Of a stretch of 55,804 nt of DNA, positions 1 through 55,804 are shown piece after piece (the stretch's first letter is position 1; each line of letters opens with the position of its first letter). Position numbers and translations under genes: made by a program. Below the pieces are notes generated by a model. The model did no database searches and had not been told where the DNA came from. It saw nothing but the letters and a program-made list of their open reading frames with translations. Location: the NCBI GenBank assembly GCA_012729635.1, contig JAAYCT010000002.1:1-55804 (forward strand), written 5' to 3'. Source of the DNA: Clostridiaceae bacterium (GTDB taxonomy: Bacteria > Bacillota > Clostridia > Saccharofermentanales > Saccharofermentanaceae).

Positions 1-184
1 ATTCATCTGCCGCTCCTAGTGCAAGGTTTTTCTAAGATTTCGAGCTTTTCTCATGCACTAATTTTACCATTAATTTCCCTGTAACGTCCTGTTTTTAACG
101 CTTTTCAGGTTGCGCAGTAGTCCCTAATTAGAAATTTAATATTACGAACTATAGAATAATTTTTATGTGCCCTTCCATATCAGA

Positions 185-209
185 CGGATCACCATTCTTT
201 TATGATCCG
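185..209. terminator. Small hairpin, possible terminator
   Basis: CGGATCA at 185-191 pairs with TGATCCG at 203-209 around an 11-base loop. A T-rich stretch (TTCTTTTT) follows a few bases later. It could end a transcript entering from the left edge, but no gene is seen there, so the role is uncertain. Confidence 0.3.
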
Positions 210-260
210 GAGCAATTCTTTTTACCGAAATAGAAGACAATATCGATATTGCGGACAAAG

Positions 261-286
261 CTCGATGTTTCACGTGAAACATCGAG
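261..286. promoter_or_regulatory. parS site 1
   Basis: The 16-bp core TGTTTCACGTGAAACA (266-281) is the consensus ParB/Spo0J binding site. Here it sits inside a 26-bp perfect palindrome that extends five bases on each side. ParB loads here and spreads, helping segregate the origin region. The site is about 245 bp upstream of parA. Confidence 0.95.
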
Positions 287-360
287 ATGATTTAATCCGA
301 CTTGCGTCTCGAATGAATGAGTGTTTTAAATGATTCGGATTAAAATATCGATATTATGCA

Positions 361-382
361 GATTGTTTCACGTGAAACAATC
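361..382. promoter_or_regulatory. parS site 2
   Basis: A second exact TGTTTCACGTGAAACA core (364-379) lies inside a 22-bp palindrome. It is 98 bp from the first copy, and both are preceded by TATCGATATT. Paired parS sites beside parAB are typical of origin-proximal chromosomal partition loci. Confidence 0.95.
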
Positions 383-528
383 GATTGGCGCGGTTTTGTA
401 ACATAAATGCCTCTGTTTTTGTCGAAAGGCTTGCGTTTTGTCGAAAATGGTAAAGAAAATGACATGTTAGACCGCCGGTATTTTGATATGATGGTCGTAT
501 ATGAAAAAGAAAATGAGAGGATACGGCT

Positions 529-1311
529 ATGGCGAATGTGATTTCTGTCGTTAACCAGAAGGGTGGAGTCGGTAAAACAACAACCGCAATTAATTTGGGC
601 GCATATCTGGCGCTGAAGAATAAAAAGGTGTTGTTGATCGACCTAGATCCCCAGGGAAATGCGACGAGCGGCTATGGATTCGATAAATCCGGTCTGGATA
701 CGTCGGTTTACGATGTTTTGGTCAATGAGGCAGAGATATCCGAGGTGATTCAGTCAACGCAACGTAAAAACATTGAAATGTGCCCGACAAATATTAATTT
801 AGCCGGTGCCGAGGTAGAGCTTGTTTCGGCGATGTCGAGAGAAACGATATTAAAGCGCGCGATTGAGCCGGTTAAGGCAAAGTATGATTTTATTTTGATT
901 GACTGTCCTCCGTCTCTCGGTTTATTGACCATCAATGCATTGGCCGCATCTACCGGTGTTCTGGTTCCGATTCAAGGAGAGTATTATGCCTTGGAGGGTC
1001 TGACCCAGCTGATTGACACGGTCAATCTGGTAAAAAAGCATTTGAATCCGGCCATCGGAATATTCGGAGTCGTGTTGACGATGTACGATAATAGAACACA
1101 GCTGACACGACAGGTCAGTGAGGAGGTCTCGAAATATTTCGGAGAAAAGGTTTTCCATACCGTAATTCCGAGAAACGTACGTCTTGCGGAGGCTCCCAGC
1201 TATGGAAAAACGATAGCGGAATATGATCCGAAATCAAAGGGTGGAAAAGCGTATGCTGAGCTTGCGCTGGAAGTGATTAAGCGTACAAAAGCGAGAGAAA
1301 GTGTGACATAA
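529..1311 (+). CDS. parA: Chromosome partitioning ATPase ParA (Soj)
   Basis: This is a ParA/MinD-superfamily ATPase that binds the nucleoid in its ATP form and, with ParB and parS, moves and positions the replication origin. It has 260 residues, a normal length for chromosomal Soj proteins without an N-terminal helix-turn-helix. Residues 11-18 form the deviant Walker A motif KGGVGKTT. LIDLDPQGN follows around residues 36-44, and the Walker B-type segment LIDCPPSLGL lies near 122-131. The start is supported by GAGAGG at 515-520, eight bases upstream. It is followed 54 bp later by parB on the same strand, and two parS sites lie upstream, so the partition module is complete. Confidence 0.97.
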   Translation: MANVISVVNQKGGVGKTTTAINLGAYLALKNKKVLLIDLDPQGNATSGYGFDKSGLDTSVYDVLVNEAEISEVIQSTQRKNIEMCPTNINLAGAEVELVSAMSRETILKRAIEPVKAKYDFILIDCPPSLGLLTINALAASTGVLVPIQGEYYALEGLTQLIDTVNLVKKHLNPAIGIFGVVLTMYDNRTQLTRQVSEEVSKYFGEKVFHTVIPRNVRLAEAPSYGKTIAEYDPKSKGGKAYAELALEVIKRTKARESVT

Positions 1312-1365
1312 CCCCGAACACATAGATGAGCATCGAAGTGATGATTGCAAAGAGAGGTGATTTTT

Positions 1366-2250
1366 ATGGGTCCCGCAGGAAAAGGGCTTGGAAAAGGGCT
1401 GGGAGCATTGCTTTCTGTCGAAGGAATACCGGAACAGGCGATGGATTCGGTTGTTGAGCTCAAAATCAATGACATTCATCCGAATACGGATCAACCACGA
1501 AAGAATTTCAACGAAGACGGATTGCGTGAACTTGCCGAATCGATCGTTGAAAACGGTATCATTCAGCCGATTATTGTGGCAAAGAGAGGGACCGGTTATC
1601 GCATTGTCGCGGGAGAGCGCAGATGGCGTGCCGCAAGACTCGCCGGACTGTCTGTCATTCCGTCCATTATTCGAGAATTAAGCGATTTACAGACCATGGA
1701 GCAGGCTTTGATCGAGAATATTCAGCGGGAAGACCTGAATCCGTTGGAGGAAGCCTTTGCTATGGATCGACTGATGCGAGAGCACGGTTTAACCCAGGAA
1801 AAGCTGTCGAAGAAGCTCGGGAAAAGCCGGCCGGCCATCGCGAATACCATCCGCTTGCTGAGTATTGATCCGTCTTTGATGGACTTTATTCGGAACGGAG
1901 ATCTTTCCGCGGGTCACGCGAGGGCCTTACTGGCAATTTCCGATGCCCAGGAACAGAAAAAAGCAGCGGATGTGGTAATGACCAAGGAGATGAGCGTCCG
2001 CGAGACCGAGGAATACGTGAAAAAAATCCTTGCTCCGAAGCCGGAGAAGCCGTCGGAGGACGCGGAGCTCTCAAAGGAGGCGCAGGCCATCGCGATCAGT
2101 GCCGGAGAAGTCGAGAGAAAACTAACAAAGCATTTCGGAACCAAGGTCAAATTGAAGCTGAAGGATCGGAATGCCGGACGGGGGGCACTGGTTATCGATT
2201 ATTTCTCCTATGATGATCTGCAAAGGCTATTGGAGATAATTAAGCCCTAG
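1366..2250 (+). CDS. parB: Chromosome partitioning protein ParB (Spo0J)
   Basis: ParB is a CTP-dependent DNA clamp that loads at parS and stimulates ParA. The protein is 294 residues from the ATG at 1366. I prefer this start over an upstream TTG because AGAGAGGTGA lies just before it. The N-terminus has the Gly/Lys-rich GKGLGKGLGALL common in ParB. Then come the nuclease-like/CTP-binding segment with the GERRWRAARLAGL box and the ENIQREDLNPLEEA box. A helix-turn-helix follows (LSKKLGKSRPAIANTIRLL) and a C-terminal dimerisation domain ends the protein. It forms an operon with parA. Confidence 0.97.
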   Translation: MGPAGKGLGKGLGALLSVEGIPEQAMDSVVELKINDIHPNTDQPRKNFNEDGLRELAESIVENGIIQPIIVAKRGTGYRIVAGERRWRAARLAGLSVIPSIIRELSDLQTMEQALIENIQREDLNPLEEAFAMDRLMREHGLTQEKLSKKLGKSRPAIANTIRLLSIDPSLMDFIRNGDLSAGHARALLAISDAQEQKKAADVVMTKEMSVRETEEYVKKILAPKPEKPSEDAELSKEAQAIAISAGEVERKLTKHFGTKVKLKLKDRNAGRGALVIDYFSYDDLQRLLEIIKP

Positions 2251-2288
2251 AAATCAAGGTTTGTAACATTGTTACAGGAGGTAAACCG

Positions 2289-3242
2289 ATGACTTATTGG
2301 GTCGAGGTCATCATTCGTGCACTGCCGATATTCCTTCTGATCGGTTTGGGAATGATTCTTCGGAAAACAAAGACCATCAGCGAGAATACCATACCGGAAA
2401 TAAAGAAGCTGATTGTCCATGTTACCCTTCCGGCCATGCTCCTGCTTACGTTTGCAAAGACAAGGTTTCGTGCGGAGTACGGTATTATTTTCTTGATTAT
2501 GTTCCTTTTCTGCTGCCTGATGCTTTTTGCGGGAATCCGGATCGGACCGAAAATCAGTCCGAAAAACCGTTTTTATCCGGCCCTGTTCACGGGATTTGAA
2601 GCCGGAATGATGGGATATGCTTTGTTTTCGGTCTTTTTTGGCGGAGACGGAGAAAACAACTATGCATTTGCCGTCGTTGATATCGGTCAGGTTTTATTTG
2701 TTTTCTTTGTTCTTGCATTGTTTCTCCGAAAAAAATCCGGGTCGGATGCATCGCTTCTCGGCTTACTGAAGGGATTTGCGCTTTCACCGATAATTATATG
2801 CATCCTTACGGGGATCCTTCTCGGAAGTACGGGCCTTTATGATTCTCTGGAAAAGGTCCCGGGCATCGGTGCGGTTGAAGAAACGCTTATACTGCTCGGT
2901 GCAATGACGCAGCCTCTGATTTGTCTTGTGATCGGATATGATTTGCGTTTCCGCTTCTCACGTCTTTTGCGGCCTTTGTTGACGGTGCTGGGCCGGCTTG
3001 CCGTCATGATTTTAGCCGCATTTCTGATCAATACCCTTGTGATCGATCGGCTGCTCGGATTGGAACCGATCTTTCAAGTTGCCGTGTTTACGATGTTTAT
3101 TCTTCCGCCTCCTTTTGTCATTCCCGTCTATTTCGGAAAAGCATCGGATTTGGAGAAGGAGGAAATCCTCGACACACTATCACTACATACCGTAGCATCT
3201 CTGTTCGGTTTCATGCTTCTTCTTTCCGTACTGATGCGATAA
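2289..3242 (+). CDS. AEC-family transporter (auxin efflux carrier/malate permease type)
   Basis: This 317-residue integral membrane protein is predicted to have about ten transmembrane helices arranged as two similar halves. The N-terminal half contains the helix-break segment VTLPAMLLLTFAKTR that marks the auxin efflux carrier (AEC) family. The second half has the proline-rich MFILPPPFVIPVYFGK, which fits the second crossover. Bacterial members often move organic acids such as malate, but substrate cannot be read from sequence. A GGAGGT ribosome site lies seven bases before the ATG. It starts 38 bp after parB and may be read through from it, though a functional link is not expected. Confidence 0.85.
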   Translation: MTYWVEVIIRALPIFLLIGLGMILRKTKTISENTIPEIKKLIVHVTLPAMLLLTFAKTRFRAEYGIIFLIMFLFCCLMLFAGIRIGPKISPKNRFYPALFTGFEAGMMGYALFSVFFGGDGENNYAFAVVDIGQVLFVFFVLALFLRKKSGSDASLLGLLKGFALSPIIICILTGILLGSTGLYDSLEKVPGIGAVEETLILLGAMTQPLICLVIGYDLRFRFSRLLRPLLTVLGRLAVMILAAFLINTLVIDRLLGLEPIFQVAVFTMFILPPPFVIPVYFGKASDLEKEEILDTLSLHTVASLFGFMLLLSVLMR

Positions 3243-3401
3243 GGGGGCAAGAATCTTGTAAAACGCTACATTATGAAGTATAATCTGCAGGATTCCTTTG
3301 GGATAACAAAACAGATAAAAGAGTGGATTTGCTTACAAGACGCGCCGGATAAGTTCATTATCAGCAGGCGGAAGTTTTTTAGAGAATATCGGGAGGATAC
3401 A

Positions 3402-5231
3402 ATGAACAGTAAACGTTTTTCAAGAATCATTCGATTGATTTCCGCGGTTACGATTCTGGCCTTTCTGCTGACCGGGTGTTTCACCGTTCGATTACCGTTC
3501 CTTGATAAAAAAGAGACGGTAAAAGAAATGACAGAAGAAACGGAACGAATAACGCCCGAATACACGGAGAATTTTGATGATTTTGCGGACGAGGTTTTTG
3601 CCGCTTTTGTTTCCATGGATCAGATTACGCTCCGTTCCATGGTCCTTGACGAGAAAAAATTCGGGATCGAGAAAGCCCTCAGCAGCTGGGGAGATTTCAG
3701 CGAAGAAACCTCGGAGGAAGAATGGGCACTGATTGAACAGATTTACGAGAATCTTTTGGAGTATGATTACGATGAATTGTCCCGAGGACAAAGAATTACC
3801 TACGACATGCTCAAACTGTTTTTGGGCGGAGAACTCGCGTTGAAGGACGGGCCGGATTTTTATGACCCGCTGAATCCGTATTTGGGATGGCATCTGTATC
3901 TGGCCTTTAATCTGGACACCTATCAGATCCGGGATAAAGACGATCTGGATGTTTACATGACGTTGGTAAAGGACATAAAGCCCTTTGTGGAAGGTATGTG
4001 TGATTACGTGGTCAGAAGATCCGAAGCCGGAATGTTTATGTGTGACGATCACGCAACAACGGTTATCGAGGATTGCGAATCGGTAATCGATTCAAAGGGG
4101 CAAGATTTTATCGGAGGATTTGAGGATCGACTGGATGATTTTGATTTCCTTTCGAGCAAAGAAAAGCAGGAATACGCAAAAAACAATAAAGAAAACGTCG
4201 AAAGATATGTGATCCCATCCTATGAGCTGATCGTGAAAACCATTGAAGACCGGATGGGAAGCGGAGAAGAGGGCTTCGGCCTGGCAAGGTATGACGGCGG
4301 AAAAGAATACTATGAGCGCATTCTGGAAAGAAAGACCGGAACATCGATGAGTGTCGACGCACTTTTTGAGATGTTGGAGGAAACGGCGGTCACGAACAAA
4401 GAGATGTATTTTCAGTCGTCGATCATGGTCGATTACACGTTGTTGAATGATGCCTTTTCCGCATACGATGCACCGGAAAAGGTCATCGAAAATAATCTTC
4501 GGGAAATGAAGGGAAGATTTCCGGAAATTCCCGACGCGCCGGAAGACTTTTATGTTGTCGAAAAAATGCCCGATAGTTTTGCCCGATTTGCCGCCGGCAT
4601 GTACCTGATGCCGCAGGTCGACGAGCCATGGGAAAATACGTTTTATTTGAATGAGAGTTATACCGAAGGGATGGATCTGTATGAGGTCACATCACATGAA
4701 TGTGTTCCGGGACACCTTTACCAGACGGTGTATTTCCTTACGTCGGATAACTCGAACATTCCGCTGAGGTATTTGATTTCCAATTACGGAGAGGGTCTCG
4801 GAACGCAAGAGGGATGGACAACGTACATTGAGGGTGTATCGTATGAGATGGCGGGTCTTCCCGAGGCCGAGACGGAATTTGTCGGCTATTACTACCAGGC
4901 ACAGTACGCATGGATTTCGCTATTGGATATCGGGATCAACTATTACGGTTGGACAAAGGATGACGCAGAAGCGTTTTTTTCCGGCAACGGACTGGATGAA
5001 TTTATACCGGTTTCGGATGAATTGATCGAAATGGTCGATGCGATGCCGGGGATGTATTTATCCTATACGGTCGGTCGGATTGAATTTCAAAAAATGATGG
5101 ATCGCGCAAAAGCAACCCTCGGCGACCAATATTCCGAGATTGAATTTCACCGTTTTTATATGGAGGTCGGTCCGAGCACGTTTGATATCCTGAATCGTGA
5201 AATGGACGAATGGATGAAGGAATACGAATAG
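3402..5231 (+). CDS. DUF885-family putative metallopeptidase, lipoprotein
   Basis: The ATG at 3402 is preceded by GGGAGG at 3391-3396. It gives a 609-residue protein starting with a lipoprotein signal (positive N-terminus, hydrophobic stretch, lipobox LLTGC), so it is likely anchored outside the membrane. The body matches the DUF885 family. The segment TSHECVPGHLYQ carries an HExxxGH arrangement that looks like a zinc-binding site. These proteins are thought to be metallopeptidases, but substrates are largely unknown. An open frame extends 43 codons upstream, but that part has no ribosome site and would destroy the signal peptide. The neighbours give no hint of its substrate. Confidence 0.85.
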   Translation: MNSKRFSRIIRLISAVTILAFLLTGCFTVRLPFLDKKETVKEMTEETERITPEYTENFDDFADEVFAAFVSMDQITLRSMVLDEKKFGIEKALSSWGDFSEETSEEEWALIEQIYENLLEYDYDELSRGQRITYDMLKLFLGGELALKDGPDFYDPLNPYLGWHLYLAFNLDTYQIRDKDDLDVYMTLVKDIKPFVEGMCDYVVRRSEAGMFMCDDHATTVIEDCESVIDSKGQDFIGGFEDRLDDFDFLSSKEKQEYAKNNKENVERYVIPSYELIVKTIEDRMGSGEEGFGLARYDGGKEYYERILERKTGTSMSVDALFEMLEETAVTNKEMYFQSSIMVDYTLLNDAFSAYDAPEKVIENNLREMKGRFPEIPDAPEDFYVVEKMPDSFARFAAGMYLMPQVDEPWENTFYLNESYTEGMDLYEVTSHECVPGHLYQTVYFLTSDNSNIPLRYLISNYGEGLGTQEGWTTYIEGVSYEMAGLPEAETEFVGYYYQAQYAWISLLDIGINYYGWTKDDAEAFFSGNGLDEFIPVSDELIEMVDAMPGMYLSYTVGRIEFQKMMDRAKATLGDQYSEIEFHRFYMEVGPSTFDILNREMDEWMKEYE

Positions 5232-5257
5232 GGATTCTCGCTCGGAAAGGATCGAAG

Positions 5258-5932
5258 ATGCCCGTTTTTATTGCGATCTACTGTGTATTGATCGGAATGA
5301 CCTGTCGTCTTCACAGCTCGGAACGGCATCGGAAGCGCTATGCCTTTGTAAAGACGCTGACCAGCCTTTGCTTTATCGGTATTGCCGTATATGCCGGAGT
5401 GATAAGCGGAGGATCGCAATTATTTTTCTATCTGTTGCCCGGTTTCTGGTTTGCCCTCGCCGGGGATTACCTTCTCGGGTTGGCGCACGCGGAAAGAAAT
5501 TACAAGGGATTGAAGTTTCTTCTCGGAGCGGCGGCGTTTATGTTCGCGCACATTGCTTTTTATCTCGCGTTCTGCGCCGAGTTCTCATTTAACGTCAAGG
5601 AGTTGATCCTTCCGGCTCTTTTCCCCGCAATTACGTTGATTATTATACGCGGCGATGATTTTTCGCTCGGAAAGATGAAAGTGCCGGGATTGATGTACTC
5701 TTTTTTTGTTGCACTGCTCTGCTCCAAAGGGGTATCACTTTTCCTTTCGGAGGGGATCAGCGGCGGTACGGCGATGGTGCTTGCGGGCGGAATGCTTTTT
5801 CTGATATCGGATATCGTCCTCCTGTTTATGTACTTTCACGTATCGTCCCCCAAAAAGGTTTTGGGCGTAATCAATCTTGCCACGTATTATCTGGCCATGG
5901 GTTTCCTTGCTCTGAGCATTCTTGCGCTATAA
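5258..5932 (+). CDS. YhhN/TMEM86-family membrane protein
   Basis: This 224-residue, very hydrophobic protein is predicted to have seven to eight membrane helices. It resembles the YhhN family, whose animal member TMEM86B is a lysoplasmalogenase; bacterial activity is less certain. Conserved-looking acidic residues sit in AGDYLLGLAHAE and near the C-terminus in LISDIVLLFMYF, as expected for the family. The start at 5258 is preferred because GGAAAGG lies upstream. Starting earlier would overlap the DUF885 gene. It follows that gene by 26 bp and is probably cotranscribed. Confidence 0.8.
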   Translation: MPVFIAIYCVLIGMTCRLHSSERHRKRYAFVKTLTSLCFIGIAVYAGVISGGSQLFFYLLPGFWFALAGDYLLGLAHAERNYKGLKFLLGAAAFMFAHIAFYLAFCAEFSFNVKELILPALFPAITLIIIRGDDFSLGKMKVPGLMYSFFVALLCSKGVSLFLSEGISGGTAMVLAGGMLFLISDIVLLFMYFHVSSPKKVLGVINLATYYLAMGFLALSILAL

Positions 5933-6052
5933 TACTATATATCATAATTAAATACATACGAAAATAAAAAGATGCGGGATATCGTTTGGAGACCGGTCGA
6001 AAAAACCGATGGGAAGAGAAAACGCGCCGACGTTTCCGGAGGAGTATTTGGT

Positions 6053-8467
6053 TCACTCCTCCCGGTCCGAAGAACGATTGAAAAACCGGTGAAAAAGGAG
6101 AAGCATAAGATAAAACGGCGCGTTGAGATAGGCTAAGGCAAAATCGCTCACAAAAGCGCTCTCCTCGGATCCGTCGTGCACCAGATAACTGAACGTGGCT
6201 CCGGATCGGGCGATTCCGATATCCGGGAGTTCCGCGGCTCCGTCATGGATGCGAAGAGACTCAAAAAGGCTCAAAACGGTTCGGTTCAGATGTTCCTCAA
6301 AGTGCTCGAAGGCCTCAATCAGGTGTTGATTGTAGGTGAGGAAGGGATCTCCCCGCAACATGCTGACAATCTCCACGCCGTCCAGCGCGTTTTGCACCGC
6401 GACCCAATGATCCGCCCAACAGCGGTTGATCGCGTAGAGTTCCACTTGTTTTCGTATGCGCCGGTACTCGTTTTCGGAAATATCCGAGAGAAGCTTTTGA
6501 AGAAGCGGCGAATCACCGGTTTCAAGCACGCGAAGTGCATCCTTGCCGCGAAGAATATTCATGCGCTTATTCTCGACCAGCTTTCTTTGCTCGTTTGGCA
6601 TAAACGAATATTTTTCCAGCGTCGTTTTGGTGTCAAAATTTTGACCCTCGACAACGCGTTGGGTATGACGGATTGCGGATCGAACGGATCGGCTGTCGAT
6701 TCGTGTTTCCGACCGCACGAGTCGGAACTTTTCGGATAGTGCCTCTCCGATACGGTATTTAACCAGCATCGGATCCTCGAGACTGATGAAAAACCGGCTT
6801 TCTCCGGGATCTCCCTGTCGTCCCGCCCGTCCGCGGAGCTGATTGTCGATGCGAACGCTCTCGTGCCGGTTGGTTCCGATCACATACAGGCCGCCGAGAG
6901 CACAGACCTTTTCGCGTTCGGATTCGTCATGTCCGCCGAGACGGATATCGACTCCGCGACCCGCCATATTGGTTGAAATCGTTATGGCTCCGGGCTTTCC
7001 GGCATCCGCGATGATTTCGGCCTCGCGTTCATCATTTCGGGCGTTTAGCACTTCGTGCGCGATTTTTTCTTCACGAAGAAGGGCGGATATCCGTTCGGAT
7101 TCCTCCACGCTTGCCGTTCCGACGAGTATCGGCCGGCACGTTTCCGAAACGTGCCGGATTTCATCGATCAGTGCGCGGTATTTCACGTCGGAGTGTGTAT
7201 AGATATAGTCGGGGAGATCCTTTCGAATACAGGCTGTGTTCGGAGGAATCACCGTGACTGCTTTGTCGTAAAACTGTGCGAACTCGGGTGCGGCCGAGCA
7301 TGCGGTTCCGGTCATGCCGCAGAAATCGGGATACATTCGGATGAAGTGTCGAAACGTGACCGAATTCAAGACAATTCCGCCCTTATGTCGATGGATGCCC
7401 TCCTTAAGCTCGACCGCCGCCTGAAGTCCGTCCGGCCATCGCCGGAAGAGGGAAACCCGACCGGTGAACTCATCCACGAGACGAACTTCTCCGTCCCGAA
7501 CGATATAGTCGACATCTTTTTTCAGAAGAAAGAGTGCGGGCAAAATTACATTTGCCTGCGTGAACAAATCGACCGACGGGTTTTCCGAAAACATCGGATC
7601 AATCGAATCGGAACCGGCAGGGAGGAGAGACTCCGATAAATCTTCCCCGGGTTCGAAAAGATTCGGCACGCCCAAGCGGACTTCTATTTCACGAATCCCG
7701 TCCTCGGTAAGAAAAATGGTCTCCGAATACTCGTCCGTTTCAAAATGAATGCCCGGTGTAAAATCGCGAATGGTTTCGAAAAGGTCGCGCCGAAGCGGAA
7801 TTTTATCGGTCTGCTCGCCCGCGATGACCATCGGGACCCGGGCCTCGTCGATCATAATGGAATCCGCTTCATCGATGATGGCGTAATGAAAGGGACGGTG
7901 TACAAGTTCGGATTCGTCCGAGACCAGAAAGGATCGAAGATAATCAAAACCCGCCTCGCGTGCGGTAACATAAGTGATATCACAACGGTACGCGGCTTTT
8001 CGCTCCTCCGGGGAGGAGGCCTCGCGAATGAAGCCGACCGATAAGCCCAGAAGCGAGTAAACCGGTCCCATCCACCGCGCGTCACGTTCCGCCAAATAAT
8101 CGTTGAACGTCAATATGTGAACGCCTTTTCCGTCTAAGGCGCGCAACGCGGCGACAAAGACGGCGACCAGGGTTTTGCCCTCGCCGGTTAAAAACTCGAT
8201 GATGTGCCCCTCGTTCATGGAAAGAGCGGCGAGAAGCTGCGCATCATAGGGGGAAAGGCACAGAGATCTTCGGATCGCTTCCGCGAGCAACGCGAAGGTT
8301 TCGGGCGCCAAACAGGACCATGCCGCTCCGTCGGCACGGCGCTCCCGAAGGCGCAAATAATGCGCGGATAAATCCTCCGCTTCACAGCCGGAGAAATCAA
8401 ACCCGCGGATCAACGCGAGTTTTTTTCGAAAAGGGCGGAGGTTTTGATTAAGATATTTTTTGCTCAT
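6053..8467 (-). CDS. SecA-family protein translocase ATPase (SecA2-like)
   Basis: SecA drives preproteins through SecYEG using ATP. This 804-residue protein has the DEAD-motor parts in order: LTGEGKTLVAVF (Walker A), FNDYLAERDARWMGPVY, then DEADSIMIDEARVP (Walker B). The preprotein cross-linking region with VDYIVRDGEVRLVDEFTGR follows. Next come STNMAGRGVDIRLGG and LRGRAGRQGDPGESRFF from the second motor domain, and the helical scaffold. It reads DEAD where housekeeping SecA usually reads DEVD. It also lacks the C-terminal zinc-finger tail, ending in RSSDREE. Both features suggest an accessory SecA2-like copy. The housekeeping copy must lie elsewhere, so this is inference. A GGAG lies before the ATG. 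Confidence 0.85.
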   Translation of the reverse strand: MSKKYLNQNLRPFRKKLALIRGFDFSGCEAEDLSAHYLRLRERRADGAAWSCLAPETFALLAEAIRRSLCLSPYDAQLLAALSMNEGHIIEFLTGEGKTLVAVFVAALRALDGKGVHILTFNDYLAERDARWMGPVYSLLGLSVGFIREASSPEERKAAYRCDITYVTAREAGFDYLRSFLVSDESELVHRPFHYAIIDEADSIMIDEARVPMVIAGEQTDKIPLRRDLFETIRDFTPGIHFETDEYSETIFLTEDGIREIEVRLGVPNLFEPGEDLSESLLPAGSDSIDPMFSENPSVDLFTQANVILPALFLLKKDVDYIVRDGEVRLVDEFTGRVSLFRRWPDGLQAAVELKEGIHRHKGGIVLNSVTFRHFIRMYPDFCGMTGTACSAAPEFAQFYDKAVTVIPPNTACIRKDLPDYIYTHSDVKYRALIDEIRHVSETCRPILVGTASVEESERISALLREEKIAHEVLNARNDEREAEIIADAGKPGAITISTNMAGRGVDIRLGGHDESEREKVCALGGLYVIGTNRHESVRIDNQLRGRAGRQGDPGESRFFISLEDPMLVKYRIGEALSEKFRLVRSETRIDSRSVRSAIRHTQRVVEGQNFDTKTTLEKYSFMPNEQRKLVENKRMNILRGKDALRVLETGDSPLLQKLLSDISENEYRRIRKQVELYAINRCWADHWVAVQNALDGVEIVSMLRGDPFLTYNQHLIEAFEHFEEHLNRTVLSLFESLRIHDGAAELPDIGIARSGATFSYLVHDGSEESAFVSDFALAYLNAPFYLMLLLFHRFFNRSSDREE

Positions 8468-8480
8468 GAAAGCATCTCCG

Positions 8481-8690
8481 TCAGATATATCGGGCGGCGA
8501 CCCGGATCGCTTCCAGAAGGCCGGTCGCGTCCGCGATGCCCAAGCCTACGATATCCAGAGCGGTTCCGTGATCGACTGAAGTACGTAGAAACGGCAGACC
8601 CAGTGTAAGCGAAACCGTTTTCTCAAAGTTGAGGGTCTTTGTCGCGAATGGCCGTCCGTCCGAATCGAGTTTTCGTAGCTCGGCGACACA
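8481..8690 (-). pseudogene. pdxA: 3' remnant of pdxA (4-hydroxythreonine-4-phosphate dehydrogenase)
   Basis: Reading the minus strand directly after the ECF gene's stop, about 69 codons stay open to a TGA at 8481-8483. The translation contains [20 protein letters not shown] and then [18 protein letters not shown], which is the C-terminal end of PdxA, an NAD-dependent enzyme of pyridoxal phosphate synthesis. Everything upstream of this tail, including the metal-binding histidines and the catalytic core, is missing. There is no start codon with a ribosome site. The frame is the same as the ECF gene, separated only by its stop. I read it as a decayed gene left after a deletion. Confidence 0.85.
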
Positions 8691-9323
8691 TCAATGCTCT
8701 TGCGATATCGCCGGATCCGAGCGCGGTTTCACGCGCCTCAACGCGACCAATACCGCTTTAACCACTGCGGTTCCGACGACTAACGAGACCAGAAGCTCGA
8801 TTAATGCATTGGTGGATAGAATGAGAAGAAGAATATTCCGGACCGATCCGAAAATACTTAACACGTAGGAATCTCTTCCGAAAAACAGTATCAGCGCGCC
8901 GAGAAACAGGACCGTATTGAGGATAGCTCCGCTTGCCGAGGCAATCATATGGGGTAGAATCACCTTTTCGTTCAATTTCATTAATGCTTTGAAAATCAAT
9001 CCGACCAGAAGACCCATCAGAATACGAGGGATGAAGCAAAGGATAAATGTATAAAGCGGATTAATGGATAACAGAGCGGTTCCGAAAGGATCCAATCCGA
9101 AACACTGAGCAAAACTGGTCGCTCCGAAGATGCCGCCGAGAATCGCTCCCGCCGCCGGTCCCATCAATATCGCGCCGATGGCGACGGGAAGCATCAAAAA
9201 AGTAATCGACAGTGGCCCGATTCTCAGATACCCGAGCGGCGTAAAGGCCATAATTATGATGATTGCCGTAAGAACAGCCATCTGGGATAACCACAATATT
9301 TTATCTTTACGATCGTTTTTCAT
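8691..9323 (-). CDS. ECF transporter S component
   Basis: This 210-residue membrane protein has about six helices. Near the N-terminus it has LRIGPLSITFLMLPVAIGAI and then MGPAAGAILGGIFGATSF, features of the PF12822-type substrate-binding (S) subunits of energy-coupling factor vitamin importers (pantothenate- or folate-type). The vitamin is not decidable here, and the shared T and ATPase subunits are not in the window. A strong AAGGAGG ribosome site and a good promoter lie upstream. The neighbouring pdxA remnant hints at a vitamin-related setting, but that may be coincidence. Confidence 0.8.
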   Translation of the reverse strand: MKNDRKDKILWLSQMAVLTAIIIIMAFTPLGYLRIGPLSITFLMLPVAIGAILMGPAAGAILGGIFGATSFAQCFGLDPFGTALLSINPLYTFILCFIPRILMGLLVGLIFKALMKLNEKVILPHMIASASGAILNTVLFLGALILFFGRDSYVLSIFGSVRNILLLILSTNALIELLVSLVVGTAVVKAVLVALRRVKPRSDPAISQEH

Positions 9324-9367
9324 AAGAAAGAGCCCTCCTTCCCCGATACAATCAAAGGGGTTGAGAC

Positions 9368-9396
9368 ATTATACTTCGATTTTCAAAGAAATACAA
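9368..9396 (-). promoter_or_regulatory. Promoter of the ECF S-component gene
   Basis: On the minus strand TTGTAT (complement of 9391-9396) and TATAAT (complement of 9368-9373) are separated by exactly 17 bp. The implied leader is about 35 bases, too short for a known vitamin riboswitch. Confidence 0.7.
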
Positions 9397-9425
9397 ATAT
9401 CGGTGCGAAAAGTATCGAAATTCTT

Positions 9426-9492
9426 TTGCATTTTATTCGATTCGGCGTTATGATGGTTCGCGGACTCAATCGGAGGCGATTTGTCCGCCTCC
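9426..9492 (+). promoter_or_regulatory. Promoter and structured leader of the PII-like/antiporter operon
   Basis: TTGCAT (9426-9431) and TATGAT (9449-9454) are 17 bp apart. The predicted RNA starts near 9461. Two hairpins compete in this leader: GCGGAC (9460-9465) can pair with GTCCGC (9483-9488), or GGAGGCG (9472-9478) with CGCCTCC (9486-9492). The second lies just upstream of the ribosome site at about 9500, so the fold could influence expression. Confidence 0.55.
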
Positions 9493-9515
9493 ATACGGAA
9501 AGAGGAGAATAGACG

Positions 9516-9866
9516 ATGGAAAAGCCGATGCAGCTTCTGGTTTTAATCTTAAATAAGAAAGAATGTTTGGAAGAGCTTTTGGATGTATTGATTGATGCGG
9601 GCGTCAAGGGGGCGACGGTCATAGAAAGCACCGGAATGGCCCGAATCGTGGGTGAGGACACACGAAGCCTGTTCGGGTCCATCCGCATGCTGGTTGATCC
9701 GGATCTCGAATCGAATCGTACCGTACTGATGGCCGTTGATGAGCACTTGGTCGAAAAGGTTCGTTTTACCGTTAACGAGTTGCTCGGCGGGTTGGACAAG
9801 CCGGATACCGCTGTGCTTTTCGGTCTGCCGATCACCTTTTTTGACGGAAAGGTGTCCAAGGAATGA
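9516..9866 (+). CDS. PII-like small regulatory protein
   Basis: This 116-residue protein has the beta-alpha-beta pattern of the PII superfamily: a strand MQLLVLILN, a helix, and VKGATVIESTG. After a variable middle comes a second half, RTVLMAVDEHLVEKVRFTV. It lacks the uridylylation-type T-loop of GlnB, so it is a PII-like protein rather than a nitrogen regulator. Such proteins are often encoded next to transporters and bind a small ligand to control them. Its stop overlaps the start of the antiporter gene by four bases (ATGA), which implies translational coupling and a regulatory partnership. The ligand is unknown. Confidence 0.75.
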   Translation: MEKPMQLLVLILNKKECLEELLDVLIDAGVKGATVIESTGMARIVGEDTRSLFGSIRMLVDPDLESNRTVLMAVDEHLVEKVRFTVNELLGGLDKPDTAVLFGLPITFFDGKVSKE

Positions 9867-11215
9867 CCGACACGCTACTTTGCCTTTCGATATTGATTGT
9901 CGTCGGCTTCATCGGCTCGGCGCTCGCGCACCGCATTCGCTTTCCGGCAGTGACCGGTTATCTGGTCGCCGGGCTGATTCTCGGCCTGACCGGACTGATT
10001 TCCAAAGAGACGCTTTCGCATTTTGATATTCTTGCCGATTTGGCGCTCGGATTTATCGCGTTTTCGATCGGCAGTGAATTCAAGTTGGATTTTTTGAAAA
10101 AGGTCGGAGCCGCGCCGTTGATCATTACCTTGTTTGAGGCGTTCGGAGCGGTTTTGGTTCTGGATATTCTGCTGATTGCCGTCGGTGTTCCATTGCCGGT
10201 CGCACTGCTTCTCGGAGCGATCGGTGCGGCGACCGCTCCCGCCGCGACGCTGATGGTCGTTCGTCAGTATAAGGCGGACGGACCGGTTACGAGAATGCTC
10301 CTGCCGGTTGTCGCGATGGATGATGCGGCGGCATTAGTCGCTTTTTCGATTTCCGCCGCAATCGCTCAAATGATTGCTTCCGATCACGGAATTTCTTTAG
10401 CGCCGATGCTTTTGCATCCGCTTTTGGAGGTCGGTGGCTCTCTTGCGCTCGGATGTGTAATCGGAGCGCTCGCCGCACTTTTCCTGAGAAGATTTAAATC
10501 GGACGGAGATCGACTCGGTCTGGCCTTTGCGGTTGTCATGGGCGGTGTGGGACTGTCCGTGATCTTCGGATTGTCGGCACTGCTTGTATGTATGATGTCC
10601 GGCGCGATTTTTGCGAATCTGAGCCGTCAGTCGGTTAAACTTTTTAAAGTGACCGATGCGGTAACGCCGCCCTTGTTTTTAATGTTTTTTGTGCTTTCCG
10701 GTGCCGAACTTGAAGTCGGAGTCTTAAAGAGTATCGGCCTGATCGGTGTCGTGTACATTGTTGCCCGCGTTTTCGGCAAGGTGATCGGAAGTTACGTCGG
10801 CGCGCGGATTGCACGCGCGGAGCCGGTGGTTCGAAATTATCTGGGTCTCATGTTGGTTCCTCAGGCCGGTGTCGCAATCGGTCTGTCACTGGTTGCGCTG
10901 AGGATTCTGCCCGAGTACGGATCGACCATACGAGCGGTGATTCTTTGCGCGACCCTGATTTACGAGTTGACAGGACCTTTAATTACAAAGGCCGCATTGG
11001 TCAGGGCAGGTGAAATTCCGAAGGAGCGGGGCTGTGTCGAGCGCAGAAGAAAGAAGCCGGACGATCCTCGTTCTCCGGATGAAGTGTCGACGGTTACCGA
11101 AACCGCAGATACGCAATCGGAGGTGCCTACGCTTCCGTCTCCGACGGAGTCGTCCGGCTCCGTCGAAGATCCGCAACCGCCCAAGGGAAATAAAGAAGAA
11201 TCCAAACGACAATAA
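9863..11215 (+). CDS. CPA2-type cation/proton antiporter
   Basis: This 450-residue membrane protein of about twelve helices belongs to the Kef/NapA-like cation:proton antiporters. Helix 5 region reads VAMDDAAALVAF, with the paired aspartates needed for ion exchange in CPA2 proteins. Upstream lies IGAATAPAATLMVVRQYKA, the discontinuous helix. Ions could be sodium or potassium. There is no TrkA-type nucleotide-binding domain. Instead a hydrophilic Ser/Thr/Glu-rich tail of about 50 residues ends the protein. It is translationally coupled to the PII-like gene, which may take over the missing regulatory role. Its end overlaps the convergent gene by 89 bp. Confidence 0.85.
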   Translation: MTDTLLCLSILIVVGFIGSALAHRIRFPAVTGYLVAGLILGLTGLISKETLSHFDILADLALGFIAFSIGSEFKLDFLKKVGAAPLIITLFEAFGAVLVLDILLIAVGVPLPVALLLGAIGAATAPAATLMVVRQYKADGPVTRMLLPVVAMDDAAALVAFSISAAIAQMIASDHGISLAPMLLHPLLEVGGSLALGCVIGALAALFLRRFKSDGDRLGLAFAVVMGGVGLSVIFGLSALLVCMMSGAIFANLSRQSVKLFKVTDAVTPPLFLMFFVLSGAELEVGVLKSIGLIGVVYIVARVFGKVIGSYVGARIARAEPVVRNYLGLMLVPQAGVAIGLSLVALRILPEYGSTIRAVILCATLIYELTGPLITKAALVRAGEIPKERGCVERRRKKPDDPRSPDEVSTVTETADTQSEVPTLPSPTESSGSVEDPQPPKGNKEESKRQ

Positions 11216-11894
11216 TCAAGAGAAACAGCGGAAGGATATAGCCGGGGTTTCCGCATAAGGTCTCGAACAGCTCCAGCGGAGTATCCTTCGGGGCCTCGCG
11301 GAGGAAGAGATAATTACTGCCCAGGAGAAGATTGATTCCGAAAACCGGAATCGCGAAAAGCATTAATATTCCGAAACACTTCGGAAGATTTCGGAAGTTC
11401 GGACGGAAGCCTTCGCTGACGACCCAGATCAGGGGAATCAGGAACAAAAGCGAGTGCACCGTTACGGAGTGCAAATACTGAAAACTGAAGAACGGATACG
11501 CGCTCCAGTCCGGCGTCAAAAGAGCGGCCAAAGCCCCGGGCATACACAGGCAATAACAAAAATCCCGAAGGAGTTGTTTTCCGGAAAAGACCGCCGCCAT
11601 CTCCATCCAGATCGATAAGGAGCAAAGGTGCAAAGGAAGCATCTCGACGACGGTATAGTGGCCGATGATCGCCGCCCAGATCCAGCGGGAAATTTCAAGA
11701 ACGGCCGCGACGATGATTAATACGCGCTGTGTTCCTTTTCGCAAAGGAGTCCCCGATTTTTTCATAATAAGAACCGCAATAATAATGATCGCGATGCTTA
11801 CGGATAACCAGGTCAGGTGCGTCGGGCTGAAATTCGGAGTGCCCAGGACACCCTCGGGGAAATCGGATTGATGCGTCCAAAAAATTTCGTCCAT
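11127..11894 (-). CDS. YwaF/TIGR02206-type integral membrane protein
   Basis: This 255-residue protein has about seven predicted helices. It carries the family-like stretch EMLPLHLCSLSIWMEM, and later LLGSNYLFLREAPKDTP, which fit the YwaF (TIGR02206, TMEM164-related) family. The function of bacterial members is not established; TMEM164 in animals is an acyltransferase. The last 30 codons overlap the antiporter gene on the other strand. Both frames look real because each keeps family-like sequence up to the overlap, though the antiporter tail is low-complexity. Confidence 0.75.
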   Translation of the reverse strand: MDEIFWTHQSDFPEGVLGTPNFSPTHLTWLSVSIAIIIIAVLIMKKSGTPLRKGTQRVLIIVAAVLEISRWIWAAIIGHYTVVEMLPLHLCSLSIWMEMAAVFSGKQLLRDFCYCLCMPGALAALLTPDWSAYPFFSFQYLHSVTVHSLLFLIPLIWVVSEGFRPNFRNLPKCFGILMLFAIPVFGINLLLGSNYLFLREAPKDTPLELFETLCGNPGYILPLFLLIIVVWILLYFPWAVADLRRSRTTPSETEA

Positions 11895-11962
11895 ATCCTG
11901 TCCTCCCGCGATTATATTACTGTCATTCTATCGTTCGCCGGTGCGGATTGTAAAGACCGCGG

Positions 11963-12586
11963 TCAACCCCGATCGTCGGGATCGTATTTCGTACGGTAGC
12001 CGGGATTATCCTCCGGTCGCATCGCGTTCGGATAGGCGATATCGGTTTGGATATCGAGAGACATGTGCTTTACGCGCTTGAATACCTCGTACGGCTCGGG
12101 GACGTGAAGGAGCGCGCCGGCTTGCGTCGAAACCACGGTGTTTCCCGAGTGGGCTACCCGTGAGAAGGGAGTGAGACGTACGGTACCGCAGTTTCGGAGC
12201 TTTTCGATGAGACCGACCCGGACGCTCGGCTCCCGGACCTGTGAAAACTCGACGAGTTTGACATCCCGGCCGATGATGCCGGAAGCGATGTAAATGCGCT
12301 TATCCGTAATGGCATATTCGATGTAATTCCAATGTATGAAACGATAGAACGGTCCGATGATTGCGATCCAGACCGGCAGGAGGTGGAGAAGAAAGAACGG
12401 AATGATGAAAAAGCCCATCGAACCGAAACCGTCTTCCCGTGTGAACGCGAATATAAAGATCGAATCGAAAGCGCCCCAGACCAGGGCAATCAGATACATG
12501 AACGGCTGGCCGATGACATAGGTGACGCGATCCGGCTTTCCTTCCCAGATGATATGTTCATTGATGTCCAGCATTGATCGAATCAT
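11963..12586 (-). CDS. Bacterial PH-domain membrane protein
   Basis: A 207-residue protein with two N-terminal hydrophobic helices. They are followed by a bacterial pleckstrin-homology-like (bPH2/YdbS) domain: YAITDKRIYIASGIIGRDVK and then VEFSQVREPSVRVGLIEKL. Such domains sit at the inner membrane and have no assigned activity in most cases. The start at 12586 (ATG) has GAGG ten bases upstream. A TTG six bases earlier is less likely. It lies 65 bp from the CcdA-like gene, on the same strand, so it may be the last gene of that operon. Confidence 0.75.
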   Translation of the reverse strand: MIRSMLDINEHIIWEGKPDRVTYVIGQPFMYLIALVWGAFDSIFIFAFTREDGFGSMGFFIIPFFLLHLLPVWIAIIGPFYRFIHWNYIEYAITDKRIYIASGIIGRDVKLVEFSQVREPSVRVGLIEKLRNCGTVRLTPFSRVAHSGNTVVSTQAGALLHVPEPYEVFKRVKHMSLDIQTDIAYPNAMRPEDNPGYRTKYDPDDRG

Positions 12587-12651
12587 AATCAATATTCCTC
12601 TTCGGAAAATCCGATAACATTATTGAATTGATTATATCATAATTCGATCGA

Positions 12652-13341
12652 TCAGAATCCCAGATAGAACATGTAAAATCCGATGAAAAGGACCGCGGTC
12701 CCCATAACGAGGTTGATGATTTTCGCTGCGGCTCCGTACTTCGGACTGGCGGAAAGCTTGCGAACAAAGCCGATCGAAGTTCCCGCGATGACGGCGAGTA
12801 CGCCGTGCCCGATTCCGTAGAGAAGAAGAAGAAGAATCCCCCAACCGAGGTTTCCCTTTCCGGCAACAATCGCGAGAAGCGCGACCAGTACCGGTGTTGA
12901 ACAGGGAGAAGAGAAGACGCCGCCCAGAATCCCGGCCAGAAAAGCGCCGATATAGCCGGTTTTTTTATTTTTGGAAAGAAGATAACTGGAGGGGATCAGA
13001 TTGAAAATCCCCCAAATTTGTAAAGCCATCAAGACCATCAAAACCCCGAGCACCAGGTACCACCAGGATGCGGCATTACCGAGCAGTCGGCCGGCAAGAG
13101 AGGCGATGACACCGAACGCTGTAAAAGTCAAAGCGCTTCCCGCCGCGAAAACGACGGAAATACGGAAGGCCTTTCCCGGATTTTTCTCGCCGATCCCGCC
13201 GACATAACCGATGACCAGAGGGACGCTCGAAAGCGAACAGGGGGTAAACGACGTCAAGACACCCGCCAAAAACGCCAAAAGCGGTGCCAACCAAAGGTAT
13301 TGACCGATCAGACGGGAAAGTGTATCCAGAATCTCGGTCAT
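12652..13341 (-). CDS. ccdA: CcdA/DsbD-type membrane thiol-disulfide transporter
   Basis: This 229-residue, six-helix protein belongs to the CcdA family, which passes electrons from cytoplasmic thioredoxin across the membrane. The two redox cysteines are visible in equivalent positions of the two halves: FTPCSLSSVPLVIGY in the first and FSSPCSTPVLVAL in the fourth. The length is normal for CcdA. It starts four bases after the end of the thioredoxin-like gene, so the pair is cotranscribed. CcdA very likely reduces that extracytoplasmic thioredoxin. Confidence 0.9.
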   Translation of the reverse strand: MTEILDTLSRLIGQYLWLAPLLAFLAGVLTSFTPCSLSSVPLVIGYVGGIGEKNPGKAFRISVVFAAGSALTFTAFGVIASLAGRLLGNAASWWYLVLGVLMVLMALQIWGIFNLIPSSYLLSKNKKTGYIGAFLAGILGGVFSSPCSTPVLVALLAIVAGKGNLGWGILLLLLYGIGHGVLAVIAGTSIGFVRKLSASPKYGAAAKIINLVMGTAVLFIGFYMFYLGF

Positions 13342-13344
13342 CGA

Positions 13345-13887
13345 CTATACCCCCATATCCTCAAGAATCAGCAGCATTTGTTCTTCCGTCAACATGCCCT
13401 CGTGCATCGTCAGGGCGTGCTCGCCCGTGTCTTTCCGGTTATACATCATGAAGTCGATCCCGAGATCGTAGCTCGGAACATACGGGGTTCCGTCCGCGTT
13501 AATAAACATCTGCGTCGGAATCAGGGTGATCGGGTAACCGGTCGCCTCATCGGTGTGCTCCCAGACATCGATATACTTGATGATCGCTTTTCCCTGCATC
13601 GCCGCATTGACGGCAATCAGGTCGGGCTTCATCCTTCGGCACGGATCACAGGACTCCGATCCGAAATCAAAAATAATCGGCAGTCCGTAGGCGGAAAGCG
13701 TTTCGATATTCACCTCGTCGGTTTCCAGAATAAAATCGTTGTTGACCGGCCCGGATTCTTTTCCGTCAGCGGAACTCTCCGTAACCTTCGGCTCAAGCGT
13801 TTCGGTATTCTTATAGATCCAAATTGCCCCGATGGAAAGAACGATCAAAGCGGGTATCAATATTTGCGCAAGTAATTTCTTATTCAT
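13345..13887 (-). CDS. Membrane-anchored thioredoxin-like protein
   Basis: From the ATG at 13887, which has AAGGAG upstream, the protein is 180 residues. A single N-terminal membrane anchor (about residues 5-25) is followed by a linker and a thioredoxin fold facing outside. The active site is C80-D-P-C83 in FGSESCDPCRRMKP. The conserved cis-proline region appears as YPITLIPTQMF. The CxxC composition and the neighbouring CcdA suggest a reductase for exported proteins or for a metal-detoxification step. Its start overlaps the end of the arsR-like gene by eight bases, so the three genes form one transcription and translation unit. Confidence 0.88.
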   Translation of the reverse strand: MNKKLLAQILIPALIVLSIGAIWIYKNTETLEPKVTESSADGKESGPVNNDFILETDEVNIETLSAYGLPIIFDFGSESCDPCRRMKPDLIAVNAAMQGKAIIKYIDVWEHTDEATGYPITLIPTQMFINADGTPYVPSYDLGIDFMMYNRKDTGEHALTMHEGMLTEEQMLLILEDMGV

Positions 13888-14200
13888 CGACGGTCTCCTT
13901 TTTGTCCGAACAACATCCGCCTTCAACGGTCGGAATCGTTTCGATCAGTCCGGCCGCAAACAAGCAGCCGGAACGGTTAATTGAGTAATAGGTCCATTTT
14001 CCGTCCCGTCGGCTGTTGACCAGCCCCGAGTCGCAAAGAATCTTCATATGATAGGACAGAGAGGACTGCGGGATGCAAAGGTCATCCTTTATATCGCATG
14101 CACATCGCTCACAGCCCTTGAGCATACCCAGAATTCGCAGGCGTTTCTTGTCCGCGAGAGCGTTGAAAATCAGTGCTTTTTTTTCAACAGACGGTTGCAT
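13880..14200 (-). CDS. ArsR/SmtB-family metalloregulator
   Basis: This 106-residue winged-helix repressor has the recognition region IPQSSLSYHMKILCDSGLV and the wing RRDGKWTYYSI. It is cysteine-rich: C30, C33, C35, C42 and C56 lie in or near the DNA-reading helices (CERCACDI), and C79, C96 and C97 in the C-terminal part. Cysteine clusters of this type bind arsenite or soft metals and release the repressor. The ligand here is not proven; a thiol-redox signal is also possible given the downstream thioredoxin and CcdA genes. It probably autoregulates through the palindromes just upstream. Confidence 0.88.
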   Translation of the reverse strand: MQPSVEKKALIFNALADKKRLRILGMLKGCERCACDIKDDLCIPQSSLSYHMKILCDSGLVNSRRDGKWTYYSINRSGCLFAAGLIETIPTVEGGCCSDKKETVDE

Positions 14201-14227
14201 CGTTTTTCCTCACATCCAAAAAATTAG

Positions 14228-14269
14228 ATATGTATAGTATGCAAAACATATTCAAAAAAGTCAATATGT
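14228..14269 (-). promoter_or_regulatory. Promoter with overlapping ArsR-type operators
   Basis: On the minus strand TTGACT (complement of 14259-14264) and CATACT (complement of 14236-14241) are 17 bp apart. Two inverted repeats share one arm. ATATGT (14228-14233) pairs with ACATAT (14246-14251) across 12 bases. ACATATT (14246-14252) pairs with AATATGT (14263-14269) across 10 bases. They cover both promoter boxes, as expected for repression by the adjacent ArsR protein. Confidence 0.75.
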
Positions 14270-14565
14270 AAAAAAGACAGGCTCTGCGGCTTTTTCGGAA
14301 CAAGATTACACCACGATGGATCGGTGTGCCCCGTTTGCCGGTATTTTGGGCTTTTCGGGCGGCTCGGATCCCGGCAAAACCGCCGAAAGTAGACCGTTTA
14401 CCGGTATTTTCGGCTTTTCGGACGGAAGAATCCTCACGGGGACTTCTCTTCGAGATTCAGGGCGGATTGATCATTTTGTCTCTGTCCCGAAAAAAGTTCG
14501 TTTTGCCCGGGGGTTCGGAGCGTAAACACGCATGGGGCAACATGATCGAACGACCGGACCGTACC
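14270..14565. other. Intergenic region with an imperfect 63-bp-spaced duplication
   Basis: No gene is supported here. The notable content is a 32-bp segment at 14331-14362 that recurs with three changes at 14394-14425, a period of 63 bp. Both copies contain CCGGTATTTT followed by GGCTTTTCGG. A 69-codon plus-strand frame crosses it but has no ribosome site. It may be leftover sequence downstream of fetB. Confidence 0.5.
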
Positions 14566-15342
14566 CTACCGAAGTTGTTGCTCTTTATTGAAGAATGTCC
14601 GGATCCCGAGCTGAATCGTCAGAATGACGCACAGCGCGACCGATCCGAAAATCCCGAGCATGATTGCAATCTGATACGCAATGGCCGTCGTCGGCAGTGT
14701 ACCCGAGAGAATCTGACCGGTCATCATTCCCGGCAGAAAGACGATCCCCATCCCAAGCATCGAATTAATCGTCGGCATGATCGCCGAATCAAAGGTCGTG
14801 TTGAGAATATCCCGGACGGCTTCCTGCGGGGCGGCTCCGAGAATCAGCGCCTCCTCGACGGATGCTTTTTGAACGGTCATTCCGTCGGTCAGCGATTTGA
14901 CACCCAAAGAGATTCCGGTCATCGAATTGCCGACAATCATCCCCGCGATCGGTATGAAATACTGCGGATCATACCACGGCGAGATACGGACGACCACCAG
15001 TAGAAAATAGAAAAGGCACAAGAGCGTACCCGAAGAAATCGAAACTGCAATCACTCGCTTCAGCGCACCGGACAGCCTGCCCTTGAATTTTCGAAAAACG
15101 GTAAACACCGCAAAAACTTCCATCAGGATAATGATGCCGACGGTAATGAACGGATTCGGATTCTCGAATACATATACCAGGAGATAGCCGACGAGAACCA
15201 ACTGGATCGTCATTCGAACGGAAGCCAGAAGGATCTCCTTTTCGCGGCGAATCCCCCGGGCGCGCACGATTGCAAGAACAATCAGGACAAAAACATAAGC
15301 GAGGGCGACCTGAAGAATCGTCAGTTCCCGGACTCCGTTCAT
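14566..15342 (-). CDS. fetB: FetB/UPF0014-type ABC transporter permease
   Basis: This 258-residue protein has six to seven helices. It carries the UPF0014 segment IPIAGMIVGNSMTGISLGVK and then EALILGAAPQEAVRD, which are characteristic of FetB/YbbM. In E. coli FetAB is described as an iron exporter that helps under oxidative stress. Activity here is inferred from family. The start ATGA overlaps the stop of the ATPase gene by four bases, the usual fetA-fetB coupling. Confidence 0.85.
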   Translation of the reverse strand: MNGVRELTILQVALAYVFVLIVLAIVRARGIRREKEILLASVRMTIQLVLVGYLLVYVFENPNPFITVGIIILMEVFAVFTVFRKFKGRLSGALKRVIAVSISSGTLLCLFYFLLVVVRISPWYDPQYFIPIAGMIVGNSMTGISLGVKSLTDGMTVQKASVEEALILGAAPQEAVRDILNTTFDSAIMPTINSMLGMGIVFLPGMMTGQILSGTLPTTAIAYQIAIMLGIFGSVALCVILTIQLGIRTFFNKEQQLR

Positions 15343-15974
15343 ACACCTCTCCTTTCGGCGACTTTGTTTCGAATCTCGACGATGTCGTCGGAATATTTAT
15401 TTGCGACGGCGCCGGAGTGTGTGACGAGAACCAGGGTTTTATTCTTTTCGCGGACGCAGGCGGTGATCCTGTCGATGACGGCGGTTGCCGTGTCCTCGTC
15501 CAGCGAGGAGGACGGCTCGTCCATCAGATAGACCGGCGCGTCGAGAAGAAGTACGCGGCCCAGTGCGAGGCGCTGTTTTTCGCCGCCCGAGAGCTTTTCG
15601 ACCGGCTCGGAAAGCGGTTTGTCGAGGCGGACCCGCTCGAGCATTGCCGAGAGCACCGCATCCTCGGGATAGACCTCTTTTCGAAACCGAAGGCCCGCGA
15701 GTAAATTGTCCCGAACACTTCCTTCGAACATCACCGGTGTCTGTGAGAGCATTAAGACCTCGCGGCGGTGAAGGACAGAATCAATCTCCCGAAGCGGGCG
15801 ATCCTTGTAGAAGATCTCCCCTAAAGTCGGGCTGACCATTTTGTTGAGCATCCGAAGCAGCGTCGTCTTGCCGCTCCCGCTTGCACCGAGAAGCGAAGTA
15901 ATCCGGCCGCTCTCGATCGTCAGCGAGGGAACGCGGAGAATATCGAGAAAGGTGACGGAATCGAAACGGAACAT
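15339..15974 (-). CDS. fetA: FetA-like ABC transporter ATPase
   Basis: A 211-residue ATP-binding subunit. The Walker A is GASGSGKTTLLRML, the signature LSGGEKQRLALGRVL and the Walker B YLMDEPSSSLD. The Q-loop lies in MLSQTPVMFEGSVRDNL and the switch histidine in LVLVTHSG. I chose the ATG at 15974 because AAAGAGGTGCCT lies directly upstream. A longer frame adds 22 residues that do not look like the family. It pairs with the downstream UPF0014 permease. Confidence 0.88.
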   Translation of the reverse strand: MFRFDSVTFLDILRVPSLTIESGRITSLLGASGSGKTTLLRMLNKMVSPTLGEIFYKDRPLREIDSVLHRREVLMLSQTPVMFEGSVRDNLLAGLRFRKEVYPEDAVLSAMLERVRLDKPLSEPVEKLSGGEKQRLALGRVLLLDAPVYLMDEPSSSLDEDTATAVIDRITACVREKNKTLVLVTHSGAVANKYSDDIVEIRNKVAERRGV

Positions 15975-16024
15975 AGGCACCTCTTTCTTTGCGTCGAATG
16001 TTCGAAAGCCGGATTCGGGTCCAT

Positions 16025-16828
16025 TCAAATCGAGTCCCACGGCACTCCGCCGTAATGGCCCGCAGCGGCGCGCCCGAGCTCGGCACCCTTTCGCAGTGCC
16101 CGACGAATGTCGCGCGACGCGAGATACTCGGAGGTGAAGCCGGCTTGAAAAGCGTCGCCGCAGCCGGTCGTGTCGACGACCTTTTCGAGCGGGAGTGCGG
16201 GTTCGGCGAAGGTTTCTCCGTTTGTAACGGCGATGCTGCCGCCGGCACCGAGCGTAAGGACGATGATGCCCGAAAACCGGCGCGACAGAGCGATCAGATC
16301 CGGAAGCTGTCCGGAAACGCCGCCGAAATAGGCGATATCGACCGCATCGAGGCCTTGTTCGAAAAGCTCATAGGTGTCAAAGTGCAGAAAATCGACGGCC
16401 AGGAAGTTGCGCGGCCTTTTCCTTCCGATCGCTTCGGGATAATTGATTCCGTTGCCGTGGGTCGACCACAGAGAGAAATCCGCGATTCGGTTCCAGTCGG
16501 CCCCCGAGAGAAGGTAGTCGGAATAGACCCCGTTTTCCCAAGCGCCCTCGATACCGAAGCGCTCGCCGTCTGAGTCGTTGATGATCCGATTGGAGGCGGT
16601 TTTACCGGGAAGGCGGCATAGCCCTGAGATATCGACGCCGTTATGTCGAAGAAGTGCCTCGATCCGGTCTCCGGCTTCGTCGGTCCCGAGCGCTCCGAGA
16701 AAAGCGGTTTCCCAACCGAGAGATCGAAACCGAATCGACTGATTCAGGGCGTTTCCGCCCGCAAACTGCTCGTTCTGCTGTGGGAAATAATCCATCGCGG
16801 CGACACTGAAGCAAGCGGCTTTTGGCAT
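16025..16828 (-). CDS. PfkB-family sugar kinase, fructoselysine 6-kinase-like
   Basis: This 267-residue ribokinase-fold protein has the two PfkB signatures: FAGGNALNQSIRFRSLGWET near the N-terminus and VVDTTGCGDAFQAGFTSEY near the C-terminus. The aspartate of GCGDAF is the catalytic base. The early DYFPQQNEQFAGGN resembles FrlD, which phosphorylates fructoselysine, and the length (about 260) fits. No FrlB deglycase is in the window, so the substrate remains open. It lies 50 bp upstream of fetA on the same strand and may be cotranscribed without a clear functional link. Confidence 0.75.
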   Translation of the reverse strand: MPKAACFSVAAMDYFPQQNEQFAGGNALNQSIRFRSLGWETAFLGALGTDEAGDRIEALLRHNGVDISGLCRLPGKTASNRIINDSDGERFGIEGAWENGVYSDYLLSGADWNRIADFSLWSTHGNGINYPEAIGRKRPRNFLAVDFLHFDTYELFEQGLDAVDIAYFGGVSGQLPDLIALSRRFSGIIVLTLGAGGSIAVTNGETFAEPALPLEKVVDTTGCGDAFQAGFTSEYLASRDIRRALRKGAELGRAAAGHYGGVPWDSI

Positions 16829-17001
16829 ACGTTACCCTCCGACGCGGACGATGAACGGGGAGACGTCCGCGCGGTTCAAGCCGCCCGCCCGAGATTACGA
16901 TCCGCATGTCATTATTGTAACATGAAGCCCGAATTGTAAAACATGGGGTATTTGTATAAGATTATAGAAAAGAGATCGGTACGCCGAAAGGGAGGAGCTC
17001 T

Positions 17002-17718
17002 GTGTTTGATTTTGGCATATTTCCGGAAACGATGACGGAGAGCTTTATTATTCGGGTTCTTTTTGCGGCGCTTCTCGGCGCGTTGATCGGACTTGAGCGC
17101 GATATTCGCGGCCGTTCGGCCGGCCTTCGAACCAACATCCTCGTGTCCGTCGGGTCTTCGGTATTTATGCTCCTGTCGATCGGGCTCGCGGTCCGGTGGC
17201 TGGAGTCATACCCGGGGTCCGCCGCCGCGGATCCGACCCGGATCGCGGCGCAGATCATCACCGGCATCGGTTTCATCGGTGCCGGCGCAATTATCAAGTA
17301 TAAATTTTCCGTTCAGGGATTAACGACGGCTGCTTGTCTGTGGACCACCTCCGCAATCGGCATGGCATGCGGCGCGGGCTTTTTCGAACTCGCGATTCTG
17401 GCAACCCTGATCGCAATCTTTGTTCTGACCATCCTTAACCATGTCGAAAAGCTCTACTCAAAGGACAATTACCGGATCATAAAAATTACGGTACATAAAG
17501 ATGTCGCCATCATCAAGCTGATTGAACTGATACACAAACAGGATATCCGCGTTCTTCATTACGATGTCGAAAAAGACTACGAGCACGGCACGGTGGCGAT
17601 CACGGCCGAGGTCAAATTCCAGAACAAGAATTCCGACGACCGGATGGCCGAAGCGGTGATTGCCGCACTCGAAAAGAGTGAAATCCCCGTCACGAATGTT
17701 CACTGGCGGCACCAGTAA
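17002..17718 (+). CDS. MgtC/SapB-family membrane protein
   Basis: A 238-residue protein with about five N-terminal helices and a soluble C-terminal ACT-like domain. Typical MgtC segments are LLGALIGLERDIRGRSAGLR and GIGFIGAGAIIKYKFSVQGL, the latter followed by TTAACLW. The C-terminal part (IKITVHKDVAIIKLIELIHK onward) is the variable regulatory domain. MgtC proteins are linked to magnesium limitation and membrane homeostasis. Translation starts at GTG 17002, shown by GGAGGAG at 16991-16997. Its stop is only seven bases from the convergent kdgK end. Confidence 0.85.
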   Translation: MFDFGIFPETMTESFIIRVLFAALLGALIGLERDIRGRSAGLRTNILVSVGSSVFMLLSIGLAVRWLESYPGSAAADPTRIAAQIITGIGFIGAGAIIKYKFSVQGLTTAACLWTTSAIGMACGAGFFELAILATLIAIFVLTILNHVEKLYSKDNYRIIKITVHKDVAIIKLIELIHKQDIRVLHYDVEKDYEHGTVAITAEVKFQNKNSDDRMAEAVIAALEKSEIPVTNVHWRHQ

Positions 17719-17725
17719 GCAGCCT

Positions 17726-18751
17726 CTACCGCACCACTCTTCCGGACCCGTCGCCGCCCAGGAGTGCCCGGACCTCGGCGACACTGACGCGATTAAAGTC
17801 CCCGTTAATGGAGTGCTTGAGACAACTCGCCGCGACGGCGAACTCAAGCGCTTCTGCGTCTGTTTCGAAGGAGAGGAGCCCGTAGATCAGGCCGCCCGAA
17901 AAGGAGTCGCCCCCGCCGACACGATCGACGATGTCGCGGATCTCGTATTTGTGGCTTAAGAGGAATTCGGTTCGGTTATTCATACAGGCCGACCAGCCGT
18001 TACTGTCGGCGCTTTCGCTCTCGCGGAGGGTGACGGCGATTTTTTGAAGGTTGGGGTAATCCGATAAGACCCTTTCGGTCAGAAGTCGAAATTTTTCCGT
18101 GTCGAGTTCGCCGGACTCGACGTCGACGGCGGTCTCGATTCCGAGAGCCTTCTGGCAGTCTTCTTCGTTGGCGATCAGGACGTCAACGAAGCGGACCAGA
18201 TCGGGCATGACTTCCTGCGCGGTTTGACCGTATTTCCAGAGGTTTTTGCGGTAATTAAGGTCCAAGGATACGGTAATTCCCTTGTCCTTGGCGATGCGAA
18301 GGGCCTGAAGGGTCAGGTCCGAGGCTCCTTGGGAAAGGGCGGGTGTGATGCCGGTCACGTGGAGCCAGTCGACACCCGAAAAGGCGGCGTCCCAGTCGAT
18401 ATCGCCGACAACGGCTTGAGCGATCGAAGAACCTTCACGGTCGTAGACGACCCTGCTCGGACGCTGATTGGCGCCGGTCTCGAGGTAGTAGATGCCGAGC
18501 CGGCCCGGACCGCGGAGGATTTTTCCGGTGCCGACGCCGAAACGGCGGAGCTCGCCGAGGCAGGCGTCCGCAACGGAGTTTTCGGGCAATATCGTCAGAA
18601 ATTCGGCGGGGATGCCGAAGTTACTGAGCGAGACCGCGACATTGGCCTCGCCGCCACCGAAGGTCGCCTCGAAAACGGGGCTCTGGAAGAAGCGCAGGTG
18701 CTCGGGGGTCTTGAGGCGGAGCATGATCTCGCCGAAGGTCAGTACGGTCAT
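17726..18751 (-). CDS. kdgK: 2-keto-3-deoxygluconate kinase
   Basis: KdgK phosphorylates 2-keto-3-deoxygluconate to KDPG, the step before aldol cleavage in uronate breakdown. The 341-residue protein has the PfkB signatures [15 protein letters not shown] and [19 protein letters not shown], the latter with the catalytic aspartate. Substrate is assigned from family resemblance and from the KDPG aldolase gene 61 bp upstream on the same strand. The ATG at 18751 has GGAGGA eight bases away, so I prefer it over the longer frame. It is the second gene of an eda-kdgK operon. Confidence 0.88.
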
Positions 18752-18812
18752 TTCGGGGTCCTCCTGTTTTTTGCGCAAACGCGCTCCGGCGCGTTTGCTG
18801 TTTTCGGGTGTT

Positions 18813-19475
18813 TCACGGCGTGATTCTTATATTCGATATCTCCTGTTTCGTATGCGCTACGCTCGCCGATGCCTGTCTCGCGAACTCCGTGATCCGTTCG
18901 TAATTTCCCTCAGCGATGTCCGCGGACGTGCACAGCCAACTGCCGCCGACGGCGAAGATATACGGCTGAGAAAGATAGGTCCCGATATCGTCCGGGCCGA
19001 TTCCGCCGGTCGGGACAAATCGGATGTTACGAAAAACGCTCGCCAGGCCTTTTATCGCCGGGAGTCCGCCGTAGAGGTTGGCGGGAAAAAATTTAACGAT
19101 CGTCAGGCCGCGCGACAGGGCGCGCATGATTTCGGTCGGCGTGACACAGCCGGGAATGACCGGTATGCCCTCCGAGACGCAGTAAGCGACGACGTGATCG
19201 TCGTAGCCCGGCGACACGATAAAGCGCGCGCCCGCTTCCTTGGCGCGGACCGCCTGCTCGACGGTTAAGACGGTCCCCGCGCCGACCAGCATTTCCGGAA
19301 CCGATTCGGCGACGGCGCGGATCGCGTCCGCTGCACAAGCCGTCCGGAAAGTGATTTCCATCGTCCGGATCCCTCCCAGAAGAAGCGCTTTGGCAGTCGG
19401 CACCGCCCGTGAAGCATTCTCTATAACAACGACAGGAATGATTCCGGTACCTTCGAGCAATTCGGAAATATTCAT
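18813..19475 (-). CDS. eda: KDPG/KHG aldolase
   Basis: This 220-residue class I aldolase splits 2-keto-3-deoxy-6-phosphogluconate into pyruvate and glyceraldehyde-3-phosphate. The glutamate motif lies in [15 protein letters not shown] and [10 protein letters not shown] follows. The Schiff-base lysine is in [14 protein letters not shown], and the phosphate-binding loop in [10 protein letters not shown]. Length and motif order are standard for Eda. AAGGAG precedes the ATG. It is divergently transcribed from uxaC across a 212-bp control region that carries a CTAG-N4-CTAG site. Confidence 0.93.
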
Positions 19476-19581
19476 AATTGTCTCCTTCGGGAGGATTGAA
19501 TCGATATCGGAAGGACCGGAAAATTGTCGATAATCCGTGGGGATTTCACCGGGGAAAAACCGGTCACACCGTTGATACCCA

Positions 19582-19634
19582 CTAGCATTCTAGCACAGGA
19601 GTGCCTTGTCTTACAGTACGGCATGCGATACTAT
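19582..19634. promoter_or_regulatory. Divergent eda/uxaC control region with CTAG-N4-CTAG site
   Basis: For uxaC, TTGTCT (19606-19611) and TACTAT (19629-19634) are spaced 17 bp. On the other strand a TAGAAT box (complement of 19587-19592) could serve eda, with no clear -35. CTAGCATTCTAG at 19582-19593 overlaps that box. The same spaced CTAG pattern occurs at the uxuA promoter and, with one change, at the ABC transporter promoter. This suggests one operator for the uronate genes. Confidence 0.6.
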
Positions 19635-19687
19635 TTGAATAGAATTCGCTTTACCACCGAAGCGATCCGGAAAGCTGGAGATTCACT

Positions 19688-21103
19688 ATGAGTGCGGTAC
19701 ACGCCTGTTCCGACCCCCCATTTCTCCTGAAGACCAAAACAGCGAAAGCGCTGTATGATCAATTTGCATCAAAACAACCGATCATCGACTATCACTGCCA
19801 CATCGATGCGAAGGAGATCGCGCAGGACATACGCTACGAAAACATCACACAGATATGGCTTCGACACGACCATTACAAGTGGCGACTGATGCGCGCGGCG
19901 GGCGTGGAGGAGCGGCTGATCACCGGTGACGCGACGGATCGGGAAAAGTTTGACGCCTGGGCGAAAACCGTCGGACGTGCGGTCGGTAATCCGCTTTTTC
20001 AATGGAGCCGTATGGAGCTCAAACGATACTTCGGATACGACGGGGTCTTGTCGGAAAAAACCGCCGACCAGGTTTGGGAACTCACCGAAGTTGCGCTCCG
20101 AAGGAAAGCAATGAGTGCCGTGGGGATTATTAAACAATCCAATGTGGAGCTCCTGTGCACGACCGATGATCCGATCGATACGCTGGTGTGGCACGGACAA
20201 ATTGACGAAAATCCGGAAATCCCGTTTCGTGTCCTTCCCGCATTTCGTCCCGATCGCGCCCTGAACATCGAAAAACCGGAATTTTTCGAATTCGTTGAAC
20301 AGATGGAGGATGCATGCGGCCATTCGATCCATTCGATCGAAGATTATTTTCGCGCGCTTCGGGTGCGCATGGAGTATTTCGCGGAAATGGGCTGTCGCAT
20401 CTCCGATCACGGTATGGAGCGATTTGATTTTGAGCCGGCACCGCGCGACACGATCAACCGCATTTTTCGTAAACGCTTGGCGGTCATGGCCGGAACGCTT
20501 CCCGAGGAGGAAATTCAACAATTTAAAACAGCGATGATGCTGTTTTTCGCGGAAACGGCTTCCGAACTCAAGTGGACGATGCAGATTCACATGGGCGCAA
20601 GAAGAGACAATAACACCGCGATGACTCAGGTGCTCGGGCCCAACAGCGGATTTGACTGTATTTCCGGAGGAGATATCATCCCCTCGCTTTCCCGGTTTTT
20701 GGATGAACTGAACAGCGGCGGGAAACTGCCGCGCATGATCCTTTACAGTCTGAATTCCAACGATGACGCGCTTCTGGACTCACTGGCCGCGTGTTTTGGA
20801 AAAGATACGGAGTCGGCGTGGATTACACACGGTGCGGCGTGGTGGTTCAACGATCACGAAAAGGGTATTCGCGAGCATCTCGCTTCCTTGATGAGTTCCG
20901 GTTATTTCCCGGCGTTTGTCGGGATGCTGACGGACTCGAGAAGCGTATTATCCTACGTCCGTCACGATTATTTTCGGAGAATTGTATGCGATGTTCTCGG
21001 ACAGACGGTCGAGGACGGTTTGTTTCCGGCGGATTCGATATTGCTCGGCGAAATCGTAAAGGATGTATGTTACCGGAACACGAAGCGGATGTTTGACGCA
21101 TGA
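19688..21103 (+). CDS. uxaC: Uronate isomerase
   Basis: UxaC converts D-glucuronate to D-fructuronate and D-galacturonate to D-tagaturonate, the entry step of the isomerase pathway. The 471-residue protein belongs to the amidohydrolase TIM-barrel family. The metal-binding HCH motif is in IDYHCHIDAKEI near the N-terminus. TMQIHMGARRDNNT and DSRSVLSYVRHDYFRRIVCD are typical family segments. The length matches. Its stop overlaps the start of the GH2 gene by four bases, tying that hydrolase to uronate release. Transcription likely starts from the promoter at 19606-19634. Confidence 0.95.
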   Translation: MSAVHACSDPPFLLKTKTAKALYDQFASKQPIIDYHCHIDAKEIAQDIRYENITQIWLRHDHYKWRLMRAAGVEERLITGDATDREKFDAWAKTVGRAVGNPLFQWSRMELKRYFGYDGVLSEKTADQVWELTEVALRRKAMSAVGIIKQSNVELLCTTDDPIDTLVWHGQIDENPEIPFRVLPAFRPDRALNIEKPEFFEFVEQMEDACGHSIHSIEDYFRALRVRMEYFAEMGCRISDHGMERFDFEPAPRDTINRIFRKRLAVMAGTLPEEEIQQFKTAMMLFFAETASELKWTMQIHMGARRDNNTAMTQVLGPNSGFDCISGGDIIPSLSRFLDELNSGGKLPRMILYSLNSNDDALLDSLAACFGKDTESAWITHGAAWWFNDHEKGIREHLASLMSSGYFPAFVGMLTDSRSVLSYVRHDYFRRIVCDVLGQTVEDGLFPADSILLGEIVKDVCYRNTKRMFDA

Positions 21104-24100
21104 CCGATATTCCCGAAGAAAAGGACGAAACACGAAATATGCGTGACGGGACCCGACGACACACCGTCTCCTTTAACCGGGGATGGTTATTCTGCATGAG
21201 GAATCCGGATGACCTTGAACCCGAAGAACCGCGCCCAGAGGCTTCGCCCCTTCCCTTTGCGTCCGAAAAGTGGCAGTCGGTCACGATTCCCCATGACTTT
21301 TTGATCGGCGATGTCCGAAACCTTTTTCGCTCGGCGATCGGCTGGTACACGAAATGCTTTTCGCACCGGATCATTCCGGGAAAAAGAGAATGGCTTAGCT
21401 TTGACGGCGTCTATATGGACAGCCGGGTCTATATCAACGGTCGCCCGGTATGGGAATGGAAAAACGGATACACCGGATTTATCGTCGACATCACGGATGA
21501 TCTTCGGGACGGTGAAAACACGGTTTGGGTGTCCTGTACCCATATTTCTCCGAATTCCCGATGGTATTCCGGGGCGGGCATTTATCGGAATGTTCGACGC
21601 ATTTCGGTTGATTCGCACCATATTCTTCCGAACGGAATTTACATCCATTGCACGGGGACCGGAAAAGAGGCGCGGGTTGAAATTGAAACGGCGGTTTCCT
21701 CGCCGGGCGTCGAAATCATGCATCGGATTATCGACTCCGCCGGATCGGACGTTGCTTCCGGCCGGGGCGGCTCGGACCAAACCCTGATGGTCCCGAATCC
21801 GAAGTTCTGGTCGCCGGAGGATCCGGTATTGTATACGCTGATGACCGAGCTTCGGGCGGACGGGCGGGTGACGGATCGGGTGGATACCCGCTTCGGCTTC
21901 CGTGAAACGCGTTTTGATCCGGACGAGGGATTTTTCCTGAACGGGAAACATCGAAAAATCAATGGCGTCTGTCTGCACCACGATCAGGGCGCCCTCGGCG
22001 CGGCGTTTCACGTCGCGGCCGCCCGGCGTCAGCTTGAAATCATGAAAGCGATGGGCGCCGACGCCGTCCGGTGTGCGCACAACCCAATGGCCCCCGAGTT
22101 TTACGATCTGTGCGATGAGCTCGGACTGCTGGTCATGTCGGAGCTGACCGATGTCTGGAAAAAACCGAAGACACGTTACGATTACGCTCGATTTTTTAAC
22201 GAATGGATCGAAAAGGATGTAAAGAGCTGGATCACCTCTGAGCGCAATCACCCGTCGATCATCCTGTGGTCGGTCGGCAACGAGATTTACGACACACACG
22301 AAAGTCCGGAGGGATTAAAGACGCTTCGGAAGCTGGAGGCGCTCGTACGGCAAAACGATCCGAAAGGAAACGCGCGTGTCACGTTGTGTTCCAACTATAT
22401 GCCGTGGAAAAATACGCAACGGTGTGCTGATTATATCAAGCGTATCGGATACAACTATTCGGAAAATTATTACGAATCGCACCACCTTGCGCACCCGGAC
22501 TGGATTATTTTCGGGAGCGAGACCGGATCGCTCGCGCAAAGCCGTGGGGTGTATCATTTTCCGCTTCGGGCTTCGGTTCTTTCGGACGACGATATGCAGT
22601 GCTCGTCACTCGGCAACAGTCGGACCAGCTGGGGCGCGAAATCCGCCGATGCCTGCATCATTGCGGAACGGGACGCCTCCTTTTCGCTGGGGCAATTTAT
22701 TTGGTCGGGGTTTGATTATTTGGGAGAACCGACGCCGTATCACAGTAAAAACTCGTTTCTCGGACTGGTCGATACGGCCGGTCTTCCGAAGGATATCTAT
22801 TATGCCTTTCAAGCGGCTTGGACCAATGCGCGAAAAACGCCGGTGCTCCATCTGCTCCCGCATTGGGACCATAACGAGGGGCAAATGATCGACGTGCGCG
22901 CATACACCAATTTATCGGCTGTCGAGCTTTTTGTAAACGGGGAGAGTCAGGGGGTAAGACAGATCGACCCTTTGCACGGAGAAAAGATCACCGTCGATTG
23001 GCGGGTCCCGTACGTCCCCGGTCATATCGAGGCGGTCGCGTACGACGAGAACGGTAATGTCGTCGTAAAAGCCCGGAGGGAGTCCTTCGGAGACGCGGCG
23101 GAAATCGTAATTGATGCGGAACAAACGGAGCTTCGGGCGGACGGAACGGATCTGCTTTTCGTCGTAATATCGGTCCGGGATGATCGGGGCATACCGGTCG
23201 AAAACGCAAACAACCGAATAAAGGTCACGGTGGAAGGTGCTGCGCGGTTGGTCGGGCTGGATAACGGAAACAGCGCGGATTTTGACAGCTTTCAGGGCGA
23301 TGAGAAGCGTCTTTTTTCCGGGAAACTGGTTGCGATTCTCAAGGCGGGGGCCGAGCCGGGACCGATTGTGATTCGGGTCTCTTCGCCCGGTCTTCCCGAG
23401 GCGAAACGGTCACTTCATGCAAAAAATAGCGAGGCACAGGCCTGCGCGAGCGAAGGAGAGGAAACCTCGGAGAAAAAAGAGATCTTCCCGGATTTTTCGG
23501 AAGCGGAAAGAACCCGTTCCGAGACGTCGGGCAAGCGTTCGGAGGTTGAAATTCCCGTCCGGAAAATCGAGCTTTGCGCGACACGTCTGCGGCTCTCTTC
23601 GGAAAATCCGACGGCCGATGTCCGATACGTGCTTCGGCCGGCCGAAAACACCTTTCCGGAGGTTATTTGGCGCGTGACGGATGAGCTCGGGATCGATTCG
23701 CCGATTGCCGAATGTGCCCCGATTCCGGGCGGCGTTCGCGTTCACGCACTCGGAGACGGGACCTTTGCGCTTCGCTGTGCAACCCGAAACGGCGGCGTGG
23801 ATATCGAGAGATATTCGGTACTCTTTTTTGAATCCACGGGACTCGGAGAACCGATGCTCAACCCGTACGGGTACATTTCCGGAGGCTTGTATACGCTTTC
23901 CGGGGGCGAGATCGGGAACGGGAATGAGCGGGGATTTTCGAGTGCGCGGGACGGGATCAGCTATGCGGGCTTTGAGCGGATTGATTTCGGCGGATTCGGA
24001 TCGGATGAAATGACGATCGACGTGTTTTGTCTCGACAGCGATCCCCTGCCGATTGAGCTGTGGGAGGGTGAACCGGAGCGGCGGGGAAGCCGGCTTATCG

Positions 24101-24636
24101 GGGAGCTTATGTACCACAAGCCATCGATCTGGAACACATACCGGGCGCAGACCTTTCCCTTACCGGAGCGAATTCGCGGAATCAAAACCCTTTGCCTGCG
24201 GTTTCCGCGGAAAGCGCATGTTCGCGGGTTCTCGTTCACCCGAAAAAACGGAGCATTCGAAAGAAGATATGCCGCCGAATGCGACGCGATTACCGGCGAT
24301 TCCTTCGAGCGCGGAGCGAAGGAAATTACATCCATCGGAAACAACGTGACCCTTATATTTTCGGAGATGGACTTCGGATCGGCCGGAGCCCGGGGCATTC
24401 ATATCACGGGAAGATCCGAACATAAAACAAACAGTGTGCAGATTCGGTTCCGATCCGAACAAAACGACAGCGAGCCGGTTCGGATTGTGGATTTTAATAG
24501 AGTCGACGAGCCGGGATATGCCGTACAAAAATTCGAGTTTGAACCCGTATTCGGAAAAAACGAGGTCTCCTTCATCTTCCTGCCGGGCAGCGCGTTTGAC
24601 TTCGAGTCCTTTCGGTTTATCCGAGGCGATTTATGA
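21100..24636 (+). CDS. Large glycoside hydrolase family 2 enzyme with C-terminal accessory domains
   Basis: The 1178-residue protein shows the GH2 order: a jelly-roll sugar-binding domain (about 20-170), an Ig-like domain (about 180-280) and a TIM barrel (about 285-590). A DUF4982-like domain and Ig-like modules follow, and the C-terminal part resembles a carbohydrate-binding beta-sandwich. The acid/base is E395 in LWSVGNEIYD and the nucleophile E474 in IIFGSETGS. There is no signal peptide, so it acts in the cytoplasm. The ATGA overlap with uxaC suggests a substrate that releases a uronic acid, such as a beta-glucuronide or beta-galacturonide. I do not see the NxK motif of classical beta-glucuronidases; YHSKNSF is near the expected place. 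A beta-galactosidase or other activity is possible. Confidence 0.8.
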   Translation: MTDIPEEKDETRNMRDGTRRHTVSFNRGWLFCMRNPDDLEPEEPRPEASPLPFASEKWQSVTIPHDFLIGDVRNLFRSAIGWYTKCFSHRIIPGKREWLSFDGVYMDSRVYINGRPVWEWKNGYTGFIVDITDDLRDGENTVWVSCTHISPNSRWYSGAGIYRNVRRISVDSHHILPNGIYIHCTGTGKEARVEIETAVSSPGVEIMHRIIDSAGSDVASGRGGSDQTLMVPNPKFWSPEDPVLYTLMTELRADGRVTDRVDTRFGFRETRFDPDEGFFLNGKHRKINGVCLHHDQGALGAAFHVAAARRQLEIMKAMGADAVRCAHNPMAPEFYDLCDELGLLVMSELTDVWKKPKTRYDYARFFNEWIEKDVKSWITSERNHPSIILWSVGNEIYDTHESPEGLKTLRKLEALVRQNDPKGNARVTLCSNYMPWKNTQRCADYIKRIGYNYSENYYESHHLAHPDWIIFGSETGSLAQSRGVYHFPLRASVLSDDDMQCSSLGNSRTSWGAKSADACIIAERDASFSLGQFIWSGFDYLGEPTPYHSKNSFLGLVDTAGLPKDIYYAFQAAWTNARKTPVLHLLPHWDHNEGQMIDVRAYTNLSAVELFVNGESQGVRQIDPLHGEKITVDWRVPYVPGHIEAVAYDENGNVVVKARRESFGDAAEIVIDAEQTELRADGTDLLFVVISVRDDRGIPVENANNRIKVTVEGAARLVGLDNGNSADFDSFQGDEKRLFSGKLVAILKAGAEPGPIVIRVSSPGLPEAKRSLHAKNSEAQACASEGEETSEKKEIFPDFSEAERTRSETSGKRSEVEIPVRKIELCATRLRLSSENPTADVRYVLRPAENTFPEVIWRVTDELGIDSPIAECAPIPGGVRVHALGDGTFALRCATRNGGVDIERYSVLFFESTGLGEPMLNPYGYISGGLYTLSGGEIGNGNERGFSSARDGISYAGFERIDFGGFGSDEMTIDVFCLDSDPLPIELWEGEPERRGSRLIGELMYHKPSIWNTYRAQTFPLPERIRGIKTLCLRFPRKAHVRGFSFTRKNGAFERRYAAECDAITGDSFERGAKEITSIGNNVTLIFSEMDFGSAGARGIHITGRSEHKTNSVQIRFRSEQNDSEPVRIVDFNRVDEPGYAVQKFEFEPVFGKNEVSFIFLPGSAFDFESFRFIRGDL

Positions 24637-26250
24637 CTTCAGGTATTTTTCGAGCACGGCGCGAACCGCACCCGGTCCGTGAAGCATCTCGGAAAACATG
24701 TTTTCAATCTTTTCCCCGAGCCCGCACTCGTACAGATCAATGATGAAAAGCGATGGGTCCGAAAGAATCGGACGAAGTCGGTTCCCGACGCTTTCGGGCC
24801 GCGGAAACTCAATGTCGCGCAAAAGCTCGGTCAACCGGGGCAGACGCGGGTCGGCACTTCGTTCCATCGGCAGTCCCGAGTCATCAATGCCCAAGAGATA
24901 ACGAATCCAGGCGGCGATGGTAAGTGGGATGAAGATCAGATCCGAAGCGTTTCGCGTATCGGATCGTACATAAGCAAGAATGGTTTCTCCAAAACGAATC
25001 GGGATTTTTTGACTGGTATCCGTTGCGATTCGCTGCGGCGCATCGGGAATATGCGGATTGGGAAGGCGCTCCTCGATGACTTCCCGCAGGAATTCCTCCG
25101 GTCGGAGAATCCCCGGATCGGAGACGACCGGAAGCCCCTCCGAGTAACCGATCCGTCTTACCAGCCCGGCCAGAAGGGGGTCCTTCATTTCGTCGGAGAT
25201 TCTTGTGAAACCGAGAAGACATCCGAACACCGCAAGTGCGGTGTGCAGAGGATTTAAGCACGAACAAACCTTCATTCGCTCCGCGCGCTCGACCGTCTCG
25301 CGATCACCGAAATACACACCGACCGCATGAAGCGGGGGCCGACCGTTCGGAAACGAATCCTCCAAAACCAAGTATCCGGGGATCTCCGCATTCACGAACG
25401 GCGCGATGTAGGTGCCCCTTCCGGTAATGACCGGAGCCATTCCGTCGATCCCGAAATCGGTCAGCAAAGAGAATACCTCGTCGGACGGACGGGGCGTGAT
25501 TTTATCAATCATGCTCCACGGAAACGAGACACGGGATTCGTCCGTCAGGTAATCGAGAAAGCCCGGATCGGTTAACCCCGACTCGACCCACGATCGGGCA
25601 ATCGCGGTCACGGAATCACGCAAAATCAGACCGTTATGACGCATGTTGTCCATACTCACGACGGCGATCGGACGACCGCCTTTTTCATATCGCTCGAAAA
25701 GCAACGTACAGAGAATTCCGATCAAGTGCTGAACCGAACCCGGTCCCGCCGCCATGTCACGGGCGACGTCGGGAAGCGGGGAACCGTCTCCGGCCCAAAG
25801 GGTGTACCCCTTTTCGGTCACGGTTAGGCTGATGATCGAAAGGGAAGGTCGGGCGGCGATTTCGCGAAGGCGCATAAGCCCCCCGGGACGTTCCGCATCG
25901 ACGGGGACGGACTCGGTCACGCTTCCCGGAATACGGAATCGAACGTCGCCGTCGGGCGAAAGGTCCGCCGAAATAAAAAGATTGTCGAAGGGGGTATATA
26001 CGGCGTCGATAATTTCCGGATCATAGGTTTCCGCGACGATAATGCCCCGGTCTGCGAGACCTTTTTCGAGCAAATCGTCCTGAATGCGGGCGATGAACGC
26101 ACGAAAAATGTTGCCTGCCCCGAAATGCAGCCAGAGCGGATCGGCTCCGGTTCGCCGGATCAGTGCATCACGGTCATAGCTCGGAACGATAAATCCTTTG
26201 GCTTCCCAAGGATCCCGGTTCTGAAAAAGGTCGGAATCGAAAGAATGCAT
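24631..26250 (-). CDS. uxuB: Fructuronate reductase (D-mannonate oxidoreductase)
   Basis: UxuB reduces D-fructuronate to D-mannonate with NADH. The 539-residue protein belongs to the mannitol dehydrogenase family. The N-terminal nucleotide-binding region shows WLHFGAGNIFRAFIARIQDD, and PIAVVSMDNMRHNG is a typical family segment. The catalytic lysine lies in the region MIDKITPRPSDE. Pathway assignment is secured by uxuA upstream on the same strand and uxaC nearby. GGAGG lies seven bases before the ATG. Its 3' end overlaps the convergent GH2 gene by six bases. Confidence 0.9.
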   Translation of the reverse strand: MHSFDSDLFQNRDPWEAKGFIVPSYDRDALIRRTGADPLWLHFGAGNIFRAFIARIQDDLLEKGLADRGIIVAETYDPEIIDAVYTPFDNLFISADLSPDGDVRFRIPGSVTESVPVDAERPGGLMRLREIAARPSLSIISLTVTEKGYTLWAGDGSPLPDVARDMAAGPGSVQHLIGILCTLLFERYEKGGRPIAVVSMDNMRHNGLILRDSVTAIARSWVESGLTDPGFLDYLTDESRVSFPWSMIDKITPRPSDEVFSLLTDFGIDGMAPVITGRGTYIAPFVNAEIPGYLVLEDSFPNGRPPLHAVGVYFGDRETVERAERMKVCSCLNPLHTALAVFGCLLGFTRISDEMKDPLLAGLVRRIGYSEGLPVVSDPGILRPEEFLREVIEERLPNPHIPDAPQRIATDTSQKIPIRFGETILAYVRSDTRNASDLIFIPLTIAAWIRYLLGIDDSGLPMERSADPRLPRLTELLRDIEFPRPESVGNRLRPILSDPSLFIIDLYECGLGEKIENMFSEMLHGPGAVRAVLEKYLKS

Positions 26251-26304
26251 GATGACCTCCGCGATTGGATTACTATGATTATCGCCCGATGTGTCGGATA
26301 GAGC

Positions 26305-26350
26305 AATAGGACCGACTACCCGGGGGAACGGTTGGGTAGTCGGCCTTATT
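26305..26350 (-). terminator. Strong hairpin between uxuA and uxuB
   Basis: CCGACTACCC (26312-26321) pairs with GGGTAGTCGG (26334-26343). The stem extends to AATA (26305-26308) against TATT (26347-26350), with two mismatched pairs. On the minus strand it lies after uxuA and before uxuB without a real U-tract. It may reduce read-through or protect the uxuA message rather than stop transcription fully. Confidence 0.5.
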
Positions 26351-26400
26351 GCCAGAGGGTGAAGGGGGGGTCCGAGAAGTGTGATCTAGGAGGAAAAGTT

Positions 26401-27471
26401 CTAGCTCATCTTCTTGACGGCTTCCCAAAGTCCCTGTAGATAATTCGAGCCGAGTGCCCGATCGTAAAGGCCGTAGCCCGGCCGGCCGGTCTCGTCCCAA
26501 ATCATCCGACCGTGATCGGGTCGGATATATCCGTCAAAGCCTGAATCAATCAGGGCCTTGACGATTTCAAACATGTCCAGATCACCGCAACCCGAAAGGT
26601 GTGCCGTCTCGTGGAAGTCGGTGGGACTTGTATGTTTGACATTACGAAGATGCGCGAAAGGAATTCTTCCTGCCGAGGCAAACTCCCGAATCATATTCGG
26701 AAGATCATTGGCAGAATCTGCTCCGAGACTTCCCGTGCAAAATGCGATGCCGTTATGCTTGCTCGGATGAAGAGACAGAAACCTTCGAATCGACGAAGCA
26801 TTGTTAATAATTTTCGGAAGACCGAAAATCGGCCAGGGAGGGTCATCCGAGTGAACGGCGAAATCGATCTCGTATTCATCCGCAAAAGGCATGACCGAAC
26901 GGATGAAATAGGCGATATTTTCGAAGTACTCGTCCACCGAAACGTTCCGGTAGAACTCGATATCCTCGGCCATCGCCGAAAATCGCTCCGGCTCCCATCC
27001 GGGAAGGGAAAATTGGTTGGAACCGTTGATCATCGAATGGGCCATCGTGTGCGGATCCAGCATCAGTATCTTATCGTGACGGTAAGACATCGCGGTGCTT
27101 CCGTCCGGAAGCGGTTCTGCCAAATCACTTCTGATCCAATCCATCACAGGCATGAAGTTATAACAAATACACCGGATGCCGACCTCGTGAAGATTTTTCA
27201 TCGTGGTGATGTAATTGGAAATATAAAGATCACGGGACGGAAGACCCTTCTTAATGTCCTCGTGGATATTTACACTCTCGATGACCTCCATTTCCAGTCC
27301 GGCCGAAGTAATCTGGTCACGAACGGCCAGAATCTGACCGGTCGGCCAAACGTCTCCGACGGGGATGTGAGGAAGGGCGGTTGCGACGCCGGTCACCCCG
27401 GGAATCTGCTTGATATGATGAAGCTGAACACTGTCATCACCATTGGGGAACCAGCGGAATATCATTTTCAT
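26401..27471 (-). CDS. uxuA: Mannonate dehydratase
   Basis: UxuA dehydrates D-mannonate to 2-keto-3-deoxygluconate, the substrate of KdgK. The protein starts MKMIFRWF, the standard UxuA N-terminus, at the ATG 27471 with GAGG upstream. An 18-codon longer frame would overlap the promoter. The 356-residue TIM-barrel protein shows IPGVTGVATALPHIPVGDVW, the metal-site segments DFAVHSDDPPWPIFGLP and IPFAHLRNVKHT, and IRPDHGRMIW near the end. With UxaC, UxuB, KdgK and Eda it completes the pathway within this window. The promoter carries CTAG-spaced operators. Confidence 0.95.
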   Translation of the reverse strand: MKMIFRWFPNGDDSVQLHHIKQIPGVTGVATALPHIPVGDVWPTGQILAVRDQITSAGLEMEVIESVNIHEDIKKGLPSRDLYISNYITTMKNLHEVGIRCICYNFMPVMDWIRSDLAEPLPDGSTAMSYRHDKILMLDPHTMAHSMINGSNQFSLPGWEPERFSAMAEDIEFYRNVSVDEYFENIAYFIRSVMPFADEYEIDFAVHSDDPPWPIFGLPKIINNASSIRRFLSLHPSKHNGIAFCTGSLGADSANDLPNMIREFASAGRIPFAHLRNVKHTSPTDFHETAHLSGCGDLDMFEIVKALIDSGFDGYIRPDHGRMIWDETGRPGYGLYDRALGSNYLQGLWEAVKKMS

Positions 27472-27509
27472 GTTTATCGGCCTCGCGTGGCATTCTATAC
27501 TTGATAAAA

Positions 27510-27540
27510 CTAGTATACTAGACAACTAGAATAGCGTCAA
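27510..27540 (-). promoter_or_regulatory. uxuA promoter with CTAG-N4-CTAG operators
   Basis: On the minus strand TTGACG (complement of 27535-27540) and TATACT (complement of 27512-27517) are 17 bp apart. The palindrome CTAGTATACTAG (27510-27521) covers the -10 box. A second copy, CTAGACAACTAG (27518-27529), overlaps it, so CTAG recurs every eight bases at 27510, 27518 and 27526. This is a clear repressor-type arrangement; the regulator is not in the window. Confidence 0.75.
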
Positions 27541-27578
27541 TAAGAGAAAGAGGAAATTTGGACAGGATAACCAAACTT

Positions 27579-27935
27579 CTATTTCGTTGGAGGAGGGGTA
27601 CGACCGGACTGCAGTTTGTTGAGAATATAGGGGATAAATGCGGTAAATCCGATCATATACGTCGCCTGCCAGAGAGATTGAATCAGAATCATGCTTTCTT
27701 CGAATTGATCTTCTTTCATCGGAAAATAATTCGCGGCAAAACGGAAGAGTGCAAAGAACAGGATCCCGATAAGGATGAGACGAGTACTTTTTTTTATTAT
27801 ATCGGGGGGGATGGTTTGTGCCGAATTGTCTTTGTCTAATTTTTTCAACGCCATCCTCAGACCGATAAAGATGAAGACAACGGAGGAGATCGCGGCGATG
27901 ATTTGAACGACGGACAGAATAATTTCCGGAGTCAT
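27579..27935 (-). CDS. Small membrane protein of unknown function
   Basis: A 118-residue protein with three predicted helices (about residues 5-27, 50-67 and 83-105) and a basic loop RMALKKLDKDN. I do not recognise a family. Its start overlaps the stop of the DUF624 gene by four bases, so the two are coupled. Sitting between uxuA and the esterase gene suggests a role around sugar uptake, but nothing in its sequence proves that. Confidence 0.7.
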   Translation of the reverse strand: MTPEIILSVVQIIAAISSVVFIFIGLRMALKKLDKDNSAQTIPPDIIKKSTRLILIGILFFALFRFAANYFPMKEDQFEESMILIQSLWQATYMIGFTAFIPYILNKLQSGRTPPPTK

Positions 27936-28681
27936 TTGGGTTCCTCGCTTTCGGAAAGATTGGAATCGATTTGGCGCTTGCTTGAATTTTCCAATCCCAA
28001 ATCATATTCTTCACATTCTTCCTCGGTTTGATCGGAGTTATCGCTCATTTCATTATAGCCCTCCTCTTTGTCGGGTTGTAAGGAAATGTTAAAATCCCGT
28101 TCAATCCATTTCGAGCACAGATAGGCACCGGTAACGGGAACAAGAAGCACGGAAGGGGGAAAAACAATCATTACGCCTGCGCAAACCGCGGCAATCAGGA
28201 GAAGACCGAGCGTATGAACCGGATGCATGATTGAAAAAACCGCACTGTGCTTCATTGTTGTAAGAATTGTGTTTGTGAATCGTGATAAATATGCGAAAAC
28301 GTAGGGCAAAGAAAATATAATCGGAAGAAGCAAAACGTATGCAACCTGCTCGTAAAATGCAGGAAGCGTAAATTCGCCGAGACCGTTTCTGGCGATATAG
28401 ATATCGAAAGCGATGATTCCGCCGTATATGAGGTATATCAGGGTCAGAATCGTACCTTGTCGGAGATTCATCCGCAGAGATCGCAAGAAGTCTTTTCCGG
28501 GGGTTCGTGATTCATGACAGAAACGCCGTGTCGTTGCGTGATATAGCGCGGCGGTCGAGGCTCCGATCGTAACAATCGGCAGGGAAAAAAGAACCCAGAG
28601 CAGGCTTAGGATGATCAGGTCGCCGAGCTTGTCTCCCAGTGAATAGAATTTACTTTGTGTGAGTCTGTCGTAAAGGGACAT
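27932..28681 (-). CDS. DUF624 (YesL-family) membrane protein
   Basis: A 249-residue protein with five to six helices. It starts with YDRLTQSKFYSLGDKLGDLI and contains SLPIVTIGASTAALYHATTR, both typical of the YesL/DUF624 family. These genes sit next to LplBC-type sugar importers in many Bacillota, including the rhamnogalacturonan locus of Bacillus subtilis, but the function is unknown. The hydrophilic acidic C-terminus (about 45 residues) is unusual in length. It heads a two-gene operon with the 118-residue membrane protein, behind a good promoter. Confidence 0.85.
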   Translation of the reverse strand: MSLYDRLTQSKFYSLGDKLGDLIILSLLWVLFSLPIVTIGASTAALYHATTRRFCHESRTPGKDFLRSLRMNLRQGTILTLIYLIYGGIIAFDIYIARNGLGEFTLPAFYEQVAYVLLLPIIFSLPYVFAYLSRFTNTILTTMKHSAVFSIMHPVHTLGLLLIAAVCAGVMIVFPPSVLLVPVTGAYLCSKWIERDFNISLQPDKEEGYNEMSDNSDQTEEECEEYDLGLENSSKRQIDSNLSESEEPK

Positions 28682-28728
28682 AGTGCCTCATTCCGGTGCA
28701 TGTGTCTGAAGTTTTCATGTTCCGGCTT

Positions 28729-28802
28729 AGTATAGACGCTTGAAAAAAGCAAGTCAACATCGTAAGAACCGACGATTTCCGTTCGAAAGAATATGCTATA
28801 AT
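28729..28802. promoter_or_regulatory. Divergent promoters of the DUF624 and acetylesterase genes
   Basis: Minus strand: TTGACT (complement of 28752-28757) and TATACT (complement of 28729-28734), 17 bp apart, drive the DUF624 gene. Plus strand: an extended -10, TGCTATAAT at 28794-28802, lacks a good -35 and likely drives the esterase gene. No full CTAG-N4-CTAG site is present here. Confidence 0.6.
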
Positions 28803-28860
28803 GACGCCGAAACCGGTCAGACAAAATACATAATAACCGCCGAAAGGTTTGTGCTTGAAA

Positions 28861-30402
28861 ATGAATGTATATACAAGACTTTCCGGAATATTTGGAAACG
28901 GAATGATTTTGCAGCGAAATGCAATGAACATCATTACCGGTACGGACCCGCTTGCGGAAAAAGTAACGGCGGAAATGGATGGAGTTGTTTTTGAGGCTGA
29001 AGTTGCGGACGGAAGCTTTTCGCTCGAAATACCGGCGCATCGGGCCGACATGGGTGTAACAATCAAAATATCGGGATCGGAACAAATCGTATTGGAAGAT
29101 ATTTGTTTCGGCGATGTTTTTATGCTCAGCGGTCAGTCCAATATGGAACTGCCTCTTTCCAGGGTGAAGGATGTATCCGCAGAGGAGATCGATGAAGCAT
29201 TCTTTCCCTATATACGCCAGTATCGATTAACCGCCTCCTATATATTCGACGAAGACATCGAAGTTGCTTTGCCATCCGCGCCCTGGACCAAGGCGGTTCG
29301 CGGTGAAATCGAAGAAATGAGTGCCGCCGGATTCTTTTTTGCGAAATCTATTTATGAGAAGTATAAGGTGCCGATCGGATTAATCTTGAACGCACAAGGC
29401 GGATCATCCGTTGAGGCATGGATGCCGATGGGTGTACTTGATCGGTTCGGCGACTATCACGACCGGATCGAGCCTTTTTTAGAGGATGGTGCACTGGATG
29501 AATTTCTGAAAAATCGAGAGAAACGAATAGGGGAATGGTACGAAACGATCCGGGCAGAAGACAGTCTTCGCTTTTCGAAGGAAATGCCGGAGTACGTCGA
29601 GCCGATTCTTTTGCCTGCTCTGTTTCCCGTCTCCGCAGACGATCGGTTTTCGGGCAGCGTATGGTTTTATAGGGACTTTATCCTCGAAAAAGATCCATCC
29701 GGACCGGGCTTCCTTTATCTCGGAGAATTGATTGATTCGGATGAGACGTATATCAACGGTGTATGGGTTGGACAGACAGAGTACCGGTATCCGCCGAGAA
29801 AGTATTCTTTTGATGCGTCCGTATTGAAAAAAGGAAGGAACCGATTGGCGGTTCGTTTGGTTATTCAATACGGAAGAGGCGGGTTTATTCCCGAGCATCC
29901 GTATTTTCTGGAAACGAGCGACGAGCATGTGGAGCTTTCGGGACGGTGGGCCTTTGCTGTTGAAAAAATTGCTCAAAGAGACGCAGTGGAAGGGTTTTTG
30001 GCACAAAAATTACCCTCGGGCCTTTTCCGCGCGGCAATCCTCCCCCTCCGCGGACTTTCGATGAAGGGTGTTCTGTGGTATCAGGGAGAGTCGAATTCCG
30101 GAGAGCCGGAGCGATACGATGAAAAATTCGACTCGATGATGACCGCATGGCGCACCGCTCTCGAACAGGAGCTGCCTGTGATATGTGTTGAATTGGCCGA
30201 TTATATCGACCCGATCAACGGGACCGAACCCGGTTGGGCAGAAATTCAGCGAATGCAACGTCATGCTCCCCAACGTACGGAACGCTGCGCCGTAGTATCT
30301 GCGAAGGATCTCGGAGCTCCGTTCGAGTTGCATCCGCAACGAAAGAGAGAATTGGGTCAAAGACTTGCGGAAAAAGCGATGGAAATGATCTTCGATCGAT
30401 AA
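28861..30402 (+). CDS. SASA/SGNH-type carbohydrate acetylesterase
   Basis: This 513-residue protein resembles the sialate O-acetylesterase (SASA) family. The catalytic serine block is DVFMLSGQSNMELP, and GVLWYQGESN is the conserved second block. The histidine is probably in FELHPQRKREL near the C-terminus. A beta-sandwich of the GH2-like kind is inserted (about residues 265-360, with SVWFYRDFIL). There is no signal peptide, so deacetylation is intracellular. In this locus the likely substrates are acetylated xylo-oligosaccharides rather than sialic acid; this is inference from the GH115 and uronate genes. The start is uncertain: ATG 28861 is 13 bases from AAAGG, while a TTG at 28855 is closer. 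Confidence 0.8.
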   Translation: MNVYTRLSGIFGNGMILQRNAMNIITGTDPLAEKVTAEMDGVVFEAEVADGSFSLEIPAHRADMGVTIKISGSEQIVLEDICFGDVFMLSGQSNMELPLSRVKDVSAEEIDEAFFPYIRQYRLTASYIFDEDIEVALPSAPWTKAVRGEIEEMSAAGFFFAKSIYEKYKVPIGLILNAQGGSSVEAWMPMGVLDRFGDYHDRIEPFLEDGALDEFLKNREKRIGEWYETIRAEDSLRFSKEMPEYVEPILLPALFPVSADDRFSGSVWFYRDFILEKDPSGPGFLYLGELIDSDETYINGVWVGQTEYRYPPRKYSFDASVLKKGRNRLAVRLVIQYGRGGFIPEHPYFLETSDEHVELSGRWAFAVEKIAQRDAVEGFLAQKLPSGLFRAAILPLRGLSMKGVLWYQGESNSGEPERYDEKFDSMMTAWRTALEQELPVICVELADYIDPINGTEPGWAEIQRMQRHAPQRTERCAVVSAKDLGAPFELHPQRKRELGQRLAEKAMEMIFDR

Positions 30403-30585
30403 CGGACTCCGGATCGGGTTGCCCGTTGAATAACCGGCAAACGAAACTCGATATGGGCGCGATTTAGAAACTTCATTAATCGTTTCGCTTTCTTATCAAA
30501 CTTTATGTACTTCTTCACCCGGAAAAAAAAGAACGTTTTTTGTGCATAATGACGACGCAGAACGGTGAAAACCCTCTGCGCGCCA

Positions 30586-30646
30586 TTGACAGCGCACGAA
30601 AGAGATGATAATCTGTGCATATCAGTCAACTAGCATACAAGTATGC
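30586..30646 (+). promoter_or_regulatory. Promoter and operator of the sugar ABC transporter operon
   Basis: TTGACA (30586-30591) and TAATCT (30609-30614) are 17 bp apart. Just downstream, GCATACAAGTATGC (30633-30646) is a palindrome, and it overlaps CTAGCATACAAG (30630-30641). That sequence differs by one base from the CTAG-N4-CTAG pattern at the eda/uxaC and uxuA promoters. The preceding 183 bp after the esterase gene show nothing else. Confidence 0.65.
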
Positions 30647-30705
30647 GATCGAGTCATGGAAGTATGCGGGATGACACCCATTACCGGATTGCAAGCGAGA
30701 AAGAA

Positions 30706-31695
30706 ATGAGCAAAAAAGAGCAGAAACCAGCCGAAACCATCATTGAGATTCAAGATATGCTTCCGGGCGGACAGGATGCTCGCAAACGACGCAGGCGGTC
30801 GATGCATTTTCGCAGAAACTGGGAGTTTTATGTGATGATGTTGGTTCCGCTCGTATTTTTCGTGGTTATTCGGTATGTTCCGATGGCCGGAAACATCATC
30901 GCGTTTCGCAGATACTATCCCGGTGCGAGCATTTTCGGCTCGGAGAACAGCGGATTGAAATACTTCAAAATGTTTATCGGACAACCCACATTTTGGCGCG
31001 CGTTCTTCAATACGCTGACACTGAATATTTCTTATCTCGTTGTTCGTTTCCCGCTTACATTGATTTTTGCCTTACTGCTGAACGAAATTCGAACCTTGCG
31101 TTGGAAAAAATTCGTACAAACCGTTTCCTATTTGCCGCACTTCATATCGACCGTTATCGTGGCGGGTATGATTATTCAATTTGTCTCTTTGGGGGGACCG
31201 GTCAACCAGATTCTTCAATATTTCGGCAAGGATACCGTGCACTTTATTATCGAACCGTCGTGGTTTGTGACGATTTTTGTTACTTCCGGTCTCTGGCAAA
31301 GCTTGGGGTGGGGTACGATTTTGTATCTTGCTTCCATGGCGCACATCAATCCGAATCTGTATGAGGCAGCGGAGGTGGACGGAGCGACTCATTTACAGCG
31401 GGTGCTTCACGTGACCATCCCCTGTATTTTGCCGACGATCGCAACCCTTTTTATATTGGATATCGGCGGACTGGTCGGATCCGGAATGGCTTTTGAAAAA
31501 GTATTCCTTATCCAAAATCCCATGACGGAAGAGGTCTCTGAAATTTTGTCGACCTATGTCTACAAAATGGGTATCAAACAGAATCTGTACAGTTACGCTA
31601 CGGCAATCGGTCTTTTTGAGGGGGTCATCAACCTGATCCTTCTGACGATAGCGAATAAAACAGTGAAATGGTTAACGGGTACGTCGTTATGGTGA
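30706..31695 (+). CDS. LplB-type sugar ABC transporter permease
   Basis: A 329-residue inner-membrane subunit with six helices, of the carbohydrate-uptake-1 class. The EAA loop that contacts the ATPase reads LYEAAEVDGATHLQRVLHVT. The N-terminal YVMMLVPLVFFVVIRYVPMA is typical of LplB/YtcQ-linked permeases that import oligosaccharides. I set the start at the ATG 30706 because the longer frame begins inside the operator. The ribosome site (GAGAAAG) is weak. It is the first gene of the transporter operon. No MsmK-type ATPase is encoded in the window, so a shared one elsewhere is likely. Confidence 0.88.
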   Translation: MSKKEQKPAETIIEIQDMLPGGQDARKRRRRSMHFRRNWEFYVMMLVPLVFFVVIRYVPMAGNIIAFRRYYPGASIFGSENSGLKYFKMFIGQPTFWRAFFNTLTLNISYLVVRFPLTLIFALLLNEIRTLRWKKFVQTVSYLPHFISTVIVAGMIIQFVSLGGPVNQILQYFGKDTVHFIIEPSWFVTIFVTSGLWQSLGWGTILYLASMAHINPNLYEAAEVDGATHLQRVLHVTIPCILPTIATLFILDIGGLVGSGMAFEKVFLIQNPMTEEVSEILSTYVYKMGIKQNLYSYATAIGLFEGVINLILLTIANKTVKWLTGTSLW

Positions 31696-32756
31696 AGAAC
31701 GAGAAACAAGAAAAACCGGTCATAAACGAGGATGATATGATCGAAAATGAGCGCAAAAGAAAGGCCGTGGAAAGTAAGGATGCGGCACTTCACTATCGCG
31801 ATAGTTTTACGAGCAAAGCGATCATCAAAGGAAATGAAAACATAAAAATTAAAACTGCGGACGAGTTGGTGATTCGCAAATGGAATAAGAGGGAGTCTCT
31901 CGGTTACCGGGTATTTCGTGTCTTCAACCTCTTCTTTATGATTCTTATTTCGGCTGCCACTTTGTACCCCTTTTTGTATTTGGTCGCTCAGTCGTTTTCT
32001 TCGGAAGCCGCGATTGTCAGCGGAAGCGTTACGATTTTTCCGATCGGATTCAACATTACGACCTATATTTCCGTTTTGAGCAAAGGAGAGTTTTTGCTCT
32101 ATTACCGAAATACGATTTTCTATACCTTGGTCGGTACGACCAGCTCACTGTTTCTCAGTGCCCTTCTTGCGTACCCTCTTTCGAAATCGCATCTTAAGGC
32201 GAATAAATTCATCGCTCCGTTTGTTATTTTTACCATGTATTTCGGAGGCGGCATGATTCCGACCTTTGTCTTGATCGCCCGTGGGTTAAATCTATGGCAT
32301 AAATGGCCGGCATTTATTATTCCGGCATTGATTTCCACCTATTATGTTTTGCTGATGCGCGCTTTTTTCATAGGTTCTCCGCATGAGCTGGAAGAGGCGG
32401 GAGAACTCGACGGATTGTCTCAGTTCGGAGTATTTTTTCGAATCGTGCTTCCGCTTTCAAAGCCGATTATGGCAACAATGACCTTATTCTATGCCGTATC
32501 TTACTGGAATAACTGGTGGAATGCGTTTTTGTATTTGGAAAAGAAGGATTGGCCGGTTGCCTATTATTTGAGAACCATTATTTCGTATGCGGCGACTTCG
32601 AACGATCCCGGGGATGTCAGTGCCGAAAAGATGCAGGTTGCGGCGAACATCAAATCGACCGCGATGGTATTGATGGCGCTACCCATAATCTGTGCGTATC
32701 CGTTGGTTCAACGGTATTACGTTCAGGGTATGATGCTCGGCGGAGTGAAAGAATAA
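31689..32756 (+). CDS. LplC-type sugar ABC transporter permease
   Basis: The second permease, about 355 residues with six helices. The EAA loop is ELEEAGELDGLSQFGVFFRI, and QRYYVQGMMLGGVKE is the family's usual C-terminus. It has an unusually long charged N-terminal extension of about 65 residues before NKRESLGYRVFRVFN. The start at 31689 overlaps the first permease's stop and would be coupled. An ATG at 31737 with GAGG five bases upstream is an alternative and would shorten the extension. Confidence 0.85.
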   Translation: MVKNEKQEKPVINEDDMIENERKRKAVESKDAALHYRDSFTSKAIIKGNENIKIKTADELVIRKWNKRESLGYRVFRVFNLFFMILISAATLYPFLYLVAQSFSSEAAIVSGSVTIFPIGFNITTYISVLSKGEFLLYYRNTIFYTLVGTTSSLFLSALLAYPLSKSHLKANKFIAPFVIFTMYFGGGMIPTFVLIARGLNLWHKWPAFIIPALISTYYVLLMRAFFIGSPHELEEAGELDGLSQFGVFFRIVLPLSKPIMATMTLFYAVSYWNNWWNAFLYLEKKDWPVAYYLRTIISYAATSNDPGDVSAEKMQVAANIKSTAMVLMALPIICAYPLVQRYYVQGMMLGGVKE

Positions 32757-32893
32757 CCGGAAATTACACGGACAATACGACGGAATCAGATTGGCTCGAA
32801 AACGAGCGAAAAGGAATGCTCACGGTTCGATATCATCCAATACTCGGACCGGTGCAGATAAAGAGAAGAAAGAGCAAAACAGGAGGTATGATT

Positions 32894-34636
32894 ATGTTTA
32901 AGAAGCTACTATGTGTACTCCTTGCGGTTATGATGCTTTTAAGCCTGACGGCTTGTAAAACAGATCCGCAGGAAAGTGAGACACAAGCGACGACCACCGG
33001 TTCAGCCGGTGAAACCACGGCAGCGCCGACCGAGGCGAATCTTCCGTATGAGTTTGGTCTGGGGACAACATTCAGAGCGAATGATCCCGTAACGTATTCC
33101 ATGTTTCTGCAGGATGCCAGCTGGTATGCCATGGTGGACACATGGGAGACCGAGGGCGTTTTCAAGAAGATTTTCGACTTGACGAATGTCAAACTCGACG
33201 TCACCAAGTATGACTGGGGCGATTATTCGGAAGGCATCAAGTTGGCGATTGCCGCCGGTCAGGGCACGTACATTATTCCGAAGATTTACGACGAAAGTGC
33301 GTATGTCGGAGGCGGAGCCGTTCTTCCCGTGTCGGATTATGTGCAGTACATGCCGTATTACACGGACTTTGTTGAGAAGTATAACATGCAGGCAGACTTG
33401 GAGACCATCACTCAGGCTGACGGCAAGTATTACCGTTTGCCCGGTATGCTCGAGGCGCCGATGCAGGATTACACCCTGATGGTTCGCAGTGATATTTTCA
33501 AGGCTGCGGGATATGACATCAAGGAACTCGAAAAAGATTGGACCTGGGAATCATTGTGCGACGTTCTTAAGGGTGTCAAGGCGTATATGGTTCAAGAGGG
33601 TATGATCAAAGAAACCGATTATGTCTGGTCTGACCTCTGGGCAGGACAGGAATCCGGACAAGGAACCGGCGGAAACCTTCTGAAGTTGATCGGTGCATCA
33701 TACGGCGTTCCTGCCGGGTGGGCTTCCGGAAACGGTATGGAATTTGATGAAGAAAAAGATGAATGGTATTTCGCTCCGATTTCTGATGACTACAGGGAAT
33801 TTGTAACGGTAGTCAACCGTTTCATCAAAGAGGGTGTTCTGGATCCCGAAACCTTCACACAAATGGATGCGGACGCTACCGGGAAGTTCTATCGCGGCGA
33901 GACGGCCATCATCAGCGTGAACCGTTCTCAGATTTCGACGTGGAGACAGGGTCTGGATGAAATTCTCGGAGAAGGCAATCATGAGACCTATGTAACCGTT
34001 TATCCGAAGGGAAATAACCCCTATATTGCGGAAAGAAACCGTTTGGAGAACGGAGTCATGATTTCCACAAACGCCTTGAATGATTTGGGCGAAGACGGAG
34101 TCATCCAACTCTTCCGTTTTGTGGACTGGCTGTTCTACTCTCCCGAAGCCTATACCCTGATTAAATGGGGCGTCGAGGGAGAAACCTTCGAATATGTTGA
34201 CGATCCGGTCACCGGCGGACAAGTGAAAAAATTGTTGCCCGGATTCAAGTGCGGCGGACTCGGAATCGGTGGAGCCGAGGAAGATGTTGACATTCGTCTC
34301 CAGTGGGGCTATGCGGGAGGAAACTTCTGGTATGGCGGAACCGTTGCCGAGATGGCGGACAATTTTACTCCCGAACTGATCGAATTCTATGACAGACTCT
34401 CACAATATCGTGAGCTGGCTCCCGCAAATCCTCCGGTCAAGGCCGATAGTGAGGAACAGGAGATGCTCGCCATGATTCAGGCGCCTCTGATGCAGGAGGT
34501 CGCGAAGTGGACACTCAACTTCGTGTTGGGTCAAACGGAAATCAATGACGAGAATTGGACTGAGTATGTAAATGCATGCAGGACCTTGAATTGCGAAAGC
34601 TATGTGTACATTACCAATGACATCTACAAAGGCTGA
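32894..34636 (+). CDS. Sugar-binding lipoprotein of the ABC transporter
   Basis: A 580-residue extracellular solute-binding protein. The ATG at 32894 is preceded by AGGAGG at 32881-32886. A lipoprotein signal with lipobox LSLTAC is followed by a Thr/Ala-rich linker. The large size (typical maltose binders are about 400) matches the LplA/YtcQ-like class used by LplBC systems for oligosaccharides. Tryptophan-rich stretches such as EKDWTWESLCDVL may line the sugar site. It follows the permeases by 137 bp and is followed by the GH115 gene after a hairpin, so the natural cargo is likely a glucuronic-acid-decorated oligosaccharide. Confidence 0.9.
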   Translation: MFKKLLCVLLAVMMLLSLTACKTDPQESETQATTTGSAGETTAAPTEANLPYEFGLGTTFRANDPVTYSMFLQDASWYAMVDTWETEGVFKKIFDLTNVKLDVTKYDWGDYSEGIKLAIAAGQGTYIIPKIYDESAYVGGGAVLPVSDYVQYMPYYTDFVEKYNMQADLETITQADGKYYRLPGMLEAPMQDYTLMVRSDIFKAAGYDIKELEKDWTWESLCDVLKGVKAYMVQEGMIKETDYVWSDLWAGQESGQGTGGNLLKLIGASYGVPAGWASGNGMEFDEEKDEWYFAPISDDYREFVTVVNRFIKEGVLDPETFTQMDADATGKFYRGETAIISVNRSQISTWRQGLDEILGEGNHETYVTVYPKGNNPYIAERNRLENGVMISTNALNDLGEDGVIQLFRFVDWLFYSPEAYTLIKWGVEGETFEYVDDPVTGGQVKKLLPGFKCGGLGIGGAEEDVDIRLQWGYAGGNFWYGGTVAEMADNFTPELIEFYDRLSQYRELAPANPPVKADSEEQEMLAMIQAPLMQEVAKWTLNFVLGQTEINDENWTEYVNACRTLNCESYVYITNDIYKG

Positions 34637-34684
34637 TTTGTCGAGGATGCTCATGTTACAATGAGTGTATCGGAGCAATGAAAA

Positions 34685-34715
34685 ATCGAGGGCGCTCAGC
34701 GATGGGCGCCCCGAT
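34685..34715 (+). terminator. Intergenic hairpin between binding-protein and GH115 genes
   Basis: ATCG (34685-34688) and GGGCGC (34690-34695) pair with GCGCCC (34706-34711) and CGAT (34712-34715). AATTTTCC follows, a poor U-tract. Such a structure could protect the abundant binding-protein message while allowing partial read-through into GH115. Confidence 0.5.
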
Positions 34716-34742
34716 AATTTTCCGGAAAAACGGAGGACAAAC

Positions 34743-37598
34743 ATGGATAGGCTTCGAGTGATAAAAAAGAATGAAAAAACGGTTATTTGCGTGGATCGAG
34801 CGGGTCGCGGGTTGACCCGCGTTGCCTCCGCGGTAGCGGCCGATTTTCGAAAAATTACCGGAGCACGTCCGTGCGATATACGGGTCGCGGGAACCGAAGA
34901 TCCCGAAAACGGAGCCTGTGCGAACGCCGACACCATTATTGTTGCAGGCGTCCTCGGAAGCGGCGGATATGTGGACCGTGCGGCGGCCGAGCGACGGATC
35001 GAAGTCTCCGGAATCATCGGAAAGCGCGAATGTTACCGAATGTCGACCGTTGCGATCCCCGGGAAGGAGATCCTCGTAATTGCCGGAAGCGACCTTCTCG
35101 GGGCGGAATACGGCCTTTTGAAACTGTCGGAACTCTGCGGTGTTTCTCCTTGGCACTACTGGGCGGATGTGACGCCGATTCCGCGCGAGTCGGTCGAGAT
35201 CGACCGATCGCTTCTGAATGTTAACTCTGATGAGCCGGAGATCCGCCTTCGCGGTTTTTTCATGAATGATGAGTGGCCTTCGCTCGGGAACTGGGTGCAC
35301 AGTACTTTCGGCGGTTTTAATGAGCTTTTCTATGAGAGGGTCTTTGACCTGCTCCTTCGTTTGCGAGGGAATTTTCTTTGGCCGGCGATGTGGACCGGCG
35401 TATTCAGCGAGGACGGAAGAGCGTTTCCGACCGCTTCGGCGCAAATGGCATCGGAGCTCGGAATCACGATGGGAACCAGTCACCATGAGCCTCTTTTTCG
35501 GGCGGGCGAGGAATTTTCACATCTGATGACCGAATCAAATGACAAGGGATACGGAAAGGACTGGAGTTATTACAGAAATCCCCGGGGTATTTCCGAATTT
35601 TGGACCGACGGGGTCCGGAGAAATCGCGACTTTCGGTCGCTGGTTACGATCGGCATGCGCGGAGAACGGGACAGCAAGATTCTCGGCGAGGATGCCACAC
35701 TTGCGGATAACATCGAGCTTTTGAAAAAAACGATTGCCGATCAGAAGAAGATTCTTTCCGACAACGGCATTCCGGATGCGCCCAAGGTTTTGGCGCTCTA
35801 TAAAGAGGTCGAAGATTACTACTACGGAGACGAGACGACGGAAGGACTGGATCGCTGGCCGGAGCTGGAGGATACGATGCTTCTTTTGTCGGACGATAAT
35901 TACGGGAATCTGCGAACGGTTCCGTCCCCCGAAAAGCGCGACCGCAAGGCCGGCTGGGGCATCTACTATCACTTCGATTATCACGGCGGGCCGATCTCCT
36001 ACGAGTGGATCAACTCGACACCGGTTACCAAGGCCTGGGAGCAGTTGACGGCGGCGCATACCTACGGAATACGTGATTTATGGGTTGCGAATGTCGGCGA
36101 TCTGCGGCCGTGCGAGCTGCCGCTGTCGTATTTTATGAGTTTGGCCTTCGACTTTTCATATTGGAAGGAAGCGAATCGAACCGCGGAATTTCTTGACAAG
36201 TGGGTGGAGGAACAATTCGGAGAATCGGTTGAGCCGAAAAGACGGGATGCGATCGCAAAAATTTTAAATGAATACACCCGGATGAACGGCGACCGGCGAC
36301 CGGAAGCGATTCATAAGGACACCTTTTGTTTTTCGGGGAATAACGAAGCGCGCTCGGAGCTCGAGCGCGCGGATCAATTAATCGCGGCGGTCAAACGTGT
36401 TGCGCCCGCGATTTTGCCGGAACGCAAAGATGCGTTTTTCTCGCTGGTGGAATTTCCCGCGCTCGCCTCCGCGAATCTTCGCAAAATGATGATTTATACC
36501 GGGATGCATGAGCGGTTTTATCGGATGAAGGCCGCGTACGCCAACGTGCTTCGCAAAAAAATCCTTGTCTGCATCGATGAGGACCGCGAACTGATCCGAA
36601 GATACAATGAGGAAATGGCGGGCGGTAAATGGCGGCACATGATGTCCTCCAAGCACGTTTCATTCCGGAATTGGAACGACGAGGGATCCGAATATCCGAG
36701 CCCGGAGTCGTTGGAACTTCCGCCAAAGGCACAACCGATCATCTGTCTTTTCGAAAACAATTCATACATTTCCGAAGGTCGTCTTTCGCTTGCCGCGATT
36801 TCGAGCATTGAAAATCAGAAACGACGTATTCTTCTGTTATCCGCCGATTCGAAGCCGGTATGTGCGAGAATTCGCGCGTCGGAGGACTGGATCGTCCTTT
36901 CGGAGCGGAAAACAGATCCTTTGCTTACGGAGATTGAGGTCGGTGTTCTTTGGCGGGCGATTGCCGGTCGACAAAGCGGGATGGTTACGATTGATTTCGG
37001 GGACGGGATTGCCGAGGTTTCCGTAACGGCCGAAACATTCGATATTTCGGATGTCGCTTCCGGTGCGTTTCCGGAAACGACCGGCGTCGTCAGCATGCCG
37101 TCCGACGCGTATGCGCGCAAGTCGGAGCCGGAGGGAGCCGAATGGGTTCGGATCAATGATTACGGGAAGTCCGGGGTAGCCATGAAGGTTTTGCCGGGCG
37201 ATGTCCGGTTTCCATCCGCGCCGGGTGCGCCCTTCCTTGAGTATGATGTCCATATTACGCACCCCGGTCATTACACGGTAAGTGCGTACATCGCACCGAC
37301 CAACAATCCCGTAAAGGGAAAAGGCTTGTGTTTTGCGGTTTCGGTCGACGGGAAAGAACCGGTTCTTGTCGATACGCTGCCGAAAGGCTTTGCGGCGGGC
37401 GATCCCGGGGATCCGGACTGGTGCCGGTATGTACTTGATAACGGGCGTCGATGCCCGGCTGATTTTGATTTGGACCGCGGACCGCATACCGTTCGATGGA
37501 TTCATTTGGATCCGGGCGTGGTTTTGCAGAAGCTGGAGATCGCGCAAAAGCCATCGGAATCATTTTACGGGTATCGGACTACGTATCGGAAACCGTAG
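34743..37598 (+). CDS. GH115 xylan alpha-1,2-glucuronidase
   Basis: GH115 enzymes remove (4-O-methyl-)glucuronic acid side chains from xylan and xylo-oligosaccharides. The 951-residue protein shows family segments in order: IRLRGFFMNDEWPSLGNW, LLLRLRGNFLWPAMWTG, GITMGTSHHEPLFRAGEE, YYHFDYHGGPISYEW and ELPLSYFMSLAFDF. A C-terminal beta-sandwich domain (from about residue 780) ends the protein. The start at 34743 has GGAGG upstream. There is no signal peptide, so it works in the cytoplasm on imported oligomers, in contrast to many secreted homologues. The glucuronate released feeds UxaC. Its last 20 bp overlap the convergent gene. Confidence 0.92.
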   Translation: MDRLRVIKKNEKTVICVDRAGRGLTRVASAVAADFRKITGARPCDIRVAGTEDPENGACANADTIIVAGVLGSGGYVDRAAAERRIEVSGIIGKRECYRMSTVAIPGKEILVIAGSDLLGAEYGLLKLSELCGVSPWHYWADVTPIPRESVEIDRSLLNVNSDEPEIRLRGFFMNDEWPSLGNWVHSTFGGFNELFYERVFDLLLRLRGNFLWPAMWTGVFSEDGRAFPTASAQMASELGITMGTSHHEPLFRAGEEFSHLMTESNDKGYGKDWSYYRNPRGISEFWTDGVRRNRDFRSLVTIGMRGERDSKILGEDATLADNIELLKKTIADQKKILSDNGIPDAPKVLALYKEVEDYYYGDETTEGLDRWPELEDTMLLLSDDNYGNLRTVPSPEKRDRKAGWGIYYHFDYHGGPISYEWINSTPVTKAWEQLTAAHTYGIRDLWVANVGDLRPCELPLSYFMSLAFDFSYWKEANRTAEFLDKWVEEQFGESVEPKRRDAIAKILNEYTRMNGDRRPEAIHKDTFCFSGNNEARSELERADQLIAAVKRVAPAILPERKDAFFSLVEFPALASANLRKMMIYTGMHERFYRMKAAYANVLRKKILVCIDEDRELIRRYNEEMAGGKWRHMMSSKHVSFRNWNDEGSEYPSPESLELPPKAQPIICLFENNSYISEGRLSLAAISSIENQKRRILLLSADSKPVCARIRASEDWIVLSERKTDPLLTEIEVGVLWRAIAGRQSGMVTIDFGDGIAEVSVTAETFDISDVASGAFPETTGVVSMPSDAYARKSEPEGAEWVRINDYGKSGVAMKVLPGDVRFPSAPGAPFLEYDVHITHPGHYTVSAYIAPTNNPVKGKGLCFAVSVDGKEPVLVDTLPKGFAAGDPGDPDWCRYVLDNGRRCPADFDLDRGPHTVRWIHLDPGVVLQKLEIAQKPSESFYGYRTTYRKP

Positions 37599-39309
37599 TG
37601 ACCGGATTGTTTGTCTCCAGGTATGCGTAATTTTGTCCGACGAAGCGATTCACGAGGTAGCGGGACAGATTCAACGGTGTGATCATCGTATATATTTCTT
37701 CACCGTTTCGGTGTTTTTCAGGAATCCGGATTGCGCTCATCGTACTGTTGCGAAGCTCAAGCAAATCGTATCCGCCTTTTCCAAAGGAGAAATCCAGTTC
37801 CCAATCATAGTGTGTATTCATTCCGTGATCGGCTTGAAGAATAATGACGGCATCCGGATCCTTTTCCAGAATCATATCAATCATGCGGATGAGCACCTTT
37901 GAAAAATACACATGTTGGTCGTGATAATTTTTGGCGTCCTCCAGCAAAAAGGACTCCTTTCGATTGCCGTTTGCGTCAAACAGATACGGGTCATGAAACA
38001 TGACGGACATCAGCATATTGAAACTCGGCGCGTTCTCTTTTGAGTCATTCAGGATATAAGACAGGGCCTGGGCAAAATATGCGTGAGAAATCGAAGCGTT
38101 GCCGCCCATGAATAAGGCGTCGATTTCCTCGTTCGTCAATATCGGATCGACCGGCTCGGCGTACGACGGAAGCGCGGGAAAAAGCGCATCGGGTGAGCCC
38201 GGGTCCAACCCGAAAAGCATGGTTCCGGGACGGAAAAAGGAGAGCATAAACACCCCGGCCTCCGAGGCATGGATGCTTTTCATTGCTTTTTCTTTCGAAA
38301 GTTGAGGCAGCCGTGCGAGCGTATACGGGTATTGAAGAGCGATGCATCGGGTGAAGTGCCCGCATCCGATTGTATCCAAGGGGAAATAGAATGAATCGGT
38401 GGTCGGGAAAAAGTGCTGATCCATCAATGCGACGGTATTTGTGTCGTATCCCGCGGATGAGAAGGCATCGATCAATTCGTTATTCAGTCGGACATCGGTC
38501 AGTATCGCCTCGGCTTGGTTGTGGATCGTGAGGGTATCGAATGCCGGATCATCAATCATTTCTTTCAGACGGGTGTCATAGAAAAAAGGACACATCAGGG
38601 CCGGAACGGCGATGGTCGTTTTATGCCTGGCCTCAAAGGAAGCCGTCTCATTGATCAGAAAGCTTCTCTCCCGAAGCGCTTCGCAGAAATCGTCCTGCGG
38701 ATCCCCGAAGTATTTTTCCACGGCACTTACGCTTAACATCCCGTCGCAGTGGATCCAATAAACGTTCGGCCGGTCGTCCGTACGATGTTCGACGATAAAA
38801 TCCGTCTTGATCTCGGGCTTCGGGGAAAGGCTGCCGGTGACGGTTATATAGGTGCAAGATACGGCCGACATGAGGAAAAACACGGAGAAAAAGGAACAGA
38901 GGAGCAAAGAAAATTTTCCGTCGTTCGGTATGGATCGGAGAACATAAGCAAGAATCCCGGACATCAAGATCCAGAAACAAAAGAAAACGGCGACGTGAAA
39001 AAACAAATCCGCGATTTTTTCATGCGCCAGGGATTCAACAAAAATACCGAACCATATCATCAGACAAAATACGGTCACCGCAAGAGCGCGACGAAAGATC
39101 CGGACGCCCAAAAGCCAGAATGCCGCGGTCAGGACGACACATAATACGGAAGGGATCAGAACATATAGTACGGGGAAATATGTGGAATTCTGATTATAGT
39201 AAAAAAGAAGGATCGCCGGCGGAAACAGGGCGCCTGTCGCAAGAAGCCAAAGAACCCGCGGCTCCGATATGTTATCGCGAAACAGATTGCTTTTCGACGG
39301 ATTTTTCAC
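37579..39309 (-). CDS. Membrane-bound alkaline-phosphatase-superfamily enzyme
   Basis: This 576-residue protein has four to five N-terminal helices and an extracytoplasmic domain of the sulfatase/phosphoglycerol-transferase superfamily. NVYWIHCDGMLS supplies the first metal-binding aspartate, and IILQADHGMNTHYDWEL the conserved D-H-G metal site. A KTTIAVPALMCPF segment may carry the nucleophile threonine. Homologues with this architecture transfer or remove phospho- or sulfo-groups on surface polymers; the exact reaction is unknown. Translation starts at GTG 39309 with AAGGAG upstream. It is the third gene of a minus-strand unit behind the methyltransferase gene, 69 bp away. Confidence 0.75.
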   Translation of the reverse strand: MKNPSKSNLFRDNISEPRVLWLLATGALFPPAILLFYYNQNSTYFPVLYVLIPSVLCVVLTAAFWLLGVRIFRRALAVTVFCLMIWFGIFVESLAHEKIADLFFHVAVFFCFWILMSGILAYVLRSIPNDGKFSLLLCSFFSVFFLMSAVSCTYITVTGSLSPKPEIKTDFIVEHRTDDRPNVYWIHCDGMLSVSAVEKYFGDPQDDFCEALRERSFLINETASFEARHKTTIAVPALMCPFFYDTRLKEMIDDPAFDTLTIHNQAEAILTDVRLNNELIDAFSSAGYDTNTVALMDQHFFPTTDSFYFPLDTIGCGHFTRCIALQYPYTLARLPQLSKEKAMKSIHASEAGVFMLSFFRPGTMLFGLDPGSPDALFPALPSYAEPVDPILTNEEIDALFMGGNASISHAYFAQALSYILNDSKENAPSFNMLMSVMFHDPYLFDANGNRKESFLLEDAKNYHDQHVYFSKVLIRMIDMILEKDPDAVIILQADHGMNTHYDWELDFSFGKGGYDLLELRNSTMSAIRIPEKHRNGEEIYTMITPLNLSRYLVNRFVGQNYAYLETNNPVTTVSDT

Positions 39310-39378
39310 GGACTGCGGTCACTCCTTCGGGAACAATACGCCGATTCAAGCCCGACAAGGAATAAATCGGCTGCGGGC

Positions 39379-40761
39379 CTATTTTTCAAAAAGGTAGAGG
39401 GTTCTTTCCGACCCGAGGACCGCTCTTTGGGCCGTCGGTTTAAAATGTCGGGCAAACGATGCTTCGAAATGTTCCTTTGTATAATGATCGAAAATATCTT
39501 CGCGCGACGAGAGCAGACGCTGTGTCTGCATGTCGGATTTGGGAACAAACTCGATGATCAGCCGGTCGCTCATCCCGGACAACCACTCGGCTAATATATC
39601 GAGCGGTACGTTGTTGGAAATAGCCAGGTGATGAATGACCGCAAGCATCATGATACAATCCGGCCGCTCTCTTTCGGCCAGGGACATCCGTTCTTTTCCG
39701 GAAAATCCGATACTGCTGCTCGGATTGGTCAGATCCATGAGAAGCGGCAGGATGGGGATATTCTTGTTTCGGGTTTGAAGGTAGCAACGTTCCACGGCAA
39801 CCGGATCCGCGTCAAACGCAATCGTTCTTACGCCGGAGCGGGCTGCCAAAAGGGAATAGGTGCCGTCGTTGCTTCCCATATCCCAAAGAGACGAGGGCTT
39901 TACAAGAGTAAGAAATTCCGAAACGATGGACTTCTTTGATTCCGCGGAGGCTTCCGAGTAGCTGGTTTGAGCGGAATAATCGCCCCACTCGGTTTTACGA
40001 ATCGGGAAGCGAAGCTTTTCGATCGCCAGAATCATACTCTCGATCAGGGCCCGATGATTGTTTATGGACAAGGAAACGGTGGAATGGGGCGAATTCCCGT
40101 CCGTGCGCTTCGATGTGTCCGAATGTCGGGCGATGGCGGCGGCATGCCAACGGATGTGCTGTCTGGCGAAAAAGCCGCCTCTTCCCCGAAGGATTCGATC
40201 GGCCAGATCCAACGGAATCCCGTCGATGTAGCTACCGAGCAAACGACTCATCCGAACGTCTACCCGGCTCATCAGCAGAAGGGGGGCCAGGAAATGACGA
40301 CAAAACTGACTGTAGGCAATCCAGGGGCTGTTGTCCCGGTACAGGTCAAAAGAAAGGGTGTCGATGAAGACGGGGTTCCCGCGCGAAAACTGAACATTAA
40401 ACGCACTGGCGTCTTTTAAGACCATTCCGTGGTCCAGCGCGAGCCGATGGATTTTAAGGGTCAGGAGCGCGGCATCCCGGAGTGCGGAAAAAGACCACTC
40501 GTACGGATAGGAGATAAACGGGATCCGTTCCGGTCGGATAACAATAAGCCCGTTTTCGAAAGGGCAAATCTCCGACGTTTCTTCATGTCCGATCAGCCAG
40601 CTTTTATCAAGAAGTTTCCGATATAGGCCGGATTGTTTCAGATGACTGTATTGTGCCGCATAGGATCGATTGATTTGGCGGTAAAGCGTCCCGCCTTTTG
40701 AAAAAATACAGCCGGACGGATCGCGAAAAGAACCGCCGTTTCTTAGCTCAATTTCCTTCAT
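39379..40761 (-). CDS. Kinase-like/SAM-methyltransferase fusion protein
   Basis: This 460-residue protein has two parts. The N-terminal half (about 30-190) contains GMVLKDASAFNVQFSRGNPV followed by FIDTLSFD. This looks like the catalytic loop (D-x4-N) and the metal-binding aspartate of kinase-like folds. The C-terminal half (about 290-450) is a class I methyltransferase with LWDMGSNDGTYSLLA as the SAM-binding loop, IAFDADPVAVERCY and MMLAVIHHLA. Related proteins are annotated NoeA-like. I infer modification of a surface glycan. It overlaps the tiny upstream gene by 14 bp. Confidence 0.75.
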   Translation of the reverse strand: MKEIELRNGGSFRDPSGCIFSKGGTLYRQINRSYAAQYSHLKQSGLYRKLLDKSWLIGHEETSEICPFENGLIVIRPERIPFISYPYEWSFSALRDAALLTLKIHRLALDHGMVLKDASAFNVQFSRGNPVFIDTLSFDLYRDNSPWIAYSQFCRHFLAPLLLMSRVDVRMSRLLGSYIDGIPLDLADRILRGRGGFFARQHIRWHAAAIARHSDTSKRTDGNSPHSTVSLSINNHRALIESMILAIEKLRFPIRKTEWGDYSAQTSYSEASAESKKSIVSEFLTLVKPSSLWDMGSNDGTYSLLAARSGVRTIAFDADPVAVERCYLQTRNKNIPILPLLMDLTNPSSSIGFSGKERMSLAERERPDCIMMLAVIHHLAISNNVPLDILAEWLSGMSDRLIIEFVPKSDMQTQRLLSSREDIFDHYTKEHFEASFARHFKPTAQRAVLGSERTLYLFEK

Positions 40762-40939
40762 CTTTCTTGTCCGTCGAATGAATATCCGCCTCGTTTTTGG
40801 ATTTGAATATGCGTTTGAACCATGCCGAAATTCGGTTTCTGAACGAAATCATGAAAATGCCGACTGCAGCGATTCCCGCCACGAGCGCCTGAATAACCAT
40901 ACTTCCGAGTGCAGGATCGATATATAATAAATAACGCAA
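40748..40939 (-). CDS. Tiny YIDP-motif membrane protein
   Basis: A 63-residue protein starting MRYLLYIDPALGSMVIQAL, then one hydrophobic helix and a basic, hydrophilic tail. The opening resembles the YIDPGTGS motif of very small proteins that I recall being encoded beside methyltransferase and sulfatase-like genes. The start is a TTG at 40939, chosen because AAAGGA lies ten bases upstream and the motif then sits at the N-terminus. The longer frame adds unrelated residues. Its 3' end overlaps the methyltransferase gene. Function unknown; a membrane partner for the next two enzymes is my guess. Confidence 0.65.
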   Translation of the reverse strand: MRYLLYIDPALGSMVIQALVAGIAAVGIFMISFRNRISAWFKRIFKSKNEADIHSTDKKDEGN

Positions 40940-41060
40940 ATCGATACGGTTCCTTTCGTTACGAATCGCGGGCGGGCAAAGGGGTTGGCACAATCTTCCC
41001 AATCAGTCTATCATATGTACGGGCGCATGAATAGAAACAACCCGCGGTCGCGCATTAAGA

Positions 41061-41066
41061 TATAAT
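41061..41066 (+). promoter_or_regulatory. -10 box of the VOC protein gene
   Basis: A perfect TATAAT lies 44 bp before the chosen start; no good -35 is visible. A longer reading frame would start inside this box (41065), which argues for the ATG at 41110. Confidence 0.45.
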
Positions 41067-41109
41067 GGGGATGAAAAGGAAGTCGATCCGTTGCCCCGGA
41101 GGCGTTGAC

Positions 41110-41493
41110 ATGATCATCCGACATATTGCGATGTATGTACTCGATTTAGAGGGAATAAGGGATTTTTATATCCGCTATTTCGGCGCAACCGCCAATTCGG
41201 GCTATCACAATCCCGCAACCGGACTTCGCACCTTTTTTCTATCTTTTAACGGCGGGACGCAGGTGGAAATCATGTCTCGTCCCGAGGTTAACCATGGATT
41301 CGAAGAGGCCTTTCGGACAGGCTATACGCATCTGGCGTTCGGCGTCGGAAGCCGCGACCGGGTCGACCGTCTGACCCGGTCGCTGGAAGACGACGGTTTT
41401 TCCGTGATCGGAGCGCCCAGAGTGACCGGTGACGGGTATTACGAGAGCGTTGTGCTCGACCCGGAGGGAAACCGGATCGAAATTACCGAGTGA
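41110..41493 (+). CDS. VOC-superfamily (glyoxalase-like) protein
   Basis: A 127-residue protein with two beta-alpha-beta3 modules. The four expected metal ligands are visible: histidine in IIRHIAMYV, glutamate in GGTQVEIMS, histidine in GYTHLAFGV and glutamate near the end in GNRIEITE. This matches glyoxalase I-like enzymes, but VOC proteins also include dioxygenases, epimerases and antibiotic-binding proteins. CCGGAGG precedes the ATG. It is a single gene followed by terminator-like hairpins. Confidence 0.82.
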   Translation: MIIRHIAMYVLDLEGIRDFYIRYFGATANSGYHNPATGLRTFFLSFNGGTQVEIMSRPEVNHGFEEAFRTGYTHLAFGVGSRDRVDRLTRSLEDDGFSVIGAPRVTGDGYYESVVLDPEGNRIEITE

Positions 41494-41519
41494 CCGGCGA
41501 GCGAATCCGCAAAAGAGTT

Positions 41520-41573
41520 CGGATGAAAGCATCCGCCTTCCGTTTTTTTGAAAAAAGCCCATAGTCGGGCTTT
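41520..41573. terminator. Terminator cluster after the VOC gene
   Basis: CGGATG (41520-41525) pairs with CATCCG (41530-41535) and is followed by a seven-T run at 41543-41549. A second hairpin, AAAGCCC (41554-41560) with GGGCTTT (41567-41573), has a U-tract mainly when read on the minus strand. Together they insulate the VOC gene from its surroundings. Confidence 0.6.
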
Positions 41574-41763
41574 CGGAAAACGTTCTTCTGCGAATGGTTG
41601 AGGATGCCCGGGAGAAGGGCAGTCTGCGCGGCGACATCGCGGCGTGATATCATCGTTCCGACCAGCGATAAAATCGACCGGTAACGCAACGCTTACGGGC
41701 GACGTCTCGTCATATGAGTATAGAGGTTCGTTTTCCAATCATACAGAGACAGGAGATCAACGA

Positions 41764-42162
41764 ATGAAAGTTCATCCTTTTGATTCTTATAACGGGGCCG
41801 AGTATCCTTCGATTAAAGACGTTTCCTCCGGCAAAAAGCCGGTCGGAAATCCCAAAGGCGCGGCGGCGTTGATTATGGCGTCACTGACCGTGCTTTCTCT
41901 CTCGTATTGTGATCCGGGTGCGAAAAAAGATAACGTGCAACTTGCGGGCGCACCGACGATTTCGGAAACGACGATAACGGATTTGTCGATCGAGTCGACC
42001 CGAACCGTGGGCATCGTACCGGAGGAGTGGACGGAAGGCACGACCGGGACATCGGAGGAGACCGAGGAAGTGATACTTGCGGGTGAGGTCGCGTATACCG
42101 AGACCGAAGCAATCTTCACGGAAGATATCGCGGAGCCCGGAGTGGTCATTCCCGAAAATTAA
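41764..42162 (+). CDS. Small acidic single-Cys protein, candidate radical SAM substrate
   Basis: A 132-residue protein lying 55 bp before the radical SAM gene. The ATG at 41764 has AGGAG eight bases upstream. The N-terminus (MKVHPFDSYNGAEYPSIKD) is hydrophilic and could be a recognition leader. Then come NPKGAAALIMASLTVLSLSY, a hydrophobic helix, and a single cysteine (C49) in a poor lipobox. The last 80 residues are rich in Thr, Glu, Ser and Ile with repeated short motifs (TEGTTGTSEETEE, TETEAIFTED). I do not recognise the family. The small size and the neighbour suggest a modified peptide or lipoprotein-like precursor. Confidence 0.65.
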   Translation: MKVHPFDSYNGAEYPSIKDVSSGKKPVGNPKGAAALIMASLTVLSLSYCDPGAKKDNVQLAGAPTISETTITDLSIESTRTVGIVPEEWTEGTTGTSEETEEVILAGEVAYTETEAIFTEDIAEPGVVIPEN

Positions 42163-42217
42163 TCTCCCGTAATACGAAAATCAATCATTTCCCCGATTCG
42201 GAAGGCGGAACGTTTGT

Positions 42218-43348
42218 ATGAATCTGACCCTTCATATCACCGACCGATGCAATATGCGCTGTGCGTATTGCGTTCATGACTATTCACCGAGGCAAATGAG
42301 TCTTGAGACGGCCTTTGCCGCAGTCGATCTTTCCGTGCGCTCACAGGGGAATTCGTTGATTCCTTCCGGATGTATGCACACCGGGCTTTGCTTCTATGGC
42401 GGAGAGCCGCTTTTAAACCGTGATTTAATCGAAAAAACCGTGGCGTATTGTGAGACACTTCGTGCCGAAAGGGGCGAGGTTTTTCATTATCTTATCGTGA
42501 CGAACGGAACCCTGATGGATGAGGCATTTCTAGCGTTCGCGGCGACGCATGACATCGGGATCGGACTTTCGCACGACGGGTTGATGCAGGAGGATTCCCG
42601 TCGGATGGAGGACGGAGCGTCCTCGTCCGGGCGTCTGGAAAAGACGATCGATTTACTTCTCCGATATTGCCCGCGTTCCACGGCGATGTGCACGATTCAT
42701 CCGCCCCTGGCCGACCGGCTCGCGGAGTCGGTCCGATGGCTTTTCGGGAAGGGCTTCCGGAAAATACAGACGGTTCCCGCGGTCGGAATCAAAGCGGATT
42801 GGACACCGGAGGCGCTTGAGACACTCGAAAAGCAGTATCGGCTCCTTTCCGATTTCTACGTCGAAAAGACACGGGCGGGTGACGATTTCGAGCTGACGCT
42901 TTTTGAGAGCAAAATCCGCTCGCACATCATGGACGGACGGGGGATCAATCAGACTTGCCGATTCGGCAAACGCCAGCTCTCGGTCGCTCCGGATGGCGTG
43001 ATTTATCCCTGCGTCCAGTTTCTGGATCTGCCGGAATACCGGATGGGCGATGTGTTCGACGGTCTGATTGCGAAAAATGTAGAGCATGTAGCCGAAAAGG
43101 GCAGCAAGGAGCCAATCGAGTGTCAGACCTGCGCGCTTCGGAAGCGGTGTAAGTACAATTGCTGCTGCATGAATCGGCTCACCACCGGGCATATCGATGA
43201 GATATCTCCGTTGACCTGTTCCTTTGAGCGACTGGCAATACGATACGCGGATCGTACCGCCAATATCCTGATGGCCGAAGAAAACGCGCGATTCATCCGA
43301 AAGCACTACGCGTCAGTTCTCGGAAAGGATCCGATGTTTTTTGAGTAA
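42218..43348 (+). CDS. Radical SAM/SPASM-domain peptide maturase
   Basis: A 376-residue enzyme. C11, C15 and C18 (CNMRCAYC) bind the SAM-cleaving iron-sulfur cluster, and LCFYGGEPLLNRDLI is the SAM-binding GGEP motif. The C-terminal SPASM domain has its cysteines in QTCRFGKRQ and GVIYPCVQF, then CQTCALRKRCKYNCCC, and a last one in LTCSFE. This can hold two more clusters. SPASM enzymes of this layout modify peptides or act as anaerobic sulfatase-maturating enzymes. The upstream small protein makes peptide modification more likely, though an AP-superfamily enzyme lies 3 kb away. No sulfatase CxPxR motif was noted there. Confidence 0.88.
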   Translation: MNLTLHITDRCNMRCAYCVHDYSPRQMSLETAFAAVDLSVRSQGNSLIPSGCMHTGLCFYGGEPLLNRDLIEKTVAYCETLRAERGEVFHYLIVTNGTLMDEAFLAFAATHDIGIGLSHDGLMQEDSRRMEDGASSSGRLEKTIDLLLRYCPRSTAMCTIHPPLADRLAESVRWLFGKGFRKIQTVPAVGIKADWTPEALETLEKQYRLLSDFYVEKTRAGDDFELTLFESKIRSHIMDGRGINQTCRFGKRQLSVAPDGVIYPCVQFLDLPEYRMGDVFDGLIAKNVEHVAEKGSKEPIECQTCALRKRCKYNCCCMNRLTTGHIDEISPLTCSFERLAIRYADRTANILMAEENARFIRKHYASVLGKDPMFFE

Positions 43349-43410
43349 GGGAAAGAAGTCGAAGACCGGAGCGCGAGCCCGGCGGTTTATCTTTGCCGCA
43401 CCGAAGCATT

Positions 43411-43441
43411 GTCGGACGCCGCCGACCGGACGGCTTTTTTT
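43411..43441 (+). terminator. Terminator after the radical SAM gene
   Basis: GTCGG (43411-43415) can pair with CCGAC (43422-43426), and the GC-rich segment that follows ends in CGGC and a seven-T run (43435-43441). The exact fold is uncertain, but position and U-tract fit a Rho-independent terminator. Confidence 0.5.
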
Positions 43442-43501
43442 ATGCGAAAAATCTGTCGAGTCGACGGCACAAATAATCCGTGCTTTTCTCTTCAATCCCT
43501 G

Positions 43502-43576
43502 TTGACATAAGGGACGAAGGGGCGTAATATGACTTCATCAGGAAACAATAAGAAATGATAAGGAATTATAAGGGAC
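43502..43576 (+). promoter_or_regulatory. Promoter with 10-bp-phased direct repeats
   Basis: TTGACA (43502-43507) and TAATAT (43525-43530) are 17 bp apart. Downstream, three related 9-mers lie exactly 10 bp apart: ATAAGAAAT (43548), ATAAGGAAT (43558) and ATAAGGGAC (43568). A fourth, ATAAGGGAC at 43507, follows the -35 box. One repeat per helical turn suggests stacked binding of a regulator, plausibly the helix-turn-helix protein encoded next. Confidence 0.65.
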
Positions 43577-43591
43577 ACAGAGGAGGATGCC

Positions 43592-44056
43592 ATGAGCAAT
43601 GAGAGCTATTATACCGTTGAGCAGATTTCCGGGATGCTGCAAATGCATCCGAAGACAATTCAGAGGCATATCCGCGAGGGTCGGCTCAGGGCACAGAAGG
43701 TCGGGAAAGCCTGGCGCGTGACCGGACATGACCTGAGCGTCTTCGCGGAAGGCGGGGAGAGAAATCCTCCCGCTTTGTACCCCGGGCTCCAGTCGATTGT
43801 CGGGAACATGAGTCGCGAAATCAAGGTATCGTCGGTCATTGATTTTCCGGCAGAGAACAGCGCAGAGGCGGTCCGGATCGTCAACTGGATCTCGGCGACG
43901 ATCCACTCGTGCCCGCCGGAGTACGGCTATAAGTCGATGACTTCCCAATATATTGAGACGGACCGGATGGTTCGGATCATGTTGTGGGGGAGCCCGGCAT
44001 TTACGGCGGCCATTCTGGACGTCCTGGGTGACATGGAGATGAGGGAAGAAAGATGA
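43592..44056 (+). CDS. Excisionase-type helix-turn-helix regulator
   Basis: A 154-residue protein. The N-terminal 50 residues (YYTVEQISGMLQMHPKTIQR then HIREGRLRAQKVGKAWRV) form the winged-helix domain seen in MerR/excisionase (HTH_17) proteins. The C-terminal 90 residues (KVSSVIDFPAENSAEAVRIV onward) form a compact domain I do not recognise, perhaps for ligand binding or dimerisation. AGGAGG precedes the ATG. It overlaps the hydrolase gene by four bases, so it likely controls its own operon. Confidence 0.8.
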   Translation: MSNESYYTVEQISGMLQMHPKTIQRHIREGRLRAQKVGKAWRVTGHDLSVFAEGGERNPPALYPGLQSIVGNMSREIKVSSVIDFPAENSAEAVRIVNWISATIHSCPPEYGYKSMTSQYIETDRMVRIMLWGSPAFTAAILDVLGDMEMREER

Positions 44057-44913
44057 GTGCGAAAAAAAAGGAAAATAAAGATTCGATATTTACGTCCGAA
44101 TTCGGAAGAGCGCGGATCATCGAACACTATGATCGGCTCCTTTCAAAGGTGGAGTTTGAATACAAGGAGTACTGTGTAGAGACTTCATTCGGGACGACCT
44201 ATATTCTGGAGTCCGGTTCCGACGGCAATCCGCCGCTTTTGCTGTTGCACGGATCGACCAGTAACAGCGCCGCTTGGTTCTCGGATATTCCGGAGCTCGG
44301 GAAGCATTACCGCGTGTTTGCGGTGGATCTGATCGGAGATGCCGGTCACAGTGCAAAGACGCGCCCGGACGTCCGGTCCGACGGATACGCCCTTTGGCTT
44401 GCGGAGGTTTTTGAGCGGATCGGGATCCGTAAAGCGTCCATTATGGGCAATTCTCTGGGTGCGTGGATTGCGATCAAATTCGCCGTAACCTTTCCCGAAA
44501 AGGTGGACAAGCTGGTACTGCTGGCCGCTTCTGGGATTGCTTCTCTTCGGGTGTGCTGGATTTTTCGACTGATCCTTTTCTCTCTGCAAGGCGAAAAAGG
44601 CGCGGAGAAGATCACTCAGATGGTTTACGGAAACGATCCGATTCCGCAGGAGGTTAAGGATTATCTGTCACTGATTTCGGAAAATTACCGCCCCTATACC
44701 GGCGCGATTCCGGTCTTTCCGGACGCGGAGCTCCGTCGCCTGGAGATGCCGATTCTTTATATCGGGGGAGAAAATGACCGGTTGACGAACGCGCCCAAGT
44801 GCGAGATGCGCCTGCGCAAAGTTCTTCCGCATACCGATATCGTTATCCTTAAAAATCGGGGGCATGTCATATATAATGTACTGGACCGGGTAATGCCGTT
44901 TTTGTGCGGATAA
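44053..44913 (+). CDS. Alpha/beta-hydrolase
   Basis: A 286-residue hydrolase. LLLLHGSTSNSAAWF supplies the oxyanion-hole segment, IMGNSLGAWIAI the nucleophilic serine elbow (G-N-S-L-G) and ILKNRGHVIYN the catalytic histidine. The acid is probably the aspartate in YIGGENDRLT. There is no signal peptide. Many such enzymes are esterases or C-C hydrolases; the substrate cannot be read. It is coupled to the regulator upstream and lies 27 bp before a flavoenzyme gene. Confidence 0.85.
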   Translation: MSAKKKENKDSIFTSEFGRARIIEHYDRLLSKVEFEYKEYCVETSFGTTYILESGSDGNPPLLLLHGSTSNSAAWFSDIPELGKHYRVFAVDLIGDAGHSAKTRPDVRSDGYALWLAEVFERIGIRKASIMGNSLGAWIAIKFAVTFPEKVDKLVLLAASGIASLRVCWIFRLILFSLQGEKGAEKITQMVYGNDPIPQEVKDYLSLISENYRPYTGAIPVFPDAELRRLEMPILYIGGENDRLTNAPKCEMRLRKVLPHTDIVILKNRGHVIYNVLDRVMPFLCG

Positions 44914-44940
44914 TCGTGATGCGGTCCGAAAGCGGTTTGA

Positions 44941-46005
44941 ATGATATACGACGTGACCATTGTGGGTGCCGGCCCGGCCGGGGCCAATCTTGCCCGGCTG
45001 ATCGGCGAGCGGTATACGGTTCTCTTGATTGATAAGCGAGAGCTCGGAATCGATAAGGGTTCCGGACCCGTCGGGAAATGCTGCGGCGGCCTTTTGGCGC
45101 CCGACGCGCAGGAGATGATCGCGCGGCTCGGCCTGGGCATCCCGAAGGAGGTATTGGTCGATCCTCAGCTTTTCGCGGTACGGACGATTGATTTGAATAA
45201 TCATCTGGAGCGGCTTTATCAGCGGTTCTATTTTAATATGGATCGCGGCAAATTCGAACGGTGGCTGATTTCGACATTACCGGCAGCCGTTGACCGACAA
45301 TTCGGATGCGTATTTCAGGACTATGTTCCGATCCCGGGAGGGTACGAGCTTCAATACACGCGCGGCGGGCAAAAGTGCTCGGCAAAGACGAAGATCCTCG
45401 TCGGAGCGGACGGTGCGTTTTCGAAGGTGCGCCGATCGCTTTTCGGCGAAAAGCACGCGCCCGAGAAATATATCGCAATCCAGGAGTGGTTTGCGTGCGA
45501 AGAGCCGATGCCTTATTTTACGGCGATTTTCGATCAGGAGATCACGGATTTCTATGCGTGGGTGATCCCCAAGGACGGGCAGATTCTTTTCGGGGCGGCG
45601 CTTCGGCCGGGACCGGATGCGGCGGAAAATTTTGAGCGGTTGAAGGATAAACTGACCCGGCTCGGGTTTTGCTTTGACAGAAAGACCCGGACGGAAGGCG
45701 CGTACATATATCGGCCGACCCGGGCATCGTATTTCCGTGCCGGAAAGGGAGATATTGCCCTGATCGGAGAAGCGGCCGGAGCGATCAGTCCGAGTTCGGC
45801 CGAGGGCATCAGCTATGCGCTTCGAACCTCGCTTTTTCTCGCGGAAAGCCTCGAAAAGGGCCTTCAGAGTTTTCTTCCCCGTTACTCCGCGAAGGCGAGA
45901 AAAATTCGATTCAACGTACTTCTAAAAAATATGAAATCGCCGGCGATGTATGTGCCGTTTCTGCGAAAGCTCGCGATGAAATCAAGGGTCAAAAGTATAA
46001 GGTAG
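44941..46005 (+). CDS. Geranylgeranyl-reductase-like FAD oxidoreductase
   Basis: A 354-residue flavoprotein. The FAD-binding Rossmann motif is VTIVGAGPAGANLARLIGE. ILVGADGAFSKVRRSLFG and DIALIGEAAGAISPSSAEGI are the conserved second and third FAD contacts of the geranylgeranyl reductase/FixC group. Family members reduce isoprenoid chains or serve as other oxidoreductases. It is the last gene of the regulator-hydrolase operon, so the three may act on one small molecule. That is inference. Confidence 0.82.
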   Translation: MIYDVTIVGAGPAGANLARLIGERYTVLLIDKRELGIDKGSGPVGKCCGGLLAPDAQEMIARLGLGIPKEVLVDPQLFAVRTIDLNNHLERLYQRFYFNMDRGKFERWLISTLPAAVDRQFGCVFQDYVPIPGGYELQYTRGGQKCSAKTKILVGADGAFSKVRRSLFGEKHAPEKYIAIQEWFACEEPMPYFTAIFDQEITDFYAWVIPKDGQILFGAALRPGPDAAENFERLKDKLTRLGFCFDRKTRTEGAYIYRPTRASYFRAGKGDIALIGEAAGAISPSSAEGISYALRTSLFLAESLEKGLQSFLPRYSAKARKIRFNVLLKNMKSPAMYVPFLRKLAMKSRVKSIR

Positions 46006-46055
46006 CTTAAGAAATCGGACATTGTACACAACGGATGCTTGAATCCATTCACCGG

Positions 46056-46093
46056 GGGATCGTAGTCAGCGCGATGCGATGGACTACGATCCC
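46056..46093. terminator. Convergent terminator hairpin
   Basis: GGGATCGTAGTC (46056-46067) pairs perfectly with GACTACGATCCC (46082-46093) around a 14-base loop. It lies between the flavoenzyme gene and the convergent GNAT gene and overlaps the GNAT stop. U-tracts are weak on both sides. Confidence 0.6.
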
Positions 46094-46656
46094 GGTTGGA
46101 GTTTTGGCTCTTGTCGAGCCTCCCATTCCGTCCGGGACATTCGATACATCAGCCGGTCGAGGAAGATTTCCCGATCGTTCTTGATTACTTTCTTTTGGGG
46201 CTCCGAAAGAACCACTGCCATTCCCAGTTTTTCGAGAAGGCGGACGGACGCGATGTTCTGAGCGGTGCAAGTCGCCCAGACGGCGCTCCGATCAAGAGAA
46301 TCAAACGCATAGCGAATCATCTCCGCGGCGGCTTCGCTCATCAGCCCCTGACGACGAAACGCCGGGTGAAGCATCCAGCCGAGTTCCGCCTCGTCGCCTT
46401 CACTGATGAGAGAGATCGTCCCGATCATTTTTGCGGTGTCCTTATGAATCACCGAGAATTCGAACCATGTCGGAGTCGTAGAACTCATTGAAGCAACGCA
46501 CTCGTCGATATACTCCTTGATTTGCTCCGGCGTCTTCGGCCAATGCAGCATATACTGTCCGGTTTCTTCGTCCCTGCCGTACGCGCAGATATCAAGAAAA
46601 TCGTCCGTTGTTACCGGGCGAAGGACAAGGCGGGGAGTAGTCAGAATGGGGATCAT
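46084..46656 (-). CDS. GNAT-family N-acetyltransferase (RimJ/RimL type)
   Basis: A 190-residue acetyltransferase starting MIPILTTPRLVLRPVTTDD, the usual N-terminus of the RimJ/RimL-like group. The acetyl-CoA-binding segment is LHPAFRRQGLMSEAAAEMI, followed by ASVRLLEKLGM. Targets may be proteins or small molecules. It is a single gene transcribed towards the flavoenzyme operon. Confidence 0.88.
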   Translation of the reverse strand: MIPILTTPRLVLRPVTTDDFLDICAYGRDEETGQYMLHWPKTPEQIKEYIDECVASMSSTTPTWFEFSVIHKDTAKMIGTISLISEGDEAELGWMLHPAFRRQGLMSEAAAEMIRYAFDSLDRSAVWATCTAQNIASVRLLEKLGMAVVLSEPQKKVIKNDREIFLDRLMYRMSRTEWEARQEPKLQPGS

Positions 46657-46891
46657 ATTGAAATCTCCCTTGCTTCGTAATGCTTCGCGCGCGAAAAGCA
46701 GCAGCGTCCTTTATACTTTGCACGAAAGCCGGGTGAACCGCAAGATGCTCCTGAAAGTTATAGCACCGCGAAGTCATTGCGTGATACAATTCACAGCGTG
46801 AGTATCTTGTTGCACGGGTCAGCGTACGTAAATTAGATCCCCAAAATATCTTAACCGGTCGATCGCGATCATTGTCTAAGGAGTCGTTATT
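46657..46891. other. Divergent intergenic region between GNAT and DUF368 genes
   Basis: I see no gene here. The region must contain promoters for both neighbours, but no pair of boxes is convincing. AAGGAG at 46878-46883 is the ribosome site for the DUF368 gene's TTG start. Confidence 0.5.
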
Positions 46892-47755
46892 TTGAGAGCG
46901 GACAGCGAAAAAACCAAGCGCATCTATATTGATTCAATCACAAAATTCATCAAGGGTGCCGTGGTCGGTCTGATCATTATCCTGCCCGGCATGAGCGGCG
47001 GTACGATGATCCTTCTGTTGGGCCTTTATGAGGACCTGATGAGAGATATGGCAAAATTTAAGTTGACGCGGTGGGTGACGTTTGCTCTCGGTTTGGCTTT
47101 TGGTCTGATCCTCAGCGGCTGGATCTTTGCCTGGGTGTTTACGCAATACGCCTTCGTGATCCTCGGTGTCCTTCTCGGCTGTGTCCTGGCCTCGGTTCGG
47201 ACAGTACTGGAAGAAAATCGAAAACCGTCCGTCGGCCGGATCATCGCCCTTGTCATCGGAATCGCGATCGGATTTGTTCTTTCTCTGAAAACCGGATCGG
47301 TCGTCGACAGTACGTCCGAGCCCGGCATCCCGATTCTTATGATCGGTGCCGCGCTGTCGAGCGCGCTGATGGTGCTCCCCGGCGTTCCCGGCGGATCGGT
47401 CCTCTACATGATGGGCATTTTCGACGACATTATGAACGCGCTGGCCAATCTCGACTGGAAGATCCTGATTTTTTACGGAATCGGTGCCGTACTGGGAATG
47501 ATCGGACTTTCCAATCTGCTCAATCGAATGTATATGCGCCACAAGCCCATACTCAGCTGGCTTTTTGCGGGCTTGATCATCGGTTCGGCGCGAATGCTGA
47601 TCCCTTCCGAGCCGGGAAGTTGGATCCTCTTTGTCGCCCTCGTTGCTGTCGGATTCGCGACCACATGGGGCTATGAAAGGTACAGCAAAGCCAAACTCGG
47701 GAAAAAAGCCGATGCCGAGGCGGGCGAGAGCATTCCGGAAGAAACGGAAACATAA
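46892..47755 (+). CDS. DUF368 membrane protein (possible lipid-carrier flippase)
   Basis: A 287-residue protein of about eight helices in two similar halves. GLIIILPGMSGGTMILLLG and its counterpart LMVLPGVPGGSVLYMMGIFD are the duplicated DUF368 signature. Some DUF368 proteins (PopT) are reported as undecaprenyl-phosphate flippases. It starts at TTG 46892, indicated by AAGGAG eight bases upstream. The tail is acidic and hydrophilic. It stands alone on the plus strand. Confidence 0.88.
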   Translation: MRADSEKTKRIYIDSITKFIKGAVVGLIIILPGMSGGTMILLLGLYEDLMRDMAKFKLTRWVTFALGLAFGLILSGWIFAWVFTQYAFVILGVLLGCVLASVRTVLEENRKPSVGRIIALVIGIAIGFVLSLKTGSVVDSTSEPGIPILMIGAALSSALMVLPGVPGGSVLYMMGIFDDIMNALANLDWKILIFYGIGAVLGMIGLSNLLNRMYMRHKPILSWLFAGLIIGSARMLIPSEPGSWILFVALVAVGFATTWGYERYSKAKLGKKADAEAGESIPEETET

Positions 47756-47792
47756 CGGCGGGTCAATCGATGATCGGAGCCGAGGCTGACGT

Positions 47793-48494
47793 TCAGGCTC
47801 CCCGAAATGTATCGTCCACCAGACGCTTGCCTCGGATGCCGCTTCTTTTCAAGTGACGCCGGACCGAACGAATCACCCGCGGAGCCCCCGAAATAAAGTA
47901 GTATGCGTGATTCCCGTATTGTTCGGCAAGAGCGGAGAGCCGGTCCTGTGTCGACTCCGGTGAGGTCGTTTTCCAAAGCGTCATTTGGGGATTCTCCCGA
48001 ACGATCGCCTCGATCTCTTCTTCGAAAAGATAGCGTCCCTCGGAGGCGTAAACAATCTCCACGCCCCGCGCGATATCGCTCCGAAGACTCTGAAGAATCG
48101 CCCGGATCGGCGTGATGCCGACGCCGGAGGCAAAGAGCACGACGGGGGAGGTCGCGTCTTTGATCTTGAACCAGCCGAAGGGGCCGTTCACCGTGACCGG
48201 CGCGCCTTTTTCCATGTGAATCAGCCGCTCCTTATAAGGACTCGGCGTCTTGCCGGTGCGTGTGCCCAGGAGCATCACCCCCTCCTCGGGGATCGATGCG
48301 ATCGAGAATGCCCGCCAATGACGGCCCTTCACTTCTTTTCGCGACAATCGAAAAGCGCCGTGATCCCCGGGGATCCAGGTGACGCCGGGCGCAGGAATCA
48401 GCCGGATGAGGTAATAGTCCTCAAAAGGGTTTTCGACGGAGTCGAAGAGGGCCGTCGATTTTTTGAAAACACCGGCCAGATCGGAGAGAATCAT
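47793..48494 (-). CDS. Ferredoxin-reductase-like flavin oxidoreductase
   Basis: A 233-residue FNR-type protein. HWRAFSIASIPEEG is the FAD-binding motif, VNGPFGWFKI supports it, and VVLFASGVGITPIRAILQSL is the NAD(P)H-binding motif. It lacks an iron-sulfur domain, so it is the bare reductase module that would serve a separate electron carrier. The partner is unknown; nothing obvious lies next to it. Confidence 0.85.
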   Translation of the reverse strand: MILSDLAGVFKKSTALFDSVENPFEDYYLIRLIPAPGVTWIPGDHGAFRLSRKEVKGRHWRAFSIASIPEEGVMLLGTRTGKTPSPYKERLIHMEKGAPVTVNGPFGWFKIKDATSPVVLFASGVGITPIRAILQSLRSDIARGVEIVYASEGRYLFEEEIEAIVRENPQMTLWKTTSPESTQDRLSALAEQYGNHAYYFISGAPRVIRSVRRHLKRSGIRGKRLVDDTFRGA

Positions 48495-48536
48495 GCAATC
48501 GCCTCCTTTCGGAAAGGCCTTTGTGTCCGAGCCGGG

Positions 48537-49391
48537 TCAGGTTGACATGCTCAGATCGTGGTAAGCAAACAGCTCCTGAACAAAATCGCGACTGACGGAA
48601 AGATTTTTGATGATTCTCCGTCCGTTCTTGCCGTTTTTGCTGTTGACCGACATTTCGCTTACATTGACGTAGTTTTCCGAAAAATCCGCGGAGTGAAACA
48701 ATTGAAGCTCGACATGATTGACGTTTTCGGTATATTGCTTTTTTTCCAGATGGCTAAGGAGGACTTTCGGATTCTTTTCGATTTCCGACACATTTTTCTT
48801 GACGTCGAAAACACGTAAATAGAAGATCGACTTGTGCTGACGGGCCCAGGTATTATCCTTTTCGATGAACGGATTCGTCGTTTTTGCGTAGATTATGATC
48901 ATGTGGATCAGGGCGTAAATCATAAATTCAAACAGCCAGACGATGGTAAGAATGATACCGTGCACCGGGGTAGTGCTTGTACCGATTGACCAGGTACCGT
49001 ATTCATTGAGCAGAGCAATTTTTTCAGTCAGGTAAATCGGGTTGCGCAACAGATCGGGAAGAATAAAGAAATACGAGTCCTTTATTTGGTAACTGATGAA
49101 AGCGGCCCATTTGACGTAGGTAAATGCCAAGATCCCGACAGATGAGACCGCCATGGCGAGCACACTGTTCCGAATCTTTAACAGGTGGCAGATCAGCGCG
49201 CCGATCGAGCCCGTCAGCGAGCCGAACAGAAGTGTGACCAAAAAAACAAGATACACGAGAGGAATAATCCGCACCAAATACAGATAAAGAAGACTGATCG
49301 CGCTTCCGGACAGGATCGTCACAAGAAGAAGCAAAAGAAGACGGAGCGGCCGGACTTGCTTGGATGTTTTATAATAATTTTCTTTTGGCAT
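48537..49391 (-). CDS. Unknown four- to five-helix membrane protein
   Basis: A 284-residue protein. Two N-terminal helix pairs (about 18-60 and 65-100) and one further helix (about 145-170) are followed by a soluble, charged C-terminal region of about 110 residues (FDVKKNVSEIEKNPKVLLSH onward). I do not recognise a family. It is richer in Lys, Asn, Tyr and Ile than its neighbours, giving an AT-richer gene, which could mean recent acquisition. There is no same-strand partner within 40 bp except the reductase gene 42 bp downstream. Confidence 0.7.
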   Translation of the reverse strand: MPKENYYKTSKQVRPLRLLLLLLVTILSGSAISLLYLYLVRIIPLVYLVFLVTLLFGSLTGSIGALICHLLKIRNSVLAMAVSSVGILAFTYVKWAAFISYQIKDSYFFILPDLLRNPIYLTEKIALLNEYGTWSIGTSTTPVHGIILTIVWLFEFMIYALIHMIIIYAKTTNPFIEKDNTWARQHKSIFYLRVFDVKKNVSEIEKNPKVLLSHLEKKQYTENVNHVELQLFHSADFSENYVNVSEMSVNSKNGKNGRRIIKNLSVSRDFVQELFAYHDLSMST

Positions 49392-49478
49392 AACATACTC
49401 CTTTTATGAATAATCCAGAATATCTTAGCATATTTTTTGGCGAGGCGAAACGATTTGTGTCGAAAAGAGACGGGCGGA

Positions 49479-49525
49479 TTGACAAGAGCCGATCTGCGCG
49501 CTAATATATGAGCAGATATTCATAT
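49479..49525 (+). promoter_or_regulatory. Promoter with CzrA/SmtB-type operator
   Basis: TTGACA (49479-49484) and TAATAT (49502-49507) are 17 bp apart. ATATGA (49506-49511) and TCATAT (49520-49525) form an inverted repeat around GCAGATAT. This resembles the 12-2-12 operators of SmtB/CzrA/CadC repressors (ATATGAACA-type halves). It overlaps the -10 box, so the sensor should repress its own operon until metal binds. Confidence 0.8.
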
Positions 49526-49541
49526 GAAGGAGCGCTCATCT

Positions 49542-49886
49542 ATGGCAAATCGAAAACATGACCACGAAAACAGCCTTTCGGCCGTCCGAGGCGAAATGCC
49601 CCCGGAGGAGGATTTGTGTAATCTCGGAGATCTGTTCAAGGTTTTCGGAGACACTACGCGGGTCAAGATCCTTTGCTCGCTTTCCGAATCCGAGCTGTGC
49701 GTCTGTGCGATCGCCGAGCTTCTCGGGATGACGCAGTCGGCGATCTCGCATCAACTGAAGGTTTTGAAGGACGCAAGGCTCGTCGGGAATCGGCGCGAGG
49801 GCAAAACCGTCGTATACTTCCTGTCCGATGACCATGTGCGCACGATCATCGCTCAGGGATTGGAACACATCACGGAGAAACGGTGA
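49542..49886 (+). CDS. ArsR/SmtB metal-sensing repressor (CadC/CzrA type)
   Basis: A 114-residue repressor from the ATG at 49542, chosen because AAGGAG lies nine bases upstream. An earlier ATG at 49524 falls inside the operator. Two metal sites can be read. C53 and C55 in SELCVCAIAEL, with C26 and perhaps C45, form the CadC-like alpha-3 site. D96, H98, H109 and E112 match the spacing of the zinc-sensing alpha-5 site of CzrA. DNA-reading helix: MTQSAISHQLKVLK. The downstream metal ATPase confirms the role: release of the operator by cadmium, lead or zinc. Confidence 0.92.
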   Translation: MANRKHDHENSLSAVRGEMPPEEDLCNLGDLFKVFGDTTRVKILCSLSESELCVCAIAELLGMTQSAISHQLKVLKDARLVGNRREGKTVVYFLSDDHVRTIIAQGLEHITEKR

Positions 49887-49940
49887 TGAATTTATTGGCC
49901 TCGTGCTTTTCGAAAAGGAAGAGGAGCGGAGGAAGGAAAT

Positions 49941-51797
49941 ATGGAGACAACGATGTCGGTAAAGCAGAAGAAATTATTGATTCGCATCAGTGCGGCGATT
50001 GCGATATTTGTTCCGGCGCTGTTTCTTCCGATCGACGGATGGCCGCGGCTCGTCGCGTTTCTTTTCGCCTATCTTGTCGCCGGTTATGACGTGCTGTTTA
50101 CGGCGGCCCGGAAGCTTGTTCGCGGGCGGTTTCTCGACGAGCACTTTCTGATGACGGTCGCAACCGTCGGAGCGATTGCGATCGGGGAGTACCCGGAAGG
50201 CGTCGCGGTGATGCTTTTCTATCAGGTCGGGGAGCTTTTACAGAGCGTTGCGGTCGGAAAAAGCCGAAGATCGATCGCCGCGTTGATGGATATTCGTCCG
50301 GAGCGTGCCGTTGTCATCCGGGACGGGGCGGAACGGGAAGTGCTCCCGGATGCGGTTCGGATCGGGGAGACGATCGTCGTTCGTCCGGGCGAGAAAATCC
50401 CGCTGGACGGTTTGATCACGGAAGGAACGACGACGATAGATGCCGCCTCGCTGACCGGCGAATCTATTCCGGAAGATAAAGGCGTAAGCGACTCGGTGTT
50501 GAGCGGGACGGTGAATCTGAGCGGCGTGATCCGTATCGAGGTCAAGACGGCGTATGAGAACAGCACCGTTTCCAAAATCCTTGAATTGGTTGAAAATGCC
50601 GCGGGAAAAAAAGCGCGTACCGAGCGATTCATCACGCGTTTTGCCCGATACTATACGCCCTTTGTGGTTGCCGCGGCGATCCTTTTGGCGACGGTTCCGC
50701 CGATCATCCTGTCTCAGAATTTCAGCGACTGGATCTATCGCGCACTCGTTTTTCTGGTCGTCTCCTGTCCCTGCGCGTTGGTGATTTCGGTGCCGCTTTC
50801 GTTTTTCGGAGGGATCGGCGGCGCTTCCCGAAAAGGGATCCTCATCAAGGGCGCTATCGATCTGGAGACCCTTTCCAAAGCGGGATGGATCGCGTTTGAC
50901 AAGACCGGAACGCTTACCAAGGGGACCTTTTCGGTCACGGCGATCCATCCGCAACAAATTACCCGAGCCGAACTTCTCGATATCGCCGCGGCGGCCGAGA
51001 ACTACTCGAGCCACCCGCTTGCGGGCGCCATCGTCCGCGCGCACGGCGGTCATATCGAAAAGAGCCGGATCACCGATGTAACGGAACTCGCCGGTCTCGG
51101 CATCCGTGCGCGAATCGACGATCGGGTCGTTCATGTCGGAAACGCGGCGCTGATGGAGCAAATCACCGTTTGCCCGCGCGACTGTCATCGTCAGGGCTCG
51201 ATCGTTCACATCGCCGTAGAAAACGAATATATGGGACACATCGTCATCTCCGACGAGGTCAAGTCGGACGCCAAGGAGTCCCTGGACTCGCTTCGCGCTT
51301 TGGGGATCTCCCGCATCGTCATGCTGACCGGAGACAGCCGTGCGGTTGGTGAGTCCGTCGGCCGGGCGGTGGGCATCGACGAGACATGCGCCGAGCTCCT
51401 GCCGGACCGGAAGGTCGCCGAGGTGGAGCGCCTTCTTCTCGAAAAGCCGGAGAATGAATCGCTCGTCTTTGTCGGTGACGGGGTCAATGACGCGCCGGTA
51501 CTTACACGCGCGGACGTCGGTATCGCGATGGGCGCGCTCGGAAGTGATGCGGCGATCGAGTCGGCCGACATCGTCATTACGGATGACAAACTTGAGAAAT
51601 TGTCCCACGCCATCCGAATCGCCCGAAAAACGATGCGGATCGTTCGCGAAAACATCGCGTTCGCACTTGCGATCAAGTTCGCATTCCTTGCGCTCGGCGC
51701 CTTCGGAATCACGACGATGTGGCTCGCGGTTTTCGCGGATGTCGGCGTGACGGTGCTCGCGGTCTTAAACGCGATGAGAACGTTACAGGGCGGATGA
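49941..51797 (+). CDS. cadA: Cadmium/zinc-exporting P1B-type ATPase
   Basis: A 618-residue pump that exports divalent soft metals using ATP. It starts directly at the first helix and lacks the usual N-terminal metal-binding domain. In order: TGES (172-175, actuator), SCPCAL (275-280, transport site in helix 6), DKTGT (320-324, phosphorylated aspartate), SHPLAG (nucleotide domain) and GDGVNDAPVL. The last helices contain AIKFAFL and VFADVGVTVL, the lysine and aspartate typical of Zn/Cd pumps. GGAGGAAGG precedes the ATG. The final 37 bases are the first copy of a tandem repeat that continues past the stop. Confidence 0.94.
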   Translation: METTMSVKQKKLLIRISAAIAIFVPALFLPIDGWPRLVAFLFAYLVAGYDVLFTAARKLVRGRFLDEHFLMTVATVGAIAIGEYPEGVAVMLFYQVGELLQSVAVGKSRRSIAALMDIRPERAVVIRDGAEREVLPDAVRIGETIVVRPGEKIPLDGLITEGTTTIDAASLTGESIPEDKGVSDSVLSGTVNLSGVIRIEVKTAYENSTVSKILELVENAAGKKARTERFITRFARYYTPFVVAAAILLATVPPIILSQNFSDWIYRALVFLVVSCPCALVISVPLSFFGGIGGASRKGILIKGAIDLETLSKAGWIAFDKTGTLTKGTFSVTAIHPQQITRAELLDIAAAAENYSSHPLAGAIVRAHGGHIEKSRITDVTELAGLGIRARIDDRVVHVGNAALMEQITVCPRDCHRQGSIVHIAVENEYMGHIVISDEVKSDAKESLDSLRALGISRIVMLTGDSRAVGESVGRAVGIDETCAELLPDRKVAEVERLLLEKPENESLVFVGDGVNDAPVLTRADVGIAMGALGSDAAIESADIVITDDKLEKLSHAIRIARKTMRIVRENIAFALAIKFAFLALGAFGITTMWLAVFADVGVTVLAVLNAMRTLQGG

Positions 51798-51875
51798 CCG
51801 GCGGTCTTAAATTCAATGAGGACGCTACAGGGCGGATGACCGGCGGTCTTTAATTTGATGAGAACGCTGAAAGGG
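51761..51875 (+). repeat. 42-bp tandem repeat of the cadA 3' end
   Basis: Units start at 51761, 51803 and 51845 (the last incomplete). Each begins GGTCTTAA or GGTCTTTAA and contains ATGAGAACG or a close variant, then GGCGGATGACCGGC. The first unit encodes the last residues of the pump (VLNAMRTLQGG then stop). The others would re-encode VLNSMRTLQGG and VFNLMRTLKG, each after a stop. The copies differ at several bases, so the duplication is not brand new. Confidence 0.88.
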
Positions 51876-51966
51876 TAAAAAACGATAATCATTAATTACT
51901 ATACTTAATCGCCCAGCGAAAGAGATAATGCTTACTTTCGATGTCCGGATTTTTTTGAAAGACATC

Positions 51967-51994
51967 TTGACTTACTACAAGCTTGTAGTATAGT
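51967..51994 (+). promoter_or_regulatory. Promoter with an 18-bp palindromic operator between its boxes
   Basis: TTGACT (51967-51972) and TATAGT (51989-51994) are 16 bp apart. The perfect palindrome TACTACAAGCTTGTAGTA (51973-51990) fills the spacer. A repressor bound there would block RNA polymerase. A partial copy, ACTACGAGATATAGT, follows around 52006-52020. The regulator is not identified. The remaining 100 bp to the lipoprotein gene show only its AGGAGG site. Confidence 0.75.
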
Positions 51995-52096
51995 GAAATA
52001 TAGATACTACGAGATATAGTAAAACTTGAATTCGCTTCTTCGGTCAATCACCAACGGGCGTTTCCCCGAAAAACAATTCAATTCAGGAGGGAACTC

Positions 52097-53596
52097 ATGA
52101 AAACCCGGACCAATCTAATCATCCTCTTAGTGATCGCGCTTCTGCTTTCGGCCTGCGGTACCGGAGACGTCAAGAGTACAAGCACTTCGGAAACCACCGC
52201 GAATCCAACGACGACGCAGACGGAAACAAGCGGACAAACAAGTGCGTCGACGAAAGCGCCGACACCTTCACCGATGCCGACCCCGATGACGGAACCGATT
52301 TTTATCCCCGGGGAGGAGTTGCCCGACGGACAGATTTTCGACGAAAGGTATTATGCCGTTCTTCCGGGAGCCGAGGGCGTCGTTGTCTATGATTGTTTCG
52401 GAAAGATTGTATACACCGAAGAGCATTCGAATTCTGACTGTGAGACTTATTATGGGTCAGACCCGAACAAGCTACCGATCGGAGTGATTGAAAAGGAAAT
52501 CATCGAGCCGATCATCAATCATTCCGACAATATTTCAACAACCGGTTTCAGTCGATATGATTTTCCGGGGGGGCATGTTGAGTATTCTGTGTGGTCAGAA
52601 GAGAATTCGAATCAACCTCCAAAGTACTATTTGCGAGTGTTTTCAAATAACGGGGAGGAGCTTCAAGTCGAATGGGATGCCGAAAAAACTTACATGTTCG
52701 GAGTGATTCCGTTTGAGGAGAGCACGGGTATCTGTGTCGAAGTTTTATATAGCGCCGGACACGGGGGGAACTATTATCAGAAGATTTACTTCGTACGGAT
52801 CAATGCGGACGGAAGCGTTGCGTCGAATATAGTCATTGATGATCTGGCCCCCGGCCCCATTCAGATCGTCGGCGAGAAATATGCAGTGGTTTCCGAGTAC
52901 GATGACGAAGGTAAGATAACGTGGTATCTGGCGGATCTTTTCGGCAACATTCTGATGGAAGACGTTAACCCGATCCCTATAAAATTAGCTGTAAGCCTTC
53001 CGGAAGGAATGGGGTCGGTGTTCTTTTATGATTACTTCATGAAAGACGGGCGGGTGTATGACGTCCGGTTGAAACCGGTTCCGGACGAGACAAAAAGTCC
53101 TGACGGGCGATTGATCCCGGGCGTCAAGTATTATGTCGACGGGATCGCGTGTGAAGTCCTGGATGGCTTTGAGGAAAGTGATTCCATTAATTTCGGAATC
53201 TCGTACGCAGAAGGCCGGGACGAAAGCGGTGCCCTCGCGATCAAATCCGATTGGGGAGAATTTGTGATCCGGGATGTGGGGGATGACGTGTATGTCGCAG
53301 GTGTTAATTCGTCGCTTCTGGTTTTGAGTAATTACACCATCTATTCGAGCACAACCGGGGAGTTTATCGCCAATACACGCTTCGGGAACGCGAATGGGCC
53401 GCAGTTCCAGATCGCCGACGAATACCTTTTGCTCCAATATGATTTCGGATTTTCGATCATCGACAACGACGGAAATCTTCGATATGTATCGGATTCCGGT
53501 AACCCAATGACCCTTTCGGGTGAATATTTCCTGTTGTGGAAAGACTCCGGATGTGCCCTTATGGATCTCAACGGAGAGGTAGTGCTGGAGCCCTGA
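52097..53596 (+). CDS. Lipoprotein of unknown function
   Basis: A 499-residue exported lipoprotein: signal with lipobox LLLSAC, then a Thr/Ser/Pro linker (about 22-70) of the type that spans the cell wall. The rest is a mostly beta-strand domain with repeated short patterns (YAVLPGAEGVVVYDCFGKIV, YAVVSEYDDEGKITWYLADL, YLLLQYDFGFSIIDNDGN). These resemble beta-propeller or WG-like repeats, but I cannot name a family. It ends at a strong terminator and has its own repressed-type promoter, so it is a single regulated gene. Confidence 0.8.
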   Translation: MKTRTNLIILLVIALLLSACGTGDVKSTSTSETTANPTTTQTETSGQTSASTKAPTPSPMPTPMTEPIFIPGEELPDGQIFDERYYAVLPGAEGVVVYDCFGKIVYTEEHSNSDCETYYGSDPNKLPIGVIEKEIIEPIINHSDNISTTGFSRYDFPGGHVEYSVWSEENSNQPPKYYLRVFSNNGEELQVEWDAEKTYMFGVIPFEESTGICVEVLYSAGHGGNYYQKIYFVRINADGSVASNIVIDDLAPGPIQIVGEKYAVVSEYDDEGKITWYLADLFGNILMEDVNPIPIKLAVSLPEGMGSVFFYDYFMKDGRVYDVRLKPVPDETKSPDGRLIPGVKYYVDGIACEVLDGFEESDSINFGISYAEGRDESGALAIKSDWGEFVIRDVGDDVYVAGVNSSLLVLSNYTIYSSTTGEFIANTRFGNANGPQFQIADEYLLLQYDFGFSIIDNDGNLRYVSDSGNPMTLSGEYFLLWKDSGCALMDLNGEVVLEP

Positions 53597-53637
53597 GATT
53601 TTCGTTTGACTCGAAAAGGATCCTGCGCGAATAAGAT

Positions 53638-53670
53638 GACCCCGGGAGTCTTCCTCCCGGGGTCGTCTTT
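53638..53670 (+). terminator. Strong Rho-independent terminator
   Basis: GACCCCGGGAG (53638-53648) pairs perfectly with CTCCCGGGGTC (53654-53664) around a five-base loop, followed by GTCTTTGCTT. It ends the lipoprotein gene. Confidence 0.88.
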
Positions 53671-53709
53671 GCTTATGATCTTCCTGGTGTAGGGGGTCAC
53701 GGTGTTTTC

Positions 53710-54210
53710 TTATCCTGCGTTACAGGATCCGTCCCGAAGGCCCGCTCCGGAGCCGTTGCCGGCGCCCTTGCGCTGTCCTGCACCCTGACCGGCACCTTGT
53801 CCGAGTCCCTGACCGCCGCCCTGGCCGAACAGGCCGAGGTTCTCGCGATCTTCGCGTCCCGCACCGGTGCCGTCACAGTCGGCCTGGCGCTCCTGAATCC
53901 GTGCGAGGATCGCATCGGCTTCCTCTTGCGTCAATTGACCTTCCTGAACTCGCGCCTGAAGCGCATCCTCGCGCATTTCGGTCATCGCGTCCTTGAATTC
54001 TTCCTGCTTTCCGGCCTCAATGGCGATCGCTCCGTAAGTCTTTCCGGTCTCGGCGCGTTCTGCCCGAACATCTTCCTCCGTACGTCCCGTAATTCCGGCA
54101 ATTGCCTCGGCCGGCGTATCGTAAGGGGATGCGGCAAGAGCGACGACGCTCGTCGCGCCCAGAGCCAGTACCACCATTCCTACCACAATCCATTTGTGAA
54201 ATTTCTTCAT
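53710..54210 (-). CDS. DUF2680-like small exported protein with Gly/Gln-rich tail
   Basis: A 166-residue protein with an N-terminal signal peptide (FHKWIVVGMVVLALGATSVV). A domain follows with ITGRTEEDVRAERAETGKTY and QLTQEEADAILARIQERQ, which resembles the DUF2680 (YckD) helical repeat found in exported Bacillota proteins. The tail is low-complexity (GQGGGQGLGQGAGQGAGQR) and ends in two sparse cysteines. Function is unknown. AGAGG precedes the ATG at 54210 by eight bases. Confidence 0.78.
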   Translation of the reverse strand: MKKFHKWIVVGMVVLALGATSVVALAASPYDTPAEAIAGITGRTEEDVRAERAETGKTYGAIAIEAGKQEEFKDAMTEMREDALQARVQEGQLTQEEADAILARIQERQADCDGTGAGREDRENLGLFGQGGGQGLGQGAGQGAGQRKGAGNGSGAGLRDGSCNAG

Positions 54211-54220
54211 GTTGCTCACC

Positions 54221-54457
54221 TCTTTCGTTGATTATCCTTTCGGTAAGCTCAGACTAACAGGAATATGGGGCGAAACTGTGTTTTTTTCGGTCTGATTTTG
54301 TGCTGATATGTAAGTGAATACACCGGTGTAGCGGAGTCGCGATTCCGGCAGGTGGTGAGCCACCCGTCCGGAAAAAGTGATCTAGTACTCCGGAATGACA
54401 GACTGATCGGATGCGAAGCCGAGTGGGTATGGGGGGAGCAATTTGAGAATTGCAACA
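54221..54457. other. Intergenic region with a long imperfect hairpin
   Basis: No gene is supported. TTCCGG (54343-54348) and GGTGG (54351-54355) can pair with CCACC (54360-54364) and CCGGAA (54368-54373). There is no U-tract, so termination is unlikely. The segment may hold the promoter of the DUF2680-like gene and the end of the nuclease-like gene. Confidence 0.4.
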
Positions 54458-55279
54458 TTAATGAAAATGTCTCTGTATCTTCTGCTCTATGTGTCTTGAA
54501 TGTAAGGGGTGTTTGCTTGTTTCAAAAGTAGCGATGAGGTTGTAGCCGAGATGGTAGCCGGCGTTGCAATACTTCTCGATCTTATTTATAGTTTGTTCCG
54601 CATAAGAAGGATCGTCCATCATTCCGAAATGCTCCCACACAATCGCCTGCCTGGTCACCGGATGAAGGCATAAGAAATCCGGGTGCACACATCCCAGTCC
54701 TTCAATTTGGATCGGGTACTCATACCGGAACACGATCCAATCCCGGGTGAGTGCGTCGGCAATCATGATTTCCGATTTCGATCGTACGCGCTCATTTCCG
54801 GCCGTAAGATGCTCCGGTGCATCCGGGTCAAATCCCATCTTTTCATATTCGACACGGACCCACTGCCGAAAGTAATCTTCATCTAAAAGTCGAATCGGAG
54901 TTACGAGTGATTTTCGAAACTCACTAAGTGAACGAAAAACCTCATCGACTTGTTCAGGGTGAAAGTTCCGCAGAAACTCACAAATTGCATTTTGTTCGCT
55001 GCGCATCGGGGTCAGAAGCTTCCTGTCATAATCTTTCTGCGCGAGCGCCTTCACGAGGGCAATATTTGCATGAGGAATATATTTCCCCTTCCTGTCCGCA
55101 GAACAAATGCAATGATAATACTGGCGTCTTAATCTTTTTCTGCAAATTCTAAGTCTACCTTCCGGAGCGCTTTTCAACTCCTTCTCAAGTCTCGCAAGTT
55201 CCTCCTCAATTCCTGTTCTCCTTGCGATAAGAGCCTCTATAATTTTATTCGTACCTAGCTCGAGACAGCGATCATCCAT
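54458..55279 (-). CDS. Possible PD-(D/E)XK nuclease-like protein
   Basis: A 273-residue protein. After an N-terminal coiled-coil-like stretch (about 8-40, GIEEELARLEKELKS), the middle is basic (RICRKRLRRQYYH). The C-terminal 130 residues could be a restriction-type fold: an acidic residue in VRSKSEIMIADAL, then HPDFLCLHP, then IVWEHFGMMD, giving a D-x(n)-E-x-H pattern. This assignment is tentative. The ATG at 55279 is chosen because GGAAGG lies eight bases upstream; the 14-codon longer frame lacks one. It lies next to a palindrome and the 75-bp repeat array, which could be its target or just neighbours. Confidence 0.6.
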   Translation of the reverse strand: MDDRCLELGTNKIIEALIARRTGIEEELARLEKELKSAPEGRLRICRKRLRRQYYHCICSADRKGKYIPHANIALVKALAQKDYDRKLLTPMRSEQNAICEFLRNFHPEQVDEVFRSLSEFRKSLVTPIRLLDEDYFRQWVRVEYEKMGFDPDAPEHLTAGNERVRSKSEIMIADALTRDWIVFRYEYPIQIEGLGCVHPDFLCLHPVTRQAIVWEHFGMMDDPSYAEQTINKIEKYCNAGYHLGYNLIATFETSKHPLHSRHIEQKIQRHFH

Positions 55280-55347
55280 CCTATGCTTCCTTCCCAAGAT
55301 CTGGCGTTTCAAGATGGTCATGATATACGTATTCTAATCCCAAATTC

Positions 55348-55375
55348 TTGTCGAAATTTAATTAATTTTCGACAA
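55348..55375. promoter_or_regulatory. 28-bp palindrome upstream of the nuclease-like gene
   Basis: TTGTCGAAA (55348-55356) is mirrored by TTTCGACAA (55367-55375), with TTAATTAA in the centre. Only one pair of the 14 is mismatched. It lies about 70 bp upstream of the chosen start, in a suitable place for an operator. The half-site TTGTCGAAA also occurs twice as a direct repeat upstream of parA. Confidence 0.6.
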
Positions 55376-55440
55376 TGGATGACAGTATATATAAAGGGGA
55401 TCCAAACGACTTGATGCGTTGGCTTCCTTTCATTGACAAG

Positions 55441-55804
55441 CCTACTCAATCGAGAGTTGAACGCGTTTGAGTAGGTACGCCGGCTCCCCGGCGCGGGGTT
55501 TCTATCCTTAACGAGCCTACTCAATCAGCAGTTGAGCGCATTTGAGTAGGTACGCCGGCTCCCCGGCGCGGGTTTTCTATCATTAACGAGCCTACTCAAT
55601 CGGGAGTTGAGCGCATTTGAGTAGGTACGCCAGCCAGCCGGCGCGGGGTTTCTATCATTGACAAGCCTACTCAATCAGCAGTTGAGCGCATTTGAGTAGG
55701 TACGCCGGCTCCCCGGCGCGGGGTTTCTATCCTTAACGAGCCTACTCAATCAGCAGTTGAGCGCATTTGAGTAGGTACGCCACCCCGCCGGCGCCGGTTT
55801 TCTA
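55441..55804. repeat. Tandem array of a 75-bp hairpin-forming unit
   Basis: Units begin with CCTACTCAAT at 55441, 55516, 55591, 55666 and 55741, exactly 75 bp apart; the fifth is cut by the window end. Each can form CCTACTCAA/TTGAGTAGG (55441-55449 with 55467-55475 in unit 1) and CGCCGG/CCGGCG (55478-55483 with 55488-55493). Stops occur in all six frames of each unit, so it is not a protein repeat. The whole unit is conserved with no unique spacer, so it is not a CRISPR array. Changes cluster in the first loop, the second stem and the last 12 bases. Confidence 0.92.

Follow-up and report, generated by a model that had tools for sequence, protein, structure and literature searches.

The window, that is, the whole stretch of 55,804 nucleotides analysed from the genome of a Clostridiaceae bacterium, encodes on its forward strand a lipoprotein-like protein of 132 aa followed by a radical SAM/SPASM enzyme of 376 aa, and the two probably form an enzyme-substrate pair in which a short N-terminal tag would be read in the cytosol and LAG-type motifs of the tail would be modified, before export through the Sec/lipoprotein route and anchoring. 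The pairing of the two genes is beyond chance. In a literature search that covered openly accessible papers, with most subscription ones outside its scope, no description of the enzyme/lipoprotein pair was found, and the pair is apparently undescribed.

Gene organization and features of the radical SAM/SPASM enzyme

The candidate substrate gene (41764..42162, + strand) is an ORF with a ribosome binding site, since AGGAG lies immediately 5' of the ATG at 41764, and it ends with the stop at 42162. After 55 nt comes the enzyme gene (42218..43348, + strand), identified by PF04055 (E 8e-12), by its Cys pattern and by a match of 188 bits to the PapB model NF047865. Both genes are retained in orthologues that are 84% identical. 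The first-pass annotation had described a SPASM maturase following a 132-residue protein, and the ORFs as well as the complete SPASM signature agree with this; likewise, as it had stated, the neighbouring genes include no recognisable protease or ABC exporter. A promoter and terminator scan yielded nothing that clearly exceeds shuffled expectation.

Both hallmarks of the Radical SAM/SPASM proteins, the CX3CX2C motif and the SPASM Cys signature, are present in the window enzyme. The former is found at C11/C15/C18 (CNMRCAYC, starting at residue 11) and the latter is complete (C-X12-G-X4-C...CX2CX5CX3C...C), the SPASM region having eight Cys that are conserved; the set of Fe-S ligands is complete. 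The invariant Cys of the enzyme are C11, C15, C18, C247, C265, C302, C305, C311, C315, and C334. An additional Cys, located two residues past the sixth SPASM Cys (CX3CXC), occurs in 76/76 complete relatives. In CteB, Aux I has an open site that is occupied by a substrate Cys (PMC6231123); by analogy, the additional Cys might act as the ligand at this site in the window enzyme. Since the radical SAM motif already begins at residue 11, the enzyme has no N-terminal RRE domain.

The AlphaFold model of the enzyme (pLDDT 91) and its sequence both point to CteB (5WGG, 5WHY) as the closest solved structure (sequence E 6e-55; fold TM 0.78, nearest 5WHY), followed by the anaerobic sulfatase maturase. 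Nevertheless, none of the NCBIfam maturase families reaches its curated cut-off with this protein. The top match, PapB NF047865, scored 188.4 bits vs a cut-off of 340 in an alignment spanning residues 3-328 of 376, and the SCIFF maturase model TIGR03974 scored 118.8 bits (cut-off 425). Thus, the NCBIfam search proposed in the first-pass annotation left the enzyme without any SPASM maturase model above its cut-off and the small protein unmatched. Viperin-like PADLOC matches to the enzyme were confined to the radical SAM core. Sulfatase maturation, also raised at that stage in the form of an enzyme acting on a sulfatase Cys/Ser motif, was rejected: the corresponding model, TIGR03942, gave 77.7 bits vs a cut-off of 349, and the three PF00884 proteins of the genome contain no C/S-x-P-S-R.

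The small protein consists of a tag, a putative signal segment and an acidic tail

The first 15 residues of the small protein, MKVHPFDSYNGAEYP (41764..41808, + strand), form a tag that aligns without gaps with 25 other leaders, those of the type B partners described below included, and residues 1-15 align in this way between the window protein and others with short tails or large domains. The tag fits the pattern M-K-[IV]-x-P-x-K-x-Y-x-x-[PA]-x-[YF]-[AP], except for D instead of K at position 7. Sequence reading and the leader alignment delimit, further downstream, a hydrophobic segment with a lipobox-like ending (...GAAALIMASLTVLSLSY-C49; 41857..41910, + strand). C49 is the sole Cys of the protein, it is preceded by the single hydrophobic stretch, and the Cys at its position is invariant in the leader alignment. 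Relatives mostly carry [TSA][GA]C after the hydrophobic stretch, and the window protein has SYC (LSYC), which is no strong consensus. From its sequence, the 132-aa protein looks like a lipoprotein, with lipidation as a prediction. The single helix and one cysteine reported earlier hold as one hydrophobic stretch and one Cys, and can now be refined to a putative lipoprotein-type signal segment and a lipobox-like Cys; being the latter, C49 is an unlikely site for the chemistry. No Pfam or NCBIfam family is matched by the protein, in line with the initial view of a precursor unlike known families.

The predicted mature tail (41911..42159, + strand) comprises 83 residues, is acidic, Cys-free and rich in Thr, Glu, and Ser, and the short repeats that had been noticed in it correspond to LAG/LDG-type motifs: VQLAGAPTI and VILAGEVAY, plus a looser TRTVGIVPE. 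The pattern [LIYV][ADEGSM]G[DEAGV] was observed 170 times in a non-redundant set of 80 type A tails, vs 24 +/- 5 in shuffles. It is carried by 73/80 type A proteins vs 2/23 ordinary lipoproteins of the same loci, and type B tails lack it in their first 80 residues. For this motif, initially spotted by visual inspection of a data set in which the held-out proteins were still present, a PSSM whose training left out the window clade recovered two matches in the window protein (VQLAGAPTI and VILAGEVAY; 0.14 expected, P=0.007) and matches in all nine held-out proteins (window plus eight others), vs one match in 25 control lipoproteins. The acidic tail diverges fast and the LAG-type motif persists. 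Tail Cys are not conserved, with 27/56 short tails being Cys-free.

Conservation of the pair and distribution of tagged lipoproteins

The enzyme was found by search in 77/115 genomes of the same taxonomic family, and its relatives include Ruminococcaceae AB4001 and KHP2, Hungatella hathewayi, and Anaeromassilibacillus senegalensis, as well as MAGs labelled Armatimonadota and Coriobacteriia. In most of the loci read, the upstream small protein shows M-K-I-x-P-x-K-x-Y-K-K-P-L-Y-A, a hydrophobic stretch, [TS]GC, and an acidic tail. Among enzyme relatives with at least 900 nt of upstream sequence, an ORF with tag and lipobox lies immediately upstream on the same strand in 71/74 loci, at a median gap of 4 nt and with many 4-nt overlaps. 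One to five differing lipoprotein copies occur in tandem per locus. In one locus (L047, 4827-5618) the order is reversed and a tagged type B lipoprotein follows the enzyme.

Co-occurrence across genomes was assessed with a tag profile of 33 positions (tag plus signal segment), built partly from enzyme-adjacent loci. In a sister genus (g4; 85 genomes), 47 genomes carry both enzyme and tag, three only the enzyme, one only the tag, and 34 neither (Fisher 4e-19, a statistic that ignores shared ancestry). The absence of the tag from enzyme-free genomes is not produced by choosing the profile from enzyme-adjacent loci. Taken with the locus counts, these numbers dispose of the possibility, raised in the first-pass annotation, that the small protein is not conserved beside the maturase. 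Its proposal of a substrate and maturase pair, possibly with a cell-surface product, is borne out as regards the conserved pairing and the lipoprotein-like build, and the modification itself is what we infer from them.

Two partner types were distinguished. In type A, the partner type of the window and of most Ruminococcaceae- and Saccharofermentans-like genomes, the tails are of low complexity, and in some cases a longer region comes after them. Type B, found in Hungatella, Anaeromassilibacillus and a second locus of the genome under study, carries a conserved domain starting with [VI]PxFxHGxGRGS[FY]GC. This domain (L111, 2207-2998, and relatives) contains invariant PxFxH..GxG..GC and LSE motifs and an invariant Cys, belongs to no Pfam family, and its AlphaFold model (pLDDT 75) had no significant PDB match. 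Since HGxGRGS[FY]GC takes the place of the LAG motif in type B, the target there may be another one, or the motif may play another role. In the enzyme tree, the window groups with type A loci in a clade of good support, two rows of the tree (L049 and L066) being labelled type A by default because of too little upstream sequence. The second locus just mentioned (L002, 1456-3551; G000 contig C39) encodes another copy of the enzyme, 40% identical, and upstream of it a type B lipoprotein that keeps the tag and has an HGEGRGSYGC domain and no LAG motif. Divergent partners were seen upstream of the enzyme in L086 and L099, with RTGGVPMPEPTPEE or LLGGVPLATESTPEP tails and a Phi-x-G-V-P variant of the motif.

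The tag is common to proteins with unrelated tails, and it also marks lipoproteins encoded away from the enzyme, some of them with folded domains. Indeed, out of the 99 matches of the tag profile at E < 1e-5, 70 precede an enzyme gene in the same orientation and 29 lie elsewhere. In the loci read, the enzyme-distant tagged proteins range from about 65 to 420 aa, and many of these matches are larger lipoproteins that keep the Phi-x-G motif after the Cys. No convincing Pfam family was found for nine of these distant lipoproteins. Two adjoining tagged lipoproteins away from the enzyme were observed in L147 (1162-2933) and L148 (1545-3433); one of them, of ~400 aa, has an HELTH zinc-peptidase-like motif and VQIEGE/VQIDGE after the Cys.

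Comparison with known systems

By their names, TIGR04133 (rSAM_w_lipo) and TIGR04134 (lipo_with_rSAM) likewise describe a radical SAM enzyme with a lipoprotein, and therefore such pairing is already a known kind. However, in this genome TIGR04133 matched only the ScfB gene (33 bits) and not the window enzyme, and TIGR04134 gave no match at E<=10. PapB is the best NCBIfam match, yet one that stays far below its cut-off, and PapB precursors contain Cys-X3-Asp motifs (PMC9413430), whereas the window protein has one lipobox Cys, a Cys-free tail and no Cys-X3-Asp/Glu. From CteB/ScfB, its nearest solved relative, the window enzyme differs in having no RRE domain and in the extra Cys of CX3CXC; moreover, the CteB/ScfB substrate is a Cys-rich SCIFF peptide, which the window partner is not. 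A separate ScfB/SCIFF-like system was located in the same genome (L003, 1-2655; G000 contig C32), where a maturase accompanies a short peptide rich in Cys, encoded near 988-1129, so that SCIFF chemistry is handled elsewhere in the genome. Another comparison is offered by the bufferins, in which Sec signal peptides replace the leader and ~16% of Buf2 have lipoprotein signals (PMC12452194), but there MNIO enzymes modify Cys motifs, whereas in the window pair the enzyme is of the radical SAM/SPASM kind and Cys is not conserved.

Proposed mechanism and alternative explanations

In the mechanism that we propose, the enzyme would recognise in the cytosol the tag M-K-[IV]-x-P-x-K-x-Y-x-x-[PA]-x-[YF] ahead of the lipoprotein signal segment, tag and signal segment together serving as the leader. 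It would then modify residues in the Phi-x-G-[D/E/A]-[V/T/A] repeats (consensus E-V-x-L-A-G-D-V-A-I) of the putatively unstructured region past the lipobox Cys. Export by Sec would follow, Lgt would lipidate the Cys, and signal peptidase II would cut before it, removing the tag at the same time, so that the modified tail would be shown on the cell surface. That Sec signals can serve as RiPP leaders, some being lipoprotein signals, is known from the bufferins (PMC12452194). The absence of an adjacent exporter and protease would be accounted for in this scheme, in which Sec and signal peptidase II, if used, suffice. The pairing, the conserved tag, the lipobox-like Cys, the repeated motif and the full Fe-S ligand set are seen in the sequences, and we infer the role of the lipoprotein as substrate, that of the motif as modified site, and the export route. 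The chemistry is most likely a carbon-centred change on the motif's aliphatic or aromatic residue or on neighbouring ones, rather than a Cys thioether. The same enzyme probably also acts on tagged lipoproteins whose genes lie at other places in the genome.

The constant position of the lipoprotein, directly upstream of the enzyme, would also suit a docking partner in the membrane with a chaperone-like role, comparable to that of PqqD for PqqE, which recruits the enzyme there for another target. An auxiliary role has been proposed for LPL proteins, which are small and encoded upstream of SPASM enzymes (PMC8939145), and the domain conserved among type B partners is probably folded. This explanation is nevertheless unlikely, as one to five differing tandem copies and distant copies on other domains favour substrates over a single helper, and a fast-varying acidic tail with a persistent motif also speaks against it. 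It is improbable, too, that the tag or signal region is itself modified, controlling export or signal-peptide cleavage, with the tail motifs serving another purpose such as binding of an extracellular partner: no other element is shared as clearly by type A and type B partners as the tag, but signal peptidase II would discard the tag, and the repeated tail motif occurs in tagged lipoproteins and is almost missing from their ordinary counterparts at these loci.

A ranthipeptide/sactipeptide-type thioether between Cys and the abundant Asp/Glu, as made by PapB, appears very improbable. Among characterised enzymes, PapB and ScfB/CteB come closest, the tails contain much Asp/Glu, and for type B the invariant Cys of the domain keeps the option. 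However, PapB links Cys and Asp in C-X3-D motifs (PMC9413430), absent here, and such a bond does not fit the window protein because its tail is Cys-free, as are nearly half of the short tails; lipidation, moreover, would require the lipobox Cys.

Implications for surface lipoproteins of Clostridia

The substrates of most known radical SAM RiPP maturases are small peptides, which are freed by a dedicated protease and exporter. In the enzyme-substrate pair favoured here, the leader is apparently fused to a lipoprotein signal peptide, and full-size lipoproteins are among the candidate substrates, possibly several per genome. The recurrence of the pair in many Clostridia suggests an undescribed chemical decoration of surface lipoproteins before export. 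More tentatively, and with somewhat less than even probability, it may represent a general surface-decoration system of Clostridia, in which one enzyme reads a 15-residue tag on lipoprotein signals and installs a new non-thioether modification on LAG-type repeats of many lipoproteins, near or far; the tag would then act as a transferable address that directs radical modification to exported proteins. Clostridia from the rumen, the gut and digesters commonly carry the system. Named strains are among the carriers, Ruminococcaceae AB4001 and KHP2 for type A and Hungatella hathewayi DSM 13479 for type B, which makes it testable. If true, radical SAM modification would extend from peptides to cell-surface proteins, a short portable targeting tag would become available, and a new chemistry on Cys-free motifs would be indicated.
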